Source: a virus. From it: a stretch of 43,784 bases of DNA. The translations under genes and the position numbers were made by a program. The notes beneath the pieces were generated by a model, which made no database searches, was not told the origin of the DNA, and saw nothing but the letters and a program-made list of their open reading frames with translations. The stretch lies in IMG/VR virus record IMGVR_UViG_3300009509_000092, positions 1-43,784 of that record. One strand, written 5' to 3'. The first letter of the stretch is position 1, and every line of letters starts with the position of its first letter. Of this stretch, positions 1 through 43,784 are shown in pieces.

Positions 1-168
1 GCTCCATGGATCCATCCTGAATGTTTCAAGATGCGAAATGGTCGAATGACTTATTCCTAATATGTCTGCCAATTCGGTTTGTTTAAGACCAAGCCTTTCC
101 CGTCTTTCTTTGATAGAATTATTGCGAAGCTTGAATTCAAGCTCGAAATTCGCTATCTCGTCACTCAT
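1..168 (-). CDS. XRE-family helix-turn-helix regulator (partial, runs off left edge)
   Basis: Reading the minus strand from an ATG at 168 gives 56 codons open to the window edge. Residues 18-48 (KERRERLGLKQTELADILG followed by ISHSTISHLE) are a classic Cro/C1-type helix-turn-helix, so the product probably binds DNA as a repressor or small phage regulator. Its ATG overlaps the TGA of the upstream methyltransferase gene (ATGA), so it is translated as the last visible member of the minus-strand replication operon. The C-terminus is missing, so dimerisation domain and true length are unknown. Family assignment is firm; role as lysogeny or early-gene regulator is inference. Confidence 0.8.
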   Translation of the reverse strand, partial: MSDEIANFELEFKLRNNSIKERRERLGLKQTELADILGISHSTISHLETFRMDPWS

Positions 169-734
169 CCAACTACCTTAATCGTTGTCCCATTATTGGG
201 AGCCTGTTTGTCCCAGATGAACCAGGCCACATCAACCTGATCATTACCGCCGTTTGTGAAGCTCGGTCTTGGAGCTATGATAAGCAATGCTGTCGGCGGG
301 TGAGCATTGTTAAAGGCAGCCCTCTTGATAGAACCCAGAAAGCTCAGACGCAAAAGCAGGGCAACGTAGACTGCCGGGCTCTCCACGCATTTTTTTGCAA
401 ACTCGTAGGCCAGGCTAAATGGTGGATTGCCGACATAGGATCCCTGCCAGTTGTAAAATTTATCTGTTTCCAGAAAATCGCAAATCATGTATGGACATAT
501 CCATTCGAGCTTATCTCTTTCGGCTTCTCTAATCTCGAGAGCGATAACTTGATAAAACCTGCCAATTAACATTCTTGCAATTGCCCCATCTCCAGCAGCG
601 GGCTCGATGATCTTGAAACCAGGCGGAGGCGGATACTCTCTCAACAGTGCCTCTATCACATGGGGAGGAGTCTCGAAGAAATCAGCCTCCTCTTTTGTGG
701 GCTCGTTGGGATGCGTTAGCTTGAATTCTTGCAT
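165..734 (-). CDS. Adenine-specific DNA methyltransferase (phage type)
   Basis: A 189-residue protein with a SAM-binding motif I (IIEPAAGDGAIARML, about residues 42-56) and a catalytic NPPF motif (about residues 103-106), the pattern of N6-adenine methyltransferases. The N-terminal stretch with FFETPPHVIEALL resembles the TP-P-V region before motif I in this group. It has no obvious target-recognition domain, as expected for a short phage orphan methylase. Shine-Dalgarno-like GGAAGA lies just before the ATG. It lies in the minus-strand replication operon and overlaps the next regulator by ATGA. Likely role: modifying phage DNA against host restriction, or marking replication or packaging sites. 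Target sequence cannot be read. Confidence 0.85.
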   Translation of the reverse strand: MQEFKLTHPNEPTKEEADFFETPPHVIEALLREYPPPPGFKIIEPAAGDGAIARMLIGRFYQVIALEIREAERDKLEWICPYMICDFLETDKFYNWQGSYVGNPPFSLAYEFAKKCVESPAVYVALLLRLSFLGSIKRAAFNNAHPPTALLIIAPRPSFTNGGNDQVDVAWFIWDKQAPNNGTTIKVVG

Positions 735-753
735 TTTTATCTTCCCATCTTTA

Positions 754-1134
754 TCAATCTTTCAACTTCTGCGGCGGGTCGTATCTCAGCACTTGCTCTC
801 GCAGTTGGAAAAAACCATCAAGCTCTGGCTGCTGGGCCATGACCAGCCTCGAATAGTAAGCGGTATAATTGTTGTTGAGCTTAAAGTTGTCGTCGCCCAT
901 GGTCTGTATCGCGTACATCCAGCGGAGCCGCTCGAAGATCATCTTCATACCGCAGCGTCGAAAACCCATGTCTTTAAGTCCGAGGGAGATCCTTAGTATC
1001 GCCGTGTAAACGTGCGGGTTCGCCGAATGGAACGCCTCGAATTGCTTCTCCATGACCCCCTTGTAGCCGGGTTCTACCGTCGGCATTAAAGGGAATTCGG
1101 TTTGTGCAAGATCTGCTAAAGCTTCATTTTGCAT
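754..1134 (-). CDS. Conserved phage protein of unknown function
   Basis: A 126-residue protein. The core reads FHSANPHVYTAILRISLGL, then RRCGMKMIFERLRW and then FKLNNNYTAYYSRLVM. I recall this pattern (an F-x-x-NP-x-VY opening and a later NNNY motif) as a small protein conserved in many unrelated phages and prophages, often near replication or endonuclease genes, with no established function. It looks soluble and mainly helical, without cysteine clusters or membrane segments. The start at 1134 is supported by AAAGGAG about ten bases upstream, and the gene overlaps the end of the helicase-loader gene by 19 bp, which suggests coupling. Confidence 0.75.
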   Translation of the reverse strand: MQNEALADLAQTEFPLMPTVEPGYKGVMEKQFEAFHSANPHVYTAILRISLGLKDMGFRRCGMKMIFERLRWMYAIQTMGDDNFKLNNNYTAYYSRLVMAQQPELDGFFQLREQVLRYDPPQKLKD

Positions 1135-1796
1135 TGGCTACCTACTCCTTTCCTGAGAATTTCTGTTAACTCAACAGCAAGACCGCGCTCGACTATACGA
1201 TCGATTATCCGCTGGTCATAGCGCGGGGCAAGCTTATCTGGAGAGAAGTTCGAGGTGATAATGGTGAAAAGCTGGTGGTTGTGCCGATGGCTGATAATAT
1301 TTTCGAGCCTGTGATGGTTTCTCGTCTCCTGACCCAGATCATCCAATAGCAACACGCCACGACGAAGACTGAGCCGCTCGAATTCTTTTAGCGCGTCAAG
1401 ATCGAGAGAGTCACTGTATTCCTTGGCAGGGAGAAAATAACAGCTATTGCCGGGGAAGTCTGGACTGTTCACCATACTGATCAGTAACCTGCACGCCGAA
1501 ACGGTTTTGCCAGTTCCGCGCCGTCCAAACAGATAAAGGAAGTTGCCGCCAAGGTCTGAGATCGACCGCAGGGCTTTCTTCGCTGCCTGGTAAGCGTGCG
1601 TATTCTCCCATCTGTTCTCAATTATCCCCTTTTCATACGCAGGGATATGGGAGTTTGCCAGAGCTTCCCGGCGAGCTCTTCCTTGCTCCTCGCGCTCCCA
1701 TTGCTGCCTTTTGCGCTCATGGTCGGCGTTATTGATGTAGCGGTTTTCAATATTCGCCATCAACTCCTTGAGCGTCGTCCCAATGTGGTCAGTCAT
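1116..1796 (-). CDS. DnaC-like helicase loader (AAA+ ATPase)
   Basis: A 226-residue AAA+ protein when started at the ATG at 1796, which has a strong GAGGAG site 6 bases upstream. A longer reading to 1832 is open but lacks such a site. Walker A is GRRGTGKT (residues 91-98), Walker B is VLLLDD (148-153), sensor I is TIITSNFS (178-185), and arginines in IIDRIVERG could provide the finger. The N-terminal 60 residues are charged and helical, as in DnaC/DnaI-type loaders that contact the host helicase. It overlaps the replication initiator gene by 8 bp. Likely job: load host DnaB at the phage origin. The DnaC-like call is solid; which host helicase it uses is unknown. Confidence 0.87.
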   Translation of the reverse strand: MTDHIGTTLKELMANIENRYINNADHERKRQQWEREEQGRARREALANSHIPAYEKGIIENRWENTHAYQAAKKALRSISDLGGNFLYLFGRRGTGKTVSACRLLISMVNSPDFPGNSCYFLPAKEYSDSLDLDALKEFERLSLRRGVLLLDDLGQETRNHHRLENIISHRHNHQLFTIITSNFSPDKLAPRYDQRIIDRIVERGLAVELTEILRKGVGSQCKMKL

Positions 1797-2703
1797 TGGT
1801 GATCTCCTCGGGGTCTGGGTCAGGTTCATCATCGGCTGAAAAAATTATCATTCCCATTTCTCGGCATTTTCTGACACCCTCCTTGCGCTCCTCGTCCGTC
1901 TGCTCTCCTGGTCTTGAACATTTACGGCATTCATCTTCAAGGCGATCCCAATGCTTCCTCAGAGCAGCCCCGGACTGGATATTTGGCGGCCAGAAAGGAT
2001 CGCTTGGAAGCCAGCGCAACACGGCGTCTATCCTATCCATGCTGATCCCGTCTTTTTCGTGAAGCTTGCGAATATCCTCAGACCATTTGGTAAGTACTTT
2101 AGAGTATGCCTCCTCACTGGCTACTCTATGATCTGACTTATACGCTAGTATGGACTCCCTAAGCCTATCTGCTCTAGAGGTATAGGCTGGAGAAAGAGAG
2201 ACTAAAGATCTTTTTCTTTTCTTTGTTCTGTTATGTTCTGTTCTGTTATGTTCTGTTCTGTTAGCGTTACTTTCGTTACAGAGCGTTTCTGTAACGCCAT
2301 TGAAACGGTCTGTAACGCTTGTAACGTTACACTTATCCTTTTCCCTGTGTCGTTTAACCCTTTCATATGACTCGCTTCTCTGGTATTCATGCCAGTCGTG
2401 AATGATGTAACCGACACCATTATCATCTTCTATTCTGGTGATCAGTCCGGCCATTTCAGCACTTTCCATGCCTTCGGCAATCGCGCAGATATAAAAATCA
2501 GGCCATTCCGTTTCGCGATCAAAACGGGTGTGCTCACCGATGAAATCTGCCGACCACATATCAACCGATAGCCTGCCATCCTTGAGGTCATGGTCTTTGG
2601 CTATCTCCCAGGCCGCCTTGATGACAACTATCCCCCAAGCTCCTGCCTGTTTCATCTTGGGATGGCGGTTGCAGTTAGCATCGACTCTTAACCACTTGCT
2701 CAT
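1789..2703 (-). CDS. Replication initiator, lambda O-like or DnaD/DnaT-like
   Basis: A 304-residue protein from the ATG at 2703, which overlaps the preceding stop as ATGA. The N-terminal half (starting MSKWLRVDANCNRHPK, with IIHDWHEYQRS near 100-109) resembles the winged-helix part of phage replisome-organiser proteins. The C-terminal half contains VLRWLPSDPFWPPNIQSGAA, typical of these initiators. Residues 148-160 are a short tandem repeat (EHNRT units) encoded by an exact 15-bp DNA repeat, followed by a basic KKRKR linker. The helicase loader follows immediately, the same order as lambda O-P. The repeats may be origin binding sites within the gene. The function is well supported by context, less by motif. 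Confidence 0.78.
   Translation of the reverse strand: MSKWLRVDANCNRHPKMKQAGAWGIVVIKAAWEIAKDHDLKDGRLSVDMWSADFIGEHTRFDRETEWPDFYICAIAEGMESAEMAGLITRIEDDNGVGYIIHDWHEYQRSESYERVKRHREKDKCNVTSVTDRFNGVTETLCNESNANRTEHNRTEHNRTKKRKRSLVSLSPAYTSRADRLRESILAYKSDHRVASEEAYSKVLTKWSEDIRKLHEKDGISMDRIDAVLRWLPSDPFWPPNIQSGAALRKHWDRLEDECRKCSRPGEQTDEERKEGVRKCREMGMIIFSADDEPDPDPEEITND
2225..2330. repeat. Iteron-like repeat cluster within the initiator gene (candidate origin)
   Basis: At 2225-2263 a 15-bp unit (GTTCTGTTATGTTCT) is present 2.6 times without mismatch. Next to it, 2265-2330 holds six copies of the hexamer GTAACG or its complement: 2265-2270, 2274-2279, 2291-2296, 2312-2317, 2321-2326 and 2325-2330. The last two form the 10-bp palindrome GTAACGTTAC. 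Clusters of short iterated sites within an O-like initiator gene are the arrangement of lambdoid origins, so initiator binding is a reasonable inference. The 15-bp repeat keeps the reading frame (five codons per unit). Confidence 0.55.
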
Positions 2704-2912
2704 GGTGTCACTACCCATCGCTGGGCATCTTTATCAAAGCTCACCTTGCCCAGATCTCGCAGCTCGAATAGATGGGAGGCTATACTCCTGACGGGCTCTC
2801 TGAAAGCATTCGCCAGGTGGGTCATCGAGCAGCCCTTCGAATTATCTGTCAGCGTCGAGAGTATCTTCGCCTTGATGCTTCTTGCAGGCGAGAGCCATTC
2901 GTTTGATCTCAT
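2700..2912 (-). CDS. Small winged-helix DNA-binding protein
   Basis: From the ATG at 2912 this is a 70-residue protein with the layout of a single winged helix: ARSIKAKILSTLTD (helix 1), CSMTHLANAFREPVRSIASH (helix-turn-helix) and FELRDLGKVSFD with QRWVV (wing). The frame is open to a TTG at 2999. The 2912 start has a GAGG site at suitable spacing, and the promoter-like site at 3006-3036 would start transcription near 2998. First gene of the minus-strand replication operon, coupled to the initiator by ATGA. Likely a transcription or replication regulator. No sequence-level family name is recognised. Confidence 0.65.
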   Translation of the reverse strand: MRSNEWLSPARSIKAKILSTLTDNSKGCSMTHLANAFREPVRSIASHLFELRDLGKVSFDKDAQRWVVTP

Positions 2913-3005
2913 GTCAGCCTCGAAATATCTGCCCTGGCGTCGGGCCTTCATCTGAGAGACTTGGGCAAGCTTGGGCGAGCTTATCCGACGCCAGAGCAAA
3001 TATGA

Positions 3006-3036
3006 ATTATCATCTGAGCTTTCTCATAGAAGTCAA
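3006..3036 (-). promoter_or_regulatory. Candidate sigma70-type promoter for the minus-strand replication operon
   Basis: Read on the minus strand, TTGACT (3036-3031) and GATAAT (3011-3006) are separated by 19 bases, a little long for sigma70 but with good hexamers. It would start transcription near 2998, just ahead of the small winged-helix gene. Confidence 0.45.
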
Positions 3037-3215
3037 CTCGCCCAAAGTGTGAACCCTCATACTACATCAGCTAACATCGAGTCAAGACAATAACCGCAGA
3101 TTTTATTGGGGGAGCTATTGCTTAGAGAAAGAAACTCAGTCAGGCCAACTCTGAGAACGTGCAACAGCTTGAAATTATTAGATAAAAAACCGCATTATAC
3201 ATCGCAAAAATGTGA
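3037..3215. other. Divergent intergenic region, no gene seen
   Basis: The 265-bp gap between the two divergent transcription units (3000-3264) is A+T-rich towards its right end. I see no coding frame and no convincing long dyad in the central part. Short, weak inverted repeats (CTCAG/CTGAG near 3136-3155) could be operator half-sites but are too short to claim. Confidence 0.4.
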
Positions 3216-3245
3216 TTGATTGTCATCTCCAATATGATGTAATAT
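3216..3245 (+). promoter_or_regulatory. Candidate sigma70-type promoter for the plus-strand early genes
   Basis: TTGATT (3216-3221) and TAATAT (3240-3245) with an 18-base spacer, followed by a strong AAAGGAGG ribosome site at 3253-3260 and the ATG at 3265. Spacing and position fit a promoter for the 3265-6755 operon. Confidence 0.55.
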
Positions 3246-3264
3246 ATAAGGTAAAGGAGGCGAA

Positions 3265-3447
3265 ATGAGCCGAAAAGTGAAAATCAAAAAAAAACAAATC
3301 AACATCGAGTTGGAGGCAGAGCTTGTCGAGCAAATCGTCAAGTTTGCAAAGTGTCATAGACTTCATCTCACGCAGAAACAAGCATTGCTTGAACTGATAA
3401 GGATCGGCTTATCAGTGAGCGAAGTCGGGGAAGGGGTGATGCAATGA
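3265..3447 (+). CDS. Small ribbon-helix-helix-like DNA-binding protein
   Basis: A 60-residue basic protein. INIELEAELVEQIVKFA gives a strand and first helix, and KQALLELIRIGLS the second helix, the pattern of Arc/CopG-type ribbon-helix-helix repressors. It is the first gene after a promoter-like site and has a near-perfect AAAGGAGG ribosome site. Its stop overlaps the next start (ATGA). The C-terminal domain of the next gene's HNH protein has a similar sequence pattern. Probably an autoregulator or early-gene repressor; targets unknown. Confidence 0.65.
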   Translation: MSRKVKIKKKQINIELEAELVEQIVKFAKCHRLHLTQKQALLELIRIGLSVSEVGEGVMQ

Positions 3448-3914
3448 AACTTGAAATTATTCCGACAAAAGAATTAATTGAAAAATTTATGAGAAATGTA
3501 ACGAAGGGCGAGTGTTGGGAGTGGGGAAAGGGAGACGGCAATTATGGGACATTTAGCATTTCGAAGAACAGGACCATAGGGGCGCACCGCGTGAGTTACG
3601 CTTTATTCGTTGGACCAGTGCCAGATAAAATGCAGGTTTGTCACAGATGTGACAACCCATCATGCGTCAAGCCCGATCACCTTTTCCTCGGAACCCAGAA
3701 AGATAACATGCGCGATATGAGAGATAAGAAAAGTCGAGGCTACTCTAATCCGGTTCTCAAAGGGAAAAAGAAACATGTAATATTGACGCTTCCCGAGATA
3801 CACGTGGAACAGATTGACAAATTGGCAATGTTTTTTGAAGAACTACCCAGACGAAAGGCGATTCTGATGCTCATCAAGCGAGGTCTGGATAACTCGCCAG
3901 AACTGAAAGAATAA
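3444..3914 (+). CDS. HNH endonuclease with C-terminal ribbon-helix-helix-like domain
   Basis: A 156-residue protein. Residues 47-92 contain AHRVSYALFVG, then VCHRCDNPSCVKPDHLFLGT and the helix KDNMRDM, the signature of the HNH_3-type phage and homing endonucleases, with His/Cys zinc-like ligands C66, H67, C69, C74 and H79. The N-terminal part with CWEWGKG and GNYGTFSI is also typical of this family. Residues 110-150 (VEQIDKLAMFF, then RRKAILMLIKRGLD) align with the ribbon-helix-helix protein encoded just upstream, suggesting a DNA-binding tail gained by local duplication or recombination. Could be a free-standing homing nuclease or a regulated nicking enzyme. Nuclease fold is confident, target is not known. 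Confidence 0.85.
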   Translation: MKLEIIPTKELIEKFMRNVTKGECWEWGKGDGNYGTFSISKNRTIGAHRVSYALFVGPVPDKMQVCHRCDNPSCVKPDHLFLGTQKDNMRDMRDKKSRGYSNPVLKGKKKHVILTLPEIHVEQIDKLAMFFEELPRRKAILMLIKRGLDNSPELKE

Positions 3915-3941
3915 CCAAACAACGACGGAGGAGAGGATAAA

Positions 3942-4475
3942 ATGGAAAAATTCGACGAAAAATATTTCAATGATAAGGCTATTGAGACCGGCAAGATATT
4001 GGGATGCAAGTATTGGATATTAAAATATCCGAGATCTGATAATTTAAATGGCTATGCATCTGTTCCGATTCGTCTAGAACATCTCGGAGAATACGGCCAT
4101 GAAGGAATAATGGTATTTGTTCCTGTTCATGGCGGAATTACATTTATCCAAGGCAATGAAAACGAGACCGTCTATGGGTTCGATACCGGTCATTACAACA
4201 GCCATGAATATCCTATTCACTGCAAGGTATGGATAAGGGATCAAATAAAAGCAATGATCGAGGGATTGCATCGAGCAAAAGAAGTTGATGAGGAATACAA
4301 TTTAACAAAATGCTGTGAAAGAAAAAGCAAGCTAATGGAATACGTGGCGGGCGATGCTTCAATTGATGATATGGGAATAATAGGAATATTTTGCGAAACC
4401 ATAAAAGCGTCTCAGGATTGCGAGCCATGTGATGAAATGGAGAGCAAAGAACAGACGGAAAGGAGAGGACGATGA
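3942..4475 (+). CDS. Conserved phage protein of unknown function
   Basis: A 177-residue protein with a good AGGAGAG ribosome site. The central part contains LNGYASVPIRLEHLG, then VHGGITFIQG and YGFDTGHYNSHEYP. This is a pattern I recall from small phage proteins in which a VHGG-LTF and a G-FD-aH block recur, function unknown. The histidine and aspartate content of those blocks hints at a metal site, but that is a guess. The C-terminus is acidic and cysteine-bearing (CCERK, CETIK, CEPCDE). It lies in the plus-strand early operon and its TGA overlaps the next ATG. Confidence 0.65.
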   Translation: MEKFDEKYFNDKAIETGKILGCKYWILKYPRSDNLNGYASVPIRLEHLGEYGHEGIMVFVPVHGGITFIQGNENETVYGFDTGHYNSHEYPIHCKVWIRDQIKAMIEGLHRAKEVDEEYNLTKCCERKSKLMEYVAGDASIDDMGIIGIFCETIKASQDCEPCDEMESKEQTERRGR

Positions 4476-5362
4476 ACACAGCGAAAGAATTGTTTGACAG
4501 GTATGCTCACTGGCACGACGCAATTCCCGAACTTGACGATCTCGCCGTTGAGAAAGATCAGGATTGGGAGGGATATTCCACCACGTGGATTTTTGGAGAT
4601 GGGTCTCGGATTGTAGCGAGCGGGCCGGAATGGCGGTGCCTGGGGAAAAAACCCGACAGATACGATAGGCGATACGTTGACAGCGACGATGACAACGCTA
4701 TTTTCAGGGCGTGGCTTGGTGAGTCGGGCATGGGGGCGTGGACGGGAACAGATGAAGGTGAGTTTTTGGAGGCGATCGAGGACGAGCTGCGGTACGCTGT
4801 AACCGAGGAGGAGGTTCCCTCTAGTGAAGATCGAGAGGGTAAAATGAGCGAAAAAAACGATCTGGAAGATAACGGCAAAGTAACGCTAGGTGGACAAGTG
4901 GCCGGGGCGTTGGACCCAGCGCATCAAAACCACGAAGACAGGATAGCGACGCTAGAGGCAAACTTCGAGCTACTTGACATGAAGGTTTCCGGTTATCGAG
5001 AGGTATACCAGAACAGGCTTGACGCCGGTATCAAGGAACTTAACATCAGGGTCTCGCGCCTCGAGACGGCGCTGGACTTCTTTGATGCTCTAAGAACGAA
5101 GTTTCTCGATATCCAAAGACAGATCGACGAGGAGGTTTTACCGATAGTCGGCACACTATATATTCTTAGGGACAAATTAAACGCATGGTGCATGTGGCTT
5201 GGAACCATCGACGGGGAGCCAGAGGGATGTATCTCATACACTGTCAGAAGGATAGTAAAATATATTGGCCATCCCGATCTGGAATTGCCCCACTACACCA
5301 AATTGAAAATGAACACATCAAAAGACATCCCAGAACCCGACGATAACCAAAATGCTAATTAG
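4472..5362 (+). CDS. Hypothetical protein with central coiled coil
   Basis: A 296-residue acidic protein that I do not recognise. The N-terminal 110 residues look globular (tryptophan-rich, WEGYSTTWIFGDGSR). A charged linker follows, then heptad-like helices (HEDRIATLEANFELLDMKVSG to about 205) that should form a coiled coil. An internal ATG at 4843 with a GAGAGGG site could produce a shorter C-terminal product containing only the coiled coil. ATGA overlap with the previous gene shows it belongs to the early operon. No enzymatic motif, signal peptide or membrane segment is seen. Confidence 0.6.
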   Translation: MNTAKELFDRYAHWHDAIPELDDLAVEKDQDWEGYSTTWIFGDGSRIVASGPEWRCLGKKPDRYDRRYVDSDDDNAIFRAWLGESGMGAWTGTDEGEFLEAIEDELRYAVTEEEVPSSEDREGKMSEKNDLEDNGKVTLGGQVAGALDPAHQNHEDRIATLEANFELLDMKVSGYREVYQNRLDAGIKELNIRVSRLETALDFFDALRTKFLDIQRQIDEEVLPIVGTLYILRDKLNAWCMWLGTIDGEPEGCISYTVRRIVKYIGHPDLELPHYTKLKMNTSKDIPEPDDNQNAN

Positions 5363-5564
5363 ACTTTTGCAATATATCTTTGCTCGGTTCAGGAATATCG
5401 AGGCGGATAAAGAGCATTACTGTCACTATTGCGGGGATATTGCCGATCCCATAATGGGCCAAATAGGAGAGGGACATTATGAATATCATCTGGTATGTAA
5501 AAGAGAAGATTGCCGGGAAAAGTTTAGAGCGGATTGTGAAGCTAGATTTCTGAACAAGATTTAA
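5352..5564 (+). CDS. Small zinc-ribbon-like protein
   Basis: A 70-residue basic protein carrying C24-x2-C27 (CHYC) and C49-x4-C54 (CKREDC), a likely zinc-binding ribbon. The N-terminal MLIRLLQYIFARF is hydrophobic or amphipathic. It overlaps the end of the coiled-coil gene by 11 bp, with no strong ribosome site, so expression by coupling is likely. No function is recognised; such phage ribbons often bind nucleic acid or host polymerase. Confidence 0.55.
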   Translation: MLIRLLQYIFARFRNIEADKEHYCHYCGDIADPIMGQIGEGHYEYHLVCKREDCREKFRADCEARFLNKI

Positions 5565-5596
5565 GAATGAATTGCTGACGGAAGCATCGGGGACCA

Positions 5597-5677
5597 ATGC
5601 CAAACATACGGGGGGAGATACTCAAGGCAGCGAAAAACAGGGTCAAGAGAGACAACGAACGAAATAACAAGCAATGA
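5597..5677 (+). CDS. Possible 26-residue basic peptide
   Basis: ATG at 5597 opens MPNIRGEILKAAKNRVKRD and ends at TGA 5675-5677, just before the DUF932 gene. It is highly basic and could be an amphipathic helix. GGGG at 5589-5592 is a poor ribosome site. It fills an otherwise empty 126-bp gap, so it may be a real small gene or chance. Confidence 0.25.
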   Translation: MPNIRGEILKAAKNRVKRDNERNNKQ

Positions 5678-5690
5678 AAGGAGAAATAGG

Positions 5691-6755
5691 ATGGACTCAG
5701 GAATCATCAGTAAACAATGGGCGTCAAGACCGGACGATCAACGCTTTATCAGCATCGAGGAGCTGCACGCCTACAACTTGACAAAGCAGCAAGCCGCGCT
5801 TGAACTTGGTGTTGCCCTCGATCATCTAAGACTACAAGCAACTGACGGCGATCTTGTGCTGGCCGATCCGAAGCGTAATACCGGGGCAACCTTCACTCAC
5901 TGGAGTTTCGGTCAGCTCTGCACGAGGATCGGTGCTCCAGCCGGTTACCTCAGAACCCTGCCACCCGAGCTTGCAGCCATTCCTCTACAGTGGTCACTCG
6001 AGCAAAAAAGAGAGGATGCCAAGCTTCTCATGCGGCGCAACGGAACATGGACGATCGATGCCATCACCTCTGGTTCTTATGGCAGAATATTCGATGCAGA
6101 GATGACCCAGGCAGTCATCGATCACGTAGATCTTGCAGTCTGGAAAATTCCGGTTGCAAGCTACGCCAGCAGCAACCCCAAAAGAGCCACAACTCTCTAC
6201 GCTTCAGATCGTGATTGTTTTGTCTGTCTCGTTGATGATCAACACCCGATCACCGTACCAGGGAAAGAGCAAGACACTCTTTTTAGGGGTTTCATTTGCC
6301 GCAACTCCGAGGTTGGAGCTGCCGCCTATGATCTGTTCCTCTTTCTGTATCGCTACATCTGTGATAACAGGATCATCTGGGGTCTATCCGATACCAAGCA
6401 ATTCAAGATCCGGCATACGTCAGGCGGGCCCATGCGGTTCATGCGCGAAGCCAAGCCAGCACTCCAAAAATATCTCGAGAGCGGTACCCAGGACACGATC
6501 CAGGCAGTGATCAGAGCGCAGGAAAAAGAGATCGGAAAAACCGAGAAGGATGTCTCATCGTGGCTTAAAGATCGAGGGTTCACCCGAAGCCAATCTCAGA
6601 AAATAGTAGAGACAGCGCAGGGAGAAGAGGGCAACCCGCGCTCGATTTGGAACCTCGCAAATGCAGTGACCGATCTTGCAAATGATGTACCCTTCGGTGA
6701 TGAGCGGCTGGCTCTTGAGAAAAAAGCAGGAAAGATGCTCGATTCCGTGATCTAG
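5691..6755 (+). CDS. DUF932 phage/plasmid-related protein
   Basis: A 354-residue protein with the features of the DUF932 family: an N-terminal block containing THWSFGQLCTRIGAPAGYLR, the core LYASDRDCFVCLVDD, GFICRNSEVGAAAYDLFLF and the C-terminal IIWG region leading to IRHTSGGPMRFM. Members are common on phages and plasmids; the biochemical role is unsettled. A strong AAAGGAG site precedes the ATG. It is the last gene of the plus-strand early operon, ending before a strand switch. Family assignment is good, function is unknown. Confidence 0.82.
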   Translation: MDSGIISKQWASRPDDQRFISIEELHAYNLTKQQAALELGVALDHLRLQATDGDLVLADPKRNTGATFTHWSFGQLCTRIGAPAGYLRTLPPELAAIPLQWSLEQKREDAKLLMRRNGTWTIDAITSGSYGRIFDAEMTQAVIDHVDLAVWKIPVASYASSNPKRATTLYASDRDCFVCLVDDQHPITVPGKEQDTLFRGFICRNSEVGAAAYDLFLFLYRYICDNRIIWGLSDTKQFKIRHTSGGPMRFMREAKPALQKYLESGTQDTIQAVIRAQEKEIGKTEKDVSSWLKDRGFTRSQSQKIVETAQGEEGNPRSIWNLANAVTDLANDVPFGDERLALEKKAGKMLDSVI

Positions 6756-6810
6756 CGGTACTGACAGACCCCTCAAAAATACCACTCAACATCCCGACAC
6801 CTAACCAGAA

Positions 6811-6833
6811 AAAAAAGGGGCTTGACAAGCTTT
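6811..6833 (-). terminator. Possible terminator for the SAP-domain gene
   Basis: On the minus strand a short dyad GCTTGTCAAGC is followed after three cytosines by eight thymines. The run is good but the stem is short, so termination is plausible rather than clear. On the opposite strand the same bases include a TTGACA hexamer. Confidence 0.35.
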
Positions 6834-6853
6834 CCAGAGATCCCGCCTATACT
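6822..6853 (+). promoter_or_regulatory. Promoter-like hexamers upstream of the late region (suboptimal spacing)
   Basis: A perfect TTGACA (6822-6827) and a near-perfect TATACT (6848-6853) on the plus strand, but with a 20-base spacer, longer than sigma70 prefers. If active it would run through the opposing SAP gene into the methyltransferase and late genes. Confidence 0.3.
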
Positions 6854-6878
6854 TAACAGACCCTTGGAGCTTGTTAGC

Positions 6879-7220
6879 TTACCCCTCTTTTTCTAAAAGC
6901 TCTACCAAGTCGCTTTTCTTGGAAAAGCTCGAGGGCTTCAAGCCCTTCTGCCTGGCTATCTTCATCAGCTCGGTTCTCGTAAACTGAGAATAGTCTACGC
7001 CAGCCGTTCCCCCTATCTGGATATCGGCATAGTCATCTGCTGCTGACGACGTGGGCGTAATTCCAGAGATCTCTACTCGCTTGTTACCTTCTAGACCTCT
7101 AAGGTAATGCCTATCGAGAAAAGCCGCCAGAGCAACCAGCACGTCCTTGGCTACCAGCGCCTTTTGAACCCCACCAATATCATCAGCGAATATTTCGACC
7201 TGAAGCTTGATGCTTTTCAT
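6879..7220 (-). CDS. SAP-domain-like protein
   Basis: A 113-residue protein read against its neighbours. Residues 77-111 (YSQFTRTELMKIARQKGL then KKSDLVELLEKEG) match the two-helix SAP or HeH-type DNA-binding motif. The N-terminal 70 residues (IKLQVEIFADDIGG) are unassigned. Ribosome site AAGGGAG lies before the ATG at 7220. As a lone minus-strand gene between plus-strand operons it may be separately controlled, and it is divergent from the ParB/methyltransferase gene with only 31 bp between starts. Likely a nucleic-acid-binding accessory protein. Confidence 0.7.
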   Translation of the reverse strand: MKSIKLQVEIFADDIGGVQKALVAKDVLVALAAFLDRHYLRGLEGNKRVEISGITPTSSAADDYADIQIGGTAGVDYSQFTRTELMKIARQKGLKPSSFSKKSDLVELLEKEG

Positions 7221-7251
7221 GTTCTTTCTCCCTTCACATGAGAGCCATCCT

Positions 7252-8505
7252 ATGCTAGTTTACCTGGCTATGCAAGAATGGAAAAACAGGATAGTCGGCT
7301 ACGAAGAAAAAGACCCCGCAGAGCTGAAAGCAAACCCTCTCAATTGGCGTACACATCCGAAAAACCAGGAGAAAGCCCTAGAAGGTGTCCTTGATGAAGT
7401 TGGGTTAGTCCAGAACATCGTCTTCAATAAAGCGACCGGACATCTGATCGATGGTCATCTCAGGGTTGAGCTTGCCATCAAGCAGAAGCAAGAAAAAGTT
7501 CCTGTCACCATGGTTGAGCTGACAGAGGATGAAGAAAGGCTGATCCTCGCTACTCTCGATCCCCTTGGAGCAATGGCCAACGCCAATGCTGACAAGTTGC
7601 AAGAATTGATTGCTCAAGTTGACACCCAAAACGAGAGCATAAAAGAGCTACTCGCCGACCTGGAGATAGAACACCCAGTTGAAACAGAACCGGGAGAAGC
7701 ACCGGAGCCTAAGATAGATCTAGCTGATGAGCTTCAAGAAAAGTGGAAGACAGAGATCGGGCAGCTATGGGAGATAGGAGGGCATAGGTTATTGATTGGG
7801 GATTGCGCTAAAGATAGTCCCATTATCTTCTATAAAGACAAATATGCATTGCTAGTAACCGATCCGCCCTATGGCGTCTCGTATGCCTCTAAAAATGAAT
7901 TCCTAAACAACCTGGATGAGGGTAATCGCTGTCAATCAGAAATAGACGGAGATCATCAATCGCCAGAAGAAATGGAGCAATTCTGGATCGATGCGTTTTC
8001 GGCTATTAGAAAATGTGCGAAAGATGGAGCGAGTTATTATATTACTGGCCCACAAGGTGGAGATCTTCTTCTTCTTCTTCTTCAATCTCTACGCCAAAGC
8101 AAATTCCCATTAAGACATATGCTGATATGGGCAAAAAACAACCATGTATTAGGGCGTTCAGACTACAACTATAAGCATGAACCGATCATTTATGGTTGGG
8201 TAAACGGTAGCCACAAGTTCTATGGGGGCAGCAGCGAGGTATCGCTATGGGAAATAGATAAGCCCCTAAAGTCCGAGCACCATCCAACCATGAAACCAGT
8301 TGAATTGTTCGCAAGAGCGGTGAAAAACAGTAGCCTAAGAGGGGATATTGTCTGCGATCCCTTCCTCGGCTCAGGTACGACCATGATCGCTTGTGAGCAA
8401 CTAGGACGTAAATGCTACGGAATAGAGATAGAACCCAAATATGCCGCCGTTACCTTGGAGCGTATGCTAGAATTAGGGGTCGAAGGTAAACTGATAGGGG
8501 AATAG
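7252..8505 (+). CDS. ParB-like N-terminal domain fused to a DNA methyltransferase
   Basis: A 417-residue protein from the ATG at 7252; a longer frame to 7207 would overlap the divergent gene. Residues 20-110 carry the ParB/Srx-like block with IDGHLRVELA (66-75). A linker leads to a beta-class methyltransferase: DPPYGV (204-209) precedes FLGSGTTMIA (371-380), with HPTMKPVELF between. DPPY points to N6-adenine or N4-cytosine methylation. This fusion is common in phages beside terminase genes, where it may modify DNA for protection or packaging control. It is the first gene of the long plus-strand late block, 1 bp before TerS. Domain calls are confident; the target site is unknown. Confidence 0.92.
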   Translation: MLVYLAMQEWKNRIVGYEEKDPAELKANPLNWRTHPKNQEKALEGVLDEVGLVQNIVFNKATGHLIDGHLRVELAIKQKQEKVPVTMVELTEDEERLILATLDPLGAMANANADKLQELIAQVDTQNESIKELLADLEIEHPVETEPGEAPEPKIDLADELQEKWKTEIGQLWEIGGHRLLIGDCAKDSPIIFYKDKYALLVTDPPYGVSYASKNEFLNNLDEGNRCQSEIDGDHQSPEEMEQFWIDAFSAIRKCAKDGASYYITGPQGGDLLLLLLQSLRQSKFPLRHMLIWAKNNHVLGRSDYNYKHEPIIYGWVNGSHKFYGGSSEVSLWEIDKPLKSEHHPTMKPVELFARAVKNSSLRGDIVCDPFLGSGTTMIACEQLGRKCYGIEIEPKYAAVTLERMLELGVEGKLIGE

Positions 8506-8506
8506 C

Positions 8507-8959
8507 ATGGCAGGTAAAAAAGGCGTCTCCGGTCGTAAGACAAAGCTCACTCCTGAAGTGCAAAAGAGGATAGTTGAGAGCGTTAGACTTGGAGCGCCCT
8601 ACTGCCTGGCAGCTCAGAGCGGGGGAATAGGTGAGAGCACGCTATATGATTGGATGGAACGCGGAGAAAAGGGAGAGAGAAGGGAACAGAAGGATATTTA
8701 TGTAGAATTTGCAAAAGCAATAAAAGAAGCCGAGTCAGCTTGCTTCAACGCTATGCTAGGGAGAATACAGCTCGCAGCTTCTACAAGTTGGCAGGCCGCA
8801 GCATGGTTGCTTGAGCGTAGATACCCTCAACAGTTTGCTAGAACGATGAAACAGCAAGAGACATGGAACGAGCCCGCAGAAGTGGTCAAAGAGAAGCGTA
8901 CCCGTCTGAGGGCGATCATCGGCGGGAAGGCAGAGCCAGACAACGGAAATAGTGCATAA
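8507..8959 (+). CDS. terS: Terminase small subunit (probable)
   Basis: A 150-residue protein with a basic N-terminus (GKKGVSGRKTKLTPEVQ) and a helix-turn-helix (YCLAAQSGGIGESTLYDWME, about 32-51), then a helical region with AMLGRIQLAASTSWQAAAWL and LERRYPQQFAR, a block typical of small terminase and related phage HTH proteins. It would recognise phage DNA and form the ring that directs TerL. Its stop codon overlaps the next ATG (TAATG), and TerL follows after one small gene. Position and HTH support the call. Confidence 0.8.
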   Translation: MAGKKGVSGRKTKLTPEVQKRIVESVRLGAPYCLAAQSGGIGESTLYDWMERGEKGERREQKDIYVEFAKAIKEAESACFNAMLGRIQLAASTSWQAAAWLLERRYPQQFARTMKQQETWNEPAEVVKEKRTRLRAIIGGKAEPDNGNSA

Positions 8960-9228
8960 TGGGATATGATCTAGAGGAAAGGTTTTGCAGACTGTCGAGA
9001 GAGTCAAAGGGATTAGACCCTCGAGATTTGCGCTGTGTCTTTTGCAAGAGACAGATCGCAGAGAAAGACATTGTAGCAGTAATTGATTTTTCCAGAGACC
9101 CAGAAGCATTCGTCGTGGCGCATCTCCATCATCACGGCGTAAGGAACGAGATAAGAGATCCTGTCCAGATAACGGCAGGAAGCTTGCTCATATATATTGC
9201 CGATGAAATGGGATTGGCCTGCGACTAA
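8959..9228 (+). CDS. Small CxxC protein between the terminase genes
   Basis: An 89-residue protein, unrecognised. It has CVFC (about 26-29), a hydrophobic core (KDIVAVIDFSRDPEAFVVAH) and a histidine cluster HLHHH near 56-60, which together could bind a metal. A conserved C-terminal cysteine is at residue 88. It starts on the TerS stop and ends 2 bp before TerL, so it is co-translated with the packaging genes. A role in packaging is inferred only from position. Confidence 0.55.
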   Translation: MGYDLEERFCRLSRESKGLDPRDLRCVFCKRQIAEKDIVAVIDFSRDPEAFVVAHLHHHGVRNEIRDPVQITAGSLLIYIADEMGLACD

Positions 9229-9230
9229 CA

Positions 9231-10598
9231 ATGCCAACCGATGATAGCTGGAAAGATCACCTAGTTACCTTTGCGGAGTATCTTTCTCGTGGTAACTGGA
9301 AGCCTTATAGACATCTAACCTACCTAGCCAAAGAGATCACAAAGGCGATAGGTCCAGGCAGCGGTAGACTGATCATCAACATGCCACCAAGGCATGGTAA
9401 GAGCACTCTTGCTTCCCACTGGTTCCCCGCATGGTTCCTCGAGGCTTTCCCAGAGCAGTGGGTAATGCTTTGCTCTTATGAGGCGAGCATAGCGGCAGAC
9501 TGGGGCCGAAGAGTAAGAGACACTTTTAATACCAGAGAGCTTTGGACCAACATACGAGACGACGTGAGAGCTGCTAACCGCTGGTATACTCCAGAAGGCG
9601 GGGGAATGATCACCGCTGGCGTTGGGGGACCGATAGGCGGCAGAGGCTTTCACCTTGGCATCATAGATGACCCGTTTAAGAACTGGGAGCAAGCATACTC
9701 CTCAACATACCGCCGACATCTGCTAGACTGGTTTCAGTCTACTTTCTACACTCGGAAAGAACCCAATGGATCGATCGTCATTATTCAAACCCGTTGGCAC
9801 GAGAACGACCTGGCCGGATGGCTCATAAAAGAACATTCAGACAAGTGGACAGAGATCAACTTGCCTGCTCTGGCAGAGGAGAACGATCCGATAGGCAGAG
9901 AGCAGGGAGAGCCACTATGCTCGGAGAGATATGGCAAGGATGAGCTTGATCGTATCAGGGAGGCCGTGGGATCGAAGGTCTGGTCTGGTCTCTACCAACA
10001 GCGACCAGCACCAGCAGGGGGAGCGATATTCAAACAGGAATGGATCAGATATTGGGAAACACTGCCGACCGTTGAGCTACAGATACAGAGCTGGGATGCT
10101 GCATTCAAGGATGCCAAAAGCTCGAGCTATGTGGTGGGACAGCTCTGGGGAAAGCATGGCTCAGACTTCTATCTGCTGGGTCAGAAAAGAGATCGAATGG
10201 ACTTCGTTTCGACTCTGGCCGCCATCGAGTCAATGACGAAGTTCTGGCCAGAGGCTACGGGCAAACTTGTTGAAGATAAGGCAAACGGACCAGCGATCAT
10301 CTCGACGCTTCAGAACAAGATACCGGGAATTCTTCCCGTTAACCCAAGGGGAAGCAAGGAAGCCAGAGCGCAAGCTGTAGCTCCACTCTGGGAGTCGGGG
10401 CATGTCTATCTACCACACCCGAATATACATACCTGGGTGAGAGACTTCGTTGAGGAGTTGATCACCTTTCCTGCTTCGGCCAATGACGATCAAGTTGATG
10501 CCATGAGTCAGGCTCTCAGTCACTTATCAGAAAGACAACACGCATCTCTTGATATAAAAATTCCAGACTTGACACAGGGCTCTATCTGGCGTATGTAG
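9231..10598 (+). CDS. terL: Terminase large subunit
   Basis: A 455-residue packaging motor. Walker A is PPRHGKS (52-58), Walker B is GIIDDP (143-148), and a coupling motif lies near IIQTRWHENDLAGW (184-197). The C-terminal RNase H-like nuclease shows D289 in SWDAAF, acidic residues in LVEDKANGP (346-354) and NDDQVDAMSQA (418-428). These match the TerL group that uses a PRHGKS Walker A. It translocates DNA into the prohead through the portal and cuts it at ends of packaging. A hairpin and a promoter-like site separate it from the portal gene. Confidence 0.95.
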   Translation: MPTDDSWKDHLVTFAEYLSRGNWKPYRHLTYLAKEITKAIGPGSGRLIINMPPRHGKSTLASHWFPAWFLEAFPEQWVMLCSYEASIAADWGRRVRDTFNTRELWTNIRDDVRAANRWYTPEGGGMITAGVGGPIGGRGFHLGIIDDPFKNWEQAYSSTYRRHLLDWFQSTFYTRKEPNGSIVIIQTRWHENDLAGWLIKEHSDKWTEINLPALAEENDPIGREQGEPLCSERYGKDELDRIREAVGSKVWSGLYQQRPAPAGGAIFKQEWIRYWETLPTVELQIQSWDAAFKDAKSSSYVVGQLWGKHGSDFYLLGQKRDRMDFVSTLAAIESMTKFWPEATGKLVEDKANGPAIISTLQNKIPGILPVNPRGSKEARAQAVAPLWESGHVYLPHPNIHTWVRDFVEELITFPASANDDQVDAMSQALSHLSERQHASLDIKIPDLTQGSIWRM

Positions 10599-10637
10599 GA
10601 GGATAGTTGTCCTGACACTCCTGTTTCACTTTCATCG

Positions 10638-10672
10638 ACACCCTGAGCCCTTTACCTAGCGGCTCGGGGTGT
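10638..10672 (+). terminator. Strong hairpin between terL and portal, without a U-tract
   Basis: ACACCCTGAGCC (10638-10649) pairs with GGCTCGGGGTGT (10661-10672) over 12 bp with one G-U, loop of 11. No run of thymines follows on either strand, so it may be a weak terminator, an mRNA processing or stability element, or a packaging-related structure. Confidence 0.45.
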
Positions 10673-10677
10673 GTCCA

Positions 10678-10707
10678 TTGACATCCAATCAACCCATCTG
10701 CTATGGA
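10678..10707 (+). promoter_or_regulatory. Candidate promoter for the head genes
   Basis: TTGACA (10678-10683) and TATGGA (10702-10707), spacer 18, just after the hairpin and 59 bp before the portal ATG. It could provide fresh transcription for the structural genes. Confidence 0.4.
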
Positions 10708-10765
10708 CCGAGAAAACGGAATAAAGCGGGATCAACGCGGTCCCGATAGGGATTGACAAAGGATC

Positions 10766-12094
10766 ATGCCTAGAAAAAAACCGCCTGATAAAGGAACCGG
10801 AGCTGCTTTACTCACCGCAGGAATGTCAAAGGCCGAAGCCTCAAAGGAGATCGGGATCACCGGGCTTGAGGTTTCATCTGGGAAAATATACGAGGAGTTC
10901 CTGACCCAGCTAGAGGGTGAAAAGGGGATCAAGGTCTTCAAGGAGATGTCGGAGAATGATCCGACGGTCGGTGCTATTCTTTTTGCAATAGAGATGCTGA
11001 TCAGGCAGGTTGACTGGCTGGTCGAGCCCGCCTCTGAAGACAAGGAAGATGTAGAGCGAGCCGAATTCCTCGAGTCCTGTATGTGGGATATGGATATACC
11101 ATTCATAGAGGTCATCTCAGAGATCCTCAGCATGTTGATCTATGGCTATTCGATACACGAGGAGGTTTACAAAGTCAGAAAGGGATTGAGCTTCAAGGAG
11201 GGCGCGGTCTCCTCTAAATACGATGATGGTAGGATAGGCTGGCGCAGGTTACCGATCAGAGCGCAGGAGACGATCGATCGCTGGGAGTTCTCTGACAATG
11301 GCGAAGTGTTGGGCGTGTACCAGGTAGCTCCACCTAGCTATATTGAGGTATATATCCCAGCAACAAAGCTTGTGCATTTCAGGACTACTGCAAAAAAGGG
11401 CAACCCAGAGGGCAAATCGATTCTGAGGACAGCCTATCGTCCATGGTACTTCAAAAAGAACATCGAGGAGATTCAGGCGATAGGCGTTGAACGCGATCTG
11501 GCCGGTTTGCCGATGGCACTGGTCCCACCCGAGATGCTTTCAGAGAGTGCTTCATCGCTTCAGAAAAACCTGCTAGCGCAGATCAAGAAGATCGTTCGCA
11601 ATGTAAGGATCGACAGCCAGGCAGGGATCATCTTTCCGAATGCTTTTGATACAAATGGAAATAAGCTTTATGAGCTAACCATGCTCGGGCCAAGCAGGAT
11701 CAAGGCATTCAATACTAGAGAGATCATGACTTACTATGATCAGCGAATAGCAACTACTGTGCTGGGCGATTTCGTTCTTCTGGGTCATGAGAAGGTCGGA
11801 TCGCTAGCTCTGGCATCTAGCAAAACAGGGATGTTTGCAACCGCGATCGGGGCTTGGATGGATTCGATTGCCGAGACGCTAAACAGAACAGCGGTCCCTA
11901 GACTATTCGCCCTTAACGGCTATTCAGGAGAGTACCCCCAGATCATTCATGGGGATATCGAGAGCAGAGATCTTGCAGAGCTTGGGGCTTTCATTACGGC
12001 GATGGCCAATGCTGGAGCTATGCTCTTTCCTGATGAGGAGCTTGAAAGATATCTAAGGCGGCAGGCAGGGATACCAGAGCAGATCTCTGAATAA
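10766..12094 (+). CDS. Portal protein (DUF935/Mu gp29-like)
   Basis: A 442-residue protein. The region ENDPTVGAILFAIEMLI with RQVDWLVEPA (about 64-91) is typical of the DUF935-type portals, and later ILSMLIYGYSIHEEVY and GNPEGKSILRTAYRPWYFKK are also typical portal sequences. It forms the ring at the unique vertex through which TerL packages DNA and to which the neck attaches. AAAGGATC is upstream of the ATG. The gene is followed after 1 bp by a MuF-like gene, the usual order. Confidence 0.92.
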   Translation: MPRKKPPDKGTGAALLTAGMSKAEASKEIGITGLEVSSGKIYEEFLTQLEGEKGIKVFKEMSENDPTVGAILFAIEMLIRQVDWLVEPASEDKEDVERAEFLESCMWDMDIPFIEVISEILSMLIYGYSIHEEVYKVRKGLSFKEGAVSSKYDDGRIGWRRLPIRAQETIDRWEFSDNGEVLGVYQVAPPSYIEVYIPATKLVHFRTTAKKGNPEGKSILRTAYRPWYFKKNIEEIQAIGVERDLAGLPMALVPPEMLSESASSLQKNLLAQIKKIVRNVRIDSQAGIIFPNAFDTNGNKLYELTMLGPSRIKAFNTREIMTYYDQRIATTVLGDFVLLGHEKVGSLALASSKTGMFATAIGAWMDSIAETLNRTAVPRLFALNGYSGEYPQIIHGDIESRDLAELGAFITAMANAGAMLFPDEELERYLRRQAGIPEQISE

Positions 12095-12095
12095 A

Positions 12096-13055
12096 ATGTT
12101 TCAGATCTTACCAGCAAGCAAAGGAAAGAGAAGAGTTACCAAGGCGATGCCAGGAGCAGAGCGGTCCCTTCGGATCCTCGCTGGCAGAGTGCAGGGTGAT
12201 ATATTTCGATATCTGATGGAGTCGCTAAGGTTCCTCAAGGATCAGGTAGACATTGATGAGCTGGTCAGAGTAATAGGGAAAGAAGACCCGCTGGGGTATG
12301 TTGATGCCTCTGGAATCGAGAACATCAAGGGGATCATATCTGGACTGGATCTAGAAATATCAAACGGACTGATACTCGGCGGAAGGAGTGCAGCTCGTGA
12401 ACTAGGTATGGATCTATCAATAGATCTTACCAGGGCAAGCGTTACAAAGTGGAAGGAAAAATACCTCAATGGTCTGGTGTCTGATATTGGCAATAATTCA
12501 AAGGCTGCCGTTAAATACATTATAGAAGAAGGAATAGACAAGAACAGACACCCTCTCAAGATCGCCAGAGATGTCAAGAATGGTATAGGGCTAAACGATC
12601 GACTGAGCATCGCCGTCGCCAGAAAACGATCTGCACTGGAAGCCGCAGGAGTACCCGAGGCAAGAATTGAAAAAACGATCGCCAGATATCACGAGAAGCT
12701 GTTGAAGTACCGAGCGGAGATGATAGCGAGGACAGAATCCGTAAGAGCGATCAATCATGGCAAGCTGGAAATGTGGAAACAGCTTAAAGATGGAGGGTCT
12801 CTGCCACCATCGGCGGTAAAGATCTGGTTAACTTCTATTGATGAGAAGGTTTGTCCTATCTGCCGTCCATTACACTATACCCAGAAAAAACTTGGTGAGG
12901 AGTTCGAGAGCAATGGCTTTTCCTCTGAGGCTCCACCTATTCATACTACGTGCCGATGCACATTGATAGTAAGCAGGGAAAAGAGAGAAAGAGGAGAGCC
13001 AGAAGAGATCGAGGGTTTGCCGGGCAAGTGGCCGACTCTTGAACCGCTGGAGTAA
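12096..13055 (+). CDS. MuF-like minor head protein
   Basis: A 319-residue protein with the C-terminal MuF/SPP1 gp7 signature: MIARTESVRAINHGKLEMWK, then DEKVCPICRPLH and PPIHTTCRCTL. The two CxxC/CxC pairs likely bind zinc. N-terminal helices probably sit in the prohead interior next to the portal. Its ATG follows the portal stop by one base. Likely role: minor capsid protein injected or used in head morphogenesis. No toxin domain is attached, unlike some MuF proteins. Confidence 0.9.
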   Translation: MFQILPASKGKRRVTKAMPGAERSLRILAGRVQGDIFRYLMESLRFLKDQVDIDELVRVIGKEDPLGYVDASGIENIKGIISGLDLEISNGLILGGRSAARELGMDLSIDLTRASVTKWKEKYLNGLVSDIGNNSKAAVKYIIEEGIDKNRHPLKIARDVKNGIGLNDRLSIAVARKRSALEAAGVPEARIEKTIARYHEKLLKYRAEMIARTESVRAINHGKLEMWKQLKDGGSLPPSAVKIWLTSIDEKVCPICRPLHYTQKKLGEEFESNGFSSEAPPIHTTCRCTLIVSREKRERGEPEEIEGLPGKWPTLEPLE

Positions 13056-13059
13056 GCCG

Positions 13060-14904
13060 ATGCAAAGCAGAGAATATCTTGAAACACTGTTAGAGAAAGT
13101 CAAAGACCAGATCCCTGATGCCATCTGGAGGGAGCTGCACAGGGCAGCGATGCCAAAGGCTGGCGGAAAGGCATCATGGAGAGAGCCAGAGATCACGATA
13201 CTGGAGAAGCTCGCTCTAGCAGAGATGCGACCATCGATGCTAACAAAGGTTGAAGACGACGAAATAAAGGCAGCGTGGTTAAGGCTCAATCAATGGTATG
13301 GGCAAGCAAAGAGAAGAAAACGCCCGATCGAGGATATCGTTAACGCTGCTGTTTGGGTCAAGCAAGAGCTTGATAAGCGCGGGATCGGCTACGATAAAGA
13401 TGGAGCGTTGTCCCAGGAGACAGAAAAGATCTCCAAGGCTTTGATGGAAGTCAAGCCCTCTGGGAACGATAATGGAGATCTGATTAGTACCAAGGATGTT
13501 CTGCCTCATTTCAAAGACTTCATGCTGAGAAAGGAATACATAACTGTTGTCGGCGGGATCTGCAACAACGAAAAGGGAACCAAGGGAGATATAGACATTC
13601 TGGTAAAAGACTGCGAAGAACTACCAGATGAATGGAAGAAAGTGATCGAATTTCGTTTAATGAGGGCACTGCCTGAAGAGATGAGAGAAAGGGTTCATTT
13701 TCTTTATGACGATCTGAAAGGTCCATTTACCAATCATATTCCGATCTACAATCTGCTGTTTCAGAGATGCAACCCAGATAATGAAGTGATCAAGATGTCG
13801 GCAGAAGAAACAGAGAAACAAGAGGACGTAGGAACCAGAGGAGAGGAAGCAGAGAAAGCCTGGCAGGCTCATTGGCAAGAAATGTACCCGTCAAGCGGAA
13901 AGGGTCAATTTGTTTATCAACATCATTGGAGAGGATTGACCGAGGAGGAGAAAGACGACGGTGAAGAAAAGCTCCTACAGACCGACCACAGCTTGCATGG
14001 TGACATCAGGCTGAAGGGACCTGGATCAGAGCTGTTTGGATTTACCATTGCCCTCGGAGAAACGAGCGAAAACAAAGGCAACGATAAGCTATACGATCTC
14101 AAGGGTGAGAACAGGCTGAGAACATTTCTCAAGCTTTCTCAGCCATCGTCATGGTTGAGTGTCGGCGAGGATGGCCCTATGATAGTTGAGCCCGGAGGCG
14201 TAGGAGCAACGTCAGACAAATGGGCAAAGTTCTTCAAGGAAGACGGTGGAGAATATGAGATCGGCGTCTGGAATAGGCATCTAGTCGAACTGTTTCTGAA
14301 AGGGAAACACCTAAAGGGGCGCTATGTCTTCCAGTCGGCCCCGTTAGCAGGCGGTAATGAACGGGTCTGGTTAGTCAGCAAGCCGGAAGATCAGAAGCCT
14401 ATGGCAGAGACACTTGATCTCGAGCAACTAATTGCAAAGCTGAAGCCAAGGGATCATCAATGGCTAGTCTGGGCAAAGCCAGGAACGAGGCCGCAGCTTG
14501 TCAATGTGAAGACAGGCAAGATCGTCAAGAGCCTGCTAGCACCGATCCTCTGCACCAACGATGAAAAGCAGATCATCTATTCCATAGTAGCCGAGCCGGA
14601 TACCGTCGATCTCCACGGTCATAAGCTCTCGGTTGATAACATCGAGAGGGCTTGCCATAAATTCATGGATCACCTCAAGGTTGGGCTCGAGCACAAGAAC
14701 CCAGCGGCAGCCAAGGTGATCGAGAACCTGACGATCCCGCCAGATGTAAAGCAGTTCTACGGCAAGACCGTTAAGCCTGGGACGTGGATCGTTGGGATAC
14801 ATATTCAAGACAGCGATACTTGGAGGGATGTAAAGAATGGTAAATACACTGGCGTCAGCCTTGGGGGATACGCGAGAAAGGTCCCAGATGGTAAAAACGT
14901 ATAG
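13060..14904 (+). CDS. Multidomain protein: NTase-like, LigD phosphoesterase-like and XkdF-type prohead protease regions
   Basis: A 614-residue protein started at the ATG at 13060, with GGAG 7 bases upstream; the frame extends to a TTG at 13039. Residues 1-140 are unassigned. Residues 141-250 have VVGGICNN and GDIDILV (176-182), resembling a minimal nucleotidyltransferase. Residues 283-445 resemble the LigD 3'-phosphoesterase: FVYQHHW (284-290), LHGDIRL (312-318; H313, D315, R317) and LKGRYVF with VWLVSKPED. A second catalytic His of LigD is not obvious. Residues 500-607 (YSIVAEPDTVDLHG, LEHKN, TWIVGIHI, YTGVSLGGYARK) are XkdF-like protease, with H545 and S600 as candidate catalytic residues. 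It lies exactly where a prohead protease should. Protease identity is likely; the extra activities are unproven. Confidence 0.78.
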   Translation: MQSREYLETLLEKVKDQIPDAIWRELHRAAMPKAGGKASWREPEITILEKLALAEMRPSMLTKVEDDEIKAAWLRLNQWYGQAKRRKRPIEDIVNAAVWVKQELDKRGIGYDKDGALSQETEKISKALMEVKPSGNDNGDLISTKDVLPHFKDFMLRKEYITVVGGICNNEKGTKGDIDILVKDCEELPDEWKKVIEFRLMRALPEEMRERVHFLYDDLKGPFTNHIPIYNLLFQRCNPDNEVIKMSAEETEKQEDVGTRGEEAEKAWQAHWQEMYPSSGKGQFVYQHHWRGLTEEEKDDGEEKLLQTDHSLHGDIRLKGPGSELFGFTIALGETSENKGNDKLYDLKGENRLRTFLKLSQPSSWLSVGEDGPMIVEPGGVGATSDKWAKFFKEDGGEYEIGVWNRHLVELFLKGKHLKGRYVFQSAPLAGGNERVWLVSKPEDQKPMAETLDLEQLIAKLKPRDHQWLVWAKPGTRPQLVNVKTGKIVKSLLAPILCTNDEKQIIYSIVAEPDTVDLHGHKLSVDNIERACHKFMDHLKVGLEHKNPAAAKVIENLTIPPDVKQFYGKTVKPGTWIVGIHIQDSDTWRDVKNGKYTGVSLGGYARKVPDGKNV

Positions 14905-15229
14905 CACAAAAGAAGTCTCATTAAAGATCGGGGTATCAATGGACACCCTGCAATTCTGGGCACGGCAAGAGATGCTCACACCGGAGGCCAGCGGAGAGGG
15001 CAAGCGGCGACGGCTTACATGGAGTGAGGATGATGTATCTGCGGCTGAAGTTCTGCGAGATACCCAGAGGATAGGAGAGCTGATGCGAAAGGCCAGAGAA
15101 GCAAAGGAGACTGTTTTCGATGGTCGTCTGGTCGCTGCTGGCTTTTCCGGGGTAAAGAAGATCTCTCCAGATACTCCAGCGATCGAGATACTCCGCAGAG
15201 CCGGACCTTTCTGTATTCTGCTAGGCTAA
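14888..15229 (+). CDS. MerR-like helix-turn-helix protein
   Basis: A 113-residue protein from the ATG at 14888, preceded by AAAGG. Residues 5-45 (YSTKEVSLKIGVSMDTLQFW, then RRRLTWSEDD) are a MerR-type winged helix. The rest (LMRKAREAKETVFDGR) is helical, with an unusual hydrophobic end (AGPFCILLG). It overlaps the protease gene by 17 bp. A DNA-binding protein inside a head cluster is unusual; it may regulate late transcription or be a DNA-binding head component. No effector-binding domain is present. Confidence 0.65.
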   Translation: MVKTYSTKEVSLKIGVSMDTLQFWARQEMLTPEASGEGKRRRLTWSEDDVSAAEVLRDTQRIGELMRKAREAKETVFDGRLVAAGFSGVKKISPDTPAIEILRRAGPFCILLG

Positions 15230-15240
15230 TTTTTTTAGTC

Positions 15241-15288
15241 TGACTGTTGACACTCAGTCAAAGCATCGGTTTTTCTGTTACCCGATGC
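15241..15288 (+). promoter_or_regulatory. Two adjacent hairpins, the second enclosing the scaffold start codon
   Basis: TGACTG (15241-15246) pairs with CAGTCA (15255-15260), loop 8. Then GCATCGG (15263-15269) pairs with CCGATGC (15282-15288), loop 12. The second stem contains the ATG at 15285-15287, so in mRNA the scaffold start would be base-paired. Possible translational control; no ribosome site is visible for this start. Confidence 0.5.
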
Positions 15289-16091
15289 CAATAGATCTAG
15301 AAGATCTTGAAGTACATGAGATCAGCTTGGTTAAAAACCCGGCTGTACCTTCCGCGAAGTTTTTGATCCTAAAACATCAAGAGGAGATTGACGAAATGTC
15401 AGATAAAAAGGAATTGTCTCCCGAGCTGACCTCCAAGCTCGAGGAGATACTCAAGGCAGAGAAGCTCGAGGGTGACAAGGCTCAAAAGGTCAAGGATGCC
15501 CTGAAGATTCTCAACGAGATCAAGGGCGATGTCCCTCCCGCGATCTTCAACATGCTGGCCGGTCTGGTAGGCTACCCGACCGCCAAAAGTGCAGACGATC
15601 CTCCCGCGCCAAAGCCAGAGCCAGAACCAAAGCCAGAGCTTGCACCAGAGGTGAAAGCACAGCTCGAGGAGATCAAGAAAGCAAAGGAAGACTCCGATGC
15701 GAAGATCGCCGAGCTGCAAAAGAGCCTGGACGCCGAAAAGGAAAAGGCTTTGACAAAGGAGTATCTGGAGAAAGCAGCCGGATATTCTCACGTCCCCATG
15801 AAGACCGAAGATCTCGGAGCACTGATGAAGGACGTATCAGCCAAGATCCCGGAGCACAGCGATAAGCTGATCGAGATGCTCAAGGCGGTAGATGGAGCGA
15901 TCGGTCAGTCTGAGATCTTGCAGGAGCGAGGATCGAACCTGGGCGGGACCAGAGACGTTGAGGAAAAGATCAACGCGAAGGTCAAGGAGCTGATCACCAA
16001 AAATACGGGACTCACCAAGGAACAGGCTTACGTCCAGGTCCTCAATGAGAACCCCGAGCTATACTCGGAATACGAGGCAAAGAGGAGCTAA
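15285..16091 (+). CDS. Capsid scaffolding protein (probable)
   Basis: A 268-residue acidic, Lys/Glu-rich helical protein with heptad-like stretches (VKAQLEEIKKAKEDSDAKI), a proline-rich linker (PPAPKPEPEPKPEL) and a position between protease and capsid, all typical of a scaffold. The N-terminus (LEDLEVHEISLVKNPAVPSA) resembles the start of XkdF-type proteins (x-ISLV-x-x-PA), so the longer reading looks conserved. A second start, ATG 15396, has a better ribosome site (GAGGAG) and would give a 231-residue form. It may be made in two sizes. It would be removed or cleaved during head maturation. Confidence 0.72.
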   Translation: MPIDLEDLEVHEISLVKNPAVPSAKFLILKHQEEIDEMSDKKELSPELTSKLEEILKAEKLEGDKAQKVKDALKILNEIKGDVPPAIFNMLAGLVGYPTAKSADDPPAPKPEPEPKPELAPEVKAQLEEIKKAKEDSDAKIAELQKSLDAEKEKALTKEYLEKAAGYSHVPMKTEDLGALMKDVSAKIPEHSDKLIEMLKAVDGAIGQSEILQERGSNLGGTRDVEEKINAKVKELITKNTGLTKEQAYVQVLNENPELYSEYEAKRS

Positions 16092-16094
16092 AAA

Positions 16095-16463
16095 ATGGCC
16101 TACGAACTTAACCCACAATATATGTCCCTGATGGCTGCTGCCGATCTATCGGCGAAGCAGTACTATCTGATCGACATCGACACAAATGGAAAGGCTGCTC
16201 TTGCTGGCAACGGCGAGCAGATCGCTGGCAGTCTGCAAAACAAGCCGACGGCTGGACAAACCGCAAAGGTCCAGATCTCTGGAGTTGCAAAGGTGCTGGT
16301 AGCCGAAGCGATCACTCAGGGATCGAATGTTGCATCTGACGCCGATGGAAAGGGCGTCAATGCCGCAACTGGAGACGCGATCTTCGGTGTTGCGGTAACC
16401 TCTGCAACGGCAGCCGGTGACATCATCCCCGTTCTGATCACCCAAGCTGGTGAGTCGGCATAA
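16095..16463 (+). CDS. Capsid decoration protein (DUF2190-like)
   Basis: A 122-residue protein rich in alanine, glycine and threonine, with AGQTAKVQISGVAKVLVAEA, typical of DUF2190/lambda gpD-type decoration proteins that trimerise on the outside of the head. It lies 3 bp after the scaffold gene and 12 bp before the major capsid gene. A head-stabilising role is inferred from family and position. Confidence 0.75.
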   Translation: MAYELNPQYMSLMAAADLSAKQYYLIDIDTNGKAALAGNGEQIAGSLQNKPTAGQTAKVQISGVAKVLVAEAITQGSNVASDADGKGVNAATGDAIFGVAVTSATAAGDIIPVLITQAGESA

Positions 16464-16475
16464 AGGAGCAATGAG

Positions 16476-17450
16476 ATGAAACCAACACTTTCAGACGTTC
16501 ACGTTAATGCGCCGCTCACCAATATCGCTGTGGCCTATATGCAGGCAAAGGAAAACTATGTGGCAACGCAAGCTTTCCCCACCGTGCCTGTACTCAAGCA
16601 GGGCGATCGTTACTTTGTCTTCGACAAGGGCGATCTTCTGCGAGACGAGGCACAGCTCAGAGCACCCGGCACCGAGTCGGCTGGCTCGGGAGTGGCGATC
16701 GACAACACGCCGAGCTATTACTGCGATGTCTACGCCTATCACGAGGACGTTAGCGATCAGCTCAAGGCTAACGCCGATGCTCCCCTGAGCCCTGAGAGGG
16801 ACAGCACCGAGAACGTGATGCAGAAGCTCATGACCAAGCGAGAGCGGCTCTGGGCAGCTTCGTATTTCGCAACATCGGTCTGGACCACTGACAGGCAGGG
16901 CGTTGCCGCTGGACCGACTGGGACCCAATTCCTTCAGTGGGATGCTGCAAGCAGCGATCCGATCACTGATATCGGTGTGTCGAAGGAAAACATCCGAGCC
17001 CTGACAGGATTCATGGCCAACACCCTCGTGGTTGGTCCCCTGGTGTGGAACATCCTCAAGAACCACTCGGCGATCCTGGACCGGATCAAGTACACCCAGA
17101 AGGGCATCGTCACCGAGCAACTGGTTGCCCCCCTGCTGGGAGTTGATAAGCTTCTGGTGGCCAATGCGATCTACAACTCAGCGATCGAGGGACAGACCGC
17201 AGTCATGGCCGACATCTACGGCAAAGCTGCTCTGCTCACCTATTCTGCTCCCGCTCCAAGCATCCGTCGTCCATCGGCTGGTTATTGCTTTTCCTGGAAA
17301 GGCTTGATCGGCTCCGGTGAGGGCGGGGTGAGGATCAAGAAGTTCCGCATGGAACATCTCGAGAGCGACAGGATCGAGGGTGAGATGGCTTGGCAGTTCA
17401 AGGTGGTTTGCGCTGACTGTGGCGTATATATGTATGATGCCATCGGCTAG
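16476..17450 (+). CDS. Major capsid protein
   Basis: A 324-residue protein with a strong AAAGGAG site. NAPLTNIAVAYMQAKENYVA then QAFPTVPVLKQGDRYFVFDK at the N-terminus, and QLRAPGTESAGSGVAIDNT, are characteristic of a well-known group of phage major capsid proteins, probably HK97 fold. No obvious delta-domain is present, so scaffolding would come from the separate scaffold gene. Codon choice looks smoother and more biased than in neighbours, as expected for a highly expressed protein. Confidence 0.9.
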   Translation: MKPTLSDVHVNAPLTNIAVAYMQAKENYVATQAFPTVPVLKQGDRYFVFDKGDLLRDEAQLRAPGTESAGSGVAIDNTPSYYCDVYAYHEDVSDQLKANADAPLSPERDSTENVMQKLMTKRERLWAASYFATSVWTTDRQGVAAGPTGTQFLQWDAASSDPITDIGVSKENIRALTGFMANTLVVGPLVWNILKNHSAILDRIKYTQKGIVTEQLVAPLLGVDKLLVANAIYNSAIEGQTAVMADIYGKAALLTYSAPAPSIRRPSAGYCFSWKGLIGSGEGGVRIKKFRMEHLESDRIEGEMAWQFKVVCADCGVYMYDAIG

Positions 17451-17464
17451 GCAGTGATCGTGCA

Positions 17465-17866
17465 ATGGCTTGGACCTACAGCGGTGACCCGTCTACCAGC
17501 CCGAAAGACGAGGTTCGCTTTATCATCGGCGACACCGATTCGAGTGATCCTCAACTTTCCGATGGAGAGATAGAGTACCTCCTATCCGAATATGGGTCAC
17601 CGCTTGCGGCTGCCATTCCTGCCATTGAAAGCCTGATAGCCAAATATACTCGGTATGCTGATCAGCGTACTGGCGATATTTCAGTTTCTTACTCAAAGCT
17701 AGTCGATCAATACAGAGCCCTTCTCTCCACCATAAAGGATAAGCTAGCCGCTGCTGATGCCCTGCCTTATTGCGGTGGAATATCGATCTCAGATCGAGAG
17801 ATAGACGAGGAGGACGATGATCGGGTTCCACCATCTTTTGACAAGGGCTTTATGGACAATATCTGA
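17465..17866 (+). CDS. Head-tail connector (adaptor) protein
   Basis: A 133-residue protein: VRFIIGDTDSSDPQLSDGEI at the N-terminus, then helices with LIAKYTRYADQRTGDISVSY. It resembles phage head-tail adaptors (gp6/gp15-like) that bind under the portal. It lies directly after the capsid gene and is coupled to the next gene by a one-base overlap. The C-terminus is acidic (EIDEEDDDR). Confidence 0.75.
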   Translation: MAWTYSGDPSTSPKDEVRFIIGDTDSSDPQLSDGEIEYLLSEYGSPLAAAIPAIESLIAKYTRYADQRTGDISVSYSKLVDQYRALLSTIKDKLAAADALPYCGGISISDREIDEEDDDRVPPSFDKGFMDNI

Positions 17867-18369
17867 TGTCTGTCAAGGTCAAGGACATAGATCGCGGGTT
17901 CAAGCGAATTATGAAAGAGCTTGAAAATGCTTCTATGGATGCTCATATTGACATCGGATACTTCGGAGAGAAAAAAACGGCTGACGGTGAGTATACTCTT
18001 GTGGGTATCGCAGCAGTCCAAGAATTTGGGACAAAGCCAGGAACGGTTCCAAAAATTCCAGAACGATCATTCTTGAGATCTACCGCAGATGCCAGGGTAA
18101 GCAGATGGGGCAGGGCAACAGAGGAAGCCATAGGCGACATGATTGACGGCAAGACCGATCTAGTTGGTGCCTTGGCGGCAGTTGGGGAGGAGTGTGTTGG
18201 GGATGTTCAGGAGAAAATTACTCGGCTGAGAACTCCCCCCAATGCCCCGTCAACTATCGCCAGAAAGGGAACGTCAAATCCCTTGATCCATACCGGAGCA
18301 ATGAAGAATTATTGCAGAGCCAGGATAGTTCTAGCAGGAACATCTAAAAGAATAGTTGAGAAAGAATGA
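17866..18369 (+). CDS. Tail completion or neck protein (HK97 gp10/Mu gpG-like)
   Basis: A 167-residue protein. AAVQEFGTK and IPERSFLRSTAD followed by a C-terminal LIHTGAMKN are the signature of the HK97 gp10-like or Mu virion morphogenesis group. Its stop overlaps the next start. It is likely to be involved in joining head and tail. Confidence 0.82.
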   Translation: MSVKVKDIDRGFKRIMKELENASMDAHIDIGYFGEKKTADGEYTLVGIAAVQEFGTKPGTVPKIPERSFLRSTADARVSRWGRATEEAIGDMIDGKTDLVGALAAVGEECVGDVQEKITRLRTPPNAPSTIARKGTSNPLIHTGAMKNYCRARIVLAGTSKRIVEKE

Positions 18370-18719
18370 TCCCGACTCCTAACACCATGTTTTCAACCTA
18401 TACGGTAAAGCGTTTTACCGCTGGATCGTGGACCAATGGTGTCTGGGTAAATGGAACGCAGTCAACTTTTCAGATCACAGCCTCGGTGCAACCTGCAAAG
18501 CAAGAGGATCTGATCTACTTGCCAGAGGGGCAGCGAACATCAGCAGCGGTTAAAATTTACACTGATATAGAGGTTAGAACAGGGAACGAAAAAACTGGCA
18601 TTCAGTCGGATCTGCTCGAGTTTCAGGGAGAGGATTGGGAAATACAGCAGGTGTGGAACCATCAAGAATTGACTCTTGCTCATTACAAGGCGATCGCGGT
18701 GAGGAAAGATAGAGCATGA
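18366..18719 (+). CDS. Head closure or neck protein (probable)
   Basis: A 117-residue beta-rich protein (YTVKRFTAGSWTNGVWV, GEDWEIQQVWNHQ) in the connector cluster. The pattern of a small barrel with W-x-I-x-x-V-W near its C-terminus resembles phage head-closure proteins. Overlaps both neighbours by 4 bp. The assignment rests largely on position. Confidence 0.6.
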   Translation: MIPTPNTMFSTYTVKRFTAGSWTNGVWVNGTQSTFQITASVQPAKQEDLIYLPEGQRTSAAVKIYTDIEVRTGNEKTGIQSDLLEFQGEDWEIQQVWNHQELTLAHYKAIAVRKDRA

Positions 18720-19255
18720 TCACGAGTGCTCAGATATATGCCGCTTTCAGATCGTGGCTCAGTACGGCAACGGGGTTGACTGTTATTCACGAGCAGGCAG
18801 CATCGACCGGGCCAAGACCTGGGACAACATACGTTACCGTCAAGCTCTTGGCGATCCGTCAAGTTGGCTGGGATGATTATGGCGAGCTAACAGATCCTCT
18901 CGGTCCTCCTGCATACGGAACAATGCCCATCAGAGGCGACAGGGTTTTGACTGCTTCGATCAATGTCATCGGGCCGAATGCCGTGGACAAGGCAAGAGAT
19001 GCAATGAACGATCTCAACAAAGAAACCGTCAGAGATCAGTTCAGAGCAGCAAAGATCGCGATCCGTAGAGTAACCGCTTACGATGACCTGACCGGTCTTT
19101 TCGATACCGAGTGGGAGCCGAGGGTTCACTTTGATCAAGAGTTCGCCATTGCTGATAACTATACCGACTCCATTGCAATAATTGAACATGTTGAAGGAAC
19201 GGCGGAGTTTATAACTCCGAGCGGAACAATAGAGGAACCTTTTACCATCAACTAA
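18716..19255 (+). CDS. Tail terminator-like neck protein
   Basis: A 179-residue protein with TYVTVKLLAIRQVGWDDYGE and LTASINVIGPNAVDKARD, similar to the LIC_12616-type or gp12-like neck protein family that precedes the sheath gene in Pam3- and Bcep-like contractile phages. It would cap the tail tube and sheath at the neck. It is immediately upstream of the sheath. Confidence 0.7.
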   Translation: MITSAQIYAAFRSWLSTATGLTVIHEQAASTGPRPGTTYVTVKLLAIRQVGWDDYGELTDPLGPPAYGTMPIRGDRVLTASINVIGPNAVDKARDAMNDLNKETVRDQFRAAKIAIRRVTAYDDLTGLFDTEWEPRVHFDQEFAIADNYTDSIAIIEHVEGTAEFITPSGTIEEPFTIN

Positions 19256-19266
19256 GGAGATCTTTG

Positions 19267-20589
19267 ATGTCTCTCGACGATATTGTAAATATTCAGATCA
19301 CAAGAGAAACCGCAGCAGTTGATCGAGCCGGTTTCAAAGAGATGCTGATCCTAGATCCTCACGCCAGATTTTATCCGAGGGTAACCTGGTATTCCAATCT
19401 AGCAGCCATGGCTTCTGCTGGCTGGCAGACTGACGATCTTGCCTATGTCGCTGCTAGCGACTGGTTCGCCCAGAGCCCTAAGCCAACGCGGGTAGCGGTG
19501 GGTAAAGTGATCGGAGATACGATTGTAGTATCGATCGACTCTGTTCAAAATTCGACTGATTATATCATCTATATCGAGTCGGCAACGCCAGGAACTCCCA
19601 CGGAGTTCAAATACACATCTGATCCGACGGCTACCCAGACAGAGATCGCTGACGGGCTGGTTGCCCTGATAAACGCCGGTTCTGAGCCAATGACCGCTTC
19701 AAATGTCGGTGATGATGTCCAGCTTGTCAACGATGTTGCCAAGGCGAAATATGCGGTGACCATCAATAGCTGGTCGCTGATGTCCGTGGGTGTTCCAACT
19801 TCAGCAGAGGAACCAGACGCCGCGCTAAATGCGATCGTGCTCGAGGACAACACCTGGTATGGACTCTGCTATACGAGCAGAACCGAGGCTGACATCAAGA
19901 CGGTGATGGATTGGGCCGAAACGGTTTACAAGATCTTCGGCACTGCTTCAGATGATACCAACATCCTGGCCAGCTCAGACACCACCTCTCTCGCCTATTA
20001 TGCTGAATCGAATTCCCTGGCAAGATCATGGGTGCAGTATAGCGCCAATGCCTCGACTGAATATCCCGAGGCGGCATGGATGGGCAAGGCTCTTACATTC
20101 GATCCTGACGTGATCCACATCACCTGGGCTTTCAAGACTCTTTCGAGCGTGACCGTGGACTCGATTACTGATGATCAGCGATCCAATGCCCTTGGAAAGA
20201 ATGCCAACATCTACCAGCCAGTTGGTGGAGTGAACATCACCGAATTTGGAACCATGGGTGAAGGAGAGTATATTGATGTCATTCTGGGCTGTGACTGGAT
20301 CAGGGCGAGGATGCAGGAAAACATCTTCTCTCGTCTAGTGAACCAGCCAAAGATCCCATACACCGACAAGGGTATTGCATCGATCGAGGCGAGCATCAAG
20401 AAGGATCTTCAAACCGGAATTGATGTAGGCTTTCTTGCCGACAGCCCGGCTCCAGTTGTGACTGTTCCTGCCGCTGCCGATGTGGACCAGGCAGACAAGG
20501 CAGCTCGGCTGCTAAAAAATATCACGTTTTCCGCAACTCTTGCCGGTGCAATTCATACCGTCCAGGTGACCGGGACGGTTACCGTCTGA
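19267..20589 (+). CDS. Tail sheath protein (DUF3383-like)
   Basis: A 440-residue protein from the ATG at 19267 (AAGGAG upstream). VNIQITRETAAVDRAGFKEM at the start and NVNITEFGTM-like and GKNANIYQPVGGVN elements identify the DUF3383 sheath family. The C-terminal half (EASIKKDLQTGIDVGFL, then FSATLAGAIHTVQVTGTVTV) is the conserved core that packs on the tube. Residues 85-170 form an inserted module also found in baseplate J of this window. The sheath contracts to drive the tube through the host envelope. Confidence 0.9.
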   Translation: MSLDDIVNIQITRETAAVDRAGFKEMLILDPHARFYPRVTWYSNLAAMASAGWQTDDLAYVAASDWFAQSPKPTRVAVGKVIGDTIVVSIDSVQNSTDYIIYIESATPGTPTEFKYTSDPTATQTEIADGLVALINAGSEPMTASNVGDDVQLVNDVAKAKYAVTINSWSLMSVGVPTSAEEPDAALNAIVLEDNTWYGLCYTSRTEADIKTVMDWAETVYKIFGTASDDTNILASSDTTSLAYYAESNSLARSWVQYSANASTEYPEAAWMGKALTFDPDVIHITWAFKTLSSVTVDSITDDQRSNALGKNANIYQPVGGVNITEFGTMGEGEYIDVILGCDWIRARMQENIFSRLVNQPKIPYTDKGIASIEASIKKDLQTGIDVGFLADSPAPVVTVPAAADVDQADKAARLLKNITFSATLAGAIHTVQVTGTVTV

Positions 20590-20602
20590 TAGGAGATAAA
20601 AG

Positions 20603-21028
20603 ATGCCAATTGAAACCTATTCCCCCGGTGATACCGTCTTGACGGTAAACGGGAACATTATAAGCGGATACGCTGACGGCACATTCATCACGGCAGAGCG
20701 CGAGGTTGACGCATACACCAAGGTTGTTGGAGCAGACGGTGAGGTTAGCAGAACCAAGTCAGCGAACCGCTCAGGTCGAGTAACGCTCACTCTCAAGCAG
20801 ACATCAGCATCAAATGCCGTGCTAATGGCGATTGCTGCCGATGATGAGCTTTTGGATGCCGGAGTTATTGATGTATATCTGAAGGATAACCTTGGGTATA
20901 CGATCTTCGGTGGTGAGGGCTGGATCGTAAAGCAGCCCAACTTCGAGCTAGGATCAGAAGAGGCAAACCGGGAATGGCTGATCGATATGGCATATCTCTC
21001 GTTTACCTTCCCAACCACACTGGTATAG
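20603..21028 (+). CDS. Tail tube protein (DUF3277-like)
   Basis: A 141-residue protein containing FITAEREVDAYTKVVGADGE, SRTKSANRSGRVTLTLKQTS and a C-terminal SFTFPTTLV, matching the DUF3277-type structural protein that is the tube subunit in this type of contractile phage. It follows the sheath gene, the standard order. Confidence 0.85.
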   Translation: MPIETYSPGDTVLTVNGNIISGYADGTFITAEREVDAYTKVVGADGEVSRTKSANRSGRVTLTLKQTSASNAVLMAIAADDELLDAGVIDVYLKDNLGYTIFGGEGWIVKQPNFELGSEEANREWLIDMAYLSFTFPTTLV

Positions 21029-21035
21029 GTGACTG

Positions 21036-21491
21036 ATGTCGCGCAATTATGAGGAAAAGGAAATTGACGGGAGTATCTGGACGGTCCAACAATGGCCAGC
21101 TTCATTTGGTGTGCGAATCATCGCTAGAATTCTGAGAATGATAGGCGGTCCTGTGGGATCTGCTATCGGAGCTTTCAAGGGGGAAGGTAGCGTTCTGGAT
21201 GCTGCTGCTGATATGGCCACGCTTGGTAAAGCCGTGGGAGAGCTTGCAGAACGACTTGACGATGAGAACGTCTTGAAGCTGATCAAGGATATCTTGTCAT
21301 CTACCAGGTGTGATAGCAAAGAGGTTTTGCCACAGTTTGATACGTTATTCATGGCGAGATATGGGACTCTAGGCAAGGTTGTATTATTTGCCGTGGAGGT
21401 TAATTTGGCTATCCCTTTTCACGAATTCATAGCATCCCGCTCGGTGGCGGATACGGGAGGAGAAATAAAAACAATCCAGGCCCAGGCGTGA
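21036..21491 (+). CDS. Tail assembly chaperone, first frame
   Basis: A 151-residue mainly helical protein (WTVQQWPASFGVRIIARILR, VEVNLAIPFHEFIAS) between tube and tape measure, where tail assembly chaperones lie. It is followed by a short ORF in the -1 frame, the arrangement used for gpG/gpGT-type proteins. It would bind the tape measure and help polymerise the tube. Confidence 0.75.
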   Translation: MSRNYEEKEIDGSIWTVQQWPASFGVRIIARILRMIGGPVGSAIGAFKGEGSVLDAAADMATLGKAVGELAERLDDENVLKLIKDILSSTRCDSKEVLPQFDTLFMARYGTLGKVVLFAVEVNLAIPFHEFIASRSVADTGGEIKTIQAQA

Positions 21492-21745
21492 TTCTGGGCA
21501 ATGAAAATGGTCAAGCCCTAACTGATGAGTGGATGCTTTGGAGGGTTGTTCTATCGAAAATAGCTACACTCGAAGAGCTTGACACTCACTGGAGTTTAGA
21601 TGATCTGGTAATGGCTAATTTAGCATTAATGTACCAGGACGAGATCTCGATCAGGGACCTGCAGAAACAAAAGCCCGGAGCCAGCAAACATGGGTCTAAC
21701 CCTTACCATCAGAGAGCTAATAGTAAAGCTCGGGCTATCCGCTGA
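21488..21745 (+). CDS. Tail assembly chaperone, second frame
   Basis: An 85-residue ORF with a GTG start overlapping the preceding stop (GTGA), ending inside the tape-measure gene by 56 bp. Its frame is open well upstream of the GTG in the -1 frame of the first chaperone ORF. It contains WMLWRVVLSKIATLEELD and a helical, Q-rich end. Probably made either by reinitiation or as a -1 extension of the first ORF. Confidence 0.65.
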   Translation: MILGNENGQALTDEWMLWRVVLSKIATLEELDTHWSLDDLVMANLALMYQDEISIRDLQKQKPGASKHGSNPYHQRANSKARAIR

Positions 21746-23312
21746 TACCGACGCTGTTGATAGATTCAACAAAGCAATAGACGCCACCAAAAACAGGCTA
21801 TCTGTTACAGGTGCAGCATTTGAGCGGTTCGGCAAAGCAATGACAGCGGCAGGTAGAAAACTGACCACCACTGTAACGCTGCCGATCGTTGGCGTCGGGG
21901 CTTTGATGGTTAAGACGGCGGCTGACGCCGAAGAAAGCGAAAGCAAATTCGATGCTGTTTTTAAAAATCAAAAAGATGATGTTAGGGCGTGGAGCAACGC
22001 TCTTGCAAAAGATATAGGTAGAAGTAGTTACCAGATCAGGGAATTTGCCGCAGGGCTGCAAGACACGTTTGTCCCACTAGGATTTGCAAGAGACAAGGCT
22101 GCAGACTTTTCTAAAAAATTAACAGAGTTGGCGATCGACGTATCGTCTTTTCAAAACAAAGCCGAGCCGGAAGTTATCCAGGCTTTTACCTCTGCTATAG
22201 TTGGCAATCATGAGGCTGTTCGCCAGTTCGGGATCACCATTACTGAATCAAGGCTAAAAGAAAAAATAGCCGAAATGTCAAAGACGGTTGCAGGATTTAA
22301 AAAGGAATCAATCGACACTCAGAAGGTCTTGGCCAGATACCAGCTAATAACAGAGGGAACGAGTGACGCCCATGGAGATGCTAAGAGAACGGCTGGATCT
22401 TTTACCAATCAAATGAAGGCTTTGAAATCACAGCTAATAGAAGTCGCTGTGATTTTTGGCAAGGAAATAATACCACTCCTTCAACCTATTATTAAAGGAT
22501 TTGGCGATTTTGTTAAACGTCTTTCCGGTGCCGATCAGCATACGAAAGATTTAATAAAAAAGATTGTGTTATTTGTAGCGGCTATAGGCCCACTGCTACT
22601 AATTCTAGGTACGCTATCATCGTCGCTTCTTTCAATAATAAATCTTTATAGATTGCTAAAGACTACCTCTGAGATTGCCGGAATAGCTGGCAAGGGTATG
22701 TGGCGAGGTATTCTTGGCCCTATAGGTCTTATTATAACAGCGGTAACGCTGATCATTACTTACTGGGATGAGATCTATGCTTGGATTTTGAAATTTTGGG
22801 AACTTCTGAAAAGAGCTGCTGCTGTATTCTGGGAGAGTATAAAGAATATCGGGAACGCAATAGCTGGCGTATTTTCAAGAGCATGGGATTATCTGGCTGC
22901 TCTCCCTGGTAGGATATGGACGGCCATCACATCTGGAGTCGCTGCCGCCATCCAGTGGATCAAGAGCCAGATCCAGGCTCTAATAGCCTGGGGTTTGGCT
23001 CAGTTTTCTAAACTGGCTAATGTCCCCGGTCTTGGAATACTCTCAAAAATTCTTGGTCAGAAGGCCGCTGCTGGTGTTGCTGCTGGAGAACGCGGAGTAG
23101 CTGGCGGTGCTTTGGGTGCCATGAGTCAATTTATTCCTTCTCTTGCTCCAGTGGCGGCAGCAGCGGGAGGAGGCGGTATCAATTATCAACCTACGATCAA
23201 TGTAAATGTTCCCCCTGGAACACCTGCTTCAGAAGCCCAACGTATATCTGACGTGGTTGGCAATGAGTCAAGCAAGACATTTCGCAGAACGATCGGAGAC
23301 GTGAGGAGATGA
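21690..23312 (+). CDS. Tape measure protein
   Basis: A 540-residue protein. The N-terminus is typical of tape measures (VDRFNKAIDATKNRLSVTG, then AMTAAGRKLTTTVTLPIVGV, and KTAADAEESESKFDAVF). Central hydrophobic segments (KIVLFVAAIGPLLLILGTL and GLIITAVTLIITYW) would lie at the tip and enter the host membrane. The C-terminus is alanine/glycine-rich with FSRAWDYLAALPGRIW, typical of this class. Its length sets tail length. It is short for the class, so a short tail is expected. Confidence 0.93.
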   Translation: MGLTLTIRELIVKLGLSADTDAVDRFNKAIDATKNRLSVTGAAFERFGKAMTAAGRKLTTTVTLPIVGVGALMVKTAADAEESESKFDAVFKNQKDDVRAWSNALAKDIGRSSYQIREFAAGLQDTFVPLGFARDKAADFSKKLTELAIDVSSFQNKAEPEVIQAFTSAIVGNHEAVRQFGITITESRLKEKIAEMSKTVAGFKKESIDTQKVLARYQLITEGTSDAHGDAKRTAGSFTNQMKALKSQLIEVAVIFGKEIIPLLQPIIKGFGDFVKRLSGADQHTKDLIKKIVLFVAAIGPLLLILGTLSSSLLSIINLYRLLKTTSEIAGIAGKGMWRGILGPIGLIITAVTLIITYWDEIYAWILKFWELLKRAAAVFWESIKNIGNAIAGVFSRAWDYLAALPGRIWTAITSGVAAAIQWIKSQIQALIAWGLAQFSKLANVPGLGILSKILGQKAAAGVAAGERGVAGGALGAMSQFIPSLAPVAAAAGGGGINYQPTINVNVPPGTPASEAQRISDVVGNESSKTFRRTIGDVRR

Positions 23313-24019
23313 GTAAAAAGCCTTTTATCTCCATCCTTGTCACTGAGCCGATCGGTGGTATTGAGGACGTTATCACCGAGATCCCGATCGACGTGAGGCT
23401 TGCGACAACTCACTCATTTAGTGCAGAAGTGACAGAATATCCAGTTGAAGAGGGCGCTATTATTACAGATCACGTCCATCTAAAGCCTGATACTTTGTCG
23501 ATCGAGGGCTTCGTGTCTGACTCCCCGGTCAATGTTGTTCCGAATGTCATGCCATCTTTAAAGGGAGATAGTGATACGCCTGATAGGTATACAAGATCAC
23601 AGGATGCCTTTGACATTCTTCAAATAGTTTTCAGAGAACGGACGCCATTGACAGTGGTTGATAGGTTTCAGACTTATGAAGACATGATCATCGAACGGCT
23701 CGAGATACCGCAGAGCCCCGATAGATCAACATCTTTGTGGTTCACCATGAACCTAAAGAAGATCTCCACCGTTGAGACTCTGACGGCTGCTCTTCCTCCA
23801 GATGTAGTAGCGCGTCTCAAAAGGAGAAGGCTGAAAGTCCTACGCCAGAAAAGACTTGATGCATTGACCAAGAAATATGGTGAGCAGAAAGCTAAATGGA
23901 TCGATCAGGGATATATGTCAGTTGCTACTGCAGAATCCGAAACTGATGAACATGCCAAAGCCGTTGCCAGCCAATATTTCGGCGGCGAGAGAGCTGTCGT
24001 TGAAAGAGAGCCATTATGA
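23309..24019 (+). CDS. Baseplate/tail protein with Dit-like N-terminal domain
   Basis: A 236-residue protein. The block VEEGAIITDHVHLKPDTLSI then EGFVSDSP is found in the Dit-like tail protein family following the tape measure. Later QDAFDILQIVFRERTPLTVV supports this. A basic C-terminal helical region (KRRRLKVLRQKRL) ends with an acidic segment. Likely part of the baseplate inner ring. ATGA-type overlap with both neighbours. Confidence 0.7.
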   Translation: MSKKPFISILVTEPIGGIEDVITEIPIDVRLATTHSFSAEVTEYPVEEGAIITDHVHLKPDTLSIEGFVSDSPVNVVPNVMPSLKGDSDTPDRYTRSQDAFDILQIVFRERTPLTVVDRFQTYEDMIIERLEIPQSPDRSTSLWFTMNLKKISTVETLTAALPPDVVARLKRRRLKVLRQKRLDALTKKYGEQKAKWIDQGYMSVATAESETDEHAKAVASQYFGGERAVVEREPL

Positions 24020-24342
24020 TCAGGATACCAATAAGATCTGACATCTATTGGTATATAGAGAATGTCGAGCTTAACGGCTCTGTTTTCAGGCTCGAGATCG
24101 CATGGAACACAAGAGGTCAAAGATGGTATCTCAGTATCTTGACATCGGATGGTGAAATGATAGTTGCTGGAATTCCTCTTGTGGTTGATACTCCGCTGAT
24201 CAATAGGTTCGCAGATCGGAGGCTTCCATATGGGTTACTGATGATGGTCGATACTACGGGGCAGGGTAGAGAACCGGAGCAGGAAGATCTCGGAGATCGG
24301 GTGCGGTTGATCTTCGGGACAGTCGAGGAGTTCGCTGCATAA
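24016..24342 (+). CDS. Baseplate plug protein (Pam3 gp18-like)
   Basis: A 108-residue beta-rich protein (ELNGSVFRLEIAWNTRGQRW and YLSILTSDGEMIVAGIPLV). It resembles the DUF6983 or Pam3 plug family, which lies between the Dit-like and hub genes in cyanophage Pam3-type baseplates. It would close the tail tube end. Confidence 0.75.
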   Translation: MIRIPIRSDIYWYIENVELNGSVFRLEIAWNTRGQRWYLSILTSDGEMIVAGIPLVVDTPLINRFADRRLPYGLLMMVDTTGQGREPEQEDLGDRVRLIFGTVEEFAA

Positions 24343-25160
24343 TGGGCGTAGAACTTTTCAAGCGCGAGGCTAACCTGACGATCGCTCCTCTAAGTGGTGC
24401 AGAGGGGATCAAAATAAATGGCTTGCGTCTGCAATTTAAAGTGGAGAAGACCTCAACATCTGAGGGCAATAAGGCCAACGTCAAGATCTTTAACCTAGCT
24501 CCAAACACTCGAGATTGGATCCAGGTAAAAGATCAGGGGGCTGTACTGAATGCTGGCTATAAGGATCTTGTTCAACGCCTATTTGTAGGCACCATCAAAC
24601 GCCTTGAGCATAAGCGTGAGGGCGTGAACATACTGACCGAGATCGAGTGTAAGGATGGAGGGCTTGATCTTGAAGTCCCAGAATTTAGCAAGAGCTATTC
24701 TGCCGGTGTGCCAAAGCGAAGAATTATCGACGATATCATTGCAGCTATGCCGCATACAGGAAAGGGCAAGCTTTCATCGTCTGGTATTGCTGGAAGCATA
24801 TCATCAAAGATAAGTCTGACAGGGACCTGTAAGCGTGTACTTGACAAGCTGTCCCGCTCTTGGGTCTTCGAGTGGAGCGTTCAAGATGGCAACTTACAGA
24901 TCCTCGACGAAAACACAACCTCGACAACTTCAGCCTATGCAATTGTCCTACGTCCTGACTCTGGCCTGATAGGCGTACCTGTAAAGACAGATCGCGGCTG
25001 CAAGTTCAAGTCGCTGATGATACCGAGCATAGTACCTGGCTGCTATGTAACGATAGAGAGTGAGTTCCTGAAAGGAAGCTACAAAGCAGAGAGCGTGATT
25101 CACGAGGGAGATACTCATGGATCTGAATGGACCACGGAAGCAGAGGCGAGGAATATCTGA
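24342..25160 (+). CDS. Baseplate hub protein
   Basis: A 272-residue protein with the beta-barrel pattern typical of phage hub proteins: LRLQFKVEKTSTSEGNKANV and KIFNLAPNTRD at the start, then VLNAGYKD and FVGTIKRLEHKR. It lies between plug and spike. It would form the central hub below the tail tube. Confidence 0.75.
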   Translation: MGVELFKREANLTIAPLSGAEGIKINGLRLQFKVEKTSTSEGNKANVKIFNLAPNTRDWIQVKDQGAVLNAGYKDLVQRLFVGTIKRLEHKREGVNILTEIECKDGGLDLEVPEFSKSYSAGVPKRRIIDDIIAAMPHTGKGKLSSSGIAGSISSKISLTGTCKRVLDKLSRSWVFEWSVQDGNLQILDENTTSTTSAYAIVLRPDSGLIGVPVKTDRGCKFKSLMIPSIVPGCYVTIESEFLKGSYKAESVIHEGDTHGSEWTTEAEARNI

Positions 25161-25876
25161 TGCCATTGGGACTTCAAAACATAGGTGAACCGAACCTCAG
25201 TCAACTGGCCGAAGCAATCATTGATGGAGCTGCCGAAGACGTGAGAGTTGCCATGCCCGGAGTGGTTACCTCTGTAAATATGCGATCCTCTACGGTAAGT
25301 GTGCAGCCTGCTGTCAAAAGGAATGGTGCCGACAACTACGATCCAATTATTCCAGATGTCCCGCTTTGCTTTCCTCGATCTAGCACGGCTCGGCTGACTT
25401 TCCCGGTCAATGCTGGAGATAACGTACTGCTGGTTTTTTCAGACCGAAGCATCGAGGACTGGTTGAGAGCTGGAGGCTCTAAGGCTAGCGCGGGAGATGC
25501 CAGGATTCATGATATCACCGACGCATTTGCGATCCCCATGAGCATCGAGTCAATACCACTTGATAGACTGAGCGATCTCAGTCTCGAGCATGAAGGAGGA
25601 GAGGTGAGGATCGACTCAACTGGCAACACCGTGGTAGATGGGGTGATAACTGTCAAGTTGGGCGGTTCTGCAACTCAGCCAATCATGAAAGGAACGATCT
25701 TTAACACGGCTCATGGAATCATGTTGACTGCGATATCTACAGCATTCAATAGTCTTGCTAATGATCCAGCGTTGGCAACCCAAACAAAAACAGACTGCGG
25801 ATTGGCTGTCACCGCTATAGCGGCTTTCACCGCTGCTATAGCAACCTGGTTATCAGCAAAGGCTTTAACGGAATAA
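25160..25876 (+). CDS. Central baseplate spike (Gp138/gpV-like)
   Basis: A 238-residue protein from the ATG at 25160, which overlaps the hub stop; a longer frame to 25127 is less likely. MPGVVTSVNMRSSTVSVQPA and LTFPVNAGDNVLLVFSDRSI are typical of the Gp138/OB-fold domain of short central spikes. A C-terminal region with repeated beta segments (GEVRIDSTGNTVVDGVITVK) would form the membrane-piercing spike. Confidence 0.82.
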   Translation: MPLGLQNIGEPNLSQLAEAIIDGAAEDVRVAMPGVVTSVNMRSSTVSVQPAVKRNGADNYDPIIPDVPLCFPRSSTARLTFPVNAGDNVLLVFSDRSIEDWLRAGGSKASAGDARIHDITDAFAIPMSIESIPLDRLSDLSLEHEGGEVRIDSTGNTVVDGVITVKLGGSATQPIMKGTIFNTAHGIMLTAISTAFNSLANDPALATQTKTDCGLAVTAIAAFTAAIATWLSAKALTE

Positions 25877-26241
25877 TGTCATTAGATCTCAAATTAGCCG
25901 AAGCAACTCACGATCTAGACGTTGAAGCCAATGATCTAGCTCTTGTTGTCGGAGTTGATGAGGTAACGCAACGGCTAAGAGTAAGATTGAAACTATTCAG
26001 AGGTGAATGGTATCTCGACGAAAATGCAGGTGTACCATACTACGTCAACATCTTAACTCACTCGCCAAAGATGAGCCTGATTGAGGCTGTATTCAGAAAA
26101 GAGATCCTGTCATCTAGCGAGATAGAAGCCATCACCTATTGGTATATGAATTACAACAGAGTGACTCGGCAGTTCACCCTCGACTTTAAAGCCTCCTCAT
26201 CTGAAGGAGAGATCGAGGTCAGCGAGGTATTCCCACCATGA
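25876..26241 (+). CDS. Baseplate wedge protein (gp25/DUF2634-like)
   Basis: A 121-residue protein. DLALVVGVDEVTQRLRVRLK and FRGEWYLDENAGVPYYVNIL match gp25-like wedge proteins. Overlaps the spike gene by one base and baseplate J by four. It forms the wedge with baseplate J. Confidence 0.85.
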   Translation: MSLDLKLAEATHDLDVEANDLALVVGVDEVTQRLRVRLKLFRGEWYLDENAGVPYYVNILTHSPKMSLIEAVFRKEILSSSEIEAITYWYMNYNRVTRQFTLDFKASSSEGEIEVSEVFPP

Positions 26242-27686
26242 GCTATGGACTAACAGCGGAGGGCTTTGTAAGGAAGCACCTGGCTACAATTGAAGATGAT
26301 CTAAGGACTGCCATAAAAGCAGAATTCGGCGATGATACCAACTTCGAGCCTGACTCTGTATTTGGAAAGATAACCGGAGTCCTTTCCCAGCCGATAGCCG
26401 ATCTCTGGGAGCTGTTAGAGGAAGTTTATAATGCCTTCTATCCAGACACTTCGCAGGAGATCAGCCTTGACAATTGTTGCTCCATTGTTGGGGTCACTCG
26501 CCAGCCAGCGACGAAATCTGAAGTTACGGGAATTCTGACCGGGTTGAATGGAACAACGATTGCGGCAGATAGTATTGTTTCAACGGACGTTACAGAGAAT
26601 CAATTTTCACTGCAAGAAGAAATAACCCTGTCACCTACAGCAACCGTGGGCGTGGTTGTTTCAGTACAATCTCTGGCCACTGGGAATTATACTGTAACAA
26701 TTAACACCACTCCATTTACATACGCTGCAACTGTACCACCGGACGATCAGGACGATATAATTACCGCCTTGGTTGGGCTGATTAACGGAGGATCGGAGCC
26801 AGTATACGCGGCAGATCTTGGCAATCAAACATTCCTTGTGGCCGGACAAGACGCAGATTCCGATCAGATACCAGATGCGTTTGATGTAAGCCTGACATCT
26901 AATCTACAGTTTAACTATGTTAGCAATCTTGGAGCATTTGAAAGTGTTGACACTGGTCCGGTCACCGCCTATGCAGGAAAGCTCATAAACATAGTAACTC
27001 CAGTATCGGGATGGGTTGCGATAACTAACCCAATTGATGCAGAGCTAGGAGAGAACGAGGAAACTGACGCAGAGCTTAGGGCTCGGCGTGCTTATTCGCT
27101 TGCTGTGCCAGGTGCAGGAACGGTTGACTCAATAAGGTCTAACCTTCTCCAGGTCGCTGACGTTGACGAGGTACTGGTGATCGAGAATACAACCGATTCA
27201 ACTGTTGATGATATCCCCCCTCATGCCTTTGAGGCGGTTGTCAAAGACGGAGAAGATCAGGACATAGCTGATGACATCTGGGAACACAAGCCAGCCGGGA
27301 TCGCAACCTATGGCACCGAATCGGCGACTGTAACCGATAGTCAAGGTTTTGAACACTCGATTTACTTTTCTAGGCCAGACGAGCAGGATATGTGGATCAA
27401 GGTAGAGTATACAAAGCTGGCAGAAGAGGAGGGCGAGTTATTCCCCGATAATGGTGAAGATCTGATCGGGTCAACCGCGCTATTATGGGGTCTTGCTCAT
27501 GAGATAGGTAACGATGTTCTACCCCAAAGACTTTATGGTCCCATATTCAGCGCAGTAAGCGGGATCGAGAGCATGACAATATATGTGAAGCTCGACGGTG
27601 GAAGTTATCAGACAACACCTTACGAGATATCATTCAGAGAGCTGGCAGTCTTCGACTCTGGCAGAATTGAAGTGGTAGAGGTCTAG
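26238..27686 (+). CDS. Baseplate J-like wedge protein
   Basis: A 482-residue protein. The start (GFVRKHLATIEDDLRTAIKA) and GYGFY-like NAFYPDTSQEISLDNCCSIV are typical of baseplate J. The C-terminal half has ETDAELRARRAYSLAVPGAG and SNLLQVADVDEVLVIENTTD, the classic J core. Residues 139-222 contain an inserted module similar to one in the sheath. It joins the wedge to the fibres. Confidence 0.92.
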   Translation: MSYGLTAEGFVRKHLATIEDDLRTAIKAEFGDDTNFEPDSVFGKITGVLSQPIADLWELLEEVYNAFYPDTSQEISLDNCCSIVGVTRQPATKSEVTGILTGLNGTTIAADSIVSTDVTENQFSLQEEITLSPTATVGVVVSVQSLATGNYTVTINTTPFTYAATVPPDDQDDIITALVGLINGGSEPVYAADLGNQTFLVAGQDADSDQIPDAFDVSLTSNLQFNYVSNLGAFESVDTGPVTAYAGKLINIVTPVSGWVAITNPIDAELGENEETDAELRARRAYSLAVPGAGTVDSIRSNLLQVADVDEVLVIENTTDSTVDDIPPHAFEAVVKDGEDQDIADDIWEHKPAGIATYGTESATVTDSQGFEHSIYFSRPDEQDMWIKVEYTKLAEEEGELFPDNGEDLIGSTALLWGLAHEIGNDVLPQRLYGPIFSAVSGIESMTIYVKLDGGSYQTTPYEISFRELAVFDSGRIEVVEV

Positions 27687-27687
27687 C

Positions 27688-28599
27688 ATGGCAATAAAAG
27701 AATGGAGTACCGACTTCCCATCATCACAGGACGATCCGGTAACTGATAATCAGCCGACGCTGGTGAACGAGTCGGCAGAAGGCGCTGGAGATGGGGACGC
27801 CACAAGAGTCAGCCAATGGCATACACTGAGGGACAAGCTCGATGCTGCCTGCAAGATCCTTGGAGACGATGGAAGGCTACCAGCCGGATCTGTTCTGGAT
27901 ATCTTGAATAGCAATCAAGTCGATGCTGGTTTTATCCGCCTCAGAGAGCTGGTAAGTGATCCGACTAACGTAGCAAACAAGGGCTTTGTCTATTGCAAGG
28001 ACGATGGTTCAGGGAATACAGAGCTTTACTACGAAGATGAGGGCGGGAACGTCACGAAATTGACGCCTACACTAGATGACAACGCAATTCATGACAATGT
28101 GGCCGGTGAGATCAATTCTGTATCTTCAAAGGGAACACCGGTCAGCGGAGATCTTCTGCTGATCGAGGACAGCGCGGACAGTAATAACAAGAAAAAGATC
28201 ACCATCGGTAGCCTTCCTGCTGGTAGCGGAACGGTCGATCGCTTCCATATCCTCGGTGATGATACCCAATACACGGAGAGCGGCAGCTCCCCGGTAACAA
28301 AGATCAGCTTCAGAGACATTAACGACAGCGACAAAGCTGCGGCAACCTATCGGGCCGTGGTTACTTTGTGGTGCGCCAATGCTGGAGCAACAGCAACTTT
28401 GACTCTTAATATCGGTGGAAGCTCTAACACGGTAACCAGTACGGTAAACCCATCTGAAACAGACGGAGCGATCAAAAGTGTCGAGGTAAGCTCACCGGGG
28501 ACAGATCAGCGGTTGTCCTGTACCGTGCAACTTCATCGAAGTGCTGGCACTGGTGACGTTTATTTCAAGTACATTGACATCTATAAGCTGTTTACATAG
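27688..28599 (+). CDS. Tail fibre-like structural protein
   Basis: A 303-residue protein. The N-terminus (EWSTDFPSSQDDPVTDNQPT and VSQWHTLRDKLDAAC) resembles an N-terminal domain used by several phage tail proteins. The C-terminal half is a beta-rich domain (TYRAVVTLWCANAGATATLT, DVYFKYIDIYKLFT). It lies directly after baseplate J, consistent with an attachment fibre or fibre connector. Confidence 0.6.
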   Translation: MAIKEWSTDFPSSQDDPVTDNQPTLVNESAEGAGDGDATRVSQWHTLRDKLDAACKILGDDGRLPAGSVLDILNSNQVDAGFIRLRELVSDPTNVANKGFVYCKDDGSGNTELYYEDEGGNVTKLTPTLDDNAIHDNVAGEINSVSSKGTPVSGDLLLIEDSADSNNKKKITIGSLPAGSGTVDRFHILGDDTQYTESGSSPVTKISFRDINDSDKAAATYRAVVTLWCANAGATATLTLNIGGSSNTVTSTVNPSETDGAIKSVEVSSPGTDQRLSCTVQLHRSAGTGDVYFKYIDIYKLFT

Positions 28600-28606
28600 G
28601 TAAAGA

Positions 28607-29155
28607 ATGGCTTGGACAGCAACAGGCGGTGGAAGTCATGAAGGAGCTGATTGGATCATCTCATCTGGAACTTCCGTCGGCGGAACGCATACGAATGTCG
28701 GTATATTCAGAGTGAATAGCGGTATTACAGCAACCCTATCGACGGGGACAGAGTTCAGAGTAGATTGCGTTGAAGCTGATATTCAGGGAACGATCAGCGG
28801 TGACTCGAAAGGCCAAAGCCCTGGAGCTGGCGGTGGTGGAGGCACCGGAGGATCGACGTGTTGCACTGCAGGGACGGTGGGATCTCAAGGATCAATCGGT
28901 GGCGGTGGATCGTATGGAGGAGCCGGTGGATCGTATGGAGGAGCCGGTGGCGCGGGGCAATCTGGCGGCAGTGGTGGTGCGCAGTGGGGAACGCCTCCAG
29001 AGTTTGCAAGCTGCGCTGGTGGCAACGGCGGTGGTGGCTCAACCGCTGGGAGTACAGTAGGAACTAGCACAGGACTTGATCTTTCGAGGGGAGGAGGAGG
29101 AGGAGGAGGTTGTGGAGGCGGTGGCGGTGGCGGTCAATGTCCAGGAGGCGGATAA
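28607..29155 (+). CDS. Glycine-rich tail fibre, first part (frame interrupted)
   Basis: A 182-residue protein with a beta-rich N-terminus (FRVNSGITATLSTGTEFRVD) followed by long glycine-rich tracts, including two exact 21-bp repeats (28904-28945). Glycine-rich tips of this kind are receptor-binding domains in other phages. The frame ends at TAA 29153-29155 inside a glycine run, and the following frame continues the same type of sequence (see the next entry). The product may be one split fibre or two proteins. Confidence 0.65.
   Translation: MAWTATGGGSHEGADWIISSGTSVGGTHTNVGIFRVNSGITATLSTGTEFRVDCVEADIQGTISGDSKGQSPGAGGGGGTGGSTCCTAGTVGSQGSIGGGGSYGGAGGSYGGAGGAGQSGGSGGAQWGTPPEFASCAGGNGGGGSTAGSTVGTSTGLDLSRGGGGGGGCGGGGGGGQCPGGG
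28904..28945 (+). repeat. Direct 21-bp tandem repeat in the glycine-rich fibre
   Basis: Two exact copies of a 21-base unit beginning GGTGGATCGTATGG and ending GGAGCC. Each encodes seven residues (GGSYGGA). Such repeats can expand or contract without frame loss. Confidence 0.8.
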
Positions 29156-29156
29156 A

Positions 29157-29816
29157 ATGGGCGTAGGAGATAATGGGTCCACTGGATCCACCGGGGGATA
29201 TGGTGGAGGTTATGTTTGGATTTCTGCATCAAGAAAAATATCTATCACAGGGGAAATCGATTGTGATGGACAAGTCGGATATTCTGGCGGAAGCGGTGGA
29301 GGCAACGGTGAATATGGACAATACGGTGGTGGTGGTGGAGGAGGAGGAGCGGGTTCGGGCGGTGGTTCTGGCGGTGGCATTTTGCTTCAAGCTCCGAGCG
29401 TTAATTTTTCAGGAGCTACTTTATATGCAAGAGGAGCAGCAGGCGGCAATGGAGGCGACGGCGGGGATAGTGACGGTGACGTATGGCCAGCAAATGGCGG
29501 CAATGGGGGACCAGGAGGAGGCGGTGGAGGTGGTGGGAGGATAAAAATTCTACACGCTAGACCGCAATCAATTTATTTATCGGAAGGGACAACTTATGTG
29601 CTGGCCGGTAACGGCGGCTCTGGTGGTTCCGGCGGTTCCGGTGGCTCTGGATCTCCCCCTGACCCTGGAAGCCCAGGAGCTTCGGGTAATAACGGAACGG
29701 CGGGAACATATGCAAAAGGATCTGATGGAACATCGGAGGTAGCGTACAATCCCAGAATATCGTATCAAGAGGGCGGAACCTACTTGAAACGCAAACGAAA
29801 GAACTTGATGAACTGA
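29157..29816 (+). CDS. Glycine-rich tail fibre, second part
   Basis: A 219-residue protein started at the ATG at 29157, with AGGAGG eight bases upstream that itself encodes glycine in the previous frame. It reads YVWISASRKISITGEIDCDG, then long glycine runs, ILLQAPSVNFSGATLYARG and finally GRIKILHARPQS. Each beta unit resembles fibres with alternating glycine-rich loops and short sheets. It continues the domain begun in 28607-29155 but in the +1 frame. A shift at about 29150 would join them. Confidence 0.6.
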   Translation: MGVGDNGSTGSTGGYGGGYVWISASRKISITGEIDCDGQVGYSGGSGGGNGEYGQYGGGGGGGGAGSGGGSGGGILLQAPSVNFSGATLYARGAAGGNGGDGGDSDGDVWPANGGNGGPGGGGGGGGRIKILHARPQSIYLSEGTTYVLAGNGGSGGSGGSGGSGSPPDPGSPGASGNNGTAGTYAKGSDGTSEVAYNPRISYQEGGTYLKRKRKNLMN

Positions 29817-30493
29817 TGTCAATTGGCATATCTCAAATAGGGATCACGCAATGGGGGGAGGTTGATCTGTGCGGTGAGGTTACAGACCACCGCTCTAGGG
29901 TTCTAGATCTGCTGCCTTGTCAATTCGATAACAGTACCAAGCTGAGAGCCCTTATAGGTGCGATAGTAGGACCTCCCGGGTGCGGGACTTGGGGTCTTCA
30001 AGAGATCGAGTGTGTTGCTGAAGATGTTCTCGAAGATCGATGGCTGGACAGAGCAGGAGGAGCACAACTCGACGGTATTGGCGCAATTCTCGGGGAGCCG
30101 AGGGTATATGCTAACGATGATGATTATCGAGCAATTCTGGAGATGAAGATCCTGATCAATGTTTCAAAGGGCGAACCAGAAACGCTGATAGCCGTTGCAA
30201 ACATTGCGAGTGCTGGTGAATTTTCCCATCTGACGGAAAAGCCGGTTGCGGCACTTGTGATCTATTGTCTTGGAATAACCAGAACCATTCTGCTGACCAG
30301 GATTCAGCAGGCTGCTTCAGCCGGTGTTCATGTTTCTATAACTGCAACCCATACTGACGATCCTTTTGTATTCGGTAAGGATCGGGATGCAAGTGGAACA
30401 GAGCATGGATCTGAGCTACCATATGGACACGGATTCGGGGAGACAAACTGGCCGCTTGAGGGCGGCGACTTCTGTGATGTTTTTGTGGAGTAA
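29816..30493 (+). CDS. Baseplate/tail protein (DUF2612-like)
   Basis: A 225-residue protein. VTDHRSRVLDLLPCQFDNS and WLDRAGGAQLDGIGAILGEP with YRAILEMKILINVSKGEPET are the hallmark of DUF2612 tail proteins, which resemble baseplate gpI-type proteins connecting fibres. It lies between two fibre genes. The C-terminus is loop-rich and acidic. Confidence 0.82.
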   Translation: MSIGISQIGITQWGEVDLCGEVTDHRSRVLDLLPCQFDNSTKLRALIGAIVGPPGCGTWGLQEIECVAEDVLEDRWLDRAGGAQLDGIGAILGEPRVYANDDDYRAILEMKILINVSKGEPETLIAVANIASAGEFSHLTEKPVAALVIYCLGITRTILLTRIQQAASAGVHVSITATHTDDPFVFGKDRDASGTEHGSELPYGHGFGETNWPLEGGDFCDVFVE

Positions 30494-30497
30494 TTAG

Positions 30498-30806
30498 ATG
30501 GCAAAGCCGACTGTACTACCGGAATTCGCACTGCTCGACCAAGTTGACGGGGTCAGCGGTCAAAACAATGTGATCACCCCGCCGACTAATTGGAAAAATT
30601 ACGGGTGGAGCTACCAGGAAAAACCGCCAAGGAATTACATGAACTGGATCCATCGGCACACCTACAACTGGTGCAAGTGGGTCAACGATGTGATGGTAAG
30701 AGGACCGTCAATCAAGATCGCTGCAAGCGATGCTATGGCATTTTTCAAGGATGCAGCAGATTATGTTTGCGATGGTACCAACGACGAGGCGCAGATCTGC
30801 CCTTGA
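30498..30806 (+). CDS. Tail spike N-terminal part (frame interrupted)
   Basis: A 102-residue protein. It begins MAKPTVLPEFALLDQVDG and has YQEKPPRNYMNWIH, a recurrent N-terminal domain of phage tail spikes and fibres. It ends ADYVCDGTNDEAQI and then a TGA at 30804-30806, just where spikes continue into a beta-helix. The following frame continues in +1 with ALDAVGGG. It is one interrupted spike gene with the next entry, or the two are joined by frameshifting. Confidence 0.7.
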   Translation: MAKPTVLPEFALLDQVDGVSGQNNVITPPTNWKNYGWSYQEKPPRNYMNWIHRHTYNWCKWVNDVMVRGPSIKIAASDAMAFFKDAADYVCDGTNDEAQICP

Positions 30807-31758
30807 TGCAGTCGGGGGAGGAATGCTGCTTCTGAGCGAGGGAACCTTTGTAATCGAAGGTCCGGTGTCAGGCAGCGGTTTGAACGTCTTTGCCAACACC
30901 ACTGTAATGGGCATGGGGTGGAGTACCATCCTGCAAGTAAAGGCCAATGCCACAAGTAATTTTTATGTATTCCATATAAACGCTAATGAAGACAACGTGC
31001 AGATCAGGGATCTGGCTATAGACGGTAATACGTCTCAAAGTTCATACGGTCATGTTGGCATCTATATCGAGAACTCCGATAACTGCAAGGTAGAAAATTG
31101 TTACATTCACAGCATCAAAGATACAGCAGGGTCAATCAAGGGACATGGGATATACATTGATTCTTCCTGCTATCATACCACTGTGTCAGGCTGCTATTTG
31201 AAATCGAATTCGCAGCTTGGAATTTATGATTATGGGTATTATACAACAATTGGCAATTCGAGATTTGATGCAAACTACGGTGGAATCAATATCATTAACG
31301 ACTATGCAAGGATTATCAGTTGCATGATTACCGGTTCAAACACCAATGCTGGAGTTACAATAGGTGCCACAGCCGAATTTGTAAAGGTCATTGACAATGT
31401 AATAGCCTCGAATGAACGGCACGGAATAGATACGGCAGGAACATCGTGCTTGATCGAGGGTAACATGATCGACAACAACAATTTTAGTAATAGCACTTAT
31501 TCAAATATCAAGGTGACAAGTGGCGATTATCTGATGATCACAGGTAACACCATTCGTAGGGGGGTCTACGCCGATTATGGCATTGACATTGCCAGCTCTG
31601 GCCCACTTGATCCGCTGATATTTGGCAATGACTGCAAGAATGCTGGACACTCGGGGAACTTCAACGATCCGGGAACGCTGGCGAAAACGCTCCCGGAATA
31701 TATCTGGAATGGTTCAACTCATTCTCAAAACAATCTGAGCTTGGCAAATAGAGTATAA
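30799..31758 (+). CDS. Tail spike C-terminal beta-helix part
   Basis: Reading frame continuing the spike from 30799. It carries ALDAVGGGMLLLSEGTFVIE and then parallel beta-helix turns: VQIRDLAIDGNTSQSSYG, HVGIYIENSDNCKVENCYIH and similar repeats of G-I-x-I with N-x-I, up to about 31690. This is the pectate-lyase-like fold of receptor-binding or polysaccharide-degrading spikes. No start codon with a sound ribosome site is available for this frame. A catalytic pair cannot be assigned. Confidence 0.7.
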   Translation, partial: ALDAVGGGMLLLSEGTFVIEGPVSGSGLNVFANTTVMGMGWSTILQVKANATSNFYVFHINANEDNVQIRDLAIDGNTSQSSYGHVGIYIENSDNCKVENCYIHSIKDTAGSIKGHGIYIDSSCYHTTVSGCYLKSNSQLGIYDYGYYTTIGNSRFDANYGGINIINDYARIISCMITGSNTNAGVTIGATAEFVKVIDNVIASNERHGIDTAGTSCLIEGNMIDNNNFSNSTYSNIKVTSGDYLMITGNTIRRGVYADYGIDIASSGPLDPLIFGNDCKNAGHSGNFNDPGTLAKTLPEYIWNGSTHSQNNLSLANRV

Positions 31759-32246
31759 TGGCAAAGCATCACGGTACATTTATGGCAGCTTCAGGATCGT
31801 CTGGCGGTAGTGGCAGCGGAGGGGAACCGCCAAGAAAGAGAAAGCCGACAGGTCAGACCTCTCCCGCAGATGGAGCCCCGATCCCAATAGTGATGTCATC
31901 GGGTTTTTTCATCAAGCTGATAGGCATCATCCTTTTGCCGACTATTGCCGCCGTAGGTGCCGGGATATCGATGTACTATCGAGCCGATGCTCACATGCAG
32001 AGAATTGACATCCATCCCGACGCATCGCTGCTTGAGACAAAAAAAGACGCGCAGATCTCGAGGATAAAGATGCTCAGGGAGGTAAAAAGAACAGTCAAGC
32101 TAGAGATCCGCGAGGTCCAGGTTGACCAAAAAAAGAAGCTTGACGAGATCAGCGATGAGCTGAAACAGCAGCAGAAGGAAGGGATGCAAAAGATTTTACA
32201 GGAAGTGAGACAGACCAGGAGAACAGTAGACAGACTAGGAGAATAA
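31758..32246 (+). CDS. Membrane-anchored coiled-coil protein, spanin-like
   Basis: A 162-residue protein with a Ser/Gly-rich basic N-terminus (GEPPRKRKPTGQ), one membrane segment at about 48-72 (GFFIKLIGIILLPTIAAVGA) and a long coiled coil (KTVKLEIREVQVD-like heptads from about 90 to 160). An N-in segment followed by a long helix outside resembles the inner-membrane spanin subunit of Gram-negative phages. A lipoprotein gene is nearby. Could also be a structural or holin-associated protein. Starts on the spike stop codon. Confidence 0.5.
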   Translation: MAKHHGTFMAASGSSGGSGSGGEPPRKRKPTGQTSPADGAPIPIVMSSGFFIKLIGIILLPTIAAVGAGISMYYRADAHMQRIDIHPDASLLETKKDAQISRIKMLREVKRTVKLEIREVQVDQKKKLDEISDELKQQQKEGMQKILQEVRQTRRTVDRLGE

Positions 32247-32249
32247 AAA

Positions 32250-32480
32250 ATGGAAAATATAACAACGTGGTTGACTGCAAATTGGGAATGGATCGCCATA
32301 GCAATGGGGATCTTGATCCAGGTTCTACAGCTCGCGTCTAAGCACTGGAGCGAGCATCAGGGCTTTAAAAAGGCTCTGACTTTTCTAACAGAGATGTTGA
32401 GCATATTTACTAGCATCGGGGCAATTAACGGCAAGGCAGGAAAGCTAAAGCTTCCACTTCAGTCGGTGAGACCAAAATGA
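32250..32480 (+). CDS. Small membrane protein, possible holin
   Basis: A 76-residue protein with one hydrophobic segment (EWIAIAMGILIQVLQLA, about 13-29), a second less hydrophobic helix (FLTEMLSIFTSIGAI) and a basic tail. Size and position between the coiled-coil protein and a lipoprotein gene in the lysis cluster suit a holin. Overlaps the next gene by ATGA. Confidence 0.5.
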   Translation: MENITTWLTANWEWIAIAMGILIQVLQLASKHWSEHQGFKKALTFLTEMLSIFTSIGAINGKAGKLKLPLQSVRPK

Positions 32481-32875
32481 AAAAAACCGCGTGGACCTGG
32501 AAGGCCCTCGTTATCGGGGCCATGCTCGGATCTGGATGTGGGGGCTGGAAAGCTTCGGCAGCGGCAACGCTTGCCGCGACTCACGAAGCCGCAAAAGCAG
32601 CTAGCTCCATCGGAGAGCCTTTCTTCGATGAGCGTTGCTCTTCAAAAGCAGTTGCCTGCAAGGAGACAAAGGATCAGGCGTGTGAGCCCCTTAAAAAGTG
32701 TGCAGAGGAATTCAAGGAGTTCAATAAGGCTGTCAAGAGTGTTCATTCTCTGGTCGCTGCAACTCATATGCTCATCGCTCTCGATCTTAAAAACGAAGCT
32801 CTTTGGAGTGTAGCAAAGGCAGCAGCGGCGCTCAAGATAGTTTACGAGCTGGCCAGAAGATATGGAGTATTCTGA
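32477..32875 (+). CDS. Cysteine-rich lipoprotein in the lysis cluster
   Basis: A 132-residue protein. Signal sequence MKKTAWTWKALVIGAMLGSG ends in a lipobox (LGSG before C21), so lipidation at C21 is likely. The mature part has cysteines (CSSKAVACKETKDQACEPLK, then KKC) suggesting disulphides, plus alanine-rich helices. A lipoprotein beside lysis genes could be an outer-membrane spanin, although it is longer than typical ones. Coupled to both neighbours by overlaps. Confidence 0.55.
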   Translation: MKKTAWTWKALVIGAMLGSGCGGWKASAAATLAATHEAAKAASSIGEPFFDERCSSKAVACKETKDQACEPLKKCAEEFKEFNKAVKSVHSLVAATHMLIALDLKNEALWSVAKAAAALKIVYELARRYGVF

Positions 32876-33042
32876 TGGAAGCCATCATAGCGGCATCAAT
32901 AGGGGCTGCCACCAAATTGATCGAGTTGATCTTTCTTGGCTTCAAGGCTCCACACCTGACCCAGACTGACATAGAAAAAGAGATTAAGCGTATCGAAGAC
33001 AAGGAAAAAAAGCTGATCTCTAAGTGGTGGAGCATGATTTGA
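32875..33042 (+). CDS. Small membrane-associated protein
   Basis: A 55-residue protein from the ATG at 32875, which overlaps the lipoprotein stop codon. MEAIIAASIGAATKLIELIF is hydrophobic, followed by charged helices (DIEKEIKRIEDKEKKL). One or no membrane span. Likely a lysis accessory. Overlaps the transglycosylase start by one base. Confidence 0.5.
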   Translation: MEAIIAASIGAATKLIELIFLGFKAPHLTQTDIEKEIKRIEDKEKKLISKWWSMI

Positions 33043-33566
33043 TGCTTGTCACTATTGAAATACTTGCACTTGCGATGCTCGATCAGCCGTTGGCTAGGGT
33101 CGATTACAATAAGATGTTCAAAATAGCATCAGCAGCGGTATCGGTATCTAAAGATCATTCGATTGATCCAGTATTGCTTGGAGCTATTGCCCTGATAGAA
33201 ACTGGCGGCAGGAACCTGGTGATGTTTGGCAGAGGAAGAAAAGGGGCTGGAGCTGATGTCGGGGTATTTCAAATCCACTGCCCTCGAGCTGGAAAGAGTT
33301 GCATCGATAAGCATTCTAGCTTGAAATATGGAGCAAGGAGAGCAGCCGAGATCCTTGTCATGGGTAAAAACATTTGCTCAGATCCGCCAATACGATGGAG
33401 AAAGGTTTGCTCGAGAGGTTTTTGGGCTTGCTACAATCCCGGATCTAAGCGATGGTCAAAAAGACTTATGAAATGCTACAAGGCTTTGAAGCGTAGCATT
33501 AGGAGCAAGAGATATGCCACAAGTAAGACGCAACCTGACCGACTCGCCAGCAACATTTGTTGGTAG
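33042..33566 (+). CDS. Lytic transglycosylase-like endolysin
   Basis: A 174-residue protein from the ATG at 33042. IDPVLLGAIALIETGGRN has the catalytic glutamate E53, and ADVGVFQIHCP (71-81) matches the SLT-type lysozyme fold (x-G-x-x-Q-I/V). A hydrophobic N-terminus (MLVTIEILALAM) may act as a signal-anchor. The C-terminus is strongly basic. Cleaves peptidoglycan glycan chains. It lies in the lysis cluster and overlaps the next gene by 53 bp. Confidence 0.78.
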   Translation: MLVTIEILALAMLDQPLARVDYNKMFKIASAAVSVSKDHSIDPVLLGAIALIETGGRNLVMFGRGRKGAGADVGVFQIHCPRAGKSCIDKHSSLKYGARRAAEILVMGKNICSDPPIRWRKVCSRGFWACYNPGSKRWSKRLMKCYKALKRSIRSKRYATSKTQPDRLASNICW

Positions 33567-33843
33567 TCCTACAAGTGATGTTGTAGATCCAACCGGCTTC
33601 GTCGCTGGTCCTTTGGGGATCGGCAGATGGCTGATTTTTTCTTCAGTGGATTGTTATTTTCTCAGAGGGACCAGTTCTCTCGCTGTCGGAGATGTGAAGG
33701 TTGATGAGGCAACTCCTGACCTGAGCCATCCGATCACCGGGGGAACCTATTTACAGATCGATGTCACTGGAAGCAATGATAACTATATTGCATTCAAGTC
33801 GATCTCTGGCGGTCCGAGTGGACCAGTCATATTATCAAGATAA
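33514..33843 (+). CDS. Small virion-like protein
   Basis: A 109-residue protein: MPQVRRNLTDSPATFVGSPT, then WLIFSSVDCYFLRGTSSL and a beta-rich end (TYLQIDVTGSNDNYIAFKS). It is of the kind found repeatedly in fibre-associated loci. Function unknown. It overlaps the transglycosylase frame by 53 bp, and the start is internal to it with a GCAAGAGAT-type weak site. Confidence 0.5.
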   Translation: MPQVRRNLTDSPATFVGSPTSDVVDPTGFVAGPLGIGRWLIFSSVDCYFLRGTSSLAVGDVKVDEATPDLSHPITGGTYLQIDVTGSNDNYIAFKSISGGPSGPVILSR

Positions 33844-33845
33844 CC

Positions 33846-34745
33846 ATGTTTATTTCACCAACTGGAATAATCTACTCAGGGAAAAGGGGAACGTCGATCC
33901 GCTCCAGCGGGATGTTAAACGGCATACTGTCTCTCCTATATCCCGATCCTGGGATAGTTTTAAATTCCATGAAAATTCAACCATGGTTTATTTATCTCGG
34001 CGGATCGGCAAATATTACAAACCTCGTGCCGCCAACGATCGGGGGAGTTGTTAGGGGGCAGACGTTGAGCATAGTAGAAAGCGGATCTCCTCCATCGTTC
34101 AATACGGGATCTTGTTTTTTTGGGTCGGCGAACGATGACTCTGTTAAATTCCCTGGGACATATCCGGGGGGGCACTACGAAACTGCAAGTGATTCAGTTT
34201 ATCAAATCACAACCGAAGATGTTTTTATCGAGTACTTGTTAAACCTGGAAGCCCAGGATGCAACAGATGACTGGATCATGACAAAAAATCAATTGGCAGC
34301 AACAAAGGGGATCTTTGTGGTTAGCAACGGGGGAAACATGCGTTGTAGAATATCCGACGGCACAAATTTTCAGAACGCATATGCTCCGACAATGCCAGCT
34401 TATTCGTGGGTGTTCGGTCACATAGTAATAAACAGAAACGAGGCTTCTGCGAATGGTATGAAACACTTTTGCAACGCACAGGCCGGGACCGGGGCAGATC
34501 CTAGCGCCGTTGGATCGCTTACCAATACCGGTCTTTTCAGGCTTGGTAGATGGCTCGAGGGTGGAACGACTAGATATTGCCGGACGAGGCTGGCATATAT
34601 AATGGGCTGTTTTGCAAACAACTGGATCGCGGCTGGAGCTGGCGGCATGACCGAGGCTGCAAATCTCATAACGCAGAGGTTTACCATCCTCAAGGGTTTA
34701 CTACCGATATTTGCGGCAGGTAACAAGACCCCGGAGGTTGTCTAA
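33846..34745 (+). CDS. LamG/concanavalin-like virion protein
   Basis: A 299-residue protein. VKFPGTYPGGHYETASDSVY followed by TTEDVFIEYLLNLEAQDATD and WIMTKNQLAATKGIFVVS resembles the LamG/concanavalin-like jelly roll that appears in many tail and fibre proteins and may bind glycans. Its ATG overlaps the next gene. Receptor or carbohydrate contact is inferred. Confidence 0.6.
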   Translation: MFISPTGIIYSGKRGTSIRSSGMLNGILSLLYPDPGIVLNSMKIQPWFIYLGGSANITNLVPPTIGGVVRGQTLSIVESGSPPSFNTGSCFFGSANDDSVKFPGTYPGGHYETASDSVYQITTEDVFIEYLLNLEAQDATDDWIMTKNQLAATKGIFVVSNGGNMRCRISDGTNFQNAYAPTMPAYSWVFGHIVINRNEASANGMKHFCNAQAGTGADPSAVGSLTNTGLFRLGRWLEGGTTRYCRTRLAYIMGCFANNWIAAGAGGMTEAANLITQRFTILKGLLPIFAAGNKTPEVV

Positions 34746-35908
34746 TGACAAGAACCACAGCCGCTTACTCGTATCACCTTAATTCCTCTGGCCTATATGA
34801 GCTGCACTTTTGCGGGCCAGATCTAAACAGGCCAGTATCGATACTGGATAAAAATGGCGTTGCTATTTCTGGCTGGCTGGGAGAACTGCAGCACATAGAA
34901 AAGTGGCAGCACTCACGGAACCTGGGAGGATTGACAGCAGTTGCGGCTACGGTCCACGCTACCAAGTCAGTAAGCCCAGATCGCAGAACTCTCATGCAGG
35001 GAGTGGTCGGCAACGGTACCGACACGAAGCACGGATTCAAACGTGCGGTAACGCTGACCGCTGCTCCATGGTGGATAACAGGGTTAAGCAAGCCTGGAAA
35101 CAAGAATTTTATATATATCGAGGACGAAACGATCGCCAATGCTTGGGCATATTTCAACGTCGCAACCGGAGCAATGACATCAAAAGGAGTAGGGTTCGAC
35201 TCTGCTGATATTCTATTCGGCCAGTGGTATGGCAATTCGTTTTACTTTGCTTGCAAGATAACGGGTACTGCGGCAGCCCATACAATTGGCGTGTATGCCG
35301 CTAATGCCGACGGTGACAACGATTTCCCTGGTGACTCTTCAACGACAAATGTCTACTTTGATCTAGTCAATGTAGTTCAATCTGATTATCCACCGGCTCC
35401 GATGTGGAGTGTAGGATCAGATCTTACGAAGACAGCAGACAGCGCGATCCAGTATGCTGGCGGTCCAAATCTCGGTGGTGAAAGCTTCAAGCAGGGATCG
35501 CGGGTTGTCAGGGTTTGTATGCCGACCTGCACGCCTTCGGCTCAGATCCCTGTCTGGACAATATCAGACGGCGGATCGGCAAGTGATAAAATTGAGGGAA
35601 TTATCCATACAGATGGGACGTTTCGGCTTGTATCTGCCGCAACGGCAGGCTCGGCAGGCTTGTCAACAGTAACAGGATCTATCTGTACTCGGGAAGTCAA
35701 GGATCTGATGGCTGTATGGAAGGAGGGACATCTGCAGGCTGCTGTTAGAGATGTAGCAACTGGGCTGATTGCGTATGGGACTGTTGACAATTCTGTGAAT
35801 ATCCCAGACGAGCTAGACCGTGACGAGATCAAACCGACTGGCGGTATTACCGGGGCATTGAGACATCGTAAATATTTCGCTCACTCTTTCAGGGAGCTGA
35901 CAATATGA
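34745..35908 (+). CDS. Beta-rich virion protein, unassigned
   Basis: A 387-residue protein without recognisable family. It has alternating beta and loop segments and aromatic-rich stretches (FNVATGAMTSKGVGFDSADI, TWSVG-like WSVGSD). Composition resembles a jelly-roll or carbohydrate-binding fibre module. Located inside the fibre-like block, so an external virion role is likely. Neighbours overlap by ATGA or one base. Confidence 0.5.
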   Translation: MTRTTAAYSYHLNSSGLYELHFCGPDLNRPVSILDKNGVAISGWLGELQHIEKWQHSRNLGGLTAVAATVHATKSVSPDRRTLMQGVVGNGTDTKHGFKRAVTLTAAPWWITGLSKPGNKNFIYIEDETIANAWAYFNVATGAMTSKGVGFDSADILFGQWYGNSFYFACKITGTAAAHTIGVYAANADGDNDFPGDSSTTNVYFDLVNVVQSDYPPAPMWSVGSDLTKTADSAIQYAGGPNLGGESFKQGSRVVRVCMPTCTPSAQIPVWTISDGGSASDKIEGIIHTDGTFRLVSAATAGSAGLSTVTGSICTREVKDLMAVWKEGHLQAAVRDVATGLIAYGTVDNSVNIPDELDRDEIKPTGGITGALRHRKYFAHSFRELTI

Positions 35909-36153
35909 AACAGCTTTTTTTGCCGTATCGAATAGAGAGCGCCGTCAACGTGAGAACCAGAAGCGGGGCTAGTTATTGTCATGTGATAGTTGATGATGCT
36001 GCCGCTCTTGAGCTTCTAAAAGCTGGAGCGATCGATAAATGGGAGAACGCACCAGCCAATTTTAAAGAAGCTGATGGAACTCCTAGTCATAGCTATCAGG
36101 GTCTTGATGTAACCAAGATGGGAAAGATCGCCGATAGCGGCGAGATACCATGA
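35905..36153 (+). CDS. Small protein of unknown function
   Basis: An 82-residue protein. It opens FLPYRIESAVNVRTRSGASY and ends YQGLDVTKMGKIADSGEIP. No motif is recognised. Overlaps its neighbours by 4 bp, so it is translated with the fibre block. Confidence 0.45.
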   Translation: MKQLFLPYRIESAVNVRTRSGASYCHVIVDDAAALELLKAGAIDKWENAPANFKEADGTPSHSYQGLDVTKMGKIADSGEIP

Positions 36154-36581
36154 TGTCCTGCCCTCGTTGCATATACAATTCCCTTAAAGCTGCCGTCGAA
36201 AAACATCGACCTGGCAGAACCGTTGCCATCAGCGATCATATCAACGGAGGCCAAGAACTGATCGAAGTTGATTCAAAAACCGGCCAGCCAGTCGCGGATC
36301 CTATAGCCCGGTATTGGTTCGCTGATCCTATTCCTTCTGTCTGTACTTGTCTCATTCCCTTGCTTACTCTTGGGGTCAGCCCTACAAAAGAGGATATCGA
36401 GGAATATATGGAACGCATGAAAGTTGACGAGGCAGATCCTCCTTCTGCTTTCATAGCTGCTATAGGCGGGCAAGATGTATTCGATAACATAAAATCAGTG
36501 ATATCTGACGAGCGTGAACGGCTGGCCGAAATTTATTTTAATACCACTGGCGATGATGTGTATCTGAAGGAGATCGGTTAG
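36150..36581 (+). CDS. Protein of unknown function with N-terminal CxxC
   Basis: A 143-residue protein starting with ATGATG (MMSCPRCIYN), with C4-x2-C7 and a third cysteine pair later (VCTCLI). The C-terminus is helical and acidic (KEDIEEYMERMK and ISDERERLAEIYFN). It overlaps both neighbours. A metal site is possible. Function unknown. Confidence 0.45.
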   Translation: MMSCPRCIYNSLKAAVEKHRPGRTVAISDHINGGQELIEVDSKTGQPVADPIARYWFADPIPSVCTCLIPLLTLGVSPTKEDIEEYMERMKVDEADPPSAFIAAIGGQDVFDNIKSVISDERERLAEIYFNTTGDDVYLKEIG

Positions 36582-37984
36582 TGGCTTATTCCTTTACACG
36601 CCTCGGGCATGTCGCCGCTAATCAATGGGAGCAATGGGGTAGCTCTGGCGCAAACATCATTACAAACGTGGTCGGTCCGGTCTGGTTCCTGGCCTTTGCG
36701 ACCGGAGCTACATCCGGAGCTACTGCTTATATAATAACACTTGGAACTGATTTCTCTGGTTACCCTCTTAATGTTGTCTTGCTGAGAGTTAACGGCACCG
36801 CATTCATAGGTGGGGAGACTGTTAATATCACTGGTGGTGGGTCATTCACCCTACCAGCTGCGGTATTCTCAACCGCAATTCATCCTTGTGTTATAGTCAA
36901 TGGTTCTGATACCGCCAATTTATTCGATGCCGTTGCTCAACAGTCGATATCCGCTGGCTGGGGATATCACTCGCTAACTAAGTCAAGCCAATTGGTCTTG
37001 AACTGCTCGATAATAGTTGGTACGCCAAATCAAACCGCCGTTACTTCCGCCATATCAAAGCTAGAGTCAGTTGAACTTAATGGATCATTATGGTGCGGAG
37101 GGAACGCCACGTATCCATCAACGTTCAAAATAGGTGACGGGATCATTGGTTCTCCGGCTACATCGAGACTGGGATCGGTGATCGATTGTAATGTTGTTGC
37201 ACCAATACTCTGGAACGGCTCAACTCGATACGGATATGTAGAATGTCATGCCTCGACGATAAATAACGTAGAGGCTGGATGGAAGTGCGGTTATCAGCGC
37301 GTGGAGAGTTGGGAGTCCGGAAGCTTTGCTGGTATTGGCATGACTTTATCCGGTAATGCAACATGGGGCAAGGCTGCATCTGATATAGCGACAGTCAACA
37401 GTTGCTCGGTGTACGAAACGCTTGGAGCCAGCCACATCTATCCAAATTTTTCTGATGTGAAGATCGACGCGACCGTTGCTGGAACAAATGCCGGTATTGT
37501 CAGCATAGGCGGTGGTGATTATGTCGCGACTAACATCACCGTCGAGAACGCTTCTAATTCAATCATTGGCTTTGCGACTGGAGGAATAAAAACCTTCAGA
37601 AATTGTTATCTGGACGTGACAACAGTTATCAGCTTTCTCTCTGGGATGACTACTCTACATCAGTGGACAATTGATATTAACTGCAAAAATGCTGCTGGAA
37701 CAAATATCCCAGGTGTAAGGGTTAGAGCCTGGAACGGTTTACAAAACCCGTTATCTGATACTCCGCTTTTCGACGTAACAACTGGTGCCGGTGGCTCGAT
37801 AGCTCAACAGATTTTTACTTTCTATCGAACGCAGACCGGAGCGGCAGATATAAATTATAATCCTATCACGCTGTGGATCACAAAAACCGGATGGAAAGAA
37901 ACCAAGATAGTAAAAACACTCGATGATATTTTGGATTTAACTCTTACGTTAGAAACAATTGAAAAAGACCCAATGACAGGCTAG
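36581..37984 (+). CDS. Fibre-like virion protein, beta-rich
   Basis: A 467-residue protein from a GTG at 36581 overlapping the preceding stop, with AAGGAG upstream. It contains beta-rich repeats (FIGGETVNITGGGSFTLPAA and CNVVAPILWNGSTRYGYV) and a C-terminal domain that looks like a carboxypeptidase-regulatory-like or Ig-like fold (WTIDINCKNAAGTNIPGVRV). It precedes a much larger fibre-like gene. Likely a host-binding or appendage protein. Confidence 0.55.
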   Translation: MAYSFTRLGHVAANQWEQWGSSGANIITNVVGPVWFLAFATGATSGATAYIITLGTDFSGYPLNVVLLRVNGTAFIGGETVNITGGGSFTLPAAVFSTAIHPCVIVNGSDTANLFDAVAQQSISAGWGYHSLTKSSQLVLNCSIIVGTPNQTAVTSAISKLESVELNGSLWCGGNATYPSTFKIGDGIIGSPATSRLGSVIDCNVVAPILWNGSTRYGYVECHASTINNVEAGWKCGYQRVESWESGSFAGIGMTLSGNATWGKAASDIATVNSCSVYETLGASHIYPNFSDVKIDATVAGTNAGIVSIGGGDYVATNITVENASNSIIGFATGGIKTFRNCYLDVTTVISFLSGMTTLHQWTIDINCKNAAGTNIPGVRVRAWNGLQNPLSDTPLFDVTTGAGGSIAQQIFTFYRTQTGAADINYNPITLWITKTGWKETKIVKTLDDILDLTLTLETIEKDPMTG

Positions 37985-37987
37985 CCA

Positions 37988-40756
37988 ATGGCTGCGACGA
38001 TATATAAATTAGATGAAACTCCAGTCCTTGCCGAGAACCTCGAGAGCGGCGATACCGTAACTGTTGCTATTTATAATAAGGCAACCGGCGCAGCGGTTTC
38101 TCTTTCCGCATCAAGCGCAACGGAAATAGGAACGACTGGTATTTATCGCTATACGGTGGCAATGACCACGCCACCGGAATACGGTAAAAATACTTATATC
38201 TACATCTTTACCGGAACACTTCAGAAGCGATATGGCGAATTTAACTGGATAGACGATGAATCGGTGTTTACCGACGACTCGGTGCATTTAGATTTTACTG
38301 GTGGTGGTGTATCAGGAACGCAGTGGCCAAAAGGCGGTTATTTTCAGCCGGTAGATAATTTTGCCGACGCTAGAACGATAGCTAATAGATATGGGATAAC
38401 GAAATATATAATAAAGGGCAATGGTACGCTTCCTTCTGGGACCGCTCACACCAATTGGACTTTTTCTGCGGTTCCTAAAAACCCGCTAATCTCCACCCTT
38501 ACTCTTAACAACTGCAATGTCGCTGGATCTCACTTTGAATATTTTACTTTAACCGGACAGCAGAATGGAGCCATTTGTTCAGAACATTGTAGGTTAACTG
38601 CTCTTACTGATTATGAAGGATGTTACCAATGCGTCGGGCTCGCAGGGAATATAACGCAAAAATCTGGTGGAGAGGCTACATTCGTTGATGTAGTTCCAGA
38701 AGTTGCCGTGCTTCCTAATATTGATGTGAACGGCGTTTCTGGTACTAACATGTCAAATATTCAGGGTGCCATATCTCTAGTTAATATGACCGGTGGAGTG
38801 GTAAATTTCTCGTTTACCGGTTTTATACTCGTTCAAGCTTCGTGTACCGGAGGAACTTTACGCATAGGAGGTGTCGGTTATTGGGTAGACCTCGGGTCTG
38901 GTTTGACTGTTCAAGCTGACGCCACTATTCCGGCAGCGATTTGGGATCGAGCACTAAGCAGCCACGAGGATGCTGGCTCTTTTGGCTATGCCATGAATCA
39001 AATTGGAACCGCCGTTGCCATCGACGGTGGAGCGGCAAAGCTCGGTGCCATGCTTGCAAAATTGGCTGATGATAATGGTGGCGCTAGCTATGACGCTACA
39101 ACTGACAGCCAGAAGGCGATAGCTGGCAGGCTCCCTGCTTCCCTTGTTAGCGGGAGAATTGATGCAAATATCGGCTCTATCAGCGACGATGTTACAGCAG
39201 CGGATAACTTAGAAGCGACCTACGACGGGACCGGATACGAGGACCCATATGCGCCAGCGCAACAGCAACAGCTTGACCAGATCGCGCTTACGGGTGCCGC
39301 TATCAATACGCCTGCATCGGGAGCAACGATCACAACGGGGACAAGCGTTTCAGGCAGCTACACGGACACAGCGGCGCTCGACGGCATTCACTGGCAGATA
39401 GCCGATGCAGCCGGTGTGCTCGATATGTATTACGAGTTTACGCTTTCCTCCGACGCCGTGCCTGTCAGCATTGCTATCACTGGCAGAGTGAACAGCTCAA
39501 ACGACACGCTGAAGGTCTTTGCTTACAACTGGGCAGGTGCCGTCTGGCAGCAAATAGGAACGCTCCCAGGGAAGAACCAGTCAACCGACGACTCGAGCAC
39601 GTATACTCTCTATACCTCACACGTCGGAACCGGGGCCAACCTTGGAAAAGTCAGAGTACGGTTCCAGAATACTGGACTGACGACTGCCAATTTTTACACC
39701 GATCAGATCTTTCTTTCATACGCCGTTGTTTCAAGATCTGTTGGATACGCCGATGGAGCGATCTGGGTTGACGATGTTCATGGAACAACCGGGAAAACGG
39801 TTCCTTTCATAAACGGTACCGCCGATAACCCGGTAGCCACTTGGGCAGACGCTTTAACCCTGTCCGGTCTTATCGGGATCCATCGCTTCAGGATAACCGG
39901 AGGGACCGCGATCACGCTGACCGGGAACTCGGATCACTACCAGATCATTGGTGCTGAGTATGCACTTGATCTTAACGGCCAGTCTATCATGGAAGCCTAT
40001 ATCGAGGGGGCAACGATCAGCGGGACATCAACGGGAAACAATGCCCGTTTTATCGACTGCAAGATCGGGACCTGCTCTCTCACTCAATGCGGGTTTGGCC
40101 GCTGTGCTTTGCAGAGCACAGTGACTCTGCTGTCAGCGGGGACATATATCTGGGAGGGATGCTTTTCCTCGGTTGCAGGAACGGATACCCCAAGGGTTGA
40201 CTTCGGTGCTGCCGTCGGTGATACGAACCTCAACATGAGACATTATTCTGGCGGAATAGAAGTCAAAAACATGGGTCAGTCAGGCAACGATCGCATGAGC
40301 ATCGAGGGCGATGGCCAGATCATCATTGCATCAGACTGTACTGGTGGACTGATAGCTATTAGAGGGAACATAAGATTGACAGATAATTCAGGCGGTGCGG
40401 TGACACTCTCTCAAGATGCCAGGGTAACGCAGTCAACAATCGCCGATGCCTTGACCTCTCTTGAGATGAATTTTTCCTATGATGCGATCACCGATACTCT
40501 AAAAGGTCAAATGTGGCTAGAACGAGAAAAAGAGGTTATCGCCGATCCGGGCTCTATCTCTGTGGTCTTCAAAGATGAGTCGAGGGCAACGCTCTGGACT
40601 GAAGTCGACAGCTCTCCGGTGGGAGGGGTCTTCACAATAACAAAGATCTCGCCCACTGGTATAGTGAGAAATAAGCTCTTTTCGGCAGAAGCAACGGTTA
40701 CACTTCCAGACAGCTCGACGGTCAAGGGCAATATGGGGATCAATACCGTTGGCTAA
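37988..40756 (+). CDS. Large fibre-like protein with two related modules
   Basis: A 922-residue protein, the largest in the window. Residues 1-95 form an N-terminal beta domain (TVAIYNKATGAAVSLSASSA). Modules begin near residue 96 (DSVHLDFTGG, then FADARTIANRYGITKYIIKG) and again near 590 (GAIWVDDVHG, then WADALTLSGLIGIHRFRITG). Between them lies a jelly-roll-like segment (residues about 440-580). The repeated modules look like beta-helix or beta-solenoid units. The C-terminal 70 residues form another beta domain (VFKDESRATLWTEVDSSPVG). Likely an appendage; no enzyme motif. Confidence 0.6.
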   Translation: MAATIYKLDETPVLAENLESGDTVTVAIYNKATGAAVSLSASSATEIGTTGIYRYTVAMTTPPEYGKNTYIYIFTGTLQKRYGEFNWIDDESVFTDDSVHLDFTGGGVSGTQWPKGGYFQPVDNFADARTIANRYGITKYIIKGNGTLPSGTAHTNWTFSAVPKNPLISTLTLNNCNVAGSHFEYFTLTGQQNGAICSEHCRLTALTDYEGCYQCVGLAGNITQKSGGEATFVDVVPEVAVLPNIDVNGVSGTNMSNIQGAISLVNMTGGVVNFSFTGFILVQASCTGGTLRIGGVGYWVDLGSGLTVQADATIPAAIWDRALSSHEDAGSFGYAMNQIGTAVAIDGGAAKLGAMLAKLADDNGGASYDATTDSQKAIAGRLPASLVSGRIDANIGSISDDVTAADNLEATYDGTGYEDPYAPAQQQQLDQIALTGAAINTPASGATITTGTSVSGSYTDTAALDGIHWQIADAAGVLDMYYEFTLSSDAVPVSIAITGRVNSSNDTLKVFAYNWAGAVWQQIGTLPGKNQSTDDSSTYTLYTSHVGTGANLGKVRVRFQNTGLTTANFYTDQIFLSYAVVSRSVGYADGAIWVDDVHGTTGKTVPFINGTADNPVATWADALTLSGLIGIHRFRITGGTAITLTGNSDHYQIIGAEYALDLNGQSIMEAYIEGATISGTSTGNNARFIDCKIGTCSLTQCGFGRCALQSTVTLLSAGTYIWEGCFSSVAGTDTPRVDFGAAVGDTNLNMRHYSGGIEVKNMGQSGNDRMSIEGDGQIIIASDCTGGLIAIRGNIRLTDNSGGAVTLSQDARVTQSTIADALTSLEMNFSYDAITDTLKGQMWLEREKEVIADPGSISVVFKDESRATLWTEVDSSPVGGVFTITKISPTGIVRNKLFSAEATVTLPDSSTVKGNMGINTVG

Positions 40757-41075
40757 ATTATTCGGAAATAGCGGCAGGCAATCTCAGATGCTTTTTATCT
40801 CGCCCTATTTTGACAATCTGACTGCTGTAACTGGTAGCAATTTACAGACCCAGCCGGTGTGGTCCAACTTCCCAAAGGTGCCAGACGCTTGCATCTCATT
40901 TGAAATAGCAGAGGAGGCCAGCTTTATTGCAGCGGTTGCAGAGGAGGCTAGCTTTGTTGCTCAGATAGCAGAGCAGGCATCTCTTGCGGTGGTTATCGCA
41001 GAGGAGGCCAGCTTCTCAGCAGAGGTAGCCCCAGAGGCAGAAAAGATATTCAACCTAGAAAATTGCAGGTCATAA
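40749..41075 (+). CDS. Small protein with tandem 10-residue repeats
   Basis: A 108-residue protein started at a TTG at 40749 that overlaps the fibre stop, or at ATG 40789. Its second half contains at least four 10-residue units of the type AEEASFxAxx, encoded by 30-bp DNA repeats, followed by a degenerate unit. The repeating small/hydrophobic/acidic pattern suggests a beta-solenoid or trimeric coiled region. Function unknown. It lies in the fibre block. Confidence 0.5.
   Translation: MAKLFGNSGRQSQMLFISPYFDNLTAVTGSNLQTQPVWSNFPKVPDACISFEIAEEASFIAAVAEEASFVAQIAEQASLAVVIAEEASFSAEVAPEAEKIFNLENCRS
40908..41027 (+). repeat. Four tandem 30-bp coding repeats
   Basis: Units at 40908-40937, 40938-40967, 40968-40997 and 40998-41027, each starting GCAGAG[G/C]AGG. 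The third copy is the most diverged; a partial fifth follows. Confidence 0.8.
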
Positions 41076-41076
41076 A

Positions 41077-41481
41077 ATGGCTATTACATACAACATCACC
41101 CAACAAGAATTGAAGAATGCTAATAAACGACCGCTTCATGCTGGTGATGACTATGATCACCCATTCACTGTAACGGGCAAGGGTTCTCTCGTTGGTGCCA
41201 AGATCTGGTTGACAGTAAAAGAAAACGCGACCGACGATGACACCGCGGCCAAGCTCCAGCTCGACAGCTCAGACGCAGATCAGATCGAGATCACCGATGG
41301 AGCCGCTGGTGAATTCAAGGTCAAGTTCCGCTCTGCCGAGAATGGTGTAAGCGGTCATACTACGGATCTGATTGCCGGGACCTGGGTCTATGATATCCAG
41401 ATCAAGACAGCAGCAGGAATCACAACAGCAATTGACGGCGTGATCGAGTTCGCGCCAAACATCACGAAGGCAAGCACATGA
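41077..41481 (+). CDS. Beta-domain virion protein (BppU N-terminal-like)
   Basis: A 134-residue protein with GDDYDHPFTVTGKGSLVGAK and AKIWLTVKENATDDDTAAKL, then WVYDIQIKTAAGITTAIDGV. This resembles the small jelly-roll of the BppU-type baseplate domain. It is placed between the repeat protein and the second endolysin. Its stop overlaps the next ATG. Confidence 0.6.
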   Translation: MAITYNITQQELKNANKRPLHAGDDYDHPFTVTGKGSLVGAKIWLTVKENATDDDTAAKLQLDSSDADQIEITDGAAGEFKVKFRSAENGVSGHTTDLIAGTWVYDIQIKTAAGITTAIDGVIEFAPNITKAST

Positions 41482-42119
41482 ACCTGACAGCCTTTAGCAT
41501 GATCGCTGGAGTTCCTATCAGATACGCCAGGACCAAGGATCACCCATACGGAACCCAGGGAAAGCCGAGGACACAGCAGGTCACCGAGGAATTTCTGGAG
41601 AAACTCGACGACTGTTTCACCGAGCTTTGGAATGTCTGCCCCCATGGCAAAGCCGAATCGATCACCAGCGGTGGGGCGTATGTTGAAAAAGCTGGCCGTC
41701 ACGGCGAGGGACGAGCGATCGACATCGACGCTATTTGGTGGGCCAACAAGGTTCTGATCACCGCTGGATATAACGAGCACAAGCGTTTTTACCTTGGAGT
41801 TGAAGCGATCATTCGTCGGCATCTTGGAACGGTGCTAGGCTATCTCTACAACAAGGCACACCACGATCACTGGCACATAGACGACGGAACAGAGGTCAAG
41901 TTTACTATCCGCTCTCGCTCTCGAGTGATGTTCATGCAGGCCGCCCTCCTGCATATCTGGGGTAAGCATATTGCGATCGATGGTATCTATGGACCAGCCA
42001 CAGATGGGGCTCTTAGAACATGCCTTGATGTAAATGCTAGTGTATCATATTCAGAGGTTTGGAGAGAATGGCTTCTCAGAACTGCCGTCATGGGTATGGG
42101 ACAGAAGAAAGAGGGTTAG
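41478..42119 (+). CDS. Peptidoglycan endopeptidase (M15/extensin-like) with C-terminal peptidoglycan-binding domain
   Basis: A 213-residue protein. RHGEGRAIDIDAIWW contains the H-x6-D pattern and AHHDHWHIDD the H-x-H pattern of zinc-dependent M15-type or extensin-like peptidases, which cut peptide cross-links. The C-terminal RVMFMQAALLHIWGKHIAID then GIYGPATDGALRTCL is a PG_binding_1-like domain. No signal peptide. It is the last gene of the plus-strand block and is the second lytic enzyme in the window. Confidence 0.82.
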   Translation: MNLTAFSMIAGVPIRYARTKDHPYGTQGKPRTQQVTEEFLEKLDDCFTELWNVCPHGKAESITSGGAYVEKAGRHGEGRAIDIDAIWWANKVLITAGYNEHKRFYLGVEAIIRRHLGTVLGYLYNKAHHDHWHIDDGTEVKFTIRSRSRVMFMQAALLHIWGKHIAIDGIYGPATDGALRTCLDVNASVSYSEVWREWLLRTAVMGMGQKKEG

Positions 42120-42196
42120 TCTTTCATCTCCTCGAGTTTAAGCTTGGGGATATCATCTAATATTGGTTTTGAATAACGGAGTTTCTTATTCATCAT
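42116..42196 (-). CDS. 26-residue coupled peptide gene
   Basis: Minus-strand ATG at 42194-42196 starts MMNKKLRYSKPILDDIPKLK and ends at TAA 42116-42118, giving 26 residues. Its start overlaps the stop of the upstream minus-strand gene as ATGA, which supports real translation. The stretch YSKPILDDI resembles Y-x-x-P-x-L leader motifs of some peptides, but no core peptide or partner enzyme is present. It converges with the peptidase gene (TAA and TAG overlap). Confidence 0.5.
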   Translation of the reverse strand: MMNKKLRYSKPILDDIPKLKLEEMKD

Positions 42197-42519
42197 TCTA
42201 CCCCCAGCGGCGTATTATAGCTCTCTGGGTTTCCAGGATGGCACTCTTCCCCATGATCGCAATAAACACATAGACCATTGGCCCCTTTTTCAAATGATTG
42301 GCACGCACCATAATCGGGCACATGACAACACCCACAAGGACACCTATCTTGATTTTTTTCTTCATTCATTTTTTCACATCGTCGATTTAGACTAGCTCGC
42401 CTTCCATATAACCAGTCTATAAACTCCTGTTTCTCCGCTTTAAGGCGCTCCACTTCTTTTTCTAGTTGAGCTATCTCATATAGCAGATCAATGCGTGTCG
42501 GATGTTTATCCTCCTCCAT
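42193..42519 (-). CDS. Coiled-coil protein with cysteine cluster
   Basis: A 108-residue protein. The N-terminal third is a leucine/glutamate-rich coiled coil (LLYEIAQLEKEVERLKAEKQ) and the C-terminal half is cysteine-rich (RCPCGCCHVPDYGACQSF, then CVYCDHGEEC), a likely zinc-binding region. Function unknown. Coupled with the previous minus-strand gene by a 14-bp overlap. Confidence 0.6.
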   Translation of the reverse strand: MEEDKHPTRIDLLYEIAQLEKEVERLKAEKQEFIDWLYGRRASLNRRCEKMNEEKNQDRCPCGCCHVPDYGACQSFEKGANGLCVYCDHGEECHPGNPESYNTPLGVE

Positions 42520-42907
42520 CGTTTATCTCCTTGAGTTTGGCTAATACTTTTCCCACTACCCGGCTTCTAGCATGATATCTAGGACCCATCTCAGTTGACC
42601 TGTGTTCTATTTCCCGGTTGTCATAATACGCCTGTTCCTCTTTCAACCATTCCTTAAACTCCCCCACCATTTTCTCGTACAGAAGACCCCGGAGTATGAC
42701 GCGGGCAAGCTCTTTCTCATCTCCTTCCAGTTCTACCTGATGACCATATTCACCCTTGTTTATATAGATAGACCATGTTTTTTTACCGATTACTTCGTCG
42801 CAATATAATGCAACATGTTTTCCTACTTCCCATATTCTACCAGCTGTAATACTCCTAGATATTCCTAATATCATCCTAGCGCCTCGACTGCCAAATGCCG
42901 TTTTCAT
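42506..42907 (-). CDS. Protein of unknown function
   Basis: A 133-residue protein from the ATG at 42907, which overlaps the stop of the DUF5131 gene as ATGA; the frame is open to 43003 but that start lacks support. It contains VALYCDEVIGKKTWSIYINK and basic helices near the end (SRVVGKVLAKLKEIND). I do not recognise a family. Probably an early or accessory protein. Confidence 0.55.
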   Translation of the reverse strand: MKTAFGSRGARMILGISRSITAGRIWEVGKHVALYCDEVIGKKTWSIYINKGEYGHQVELEGDEKELARVILRGLLYEKMVGEFKEWLKEEQAYYDNREIEHRSTEMGPRYHARSRVVGKVLAKLKEINDGGG

Positions 42908-43784
42908 GGCTGCTCGCTCCATTCCTTGCCGTCGAGTAGATTGCCCGCTGCTTTTTTGCCGGTTTTCCTCATGCGCCAAACTTCCTCGCCGTGGAAACCG
43001 CACCCGCCGCGCAAGTTGAGCCAGTCCTCGTTTGGGGCCAATGGTTTGGGGCTATCTTGCTCCCATGGTTGATCAATTGGTTGCCAGGTGCCAAACCCTT
43101 TAAAGAAAAACGGCACCCTCGCCGCTTGGCACTGGTCTCTTATTCCTCTTGCCCAGTCGGGGTGACATGGCCTAGCGCCAGGACCGGTTTCTCCACCTGC
43201 GACAACCCAATCAAGAAAGGTAGTCGTGTTATCTGTGCATTCGCGATCGGGACACCATGAACAAGCCTGCTGCCCTTTTTCACGGCATTCCTTGATGGTG
43301 TTTTCATCTCCCCAGCCAAAATTTATTGGTCCCAACAGCGGCTCGCAGCTCACAAACTTCTTTGCTGCCGGTATTGAAAGCAGGATCGGTATCCTCTCAT
43401 CTGCCGTTTGCTGGTTCTCGACCGAGACGCCGAGCCAGATATGGGAAATATTTTCTAATGGTATATTAGCGGCTATTTGGAATTTAAAATAATGGTCAAT
43501 AAAATTTTTCATCAATTTAGGACGCTTAGTTAATATATAGAATGTATGCCAATTTGCCCGTGACATAATTCGCCATACATCAGTTATCCAATTATAGGCA
43601 AGTTTTTCATGAAATAGATCACCCATACTACAGACAAATATCCTTTTAGACTTCTTAATCTTTAATGGTTCTTCGAGTCTACCTGAATGAATAGTCGGCT
43701 CAAATCCATCGCCCTCTGGATAGCCGCACCTTCCCGCTAACCGTTTGGCCATTCGACGGGCGTAGCAATTGGAGCACCCTTCGG
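42904..43784 (-). CDS. DUF5131 (phage Gp37/Gp68-like) protein, partial
   Basis: A minus-strand frame open to the right edge. The visible N-terminal end reads EGCSNCYARRMAKRLAGRCG, then IFVCSMGDLFHEKL, FYILTKRPKLMKNF and DWVVAGGETGPGARPCHPDW, all typical of the DUF5131/Gp37-Gp68 family, which has a radical-SAM-like fold with an N-terminal Cys cluster (the CxxC in GCSNC is seen). The start codon lies off the edge. A second cysteine group (ACSWCPDRECTD) is in the middle. The reaction is not known. Confidence 0.88.
   Translation of the reverse strand, partial: EGCSNCYARRMAKRLAGRCGYPEGDGFEPTIHSGRLEEPLKIKKSKRIFVCSMGDLFHEKLAYNWITDVWRIMSRANWHTFYILTKRPKLMKNFIDHYFKFQIAANIPLENISHIWLGVSVENQQTADERIPILLSIPAAKKFVSCEPLLGPINFGWGDENTIKECREKGQQACSWCPDRECTDNTTTFLDWVVAGGETGPGARPCHPDWARGIRDQCQAARVPFFFKGFGTWQPIDQPWEQDSPKPLAPNEDWLNLRGGCGFHGEEVWRMRKTGKKAAGNLLDGKEWSEQP

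Follow-up and report, generated by a model that had tools for sequence, protein, structure and literature searches.

In bacteriophage lambda the replication origin lies inside gene O: initiator-binding iterons and an AT-rich tract occupy the central part of the gene, and the helicase-loading partner is encoded beside it (PMC7466680). The oriL origin of phage SPP1, recognized by gp38, is likewise contained in the initiator gene, where direct repeats accompany an unwinding element, and is served by a replisome organizer and a loader (PMC6316719). In RepA_N origins such as that of pSK41, the origin is located in the part of the initiator gene that encodes the linker and is bound by the N-terminal domain (PMC5703833; for a PLE satellite, PMC7145576), and in pPR9, a chimeric plasmid related to the RepA_N group, the N-domain and the origin have been exchanged together while the C-domain stays (PMC5703833).

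The locus and its repeated words

The window, meaning the whole 43,784-bp viral record that was analysed, contains a gene whose product matches the DnaD-like replisome organizer profiles (PHROG 2514 and 4880). The gene for a helicase-loading partner adjoins it, and an easily unwound tract (2190-2249) is found beside a cluster of short words in its middle. Positions 2190-2330 are very probably a phage origin inside this initiator gene, with a probability of roughly 0.86. The features of the locus are the following:

1116..1832, minus strand: DnaC-like helicase loader gene, overlapping the initiator gene (PHROG 50, E 3.3e-28)
1789..2718, minus strand: initiator gene, DnaD-like or O-like replisome organizer of 309 aa (PHROG 2514, E 1.2e-20; PHROG 4880, E 2.8e-17)
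1864..2211, minus strand: C-terminal domain, homologous to that of the phiEf11, VEsP-1, BH1, LBR48 and IME197 initiators; its proposed role is recruitment of the helicase or of its loader
2190..2263, unstranded: tract of low duplex stability adjoining the sites, a proposed DNA unwinding element
2224..2263, unstranded: 15-bp (5-bp based) direct repeat array whose minus strand encodes NRTEHNRTEHNRT; it falls within the proposed unwinding element (repeat analysis)
2265..2330, unstranded: six GTAACG words, proposed initiator-binding sites or iterons (exact copies; distant initiators carry this word at the corresponding place)
2344..2361, minus strand: RVKRHR (residues 120-125), a hexapeptide within a basic helix that is proposed to set specificity (no other N-domain column predicts the word as well as its position 2; both models show a helix here)
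2344..2703, minus strand: N-terminal winged-helix domain, residues 6-125, proposed DNA-binding domain (AlphaFold2 pLDDT 89.6; N-domain relatives L056 and L098)

The start codon of the initiator may be the second methionine, at 2703. The protein has no match in a Pfam search, and its N-domain remains without a match to PF09681 (Phage_rep_org_N) even at E 0.1; the link to this family is seen only through alignments and intermediates, the domain appearing too diverged for a match. A Pfam match to RepA_N (PF06970) is also lacking, and a fold search returned generic winged helices, none at E 1e-3. With neither a PF09681 nor a RepA_N match, the protein is filed as a DnaD-like initiator that would work like the members of those systems. 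Close relatives of the initiator were found neither in the viral contigs nor in the genome contigs, so that conservation was judged on distant ones, and the loader has no close relative in the viral contigs. An HNH endonuclease gene (HNH_3, E 3e-14; 3444-3914, plus strand) adjoins the replication operon just past the divergent intergenic region.

An exact word search places GTAACG at 2265-2270 (-), 2274-2279 (-), 2291-2296 (+), 2312-2317 (+), 2321-2326 (+) and 2325-2330 (-), the last two copies overlapping to give the 10-bp palindrome GTAACGTTAC at 2321-2330. Together the words form a dyad whose 28-nt arms (2262-2289 and 2302-2329) are 82% complementary. At the window-wide rate 0.033 sites are expected per 66 bp, and the Poisson probability of at least six is about 2e-12. 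Outside the cluster the window holds 18 further copies of GTAACG, against about 8 expected window-wide by shuffling. The initial annotation, which had described six GTAACG words and a 10-bp palindrome clustered in an initiator gene beside a helicase loader, was thus borne out by the word search and by the PHROG 2514 and PHROG 50 matches. Its proposal of an origin is supported by a word-only scan, by the tie of the word to the N-domain, by the weak tract and by the layout of lambda and SPP1. The GC skew that it had suggested as a check is uninformative, since the cumulative minimum, at 3095, coincides with a switch in gene direction and says nothing on the origin.

Association of the word with the N-domain and its residues

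When 2.9 million viral contigs were scanned for GTAACGTTAC with two further copies of GTAACG after it at short gaps, at least 120 stretches matched. Among the matches listed, the open reading frames over these stretches are mostly initiators, in which the matches cluster near the middle of the gene, and a minority are tail genes coding for GNVT repeats and small terminase genes. Of the 112 proteins scanned from the listed matches and the window, Phage_rep_org_N was matched by 69 and a DnaD-like PHROG by 76; among the listed matches the nearest to the window N-domain are L056 (E 4e-14) and L098 (E 5e-9), both found by the DNA word alone. The 10-bp palindrome is present in 76 of 80 dereplicated genes, and in all 80 the sites fall into two or more frame and orientation classes.

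The scan also matched genes of other kinds. Clusters of GTAACGTTAC occur in small-terminase-like genes (L040:4403-5233, L044:407-1348, L048:12319-13167, L052:3700-4503 and L058:1835-2638), where they sit in the linker just behind an N-terminal helix-turn-helix, at a relative position of about 0.2; these could be a packaging site inside the gene or a by-product of coding for NVT. GNVTGNVT coding repeats in tail or structural ORFs (L008, L027, L054, L061 and L107) yield further GTAACGTTAC pattern matches, and tail-gene GNVT repeats are the main background of such a word scan.

Two gene sets were recruited without reference to the word. In the first, recruited by the C-terminal domain alone, 14 genes with a WIK-type N-domain have 6-7 GTAACG and 66 with other N-domains have 0-2 (Fisher P 7e-16, which overstates independence because many of the 14 are near-identical). 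A natural swap is seen between phiEf11, with seven GTAACG, and IME197, with none, their C-domains being about 95% identical and their N-domains unrelated. In the second set, recruited by the rep_org_N domain and reduced to 61 genes at 70% identity, more genes repeat GTAACG than any other hexamer, 36 of the 61 having three or more copies. From these comparisons, the GTAACG cluster appears to go with this kind of N-terminal winged-helix domain and not with the C-domain. The initial annotation had named replicating relatives without the repeats as evidence against an origin; such relatives do occur, but nearly always with a changed N-domain or changed specificity residues, and many of those without GTAACG carry another word in the same place.

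Two loci differ in what their linkers contain. The initiator gene of Lactobacillus phage BH1 (L004:1749-2546) encodes another N-domain, and its linker likewise carries a repeat, here the 11-bp GAACAGCTACC in 3.5 copies, which is a candidate for another type of origin. In a rep_org_N initiator at L286:3001 onward, the linker holds an HNH-nuclease-like stretch (CAYCGN...DHLIPKSHGG...CCKRCN) and only two GTCACG, which is a possible nuclease insertion into the origin region.

The word varies with the hexapeptide aligned to the window's RVKRHR. R-V/Q-x-x-H/Y/F-R/K pairs with GTAACG, R-K-Q-x-Q/E-R with GTCACG and R-T-x-x-Y-R with GTGACG, and the window, with V at residue 121 and GTAACG in its linker, obeys the rule. 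In the second word-blind set, Fisher tests on tables counted by eye give P 2e-10 for V/Q versus GTAACG and P 7e-7 for K versus GTCACG. Position 2 of the hexapeptide is the N-domain column most informative on the word (0.97 bits, permutation-corrected, in 117 dereplicated domains); next come positions 5 and 3, in that order, and then the residue four places ahead of position 2. The profile that locates the hexapeptide draws in part on the same genes, window included. In a tree control built without the specificity columns, in which independent pairs were counted, concordant to discordant pairs numbered 10:0 for K with GTCACG (P 0.002), 11:0 for V or Q with GTAACG (P 0.001) and about 5:0 for GTGACG with T, M, S or N (P 0.06).

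The K and T predictions were written down before two new pattern scans, for clusters of GTCACG and of GTGACG. The N-domain was found just upstream at 85 of 120 GTCACG loci, with K at position 2 in 77 of these, and at 26 of 120 GTGACG loci, with T in 16 and M, S, A, Q or K in the rest; most GTGACG clusters are not beside a recognised N-domain. In the GTAACG scan, among the matches listed, the N-domain was present at 82 of 120 loci, V or Q occupying the position in 79. The K rule held strongly, and the T rule, which had predicted T or N, is looser, as only 16 of the 26 carry T. The rule yields a prediction for sixteen named phages and plasmids, and when phiEf11 and VEsP-1, the source of the idea, are left out, 13 of the remaining 14 agree, including Staphylococcus phi11, 52A and StB20 and Listeria, pneumococcal, Acinetobacter and Pseudomonas phages; the sole miss is a Brevibacillus plasmid (RVANHR, one GTAACG). 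Further exceptions are L246 (RVAKHR, three GTAACA) and L152 (RVKAYR, no GTAACG), and 17 of 135 domains in the pooled set are without any word in three or more copies, three of them having V and three Q. Taken at the level of sequence, these results suggest that a few amino acids of the initiator predict its DNA word.

Two further residue and word combinations were observed. Plasmids with N at position 2, L538 (Vagococcus), L539 (Bacillus paramobilis) and L540 (Enterococcus faecium), bear GTCACG and GTGACG in ratios of 4:4, 4:5 and 3:3, respectively, and two RQKKWY initiators, L240 and L261, carry CTAACG (4 and 6 copies) replacing GTAACG, the first base of the word being changed.

In the AlphaFold2 model of the window N-domain, the winged helix (pLDDT 89.6) is followed by a helix at 111-127 that holds the hexapeptide (115-120, model numbering), and in the model of a rep_org_N member a helix at 106-131 holds columns 119-124. 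Specificity columns 116, 120 and 123 (i, i+4, i+7) are spaced such that they would fall on one helix face. Searches of solved structures gave nothing below E 0.06 by sequence and nothing at E 1e-3 by fold. The basic region of eukaryotic bZIP proteins has the form N-x-x-A-A-x-x-C-R, and plant bZIPs read ACGT-core palindromes, the sites described here likewise being palindromes with an ACGT core. Together with the conserved arginines 119 and 124, columns 116, 120 and 123 repeat the spacing of the bZIP basic region in the predicted helix. We tentatively propose, as a possibility that is more doubtful than not, that the initiators of a large group of tailed phages and phage-plasmids recognize a single word family, GTNACG (palindrome GTNACGTNAC), by means of a bZIP-spaced basic helix behind the winged helix, which would constitute a convergent origin-recognition code. 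The code part of this reading appears well supported by covariation, and the putative bZIP-like geometry is drawn from the spacing, the predicted helix and the features of bZIPs given above. In the open-access literature, covered mostly at the level of titles and abstracts, the GTNACG word with its residue code was not found, and older subscription papers may hold single cases; at the same level of coverage, GTAACGTTAC appeared only in unrelated papers.

The proposed origin and competing explanations

What the sequence shows is the weak tract and the words themselves, which are more numerous than the protein requires and go with both the N-domain and residue 121 (V); from these we infer binding, melting, loading and replication as follows. 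Positions 2190-2330 would form a theta-type origin in the sequence coding for the linker between the two initiator domains. The N-terminal winged-helix domain and its terminal basic helix would bind the six GTAACG words, probably as dimers on palindromic or paired sites, and crowding of the initiator on these words would strain and open the adjacent weak tract at 2190-2263. The C-terminal domain and the DnaC-like loader from the adjoining gene would then place the host helicase. A search for binding, melting or replication data on the window protein or any family member found none, and the few V/Q genes without GTAACG and the GTGACG clusters, mostly without a recognised N-domain, count against this reading.

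It is improbable that the initiator binds the cluster for autoregulation, partition or copy control while replication starts elsewhere. The association of the word with the N-domain would be expected for binding sites of any function, and a still weaker AT-rich stretch is present between the divergent operons (about 3170-3250), but the sites lie inside a coding region, not at a promoter, and are found beside a weak tract in many unrelated genomes, in the same layout that is the origin in lambda, SPP1 and RepA_N plasmids. Near the GTAACG sites the weakest 60-mer, 2190-2249, ranks 127 of 43,725 for low duplex stability and overlaps part of the repeat array. In 86% of the 80 dereplicated genes, the 60 nt past the last site are weaker than the upstream coding DNA, with mean stabilities over the 80 genes of -1.23 versus -1.38 kcal/mol per step.

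The perfect 15-bp repeat described by the initial annotation was recovered at 2224-2263 with a period of 15, 2.7 copies and 100% matches (alternatively readable as a 5-bp TGTTC/A array, 88%), coding in the protein frame as had been stated, and an exact search found no copy of the array elsewhere. That these repeats, rather than GTAACG, are the iterons bound by the initiator is very improbable. They are perfect direct repeats adjoining the words, and the BH1 linker is filled by the 11-bp repeat GAACAGCTACC, but the BH1 N-domain is unrelated, and the array varies among genes that share the constant word GTAACG, being AGATAAAGATAT in both phiEf11 and VEsP-1. The 15-bp repeat as a binding site was rejected on this difference between genes with the same word. 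Since other initiators carry different arrays there, the array is probably an unwinding element rather than a binding site; of the binding sequence first proposed, the GTAACG words are retained as likely sites and the repeats are better read as an easily melted tract.

Coding constraints were assessed by randomisation. When codons are sampled from operon usage without changing the protein, the linker holds a mean of 1.0 GTAACG and reaches six in 1 of 20,000 trials (P 5e-5); when the gene's own codons are permuted, the mean is 1.3 and six are reached in 3 of 20,000 (P 1.5e-4). The sites are read as CNV, CNE and SNA in one orientation and as NVT, SVT and GVT in the other, and their placement in two reading frames means that the repeating unit is a DNA word and not one peptide. 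The least probable explanation, that a preference for an NVT-type peptide in the linker, coded by GTTAC, produced the words incidentally, can draw on the NVT and VT peptides common in these linkers and on the chance matches given by tail-gene GNVT repeats, but it is opposed by the several frames and both orientations seen in 80 of 80 genes, by the loss of sites on synonymous recoding and by a third base that varies with a residue elsewhere in the protein, and the codon randomisation with the protein fixed led to its rejection. By these measures the six GTAACG words appear to exceed what protein coding needs, and the question raised earlier, whether the sites are conserved beyond the need of the protein, receives a positive answer from the word-blind sets, the residue code and the codon randomisation.

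Comparison with described origins

To our knowledge, the origins of most phages are unmapped. If an origin inside the initiator gene read through this residue code is true, the origin site and word of phages and phage-plasmids would be predictable from the initiator sequence, incompatibility between elements could be guessed, and the recognition code could be tested by simple binding assays. The joint exchange of N-domain and origin would also explain how mosaic phages could change origins while keeping helicase loading.

The window shares with lambda the placement of sites and a weak tract in the middle of the initiator gene and an adjoining gene for the loading partner, but it has short GTAACG words, six in number and in both orientations, with a 10-bp palindrome, as well as a DnaD-like protein and a DnaC-like AAA loader. 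To SPP1 oriL it is likened by layout, with repeats and an unwinding element in the initiator gene and a loader, whereas SPP1 possesses a further origin, oriR, and no second one was found in the window. RepA_N plasmids have in common with the origin proposed here its place in the linker and the joint exchange of N-domain and origin, but differ in their site sequences, and the window lacks a RepA_N match. The PF09681 initiators (phiEf11, phi11, 52A and others) share layout, word family and hexapeptide position with the window, although its N-domain is too diverged to match PF09681. The layout of the locus would be of a known type in itself, and what appears new by comparison is the word family together with the residue code.

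Follow-up and report, generated by a model that had tools for sequence, protein, structure and literature searches.

The DNA analysed here (the window) spans 43,784 bases and is the record of a tailed virus (G000). In it, an intact ORF on the plus strand, open over 614 codons, encodes the protein referred to below as P0001. Its ATG at 13060 lies 4 bases past the stop of the upstream ORF (13055) and agrees with the 'MASREYLE' starts of homologues, the sole longer start being a TTG at 13039. The surrounding genes are those of a head cluster, in the order terminase large subunit (9231), portal (10766), MuF-type gene (12096), P0001, scaffold-like gene (15285), decoration-like gene (16095) and major capsid protein (16476), so that P0001 follows the MuF-type gene and precedes those for scaffold and capsid (Table 1); the scaffold-like and decoration-like labels were assigned from size, position and weak matches. 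A small MerR-like HTH ORF at 14837–15229, unusual for a head operon, overlaps the 3' end of the P0001 gene and separates it from the scaffold gene.

Table 1. Features of P0001 and of the neighbouring head genes, with coordinates in the window.
Feature	Position	Strand	Evidence
Terminase large subunit	9231..10598	+	phrog_38, E 2e-106
Portal protein	10766..12094	+	phrog_113, E 7e-86
MuF/SPP1 gp7-type head morphogenesis protein, directly upstream of P0001	12096..13055	+	phrog_3517, E 1e-33
P0001, head-protease-linked polyvalent protein, NTERM-NTase-PE-XkdF	13060..14904	+	Open frame, domain profiles
N-terminal helical domain, residues 1-118 ('AWLRLNQWYGQAK..IEDIVNAAVWV'), family-specific	13060..13413	+	Relatives' identity, AF2
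Minimal Pol-beta-type NTase-like domain, residues 136-235; G165-G166, D177, D179	13465..13764	+	Motif, sub-threshold profiles
LigD-type 3'-phosphoesterase (PE), residues 268-447	13861..14400	+	Profiles, hhalign, AF2 and Foldseek, residue alignment
Conserved PE-protease linker, residues 448-495, 'WxKPGxxPxxxDVxTGK'	14401..14544	+	Trp and Pro invariant in 18 sequences
XkdF (Peptidase_S78_2) head maturation protease, residues 498-607	14551..14880	+	PF14550
Scaffold-like protein, next head gene, with 'VHEISLVKNPAVPSAKFLILK' at 15312-15374 in its N-terminus	15285..16091	+	Carries XkdF strand element
Major capsid protein	16476..17450	+	phrog_1005, E 4e-86

The only Pfam match of P0001 to reach threshold was that of its C-terminal end to PF14550 (77.3 bits against a cut-off of 24, E 1.3e-21). 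With the catalytic-type residues His545 and Ser600 kept as well (His in 68 of 69 and Ser in all 67 aligned family members) and the gene placed in the head cluster, the XkdF-type protease end proposed in the preliminary description was borne out, and we regard the profile-based assignment as certain. The other motifs named there were likewise recovered at their positions, namely GG..GDIDILV at about 165–182, FVYQHH at 284–289, LHGDIRL at 312–318 and WLVSKPED at 437–444. A strand element that other XkdF proteins hold in-chain, 'EISLVKNPA..AKFLILK', was found at the 5' end of the scaffold gene, which may provide a link tying the protease to the scaffold. A similar split was seen in approximately 20 relatives and apparently also in PAK_P3, while the element is N-terminal in Dulem virus 37 and C-terminal in the same chain in L097; since its position varies in this way, the split was rejected as a special feature of this virus.

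The stand-alone XkdF proteases of PAK_P3 (gene 3) and Dulem virus 37 represent the same protease in the same slot before the capsid gene, and differ from P0001 in being 138–411 aa long and in having no DNA-processing front domains. Since the 138-aa XkdF-like head protease of PAK_P3 (L147, 2919–3335) stands alone in this slot, the front domains of P0001 are an addition to the protease. The same PAK_P3 protein is matched by PHROG 1530 and, like it, is labelled 'DNA methyltransferase'; because the protein is a stand-alone XkdF protease, this name was rejected as a link to methylases. The label recurs in many related records.

Neither of the two front domains, NTase and PE, reaches a Pfam threshold in P0001 alone, and phmmer of P0001 against the PDB gave no match. 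At the level of the family, LigD_N (PF13298) was matched by 17 of the 21 members scanned (best 7e-6), with no other Pfam family matched, and the first PE of L008 gave 1.1e-7, below the cut-off. When the PDB was searched by hmmsearch with the PE family profile, the five best matches were all LigD-type PE sequences, and hhalign to real LigD PE domains gave an E of 8e-6. The AF2 model of residues 254–614 (pLDDT 85) led to the same result, as the best seven Foldseek matches were all LigD-type PE structures (best E 1.2e-6, probability 1.00; TM(target) 0.80 for 3p43), followed by none that were significant. Profiles and predicted structure thus confirm a LigD-type fold for the PE at family level, as had been suggested from motifs. 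That the motifs of P0001 are more than chance follows from this structural match together with their conservation in 76 distinct relatives.

The residues of the PE were matched to LigD numbering with the list in PMC8656161 and by aligning them to genuine LigD proteins. His42, His48, Asp50 and Arg52 of LigD correspond to H289, H313, D315 and R317 in P0001, and the metal triad (His/His/Asp) is invariant in all 76 aligned domains spanning it, as is the Arg in every member that covers it; Gln40 (Q287 in P0001) is Gln or His in the family and Ser61 is replaced by Gly. It had been doubted that the domain is active, since the second catalytic His expected in LigD enzymes was not obvious. This doubt stands in part: His84 is replaced by Gln (Q361 in P0001; Gln in 67 of 77 aligned domains) and Tyr88 by Trp (W365; 77 of 77), both residues being essential in P. 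aeruginosa LigD (PMC8656161), but the metal triad and Arg52 are fully kept. Two family-specific residues, H407 (70 of 77) and E410 (76 of 77), are in addition nearly invariant. As judged from the alignment, the metal site is retained and the phosphate-contact site has been rebuilt, which sets these domains apart as a divergent clade rather than standard LigD PEs. With the triad kept and His84/Tyr88 exchanged for Gln/Trp, the domain is likely an active but altered phosphoesterase.

The assignment of the domain in front of the PE as an NTase is supported by its motif. The pattern G-[GS]...D-h-D is kept in 59–60 of 60 members (G165-G166...D177-I-D179 in P0001), and hhalign to NTP_transf_2 proteins gave an E of 0.0015, with the alignment centred on the GS..DID motif. 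In the column tentatively assigned to the third acid, P0001 has an Asn that is unique among the 60, where Asp is found in 49 and Ser in 10. Profile support was weak, however: the Pfam values for NTase families were all sub-threshold, both in P0001 (0.15–0.027, DNA_pol_B_palm giving 0.027) and at best in the family (DNA_pol_B_palm 0.0023, NTP_transf_2 0.0092). The AF2 model of this domain was poor, profile searches of the PDB with either the NTase or the N-terminal region recovered no NTase structure, and Foldseek with the poor N-terminal model gave no match. The earlier reading as an NTase is consequently upheld as likely, on the basis of its motif and the sub-threshold profiles. The N-terminal domain, which is 50–59% identical between P0001 and relatives, was modelled as helical with a pLDDT of up to 96, and a known homologue was not found for it.

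A family-wide search, with the PE as search criterion, yielded 76 distinct relatives after removal of duplicates, nearly all from uncultured viral contigs (IMG/VR), most of them occupying the same slot among the head genes. According to domain profiles built in this analysis, all 76 contain the PE, 69 the XkdF domain, 60 the N-terminal helical domain and 60 the NTase, while an ATP-dependent DNA ligase is present in 58, an OB domain in 56, a uracil-DNA glycosylase (UDG) in 47 and a methyltransferase (MT) in 20; the XkdF domain was not found in the same ORF in L009, L043, L065 and L115. Most relatives are larger than P0001, the commonest order being NTERM-NTase-(MT)-ligase-OB-(UDG)-PE-XkdF, and the UDG, ligase and methyltransferase were above the Pfam threshold in most members scanned. 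Single or few members add, according to Pfam, a Dam-type N6-adenine methylase, a 2H phosphoesterase, MBL, DHH, the anti-CBASS Acb1, a zeta-toxin-like kinase or RyR. Portal, MuF or TerL genes were found upstream in 53 of the 64 loci with enough flank, and scaffold, decoration or MCP genes downstream in 50 of 62. The motif-I Lys of the ligase is kept in 55 of 56 members, the motif being KxDG in 30 and KxNG in 25, a division that may mark differing ligase chemistry or substrate. Some members depart from the common layout. L008 (3429–5966) has MBL and two PE copies, with a protease end that appears S78-like, not XkdF-type (weak match). On the contig shared by L030 (5962–8988) and L086 (6741–9038) the polyprotein is apparently split across two ORFs, one holding NTase, methyltransferase, RyR, the anti-CBASS Acb1 and a zeta-like kinase and the other ligase-OB-PE-XkdF. 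In L124 (2089–3381) the N-terminal domain and the NTase are separated by a possible insertion resembling a LAGLIDADG homing endonuclease.

Comparison of the separate domains of P0001 pointed to a mixed origin. By its N-terminal, PE and XkdF parts P0001 falls in with L022 and related members (62% identity in XkdF), FastTree support being 0.98 for the PE and 1.0 for XkdF. The NTase, by contrast, is 23–30% identical to the L022 group versus 44–52% to an ANMV-1-like group, and was placed with L119, L120, L122 and L131 (support 0.85). An NTase is missing from L022 itself, which carries a DHH domain at the N-terminal end. On these sequence comparisons P0001 is a reduced chimera, with its NTase from the ANMV-1-like lineage and the remainder from another. 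The two lineages in P0001 and the domain content of L022 together indicate that cargo has been swapped between fixed PE–XkdF cores.

Among 50,697 phage records, the 'ATP-dependent DNA ligase' of ANMV-1 was the sole match to the NTase query among the matches listed (E 3e-15), and the ANMV-1 record was also the sole match to a PE query with a relative's sequence (E 4e-5). This protein (AJP62006, from KP703175) has the same NTase type as P0001 (43% identity), a ligase and a PE-like region; unlike P0001 it is 866 aa long, and XkdF was not found in it by Pfam. Its ligase is unmentioned in the ANMV-1 paper (PMC4372165). In the GTDB genome collection, a deeper profile retrieved two loci, on contigs titled Bacillota and Dehalococcoides MAGs, where an earlier scan of genome contigs with a shallower profile had given no locus.

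The PE shares its fold, metal triad, Arg52 and Gln40 with those of bacterial and archaeal LigD/NHEJ proteins (PF13298; 3n9b, 3p43, 3p4h, 5dmp), and differs in an insertion of approximately 20 residues after His42, in the changes of His84 to Gln and Tyr88 to Trp, and in the near-invariant His407 and Glu410. Bacterial LigD of NHEJ combines an AEP polymerase and a ligase in one protein and has Ku as partner; P0001 has neither this combination nor a Ku that could be found, and is instead fused to a capsid protease. No AEP-type domain was present among the Pfam matches of P0001 and the scanned relatives, a search for Ku in 21 virus records (that of P0001 included) was negative, and neither ligase nor UDG was found in the genome of the P0001 virus, which therefore encodes no complete end-joining pathway. 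Of 16 ligase-positive virus records, 15 had the fused ligase as their sole PF01068 match. Mycobacteriophages Omega and Corndog, which according to the work cited in PMC7719229 encode Ku and use the host LigD for infection, are phages relying on NHEJ-type end processing at infection, as the present viruses would. Where they combine their own Ku with host LigD, the viruses described here would bring the PE and usually a ligase, without Ku, tied to the head protease.

A closer parallel in overall design is provided by the polyvalent proteins (Iyer et al. 2017), which, as set out in PMC5512222, have C-terminal assemblin-like proteases, with packaging inferred and processing thought to occur. Similar to these, P0001 holds at least two disparate enzymatic domains in one chain and is encoded among portal–terminase packaging genes, and, as in that account (PMC5512222), the in-chain protease is always C-terminal (there assemblin-like) and 2H and methylase cargo occur. 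What differs is the constant core, here PE plus XkdF, and the cargo, here a BER/NHEJ-like repair set; XkdF, LigD, uracil-DNA glycosylase and DNA ligase are absent as cargo from the main text of PMC5512222, and a search of the open-access literature yielded no account of XkdF/LigD-PE/ligase/UDG fusions. The theme is that of the already known polyvalent proteins, while the repair cargo and the constant PE–XkdF core are new.

Prohead proteases of the XkdF type work inside proheads. Considered together with the processing and packaging thought to occur in polyvalent proteins (PMC5512222), this site of action makes import of cargo by fusion to the protease the most economical reading, and both the fusion and the gene neighbourhood suggest packaging. 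We consider it on balance probable that P0001 is a packaged cargo polyprotein, tethered to the head protease and cleaved at maturation, which accompanies the DNA into the cell and heals the ends of that DNA. Architecture, family, synteny, conservation of catalytic residues and domain swapping are observations, and packaging, cleavage, delivery and substrate belong to the proposed model. Weighing against it are the replacement of His84 and Tyr88, the Asn and the weak profile support of the P0001 NTase, the lack of ligase and UDG in this virus, the negative search for Ku, and the four members in whose ORF XkdF was not found. The protease, located in the procapsid with the scaffold, would carry the DNA-processing enzymes fused ahead of it into the prohead and clip the polyprotein during maturation, and the freed enzymes would remain with the packaged DNA and enter the next cell alongside it. 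The delivered PE would there heal damaged or blocked DNA ends by removing 3'-phosphates or 3'-ribonucleotides. Larger relatives would add uracil removal and sealing of nicks or ends, while the P0001 virus would bring the end-cleaning step alone and leave sealing to a host ligase. The preliminary description had considered treatment of DNA ends near the portal or on terminase products; as ligase, UDG, methylases and Acb1 share the slot, a packaged multi-enzyme cargo appears favoured over such a terminase-specific role.

In its fullest form, this proposal would see in the family a virion-packaged, protease-released repair kit (3'-end healing, uracil excision and ligation, with methylation or anti-CBASS add-ons) that mends or circularises the genome as soon as it enters, in effect a capsid-delivered, Ku-independent NHEJ/BER-like system whose PE has a rebuilt phosphate site (Gln/Trp plus new His/Glu). 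To this version we give slightly less than an even chance. Phage genomes can spend long periods outside cells, where nicks, blocked 3' ends and uracils build up, and on entry their linear DNA is open to attack by nucleases; if true, the proposal would provide an example of a virus that carries along its own repair enzymes via the capsid protease, and would widen the polyvalent-protein concept beyond anti-host effectors to include genome repair. The family also offers new PE, ligase and UDG enzymes.

The enzymes could instead act in the infected cell and not in the virion, with fusion merely coupling their late expression to head assembly; released into the cytoplasm or at the portal, they would mend genome concatemers, or ends cut by terminase, ahead of packaging or while it proceeds. 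The late head operon, in which P0001 follows the MuF gene so closely, would suit this, as would a set of PE, ligase and UDG for cleaning DNA ahead of packaging, and a fused ligase that is nearly always the only one in the record may also serve replication. However, XkdF-type proteases are generally expected to act inside proheads, and Acb1 and other anti-host-type cargo in the slot are easier to reconcile with delivery into a new host than with a step preparing DNA for packaging, leaving this explanation rather unlikely. Quite improbable is the idea, raised in the preliminary description, that the front domains are retired enzymes kept as structural or DNA-binding spacers without catalysis, for instance in internal scaffolding or DNA organisation. 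It would account for the family-wide loss of LigD His84/Tyr88, the change of Ser61 to Gly, the missing third NTase acid in P0001 and the Asp-to-Asn change in ligase motif I in 25 members. Against it, the triad and Arg are invariant where spanned despite PE domains only about 47–58% identical to that of P0001, H407 and E410 are near-invariant, the UDG and ligase motifs are retained, and the turnover and swapping of cargo suggest selection for activities. An assembly or gene-call artefact fusing unrelated genes, to which the occurrence of the full arrangement in metagenomic records only might be attributed, has a negligible chance of being correct, being refuted by the family-wide survey with its 76 distinct members on many independent contigs, kept order, lack of stop codons and residue-level conservation, and by the two more cases in contigs of genome assemblies.

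A PADLOC scan of P0001 gave a single weak match (0.022), which was discarded. Elsewhere in the window, reading of the sequence indicated a ParB-like and DNA methylase fusion at 7207–8505, just upstream of the terminase genes. At 28607–29816, overlapping ORFs in two frames represent consecutive parts of seemingly one glycine-rich tail-type protein, probably owing to a frameshift or a sequencing error in low-complexity DNA.
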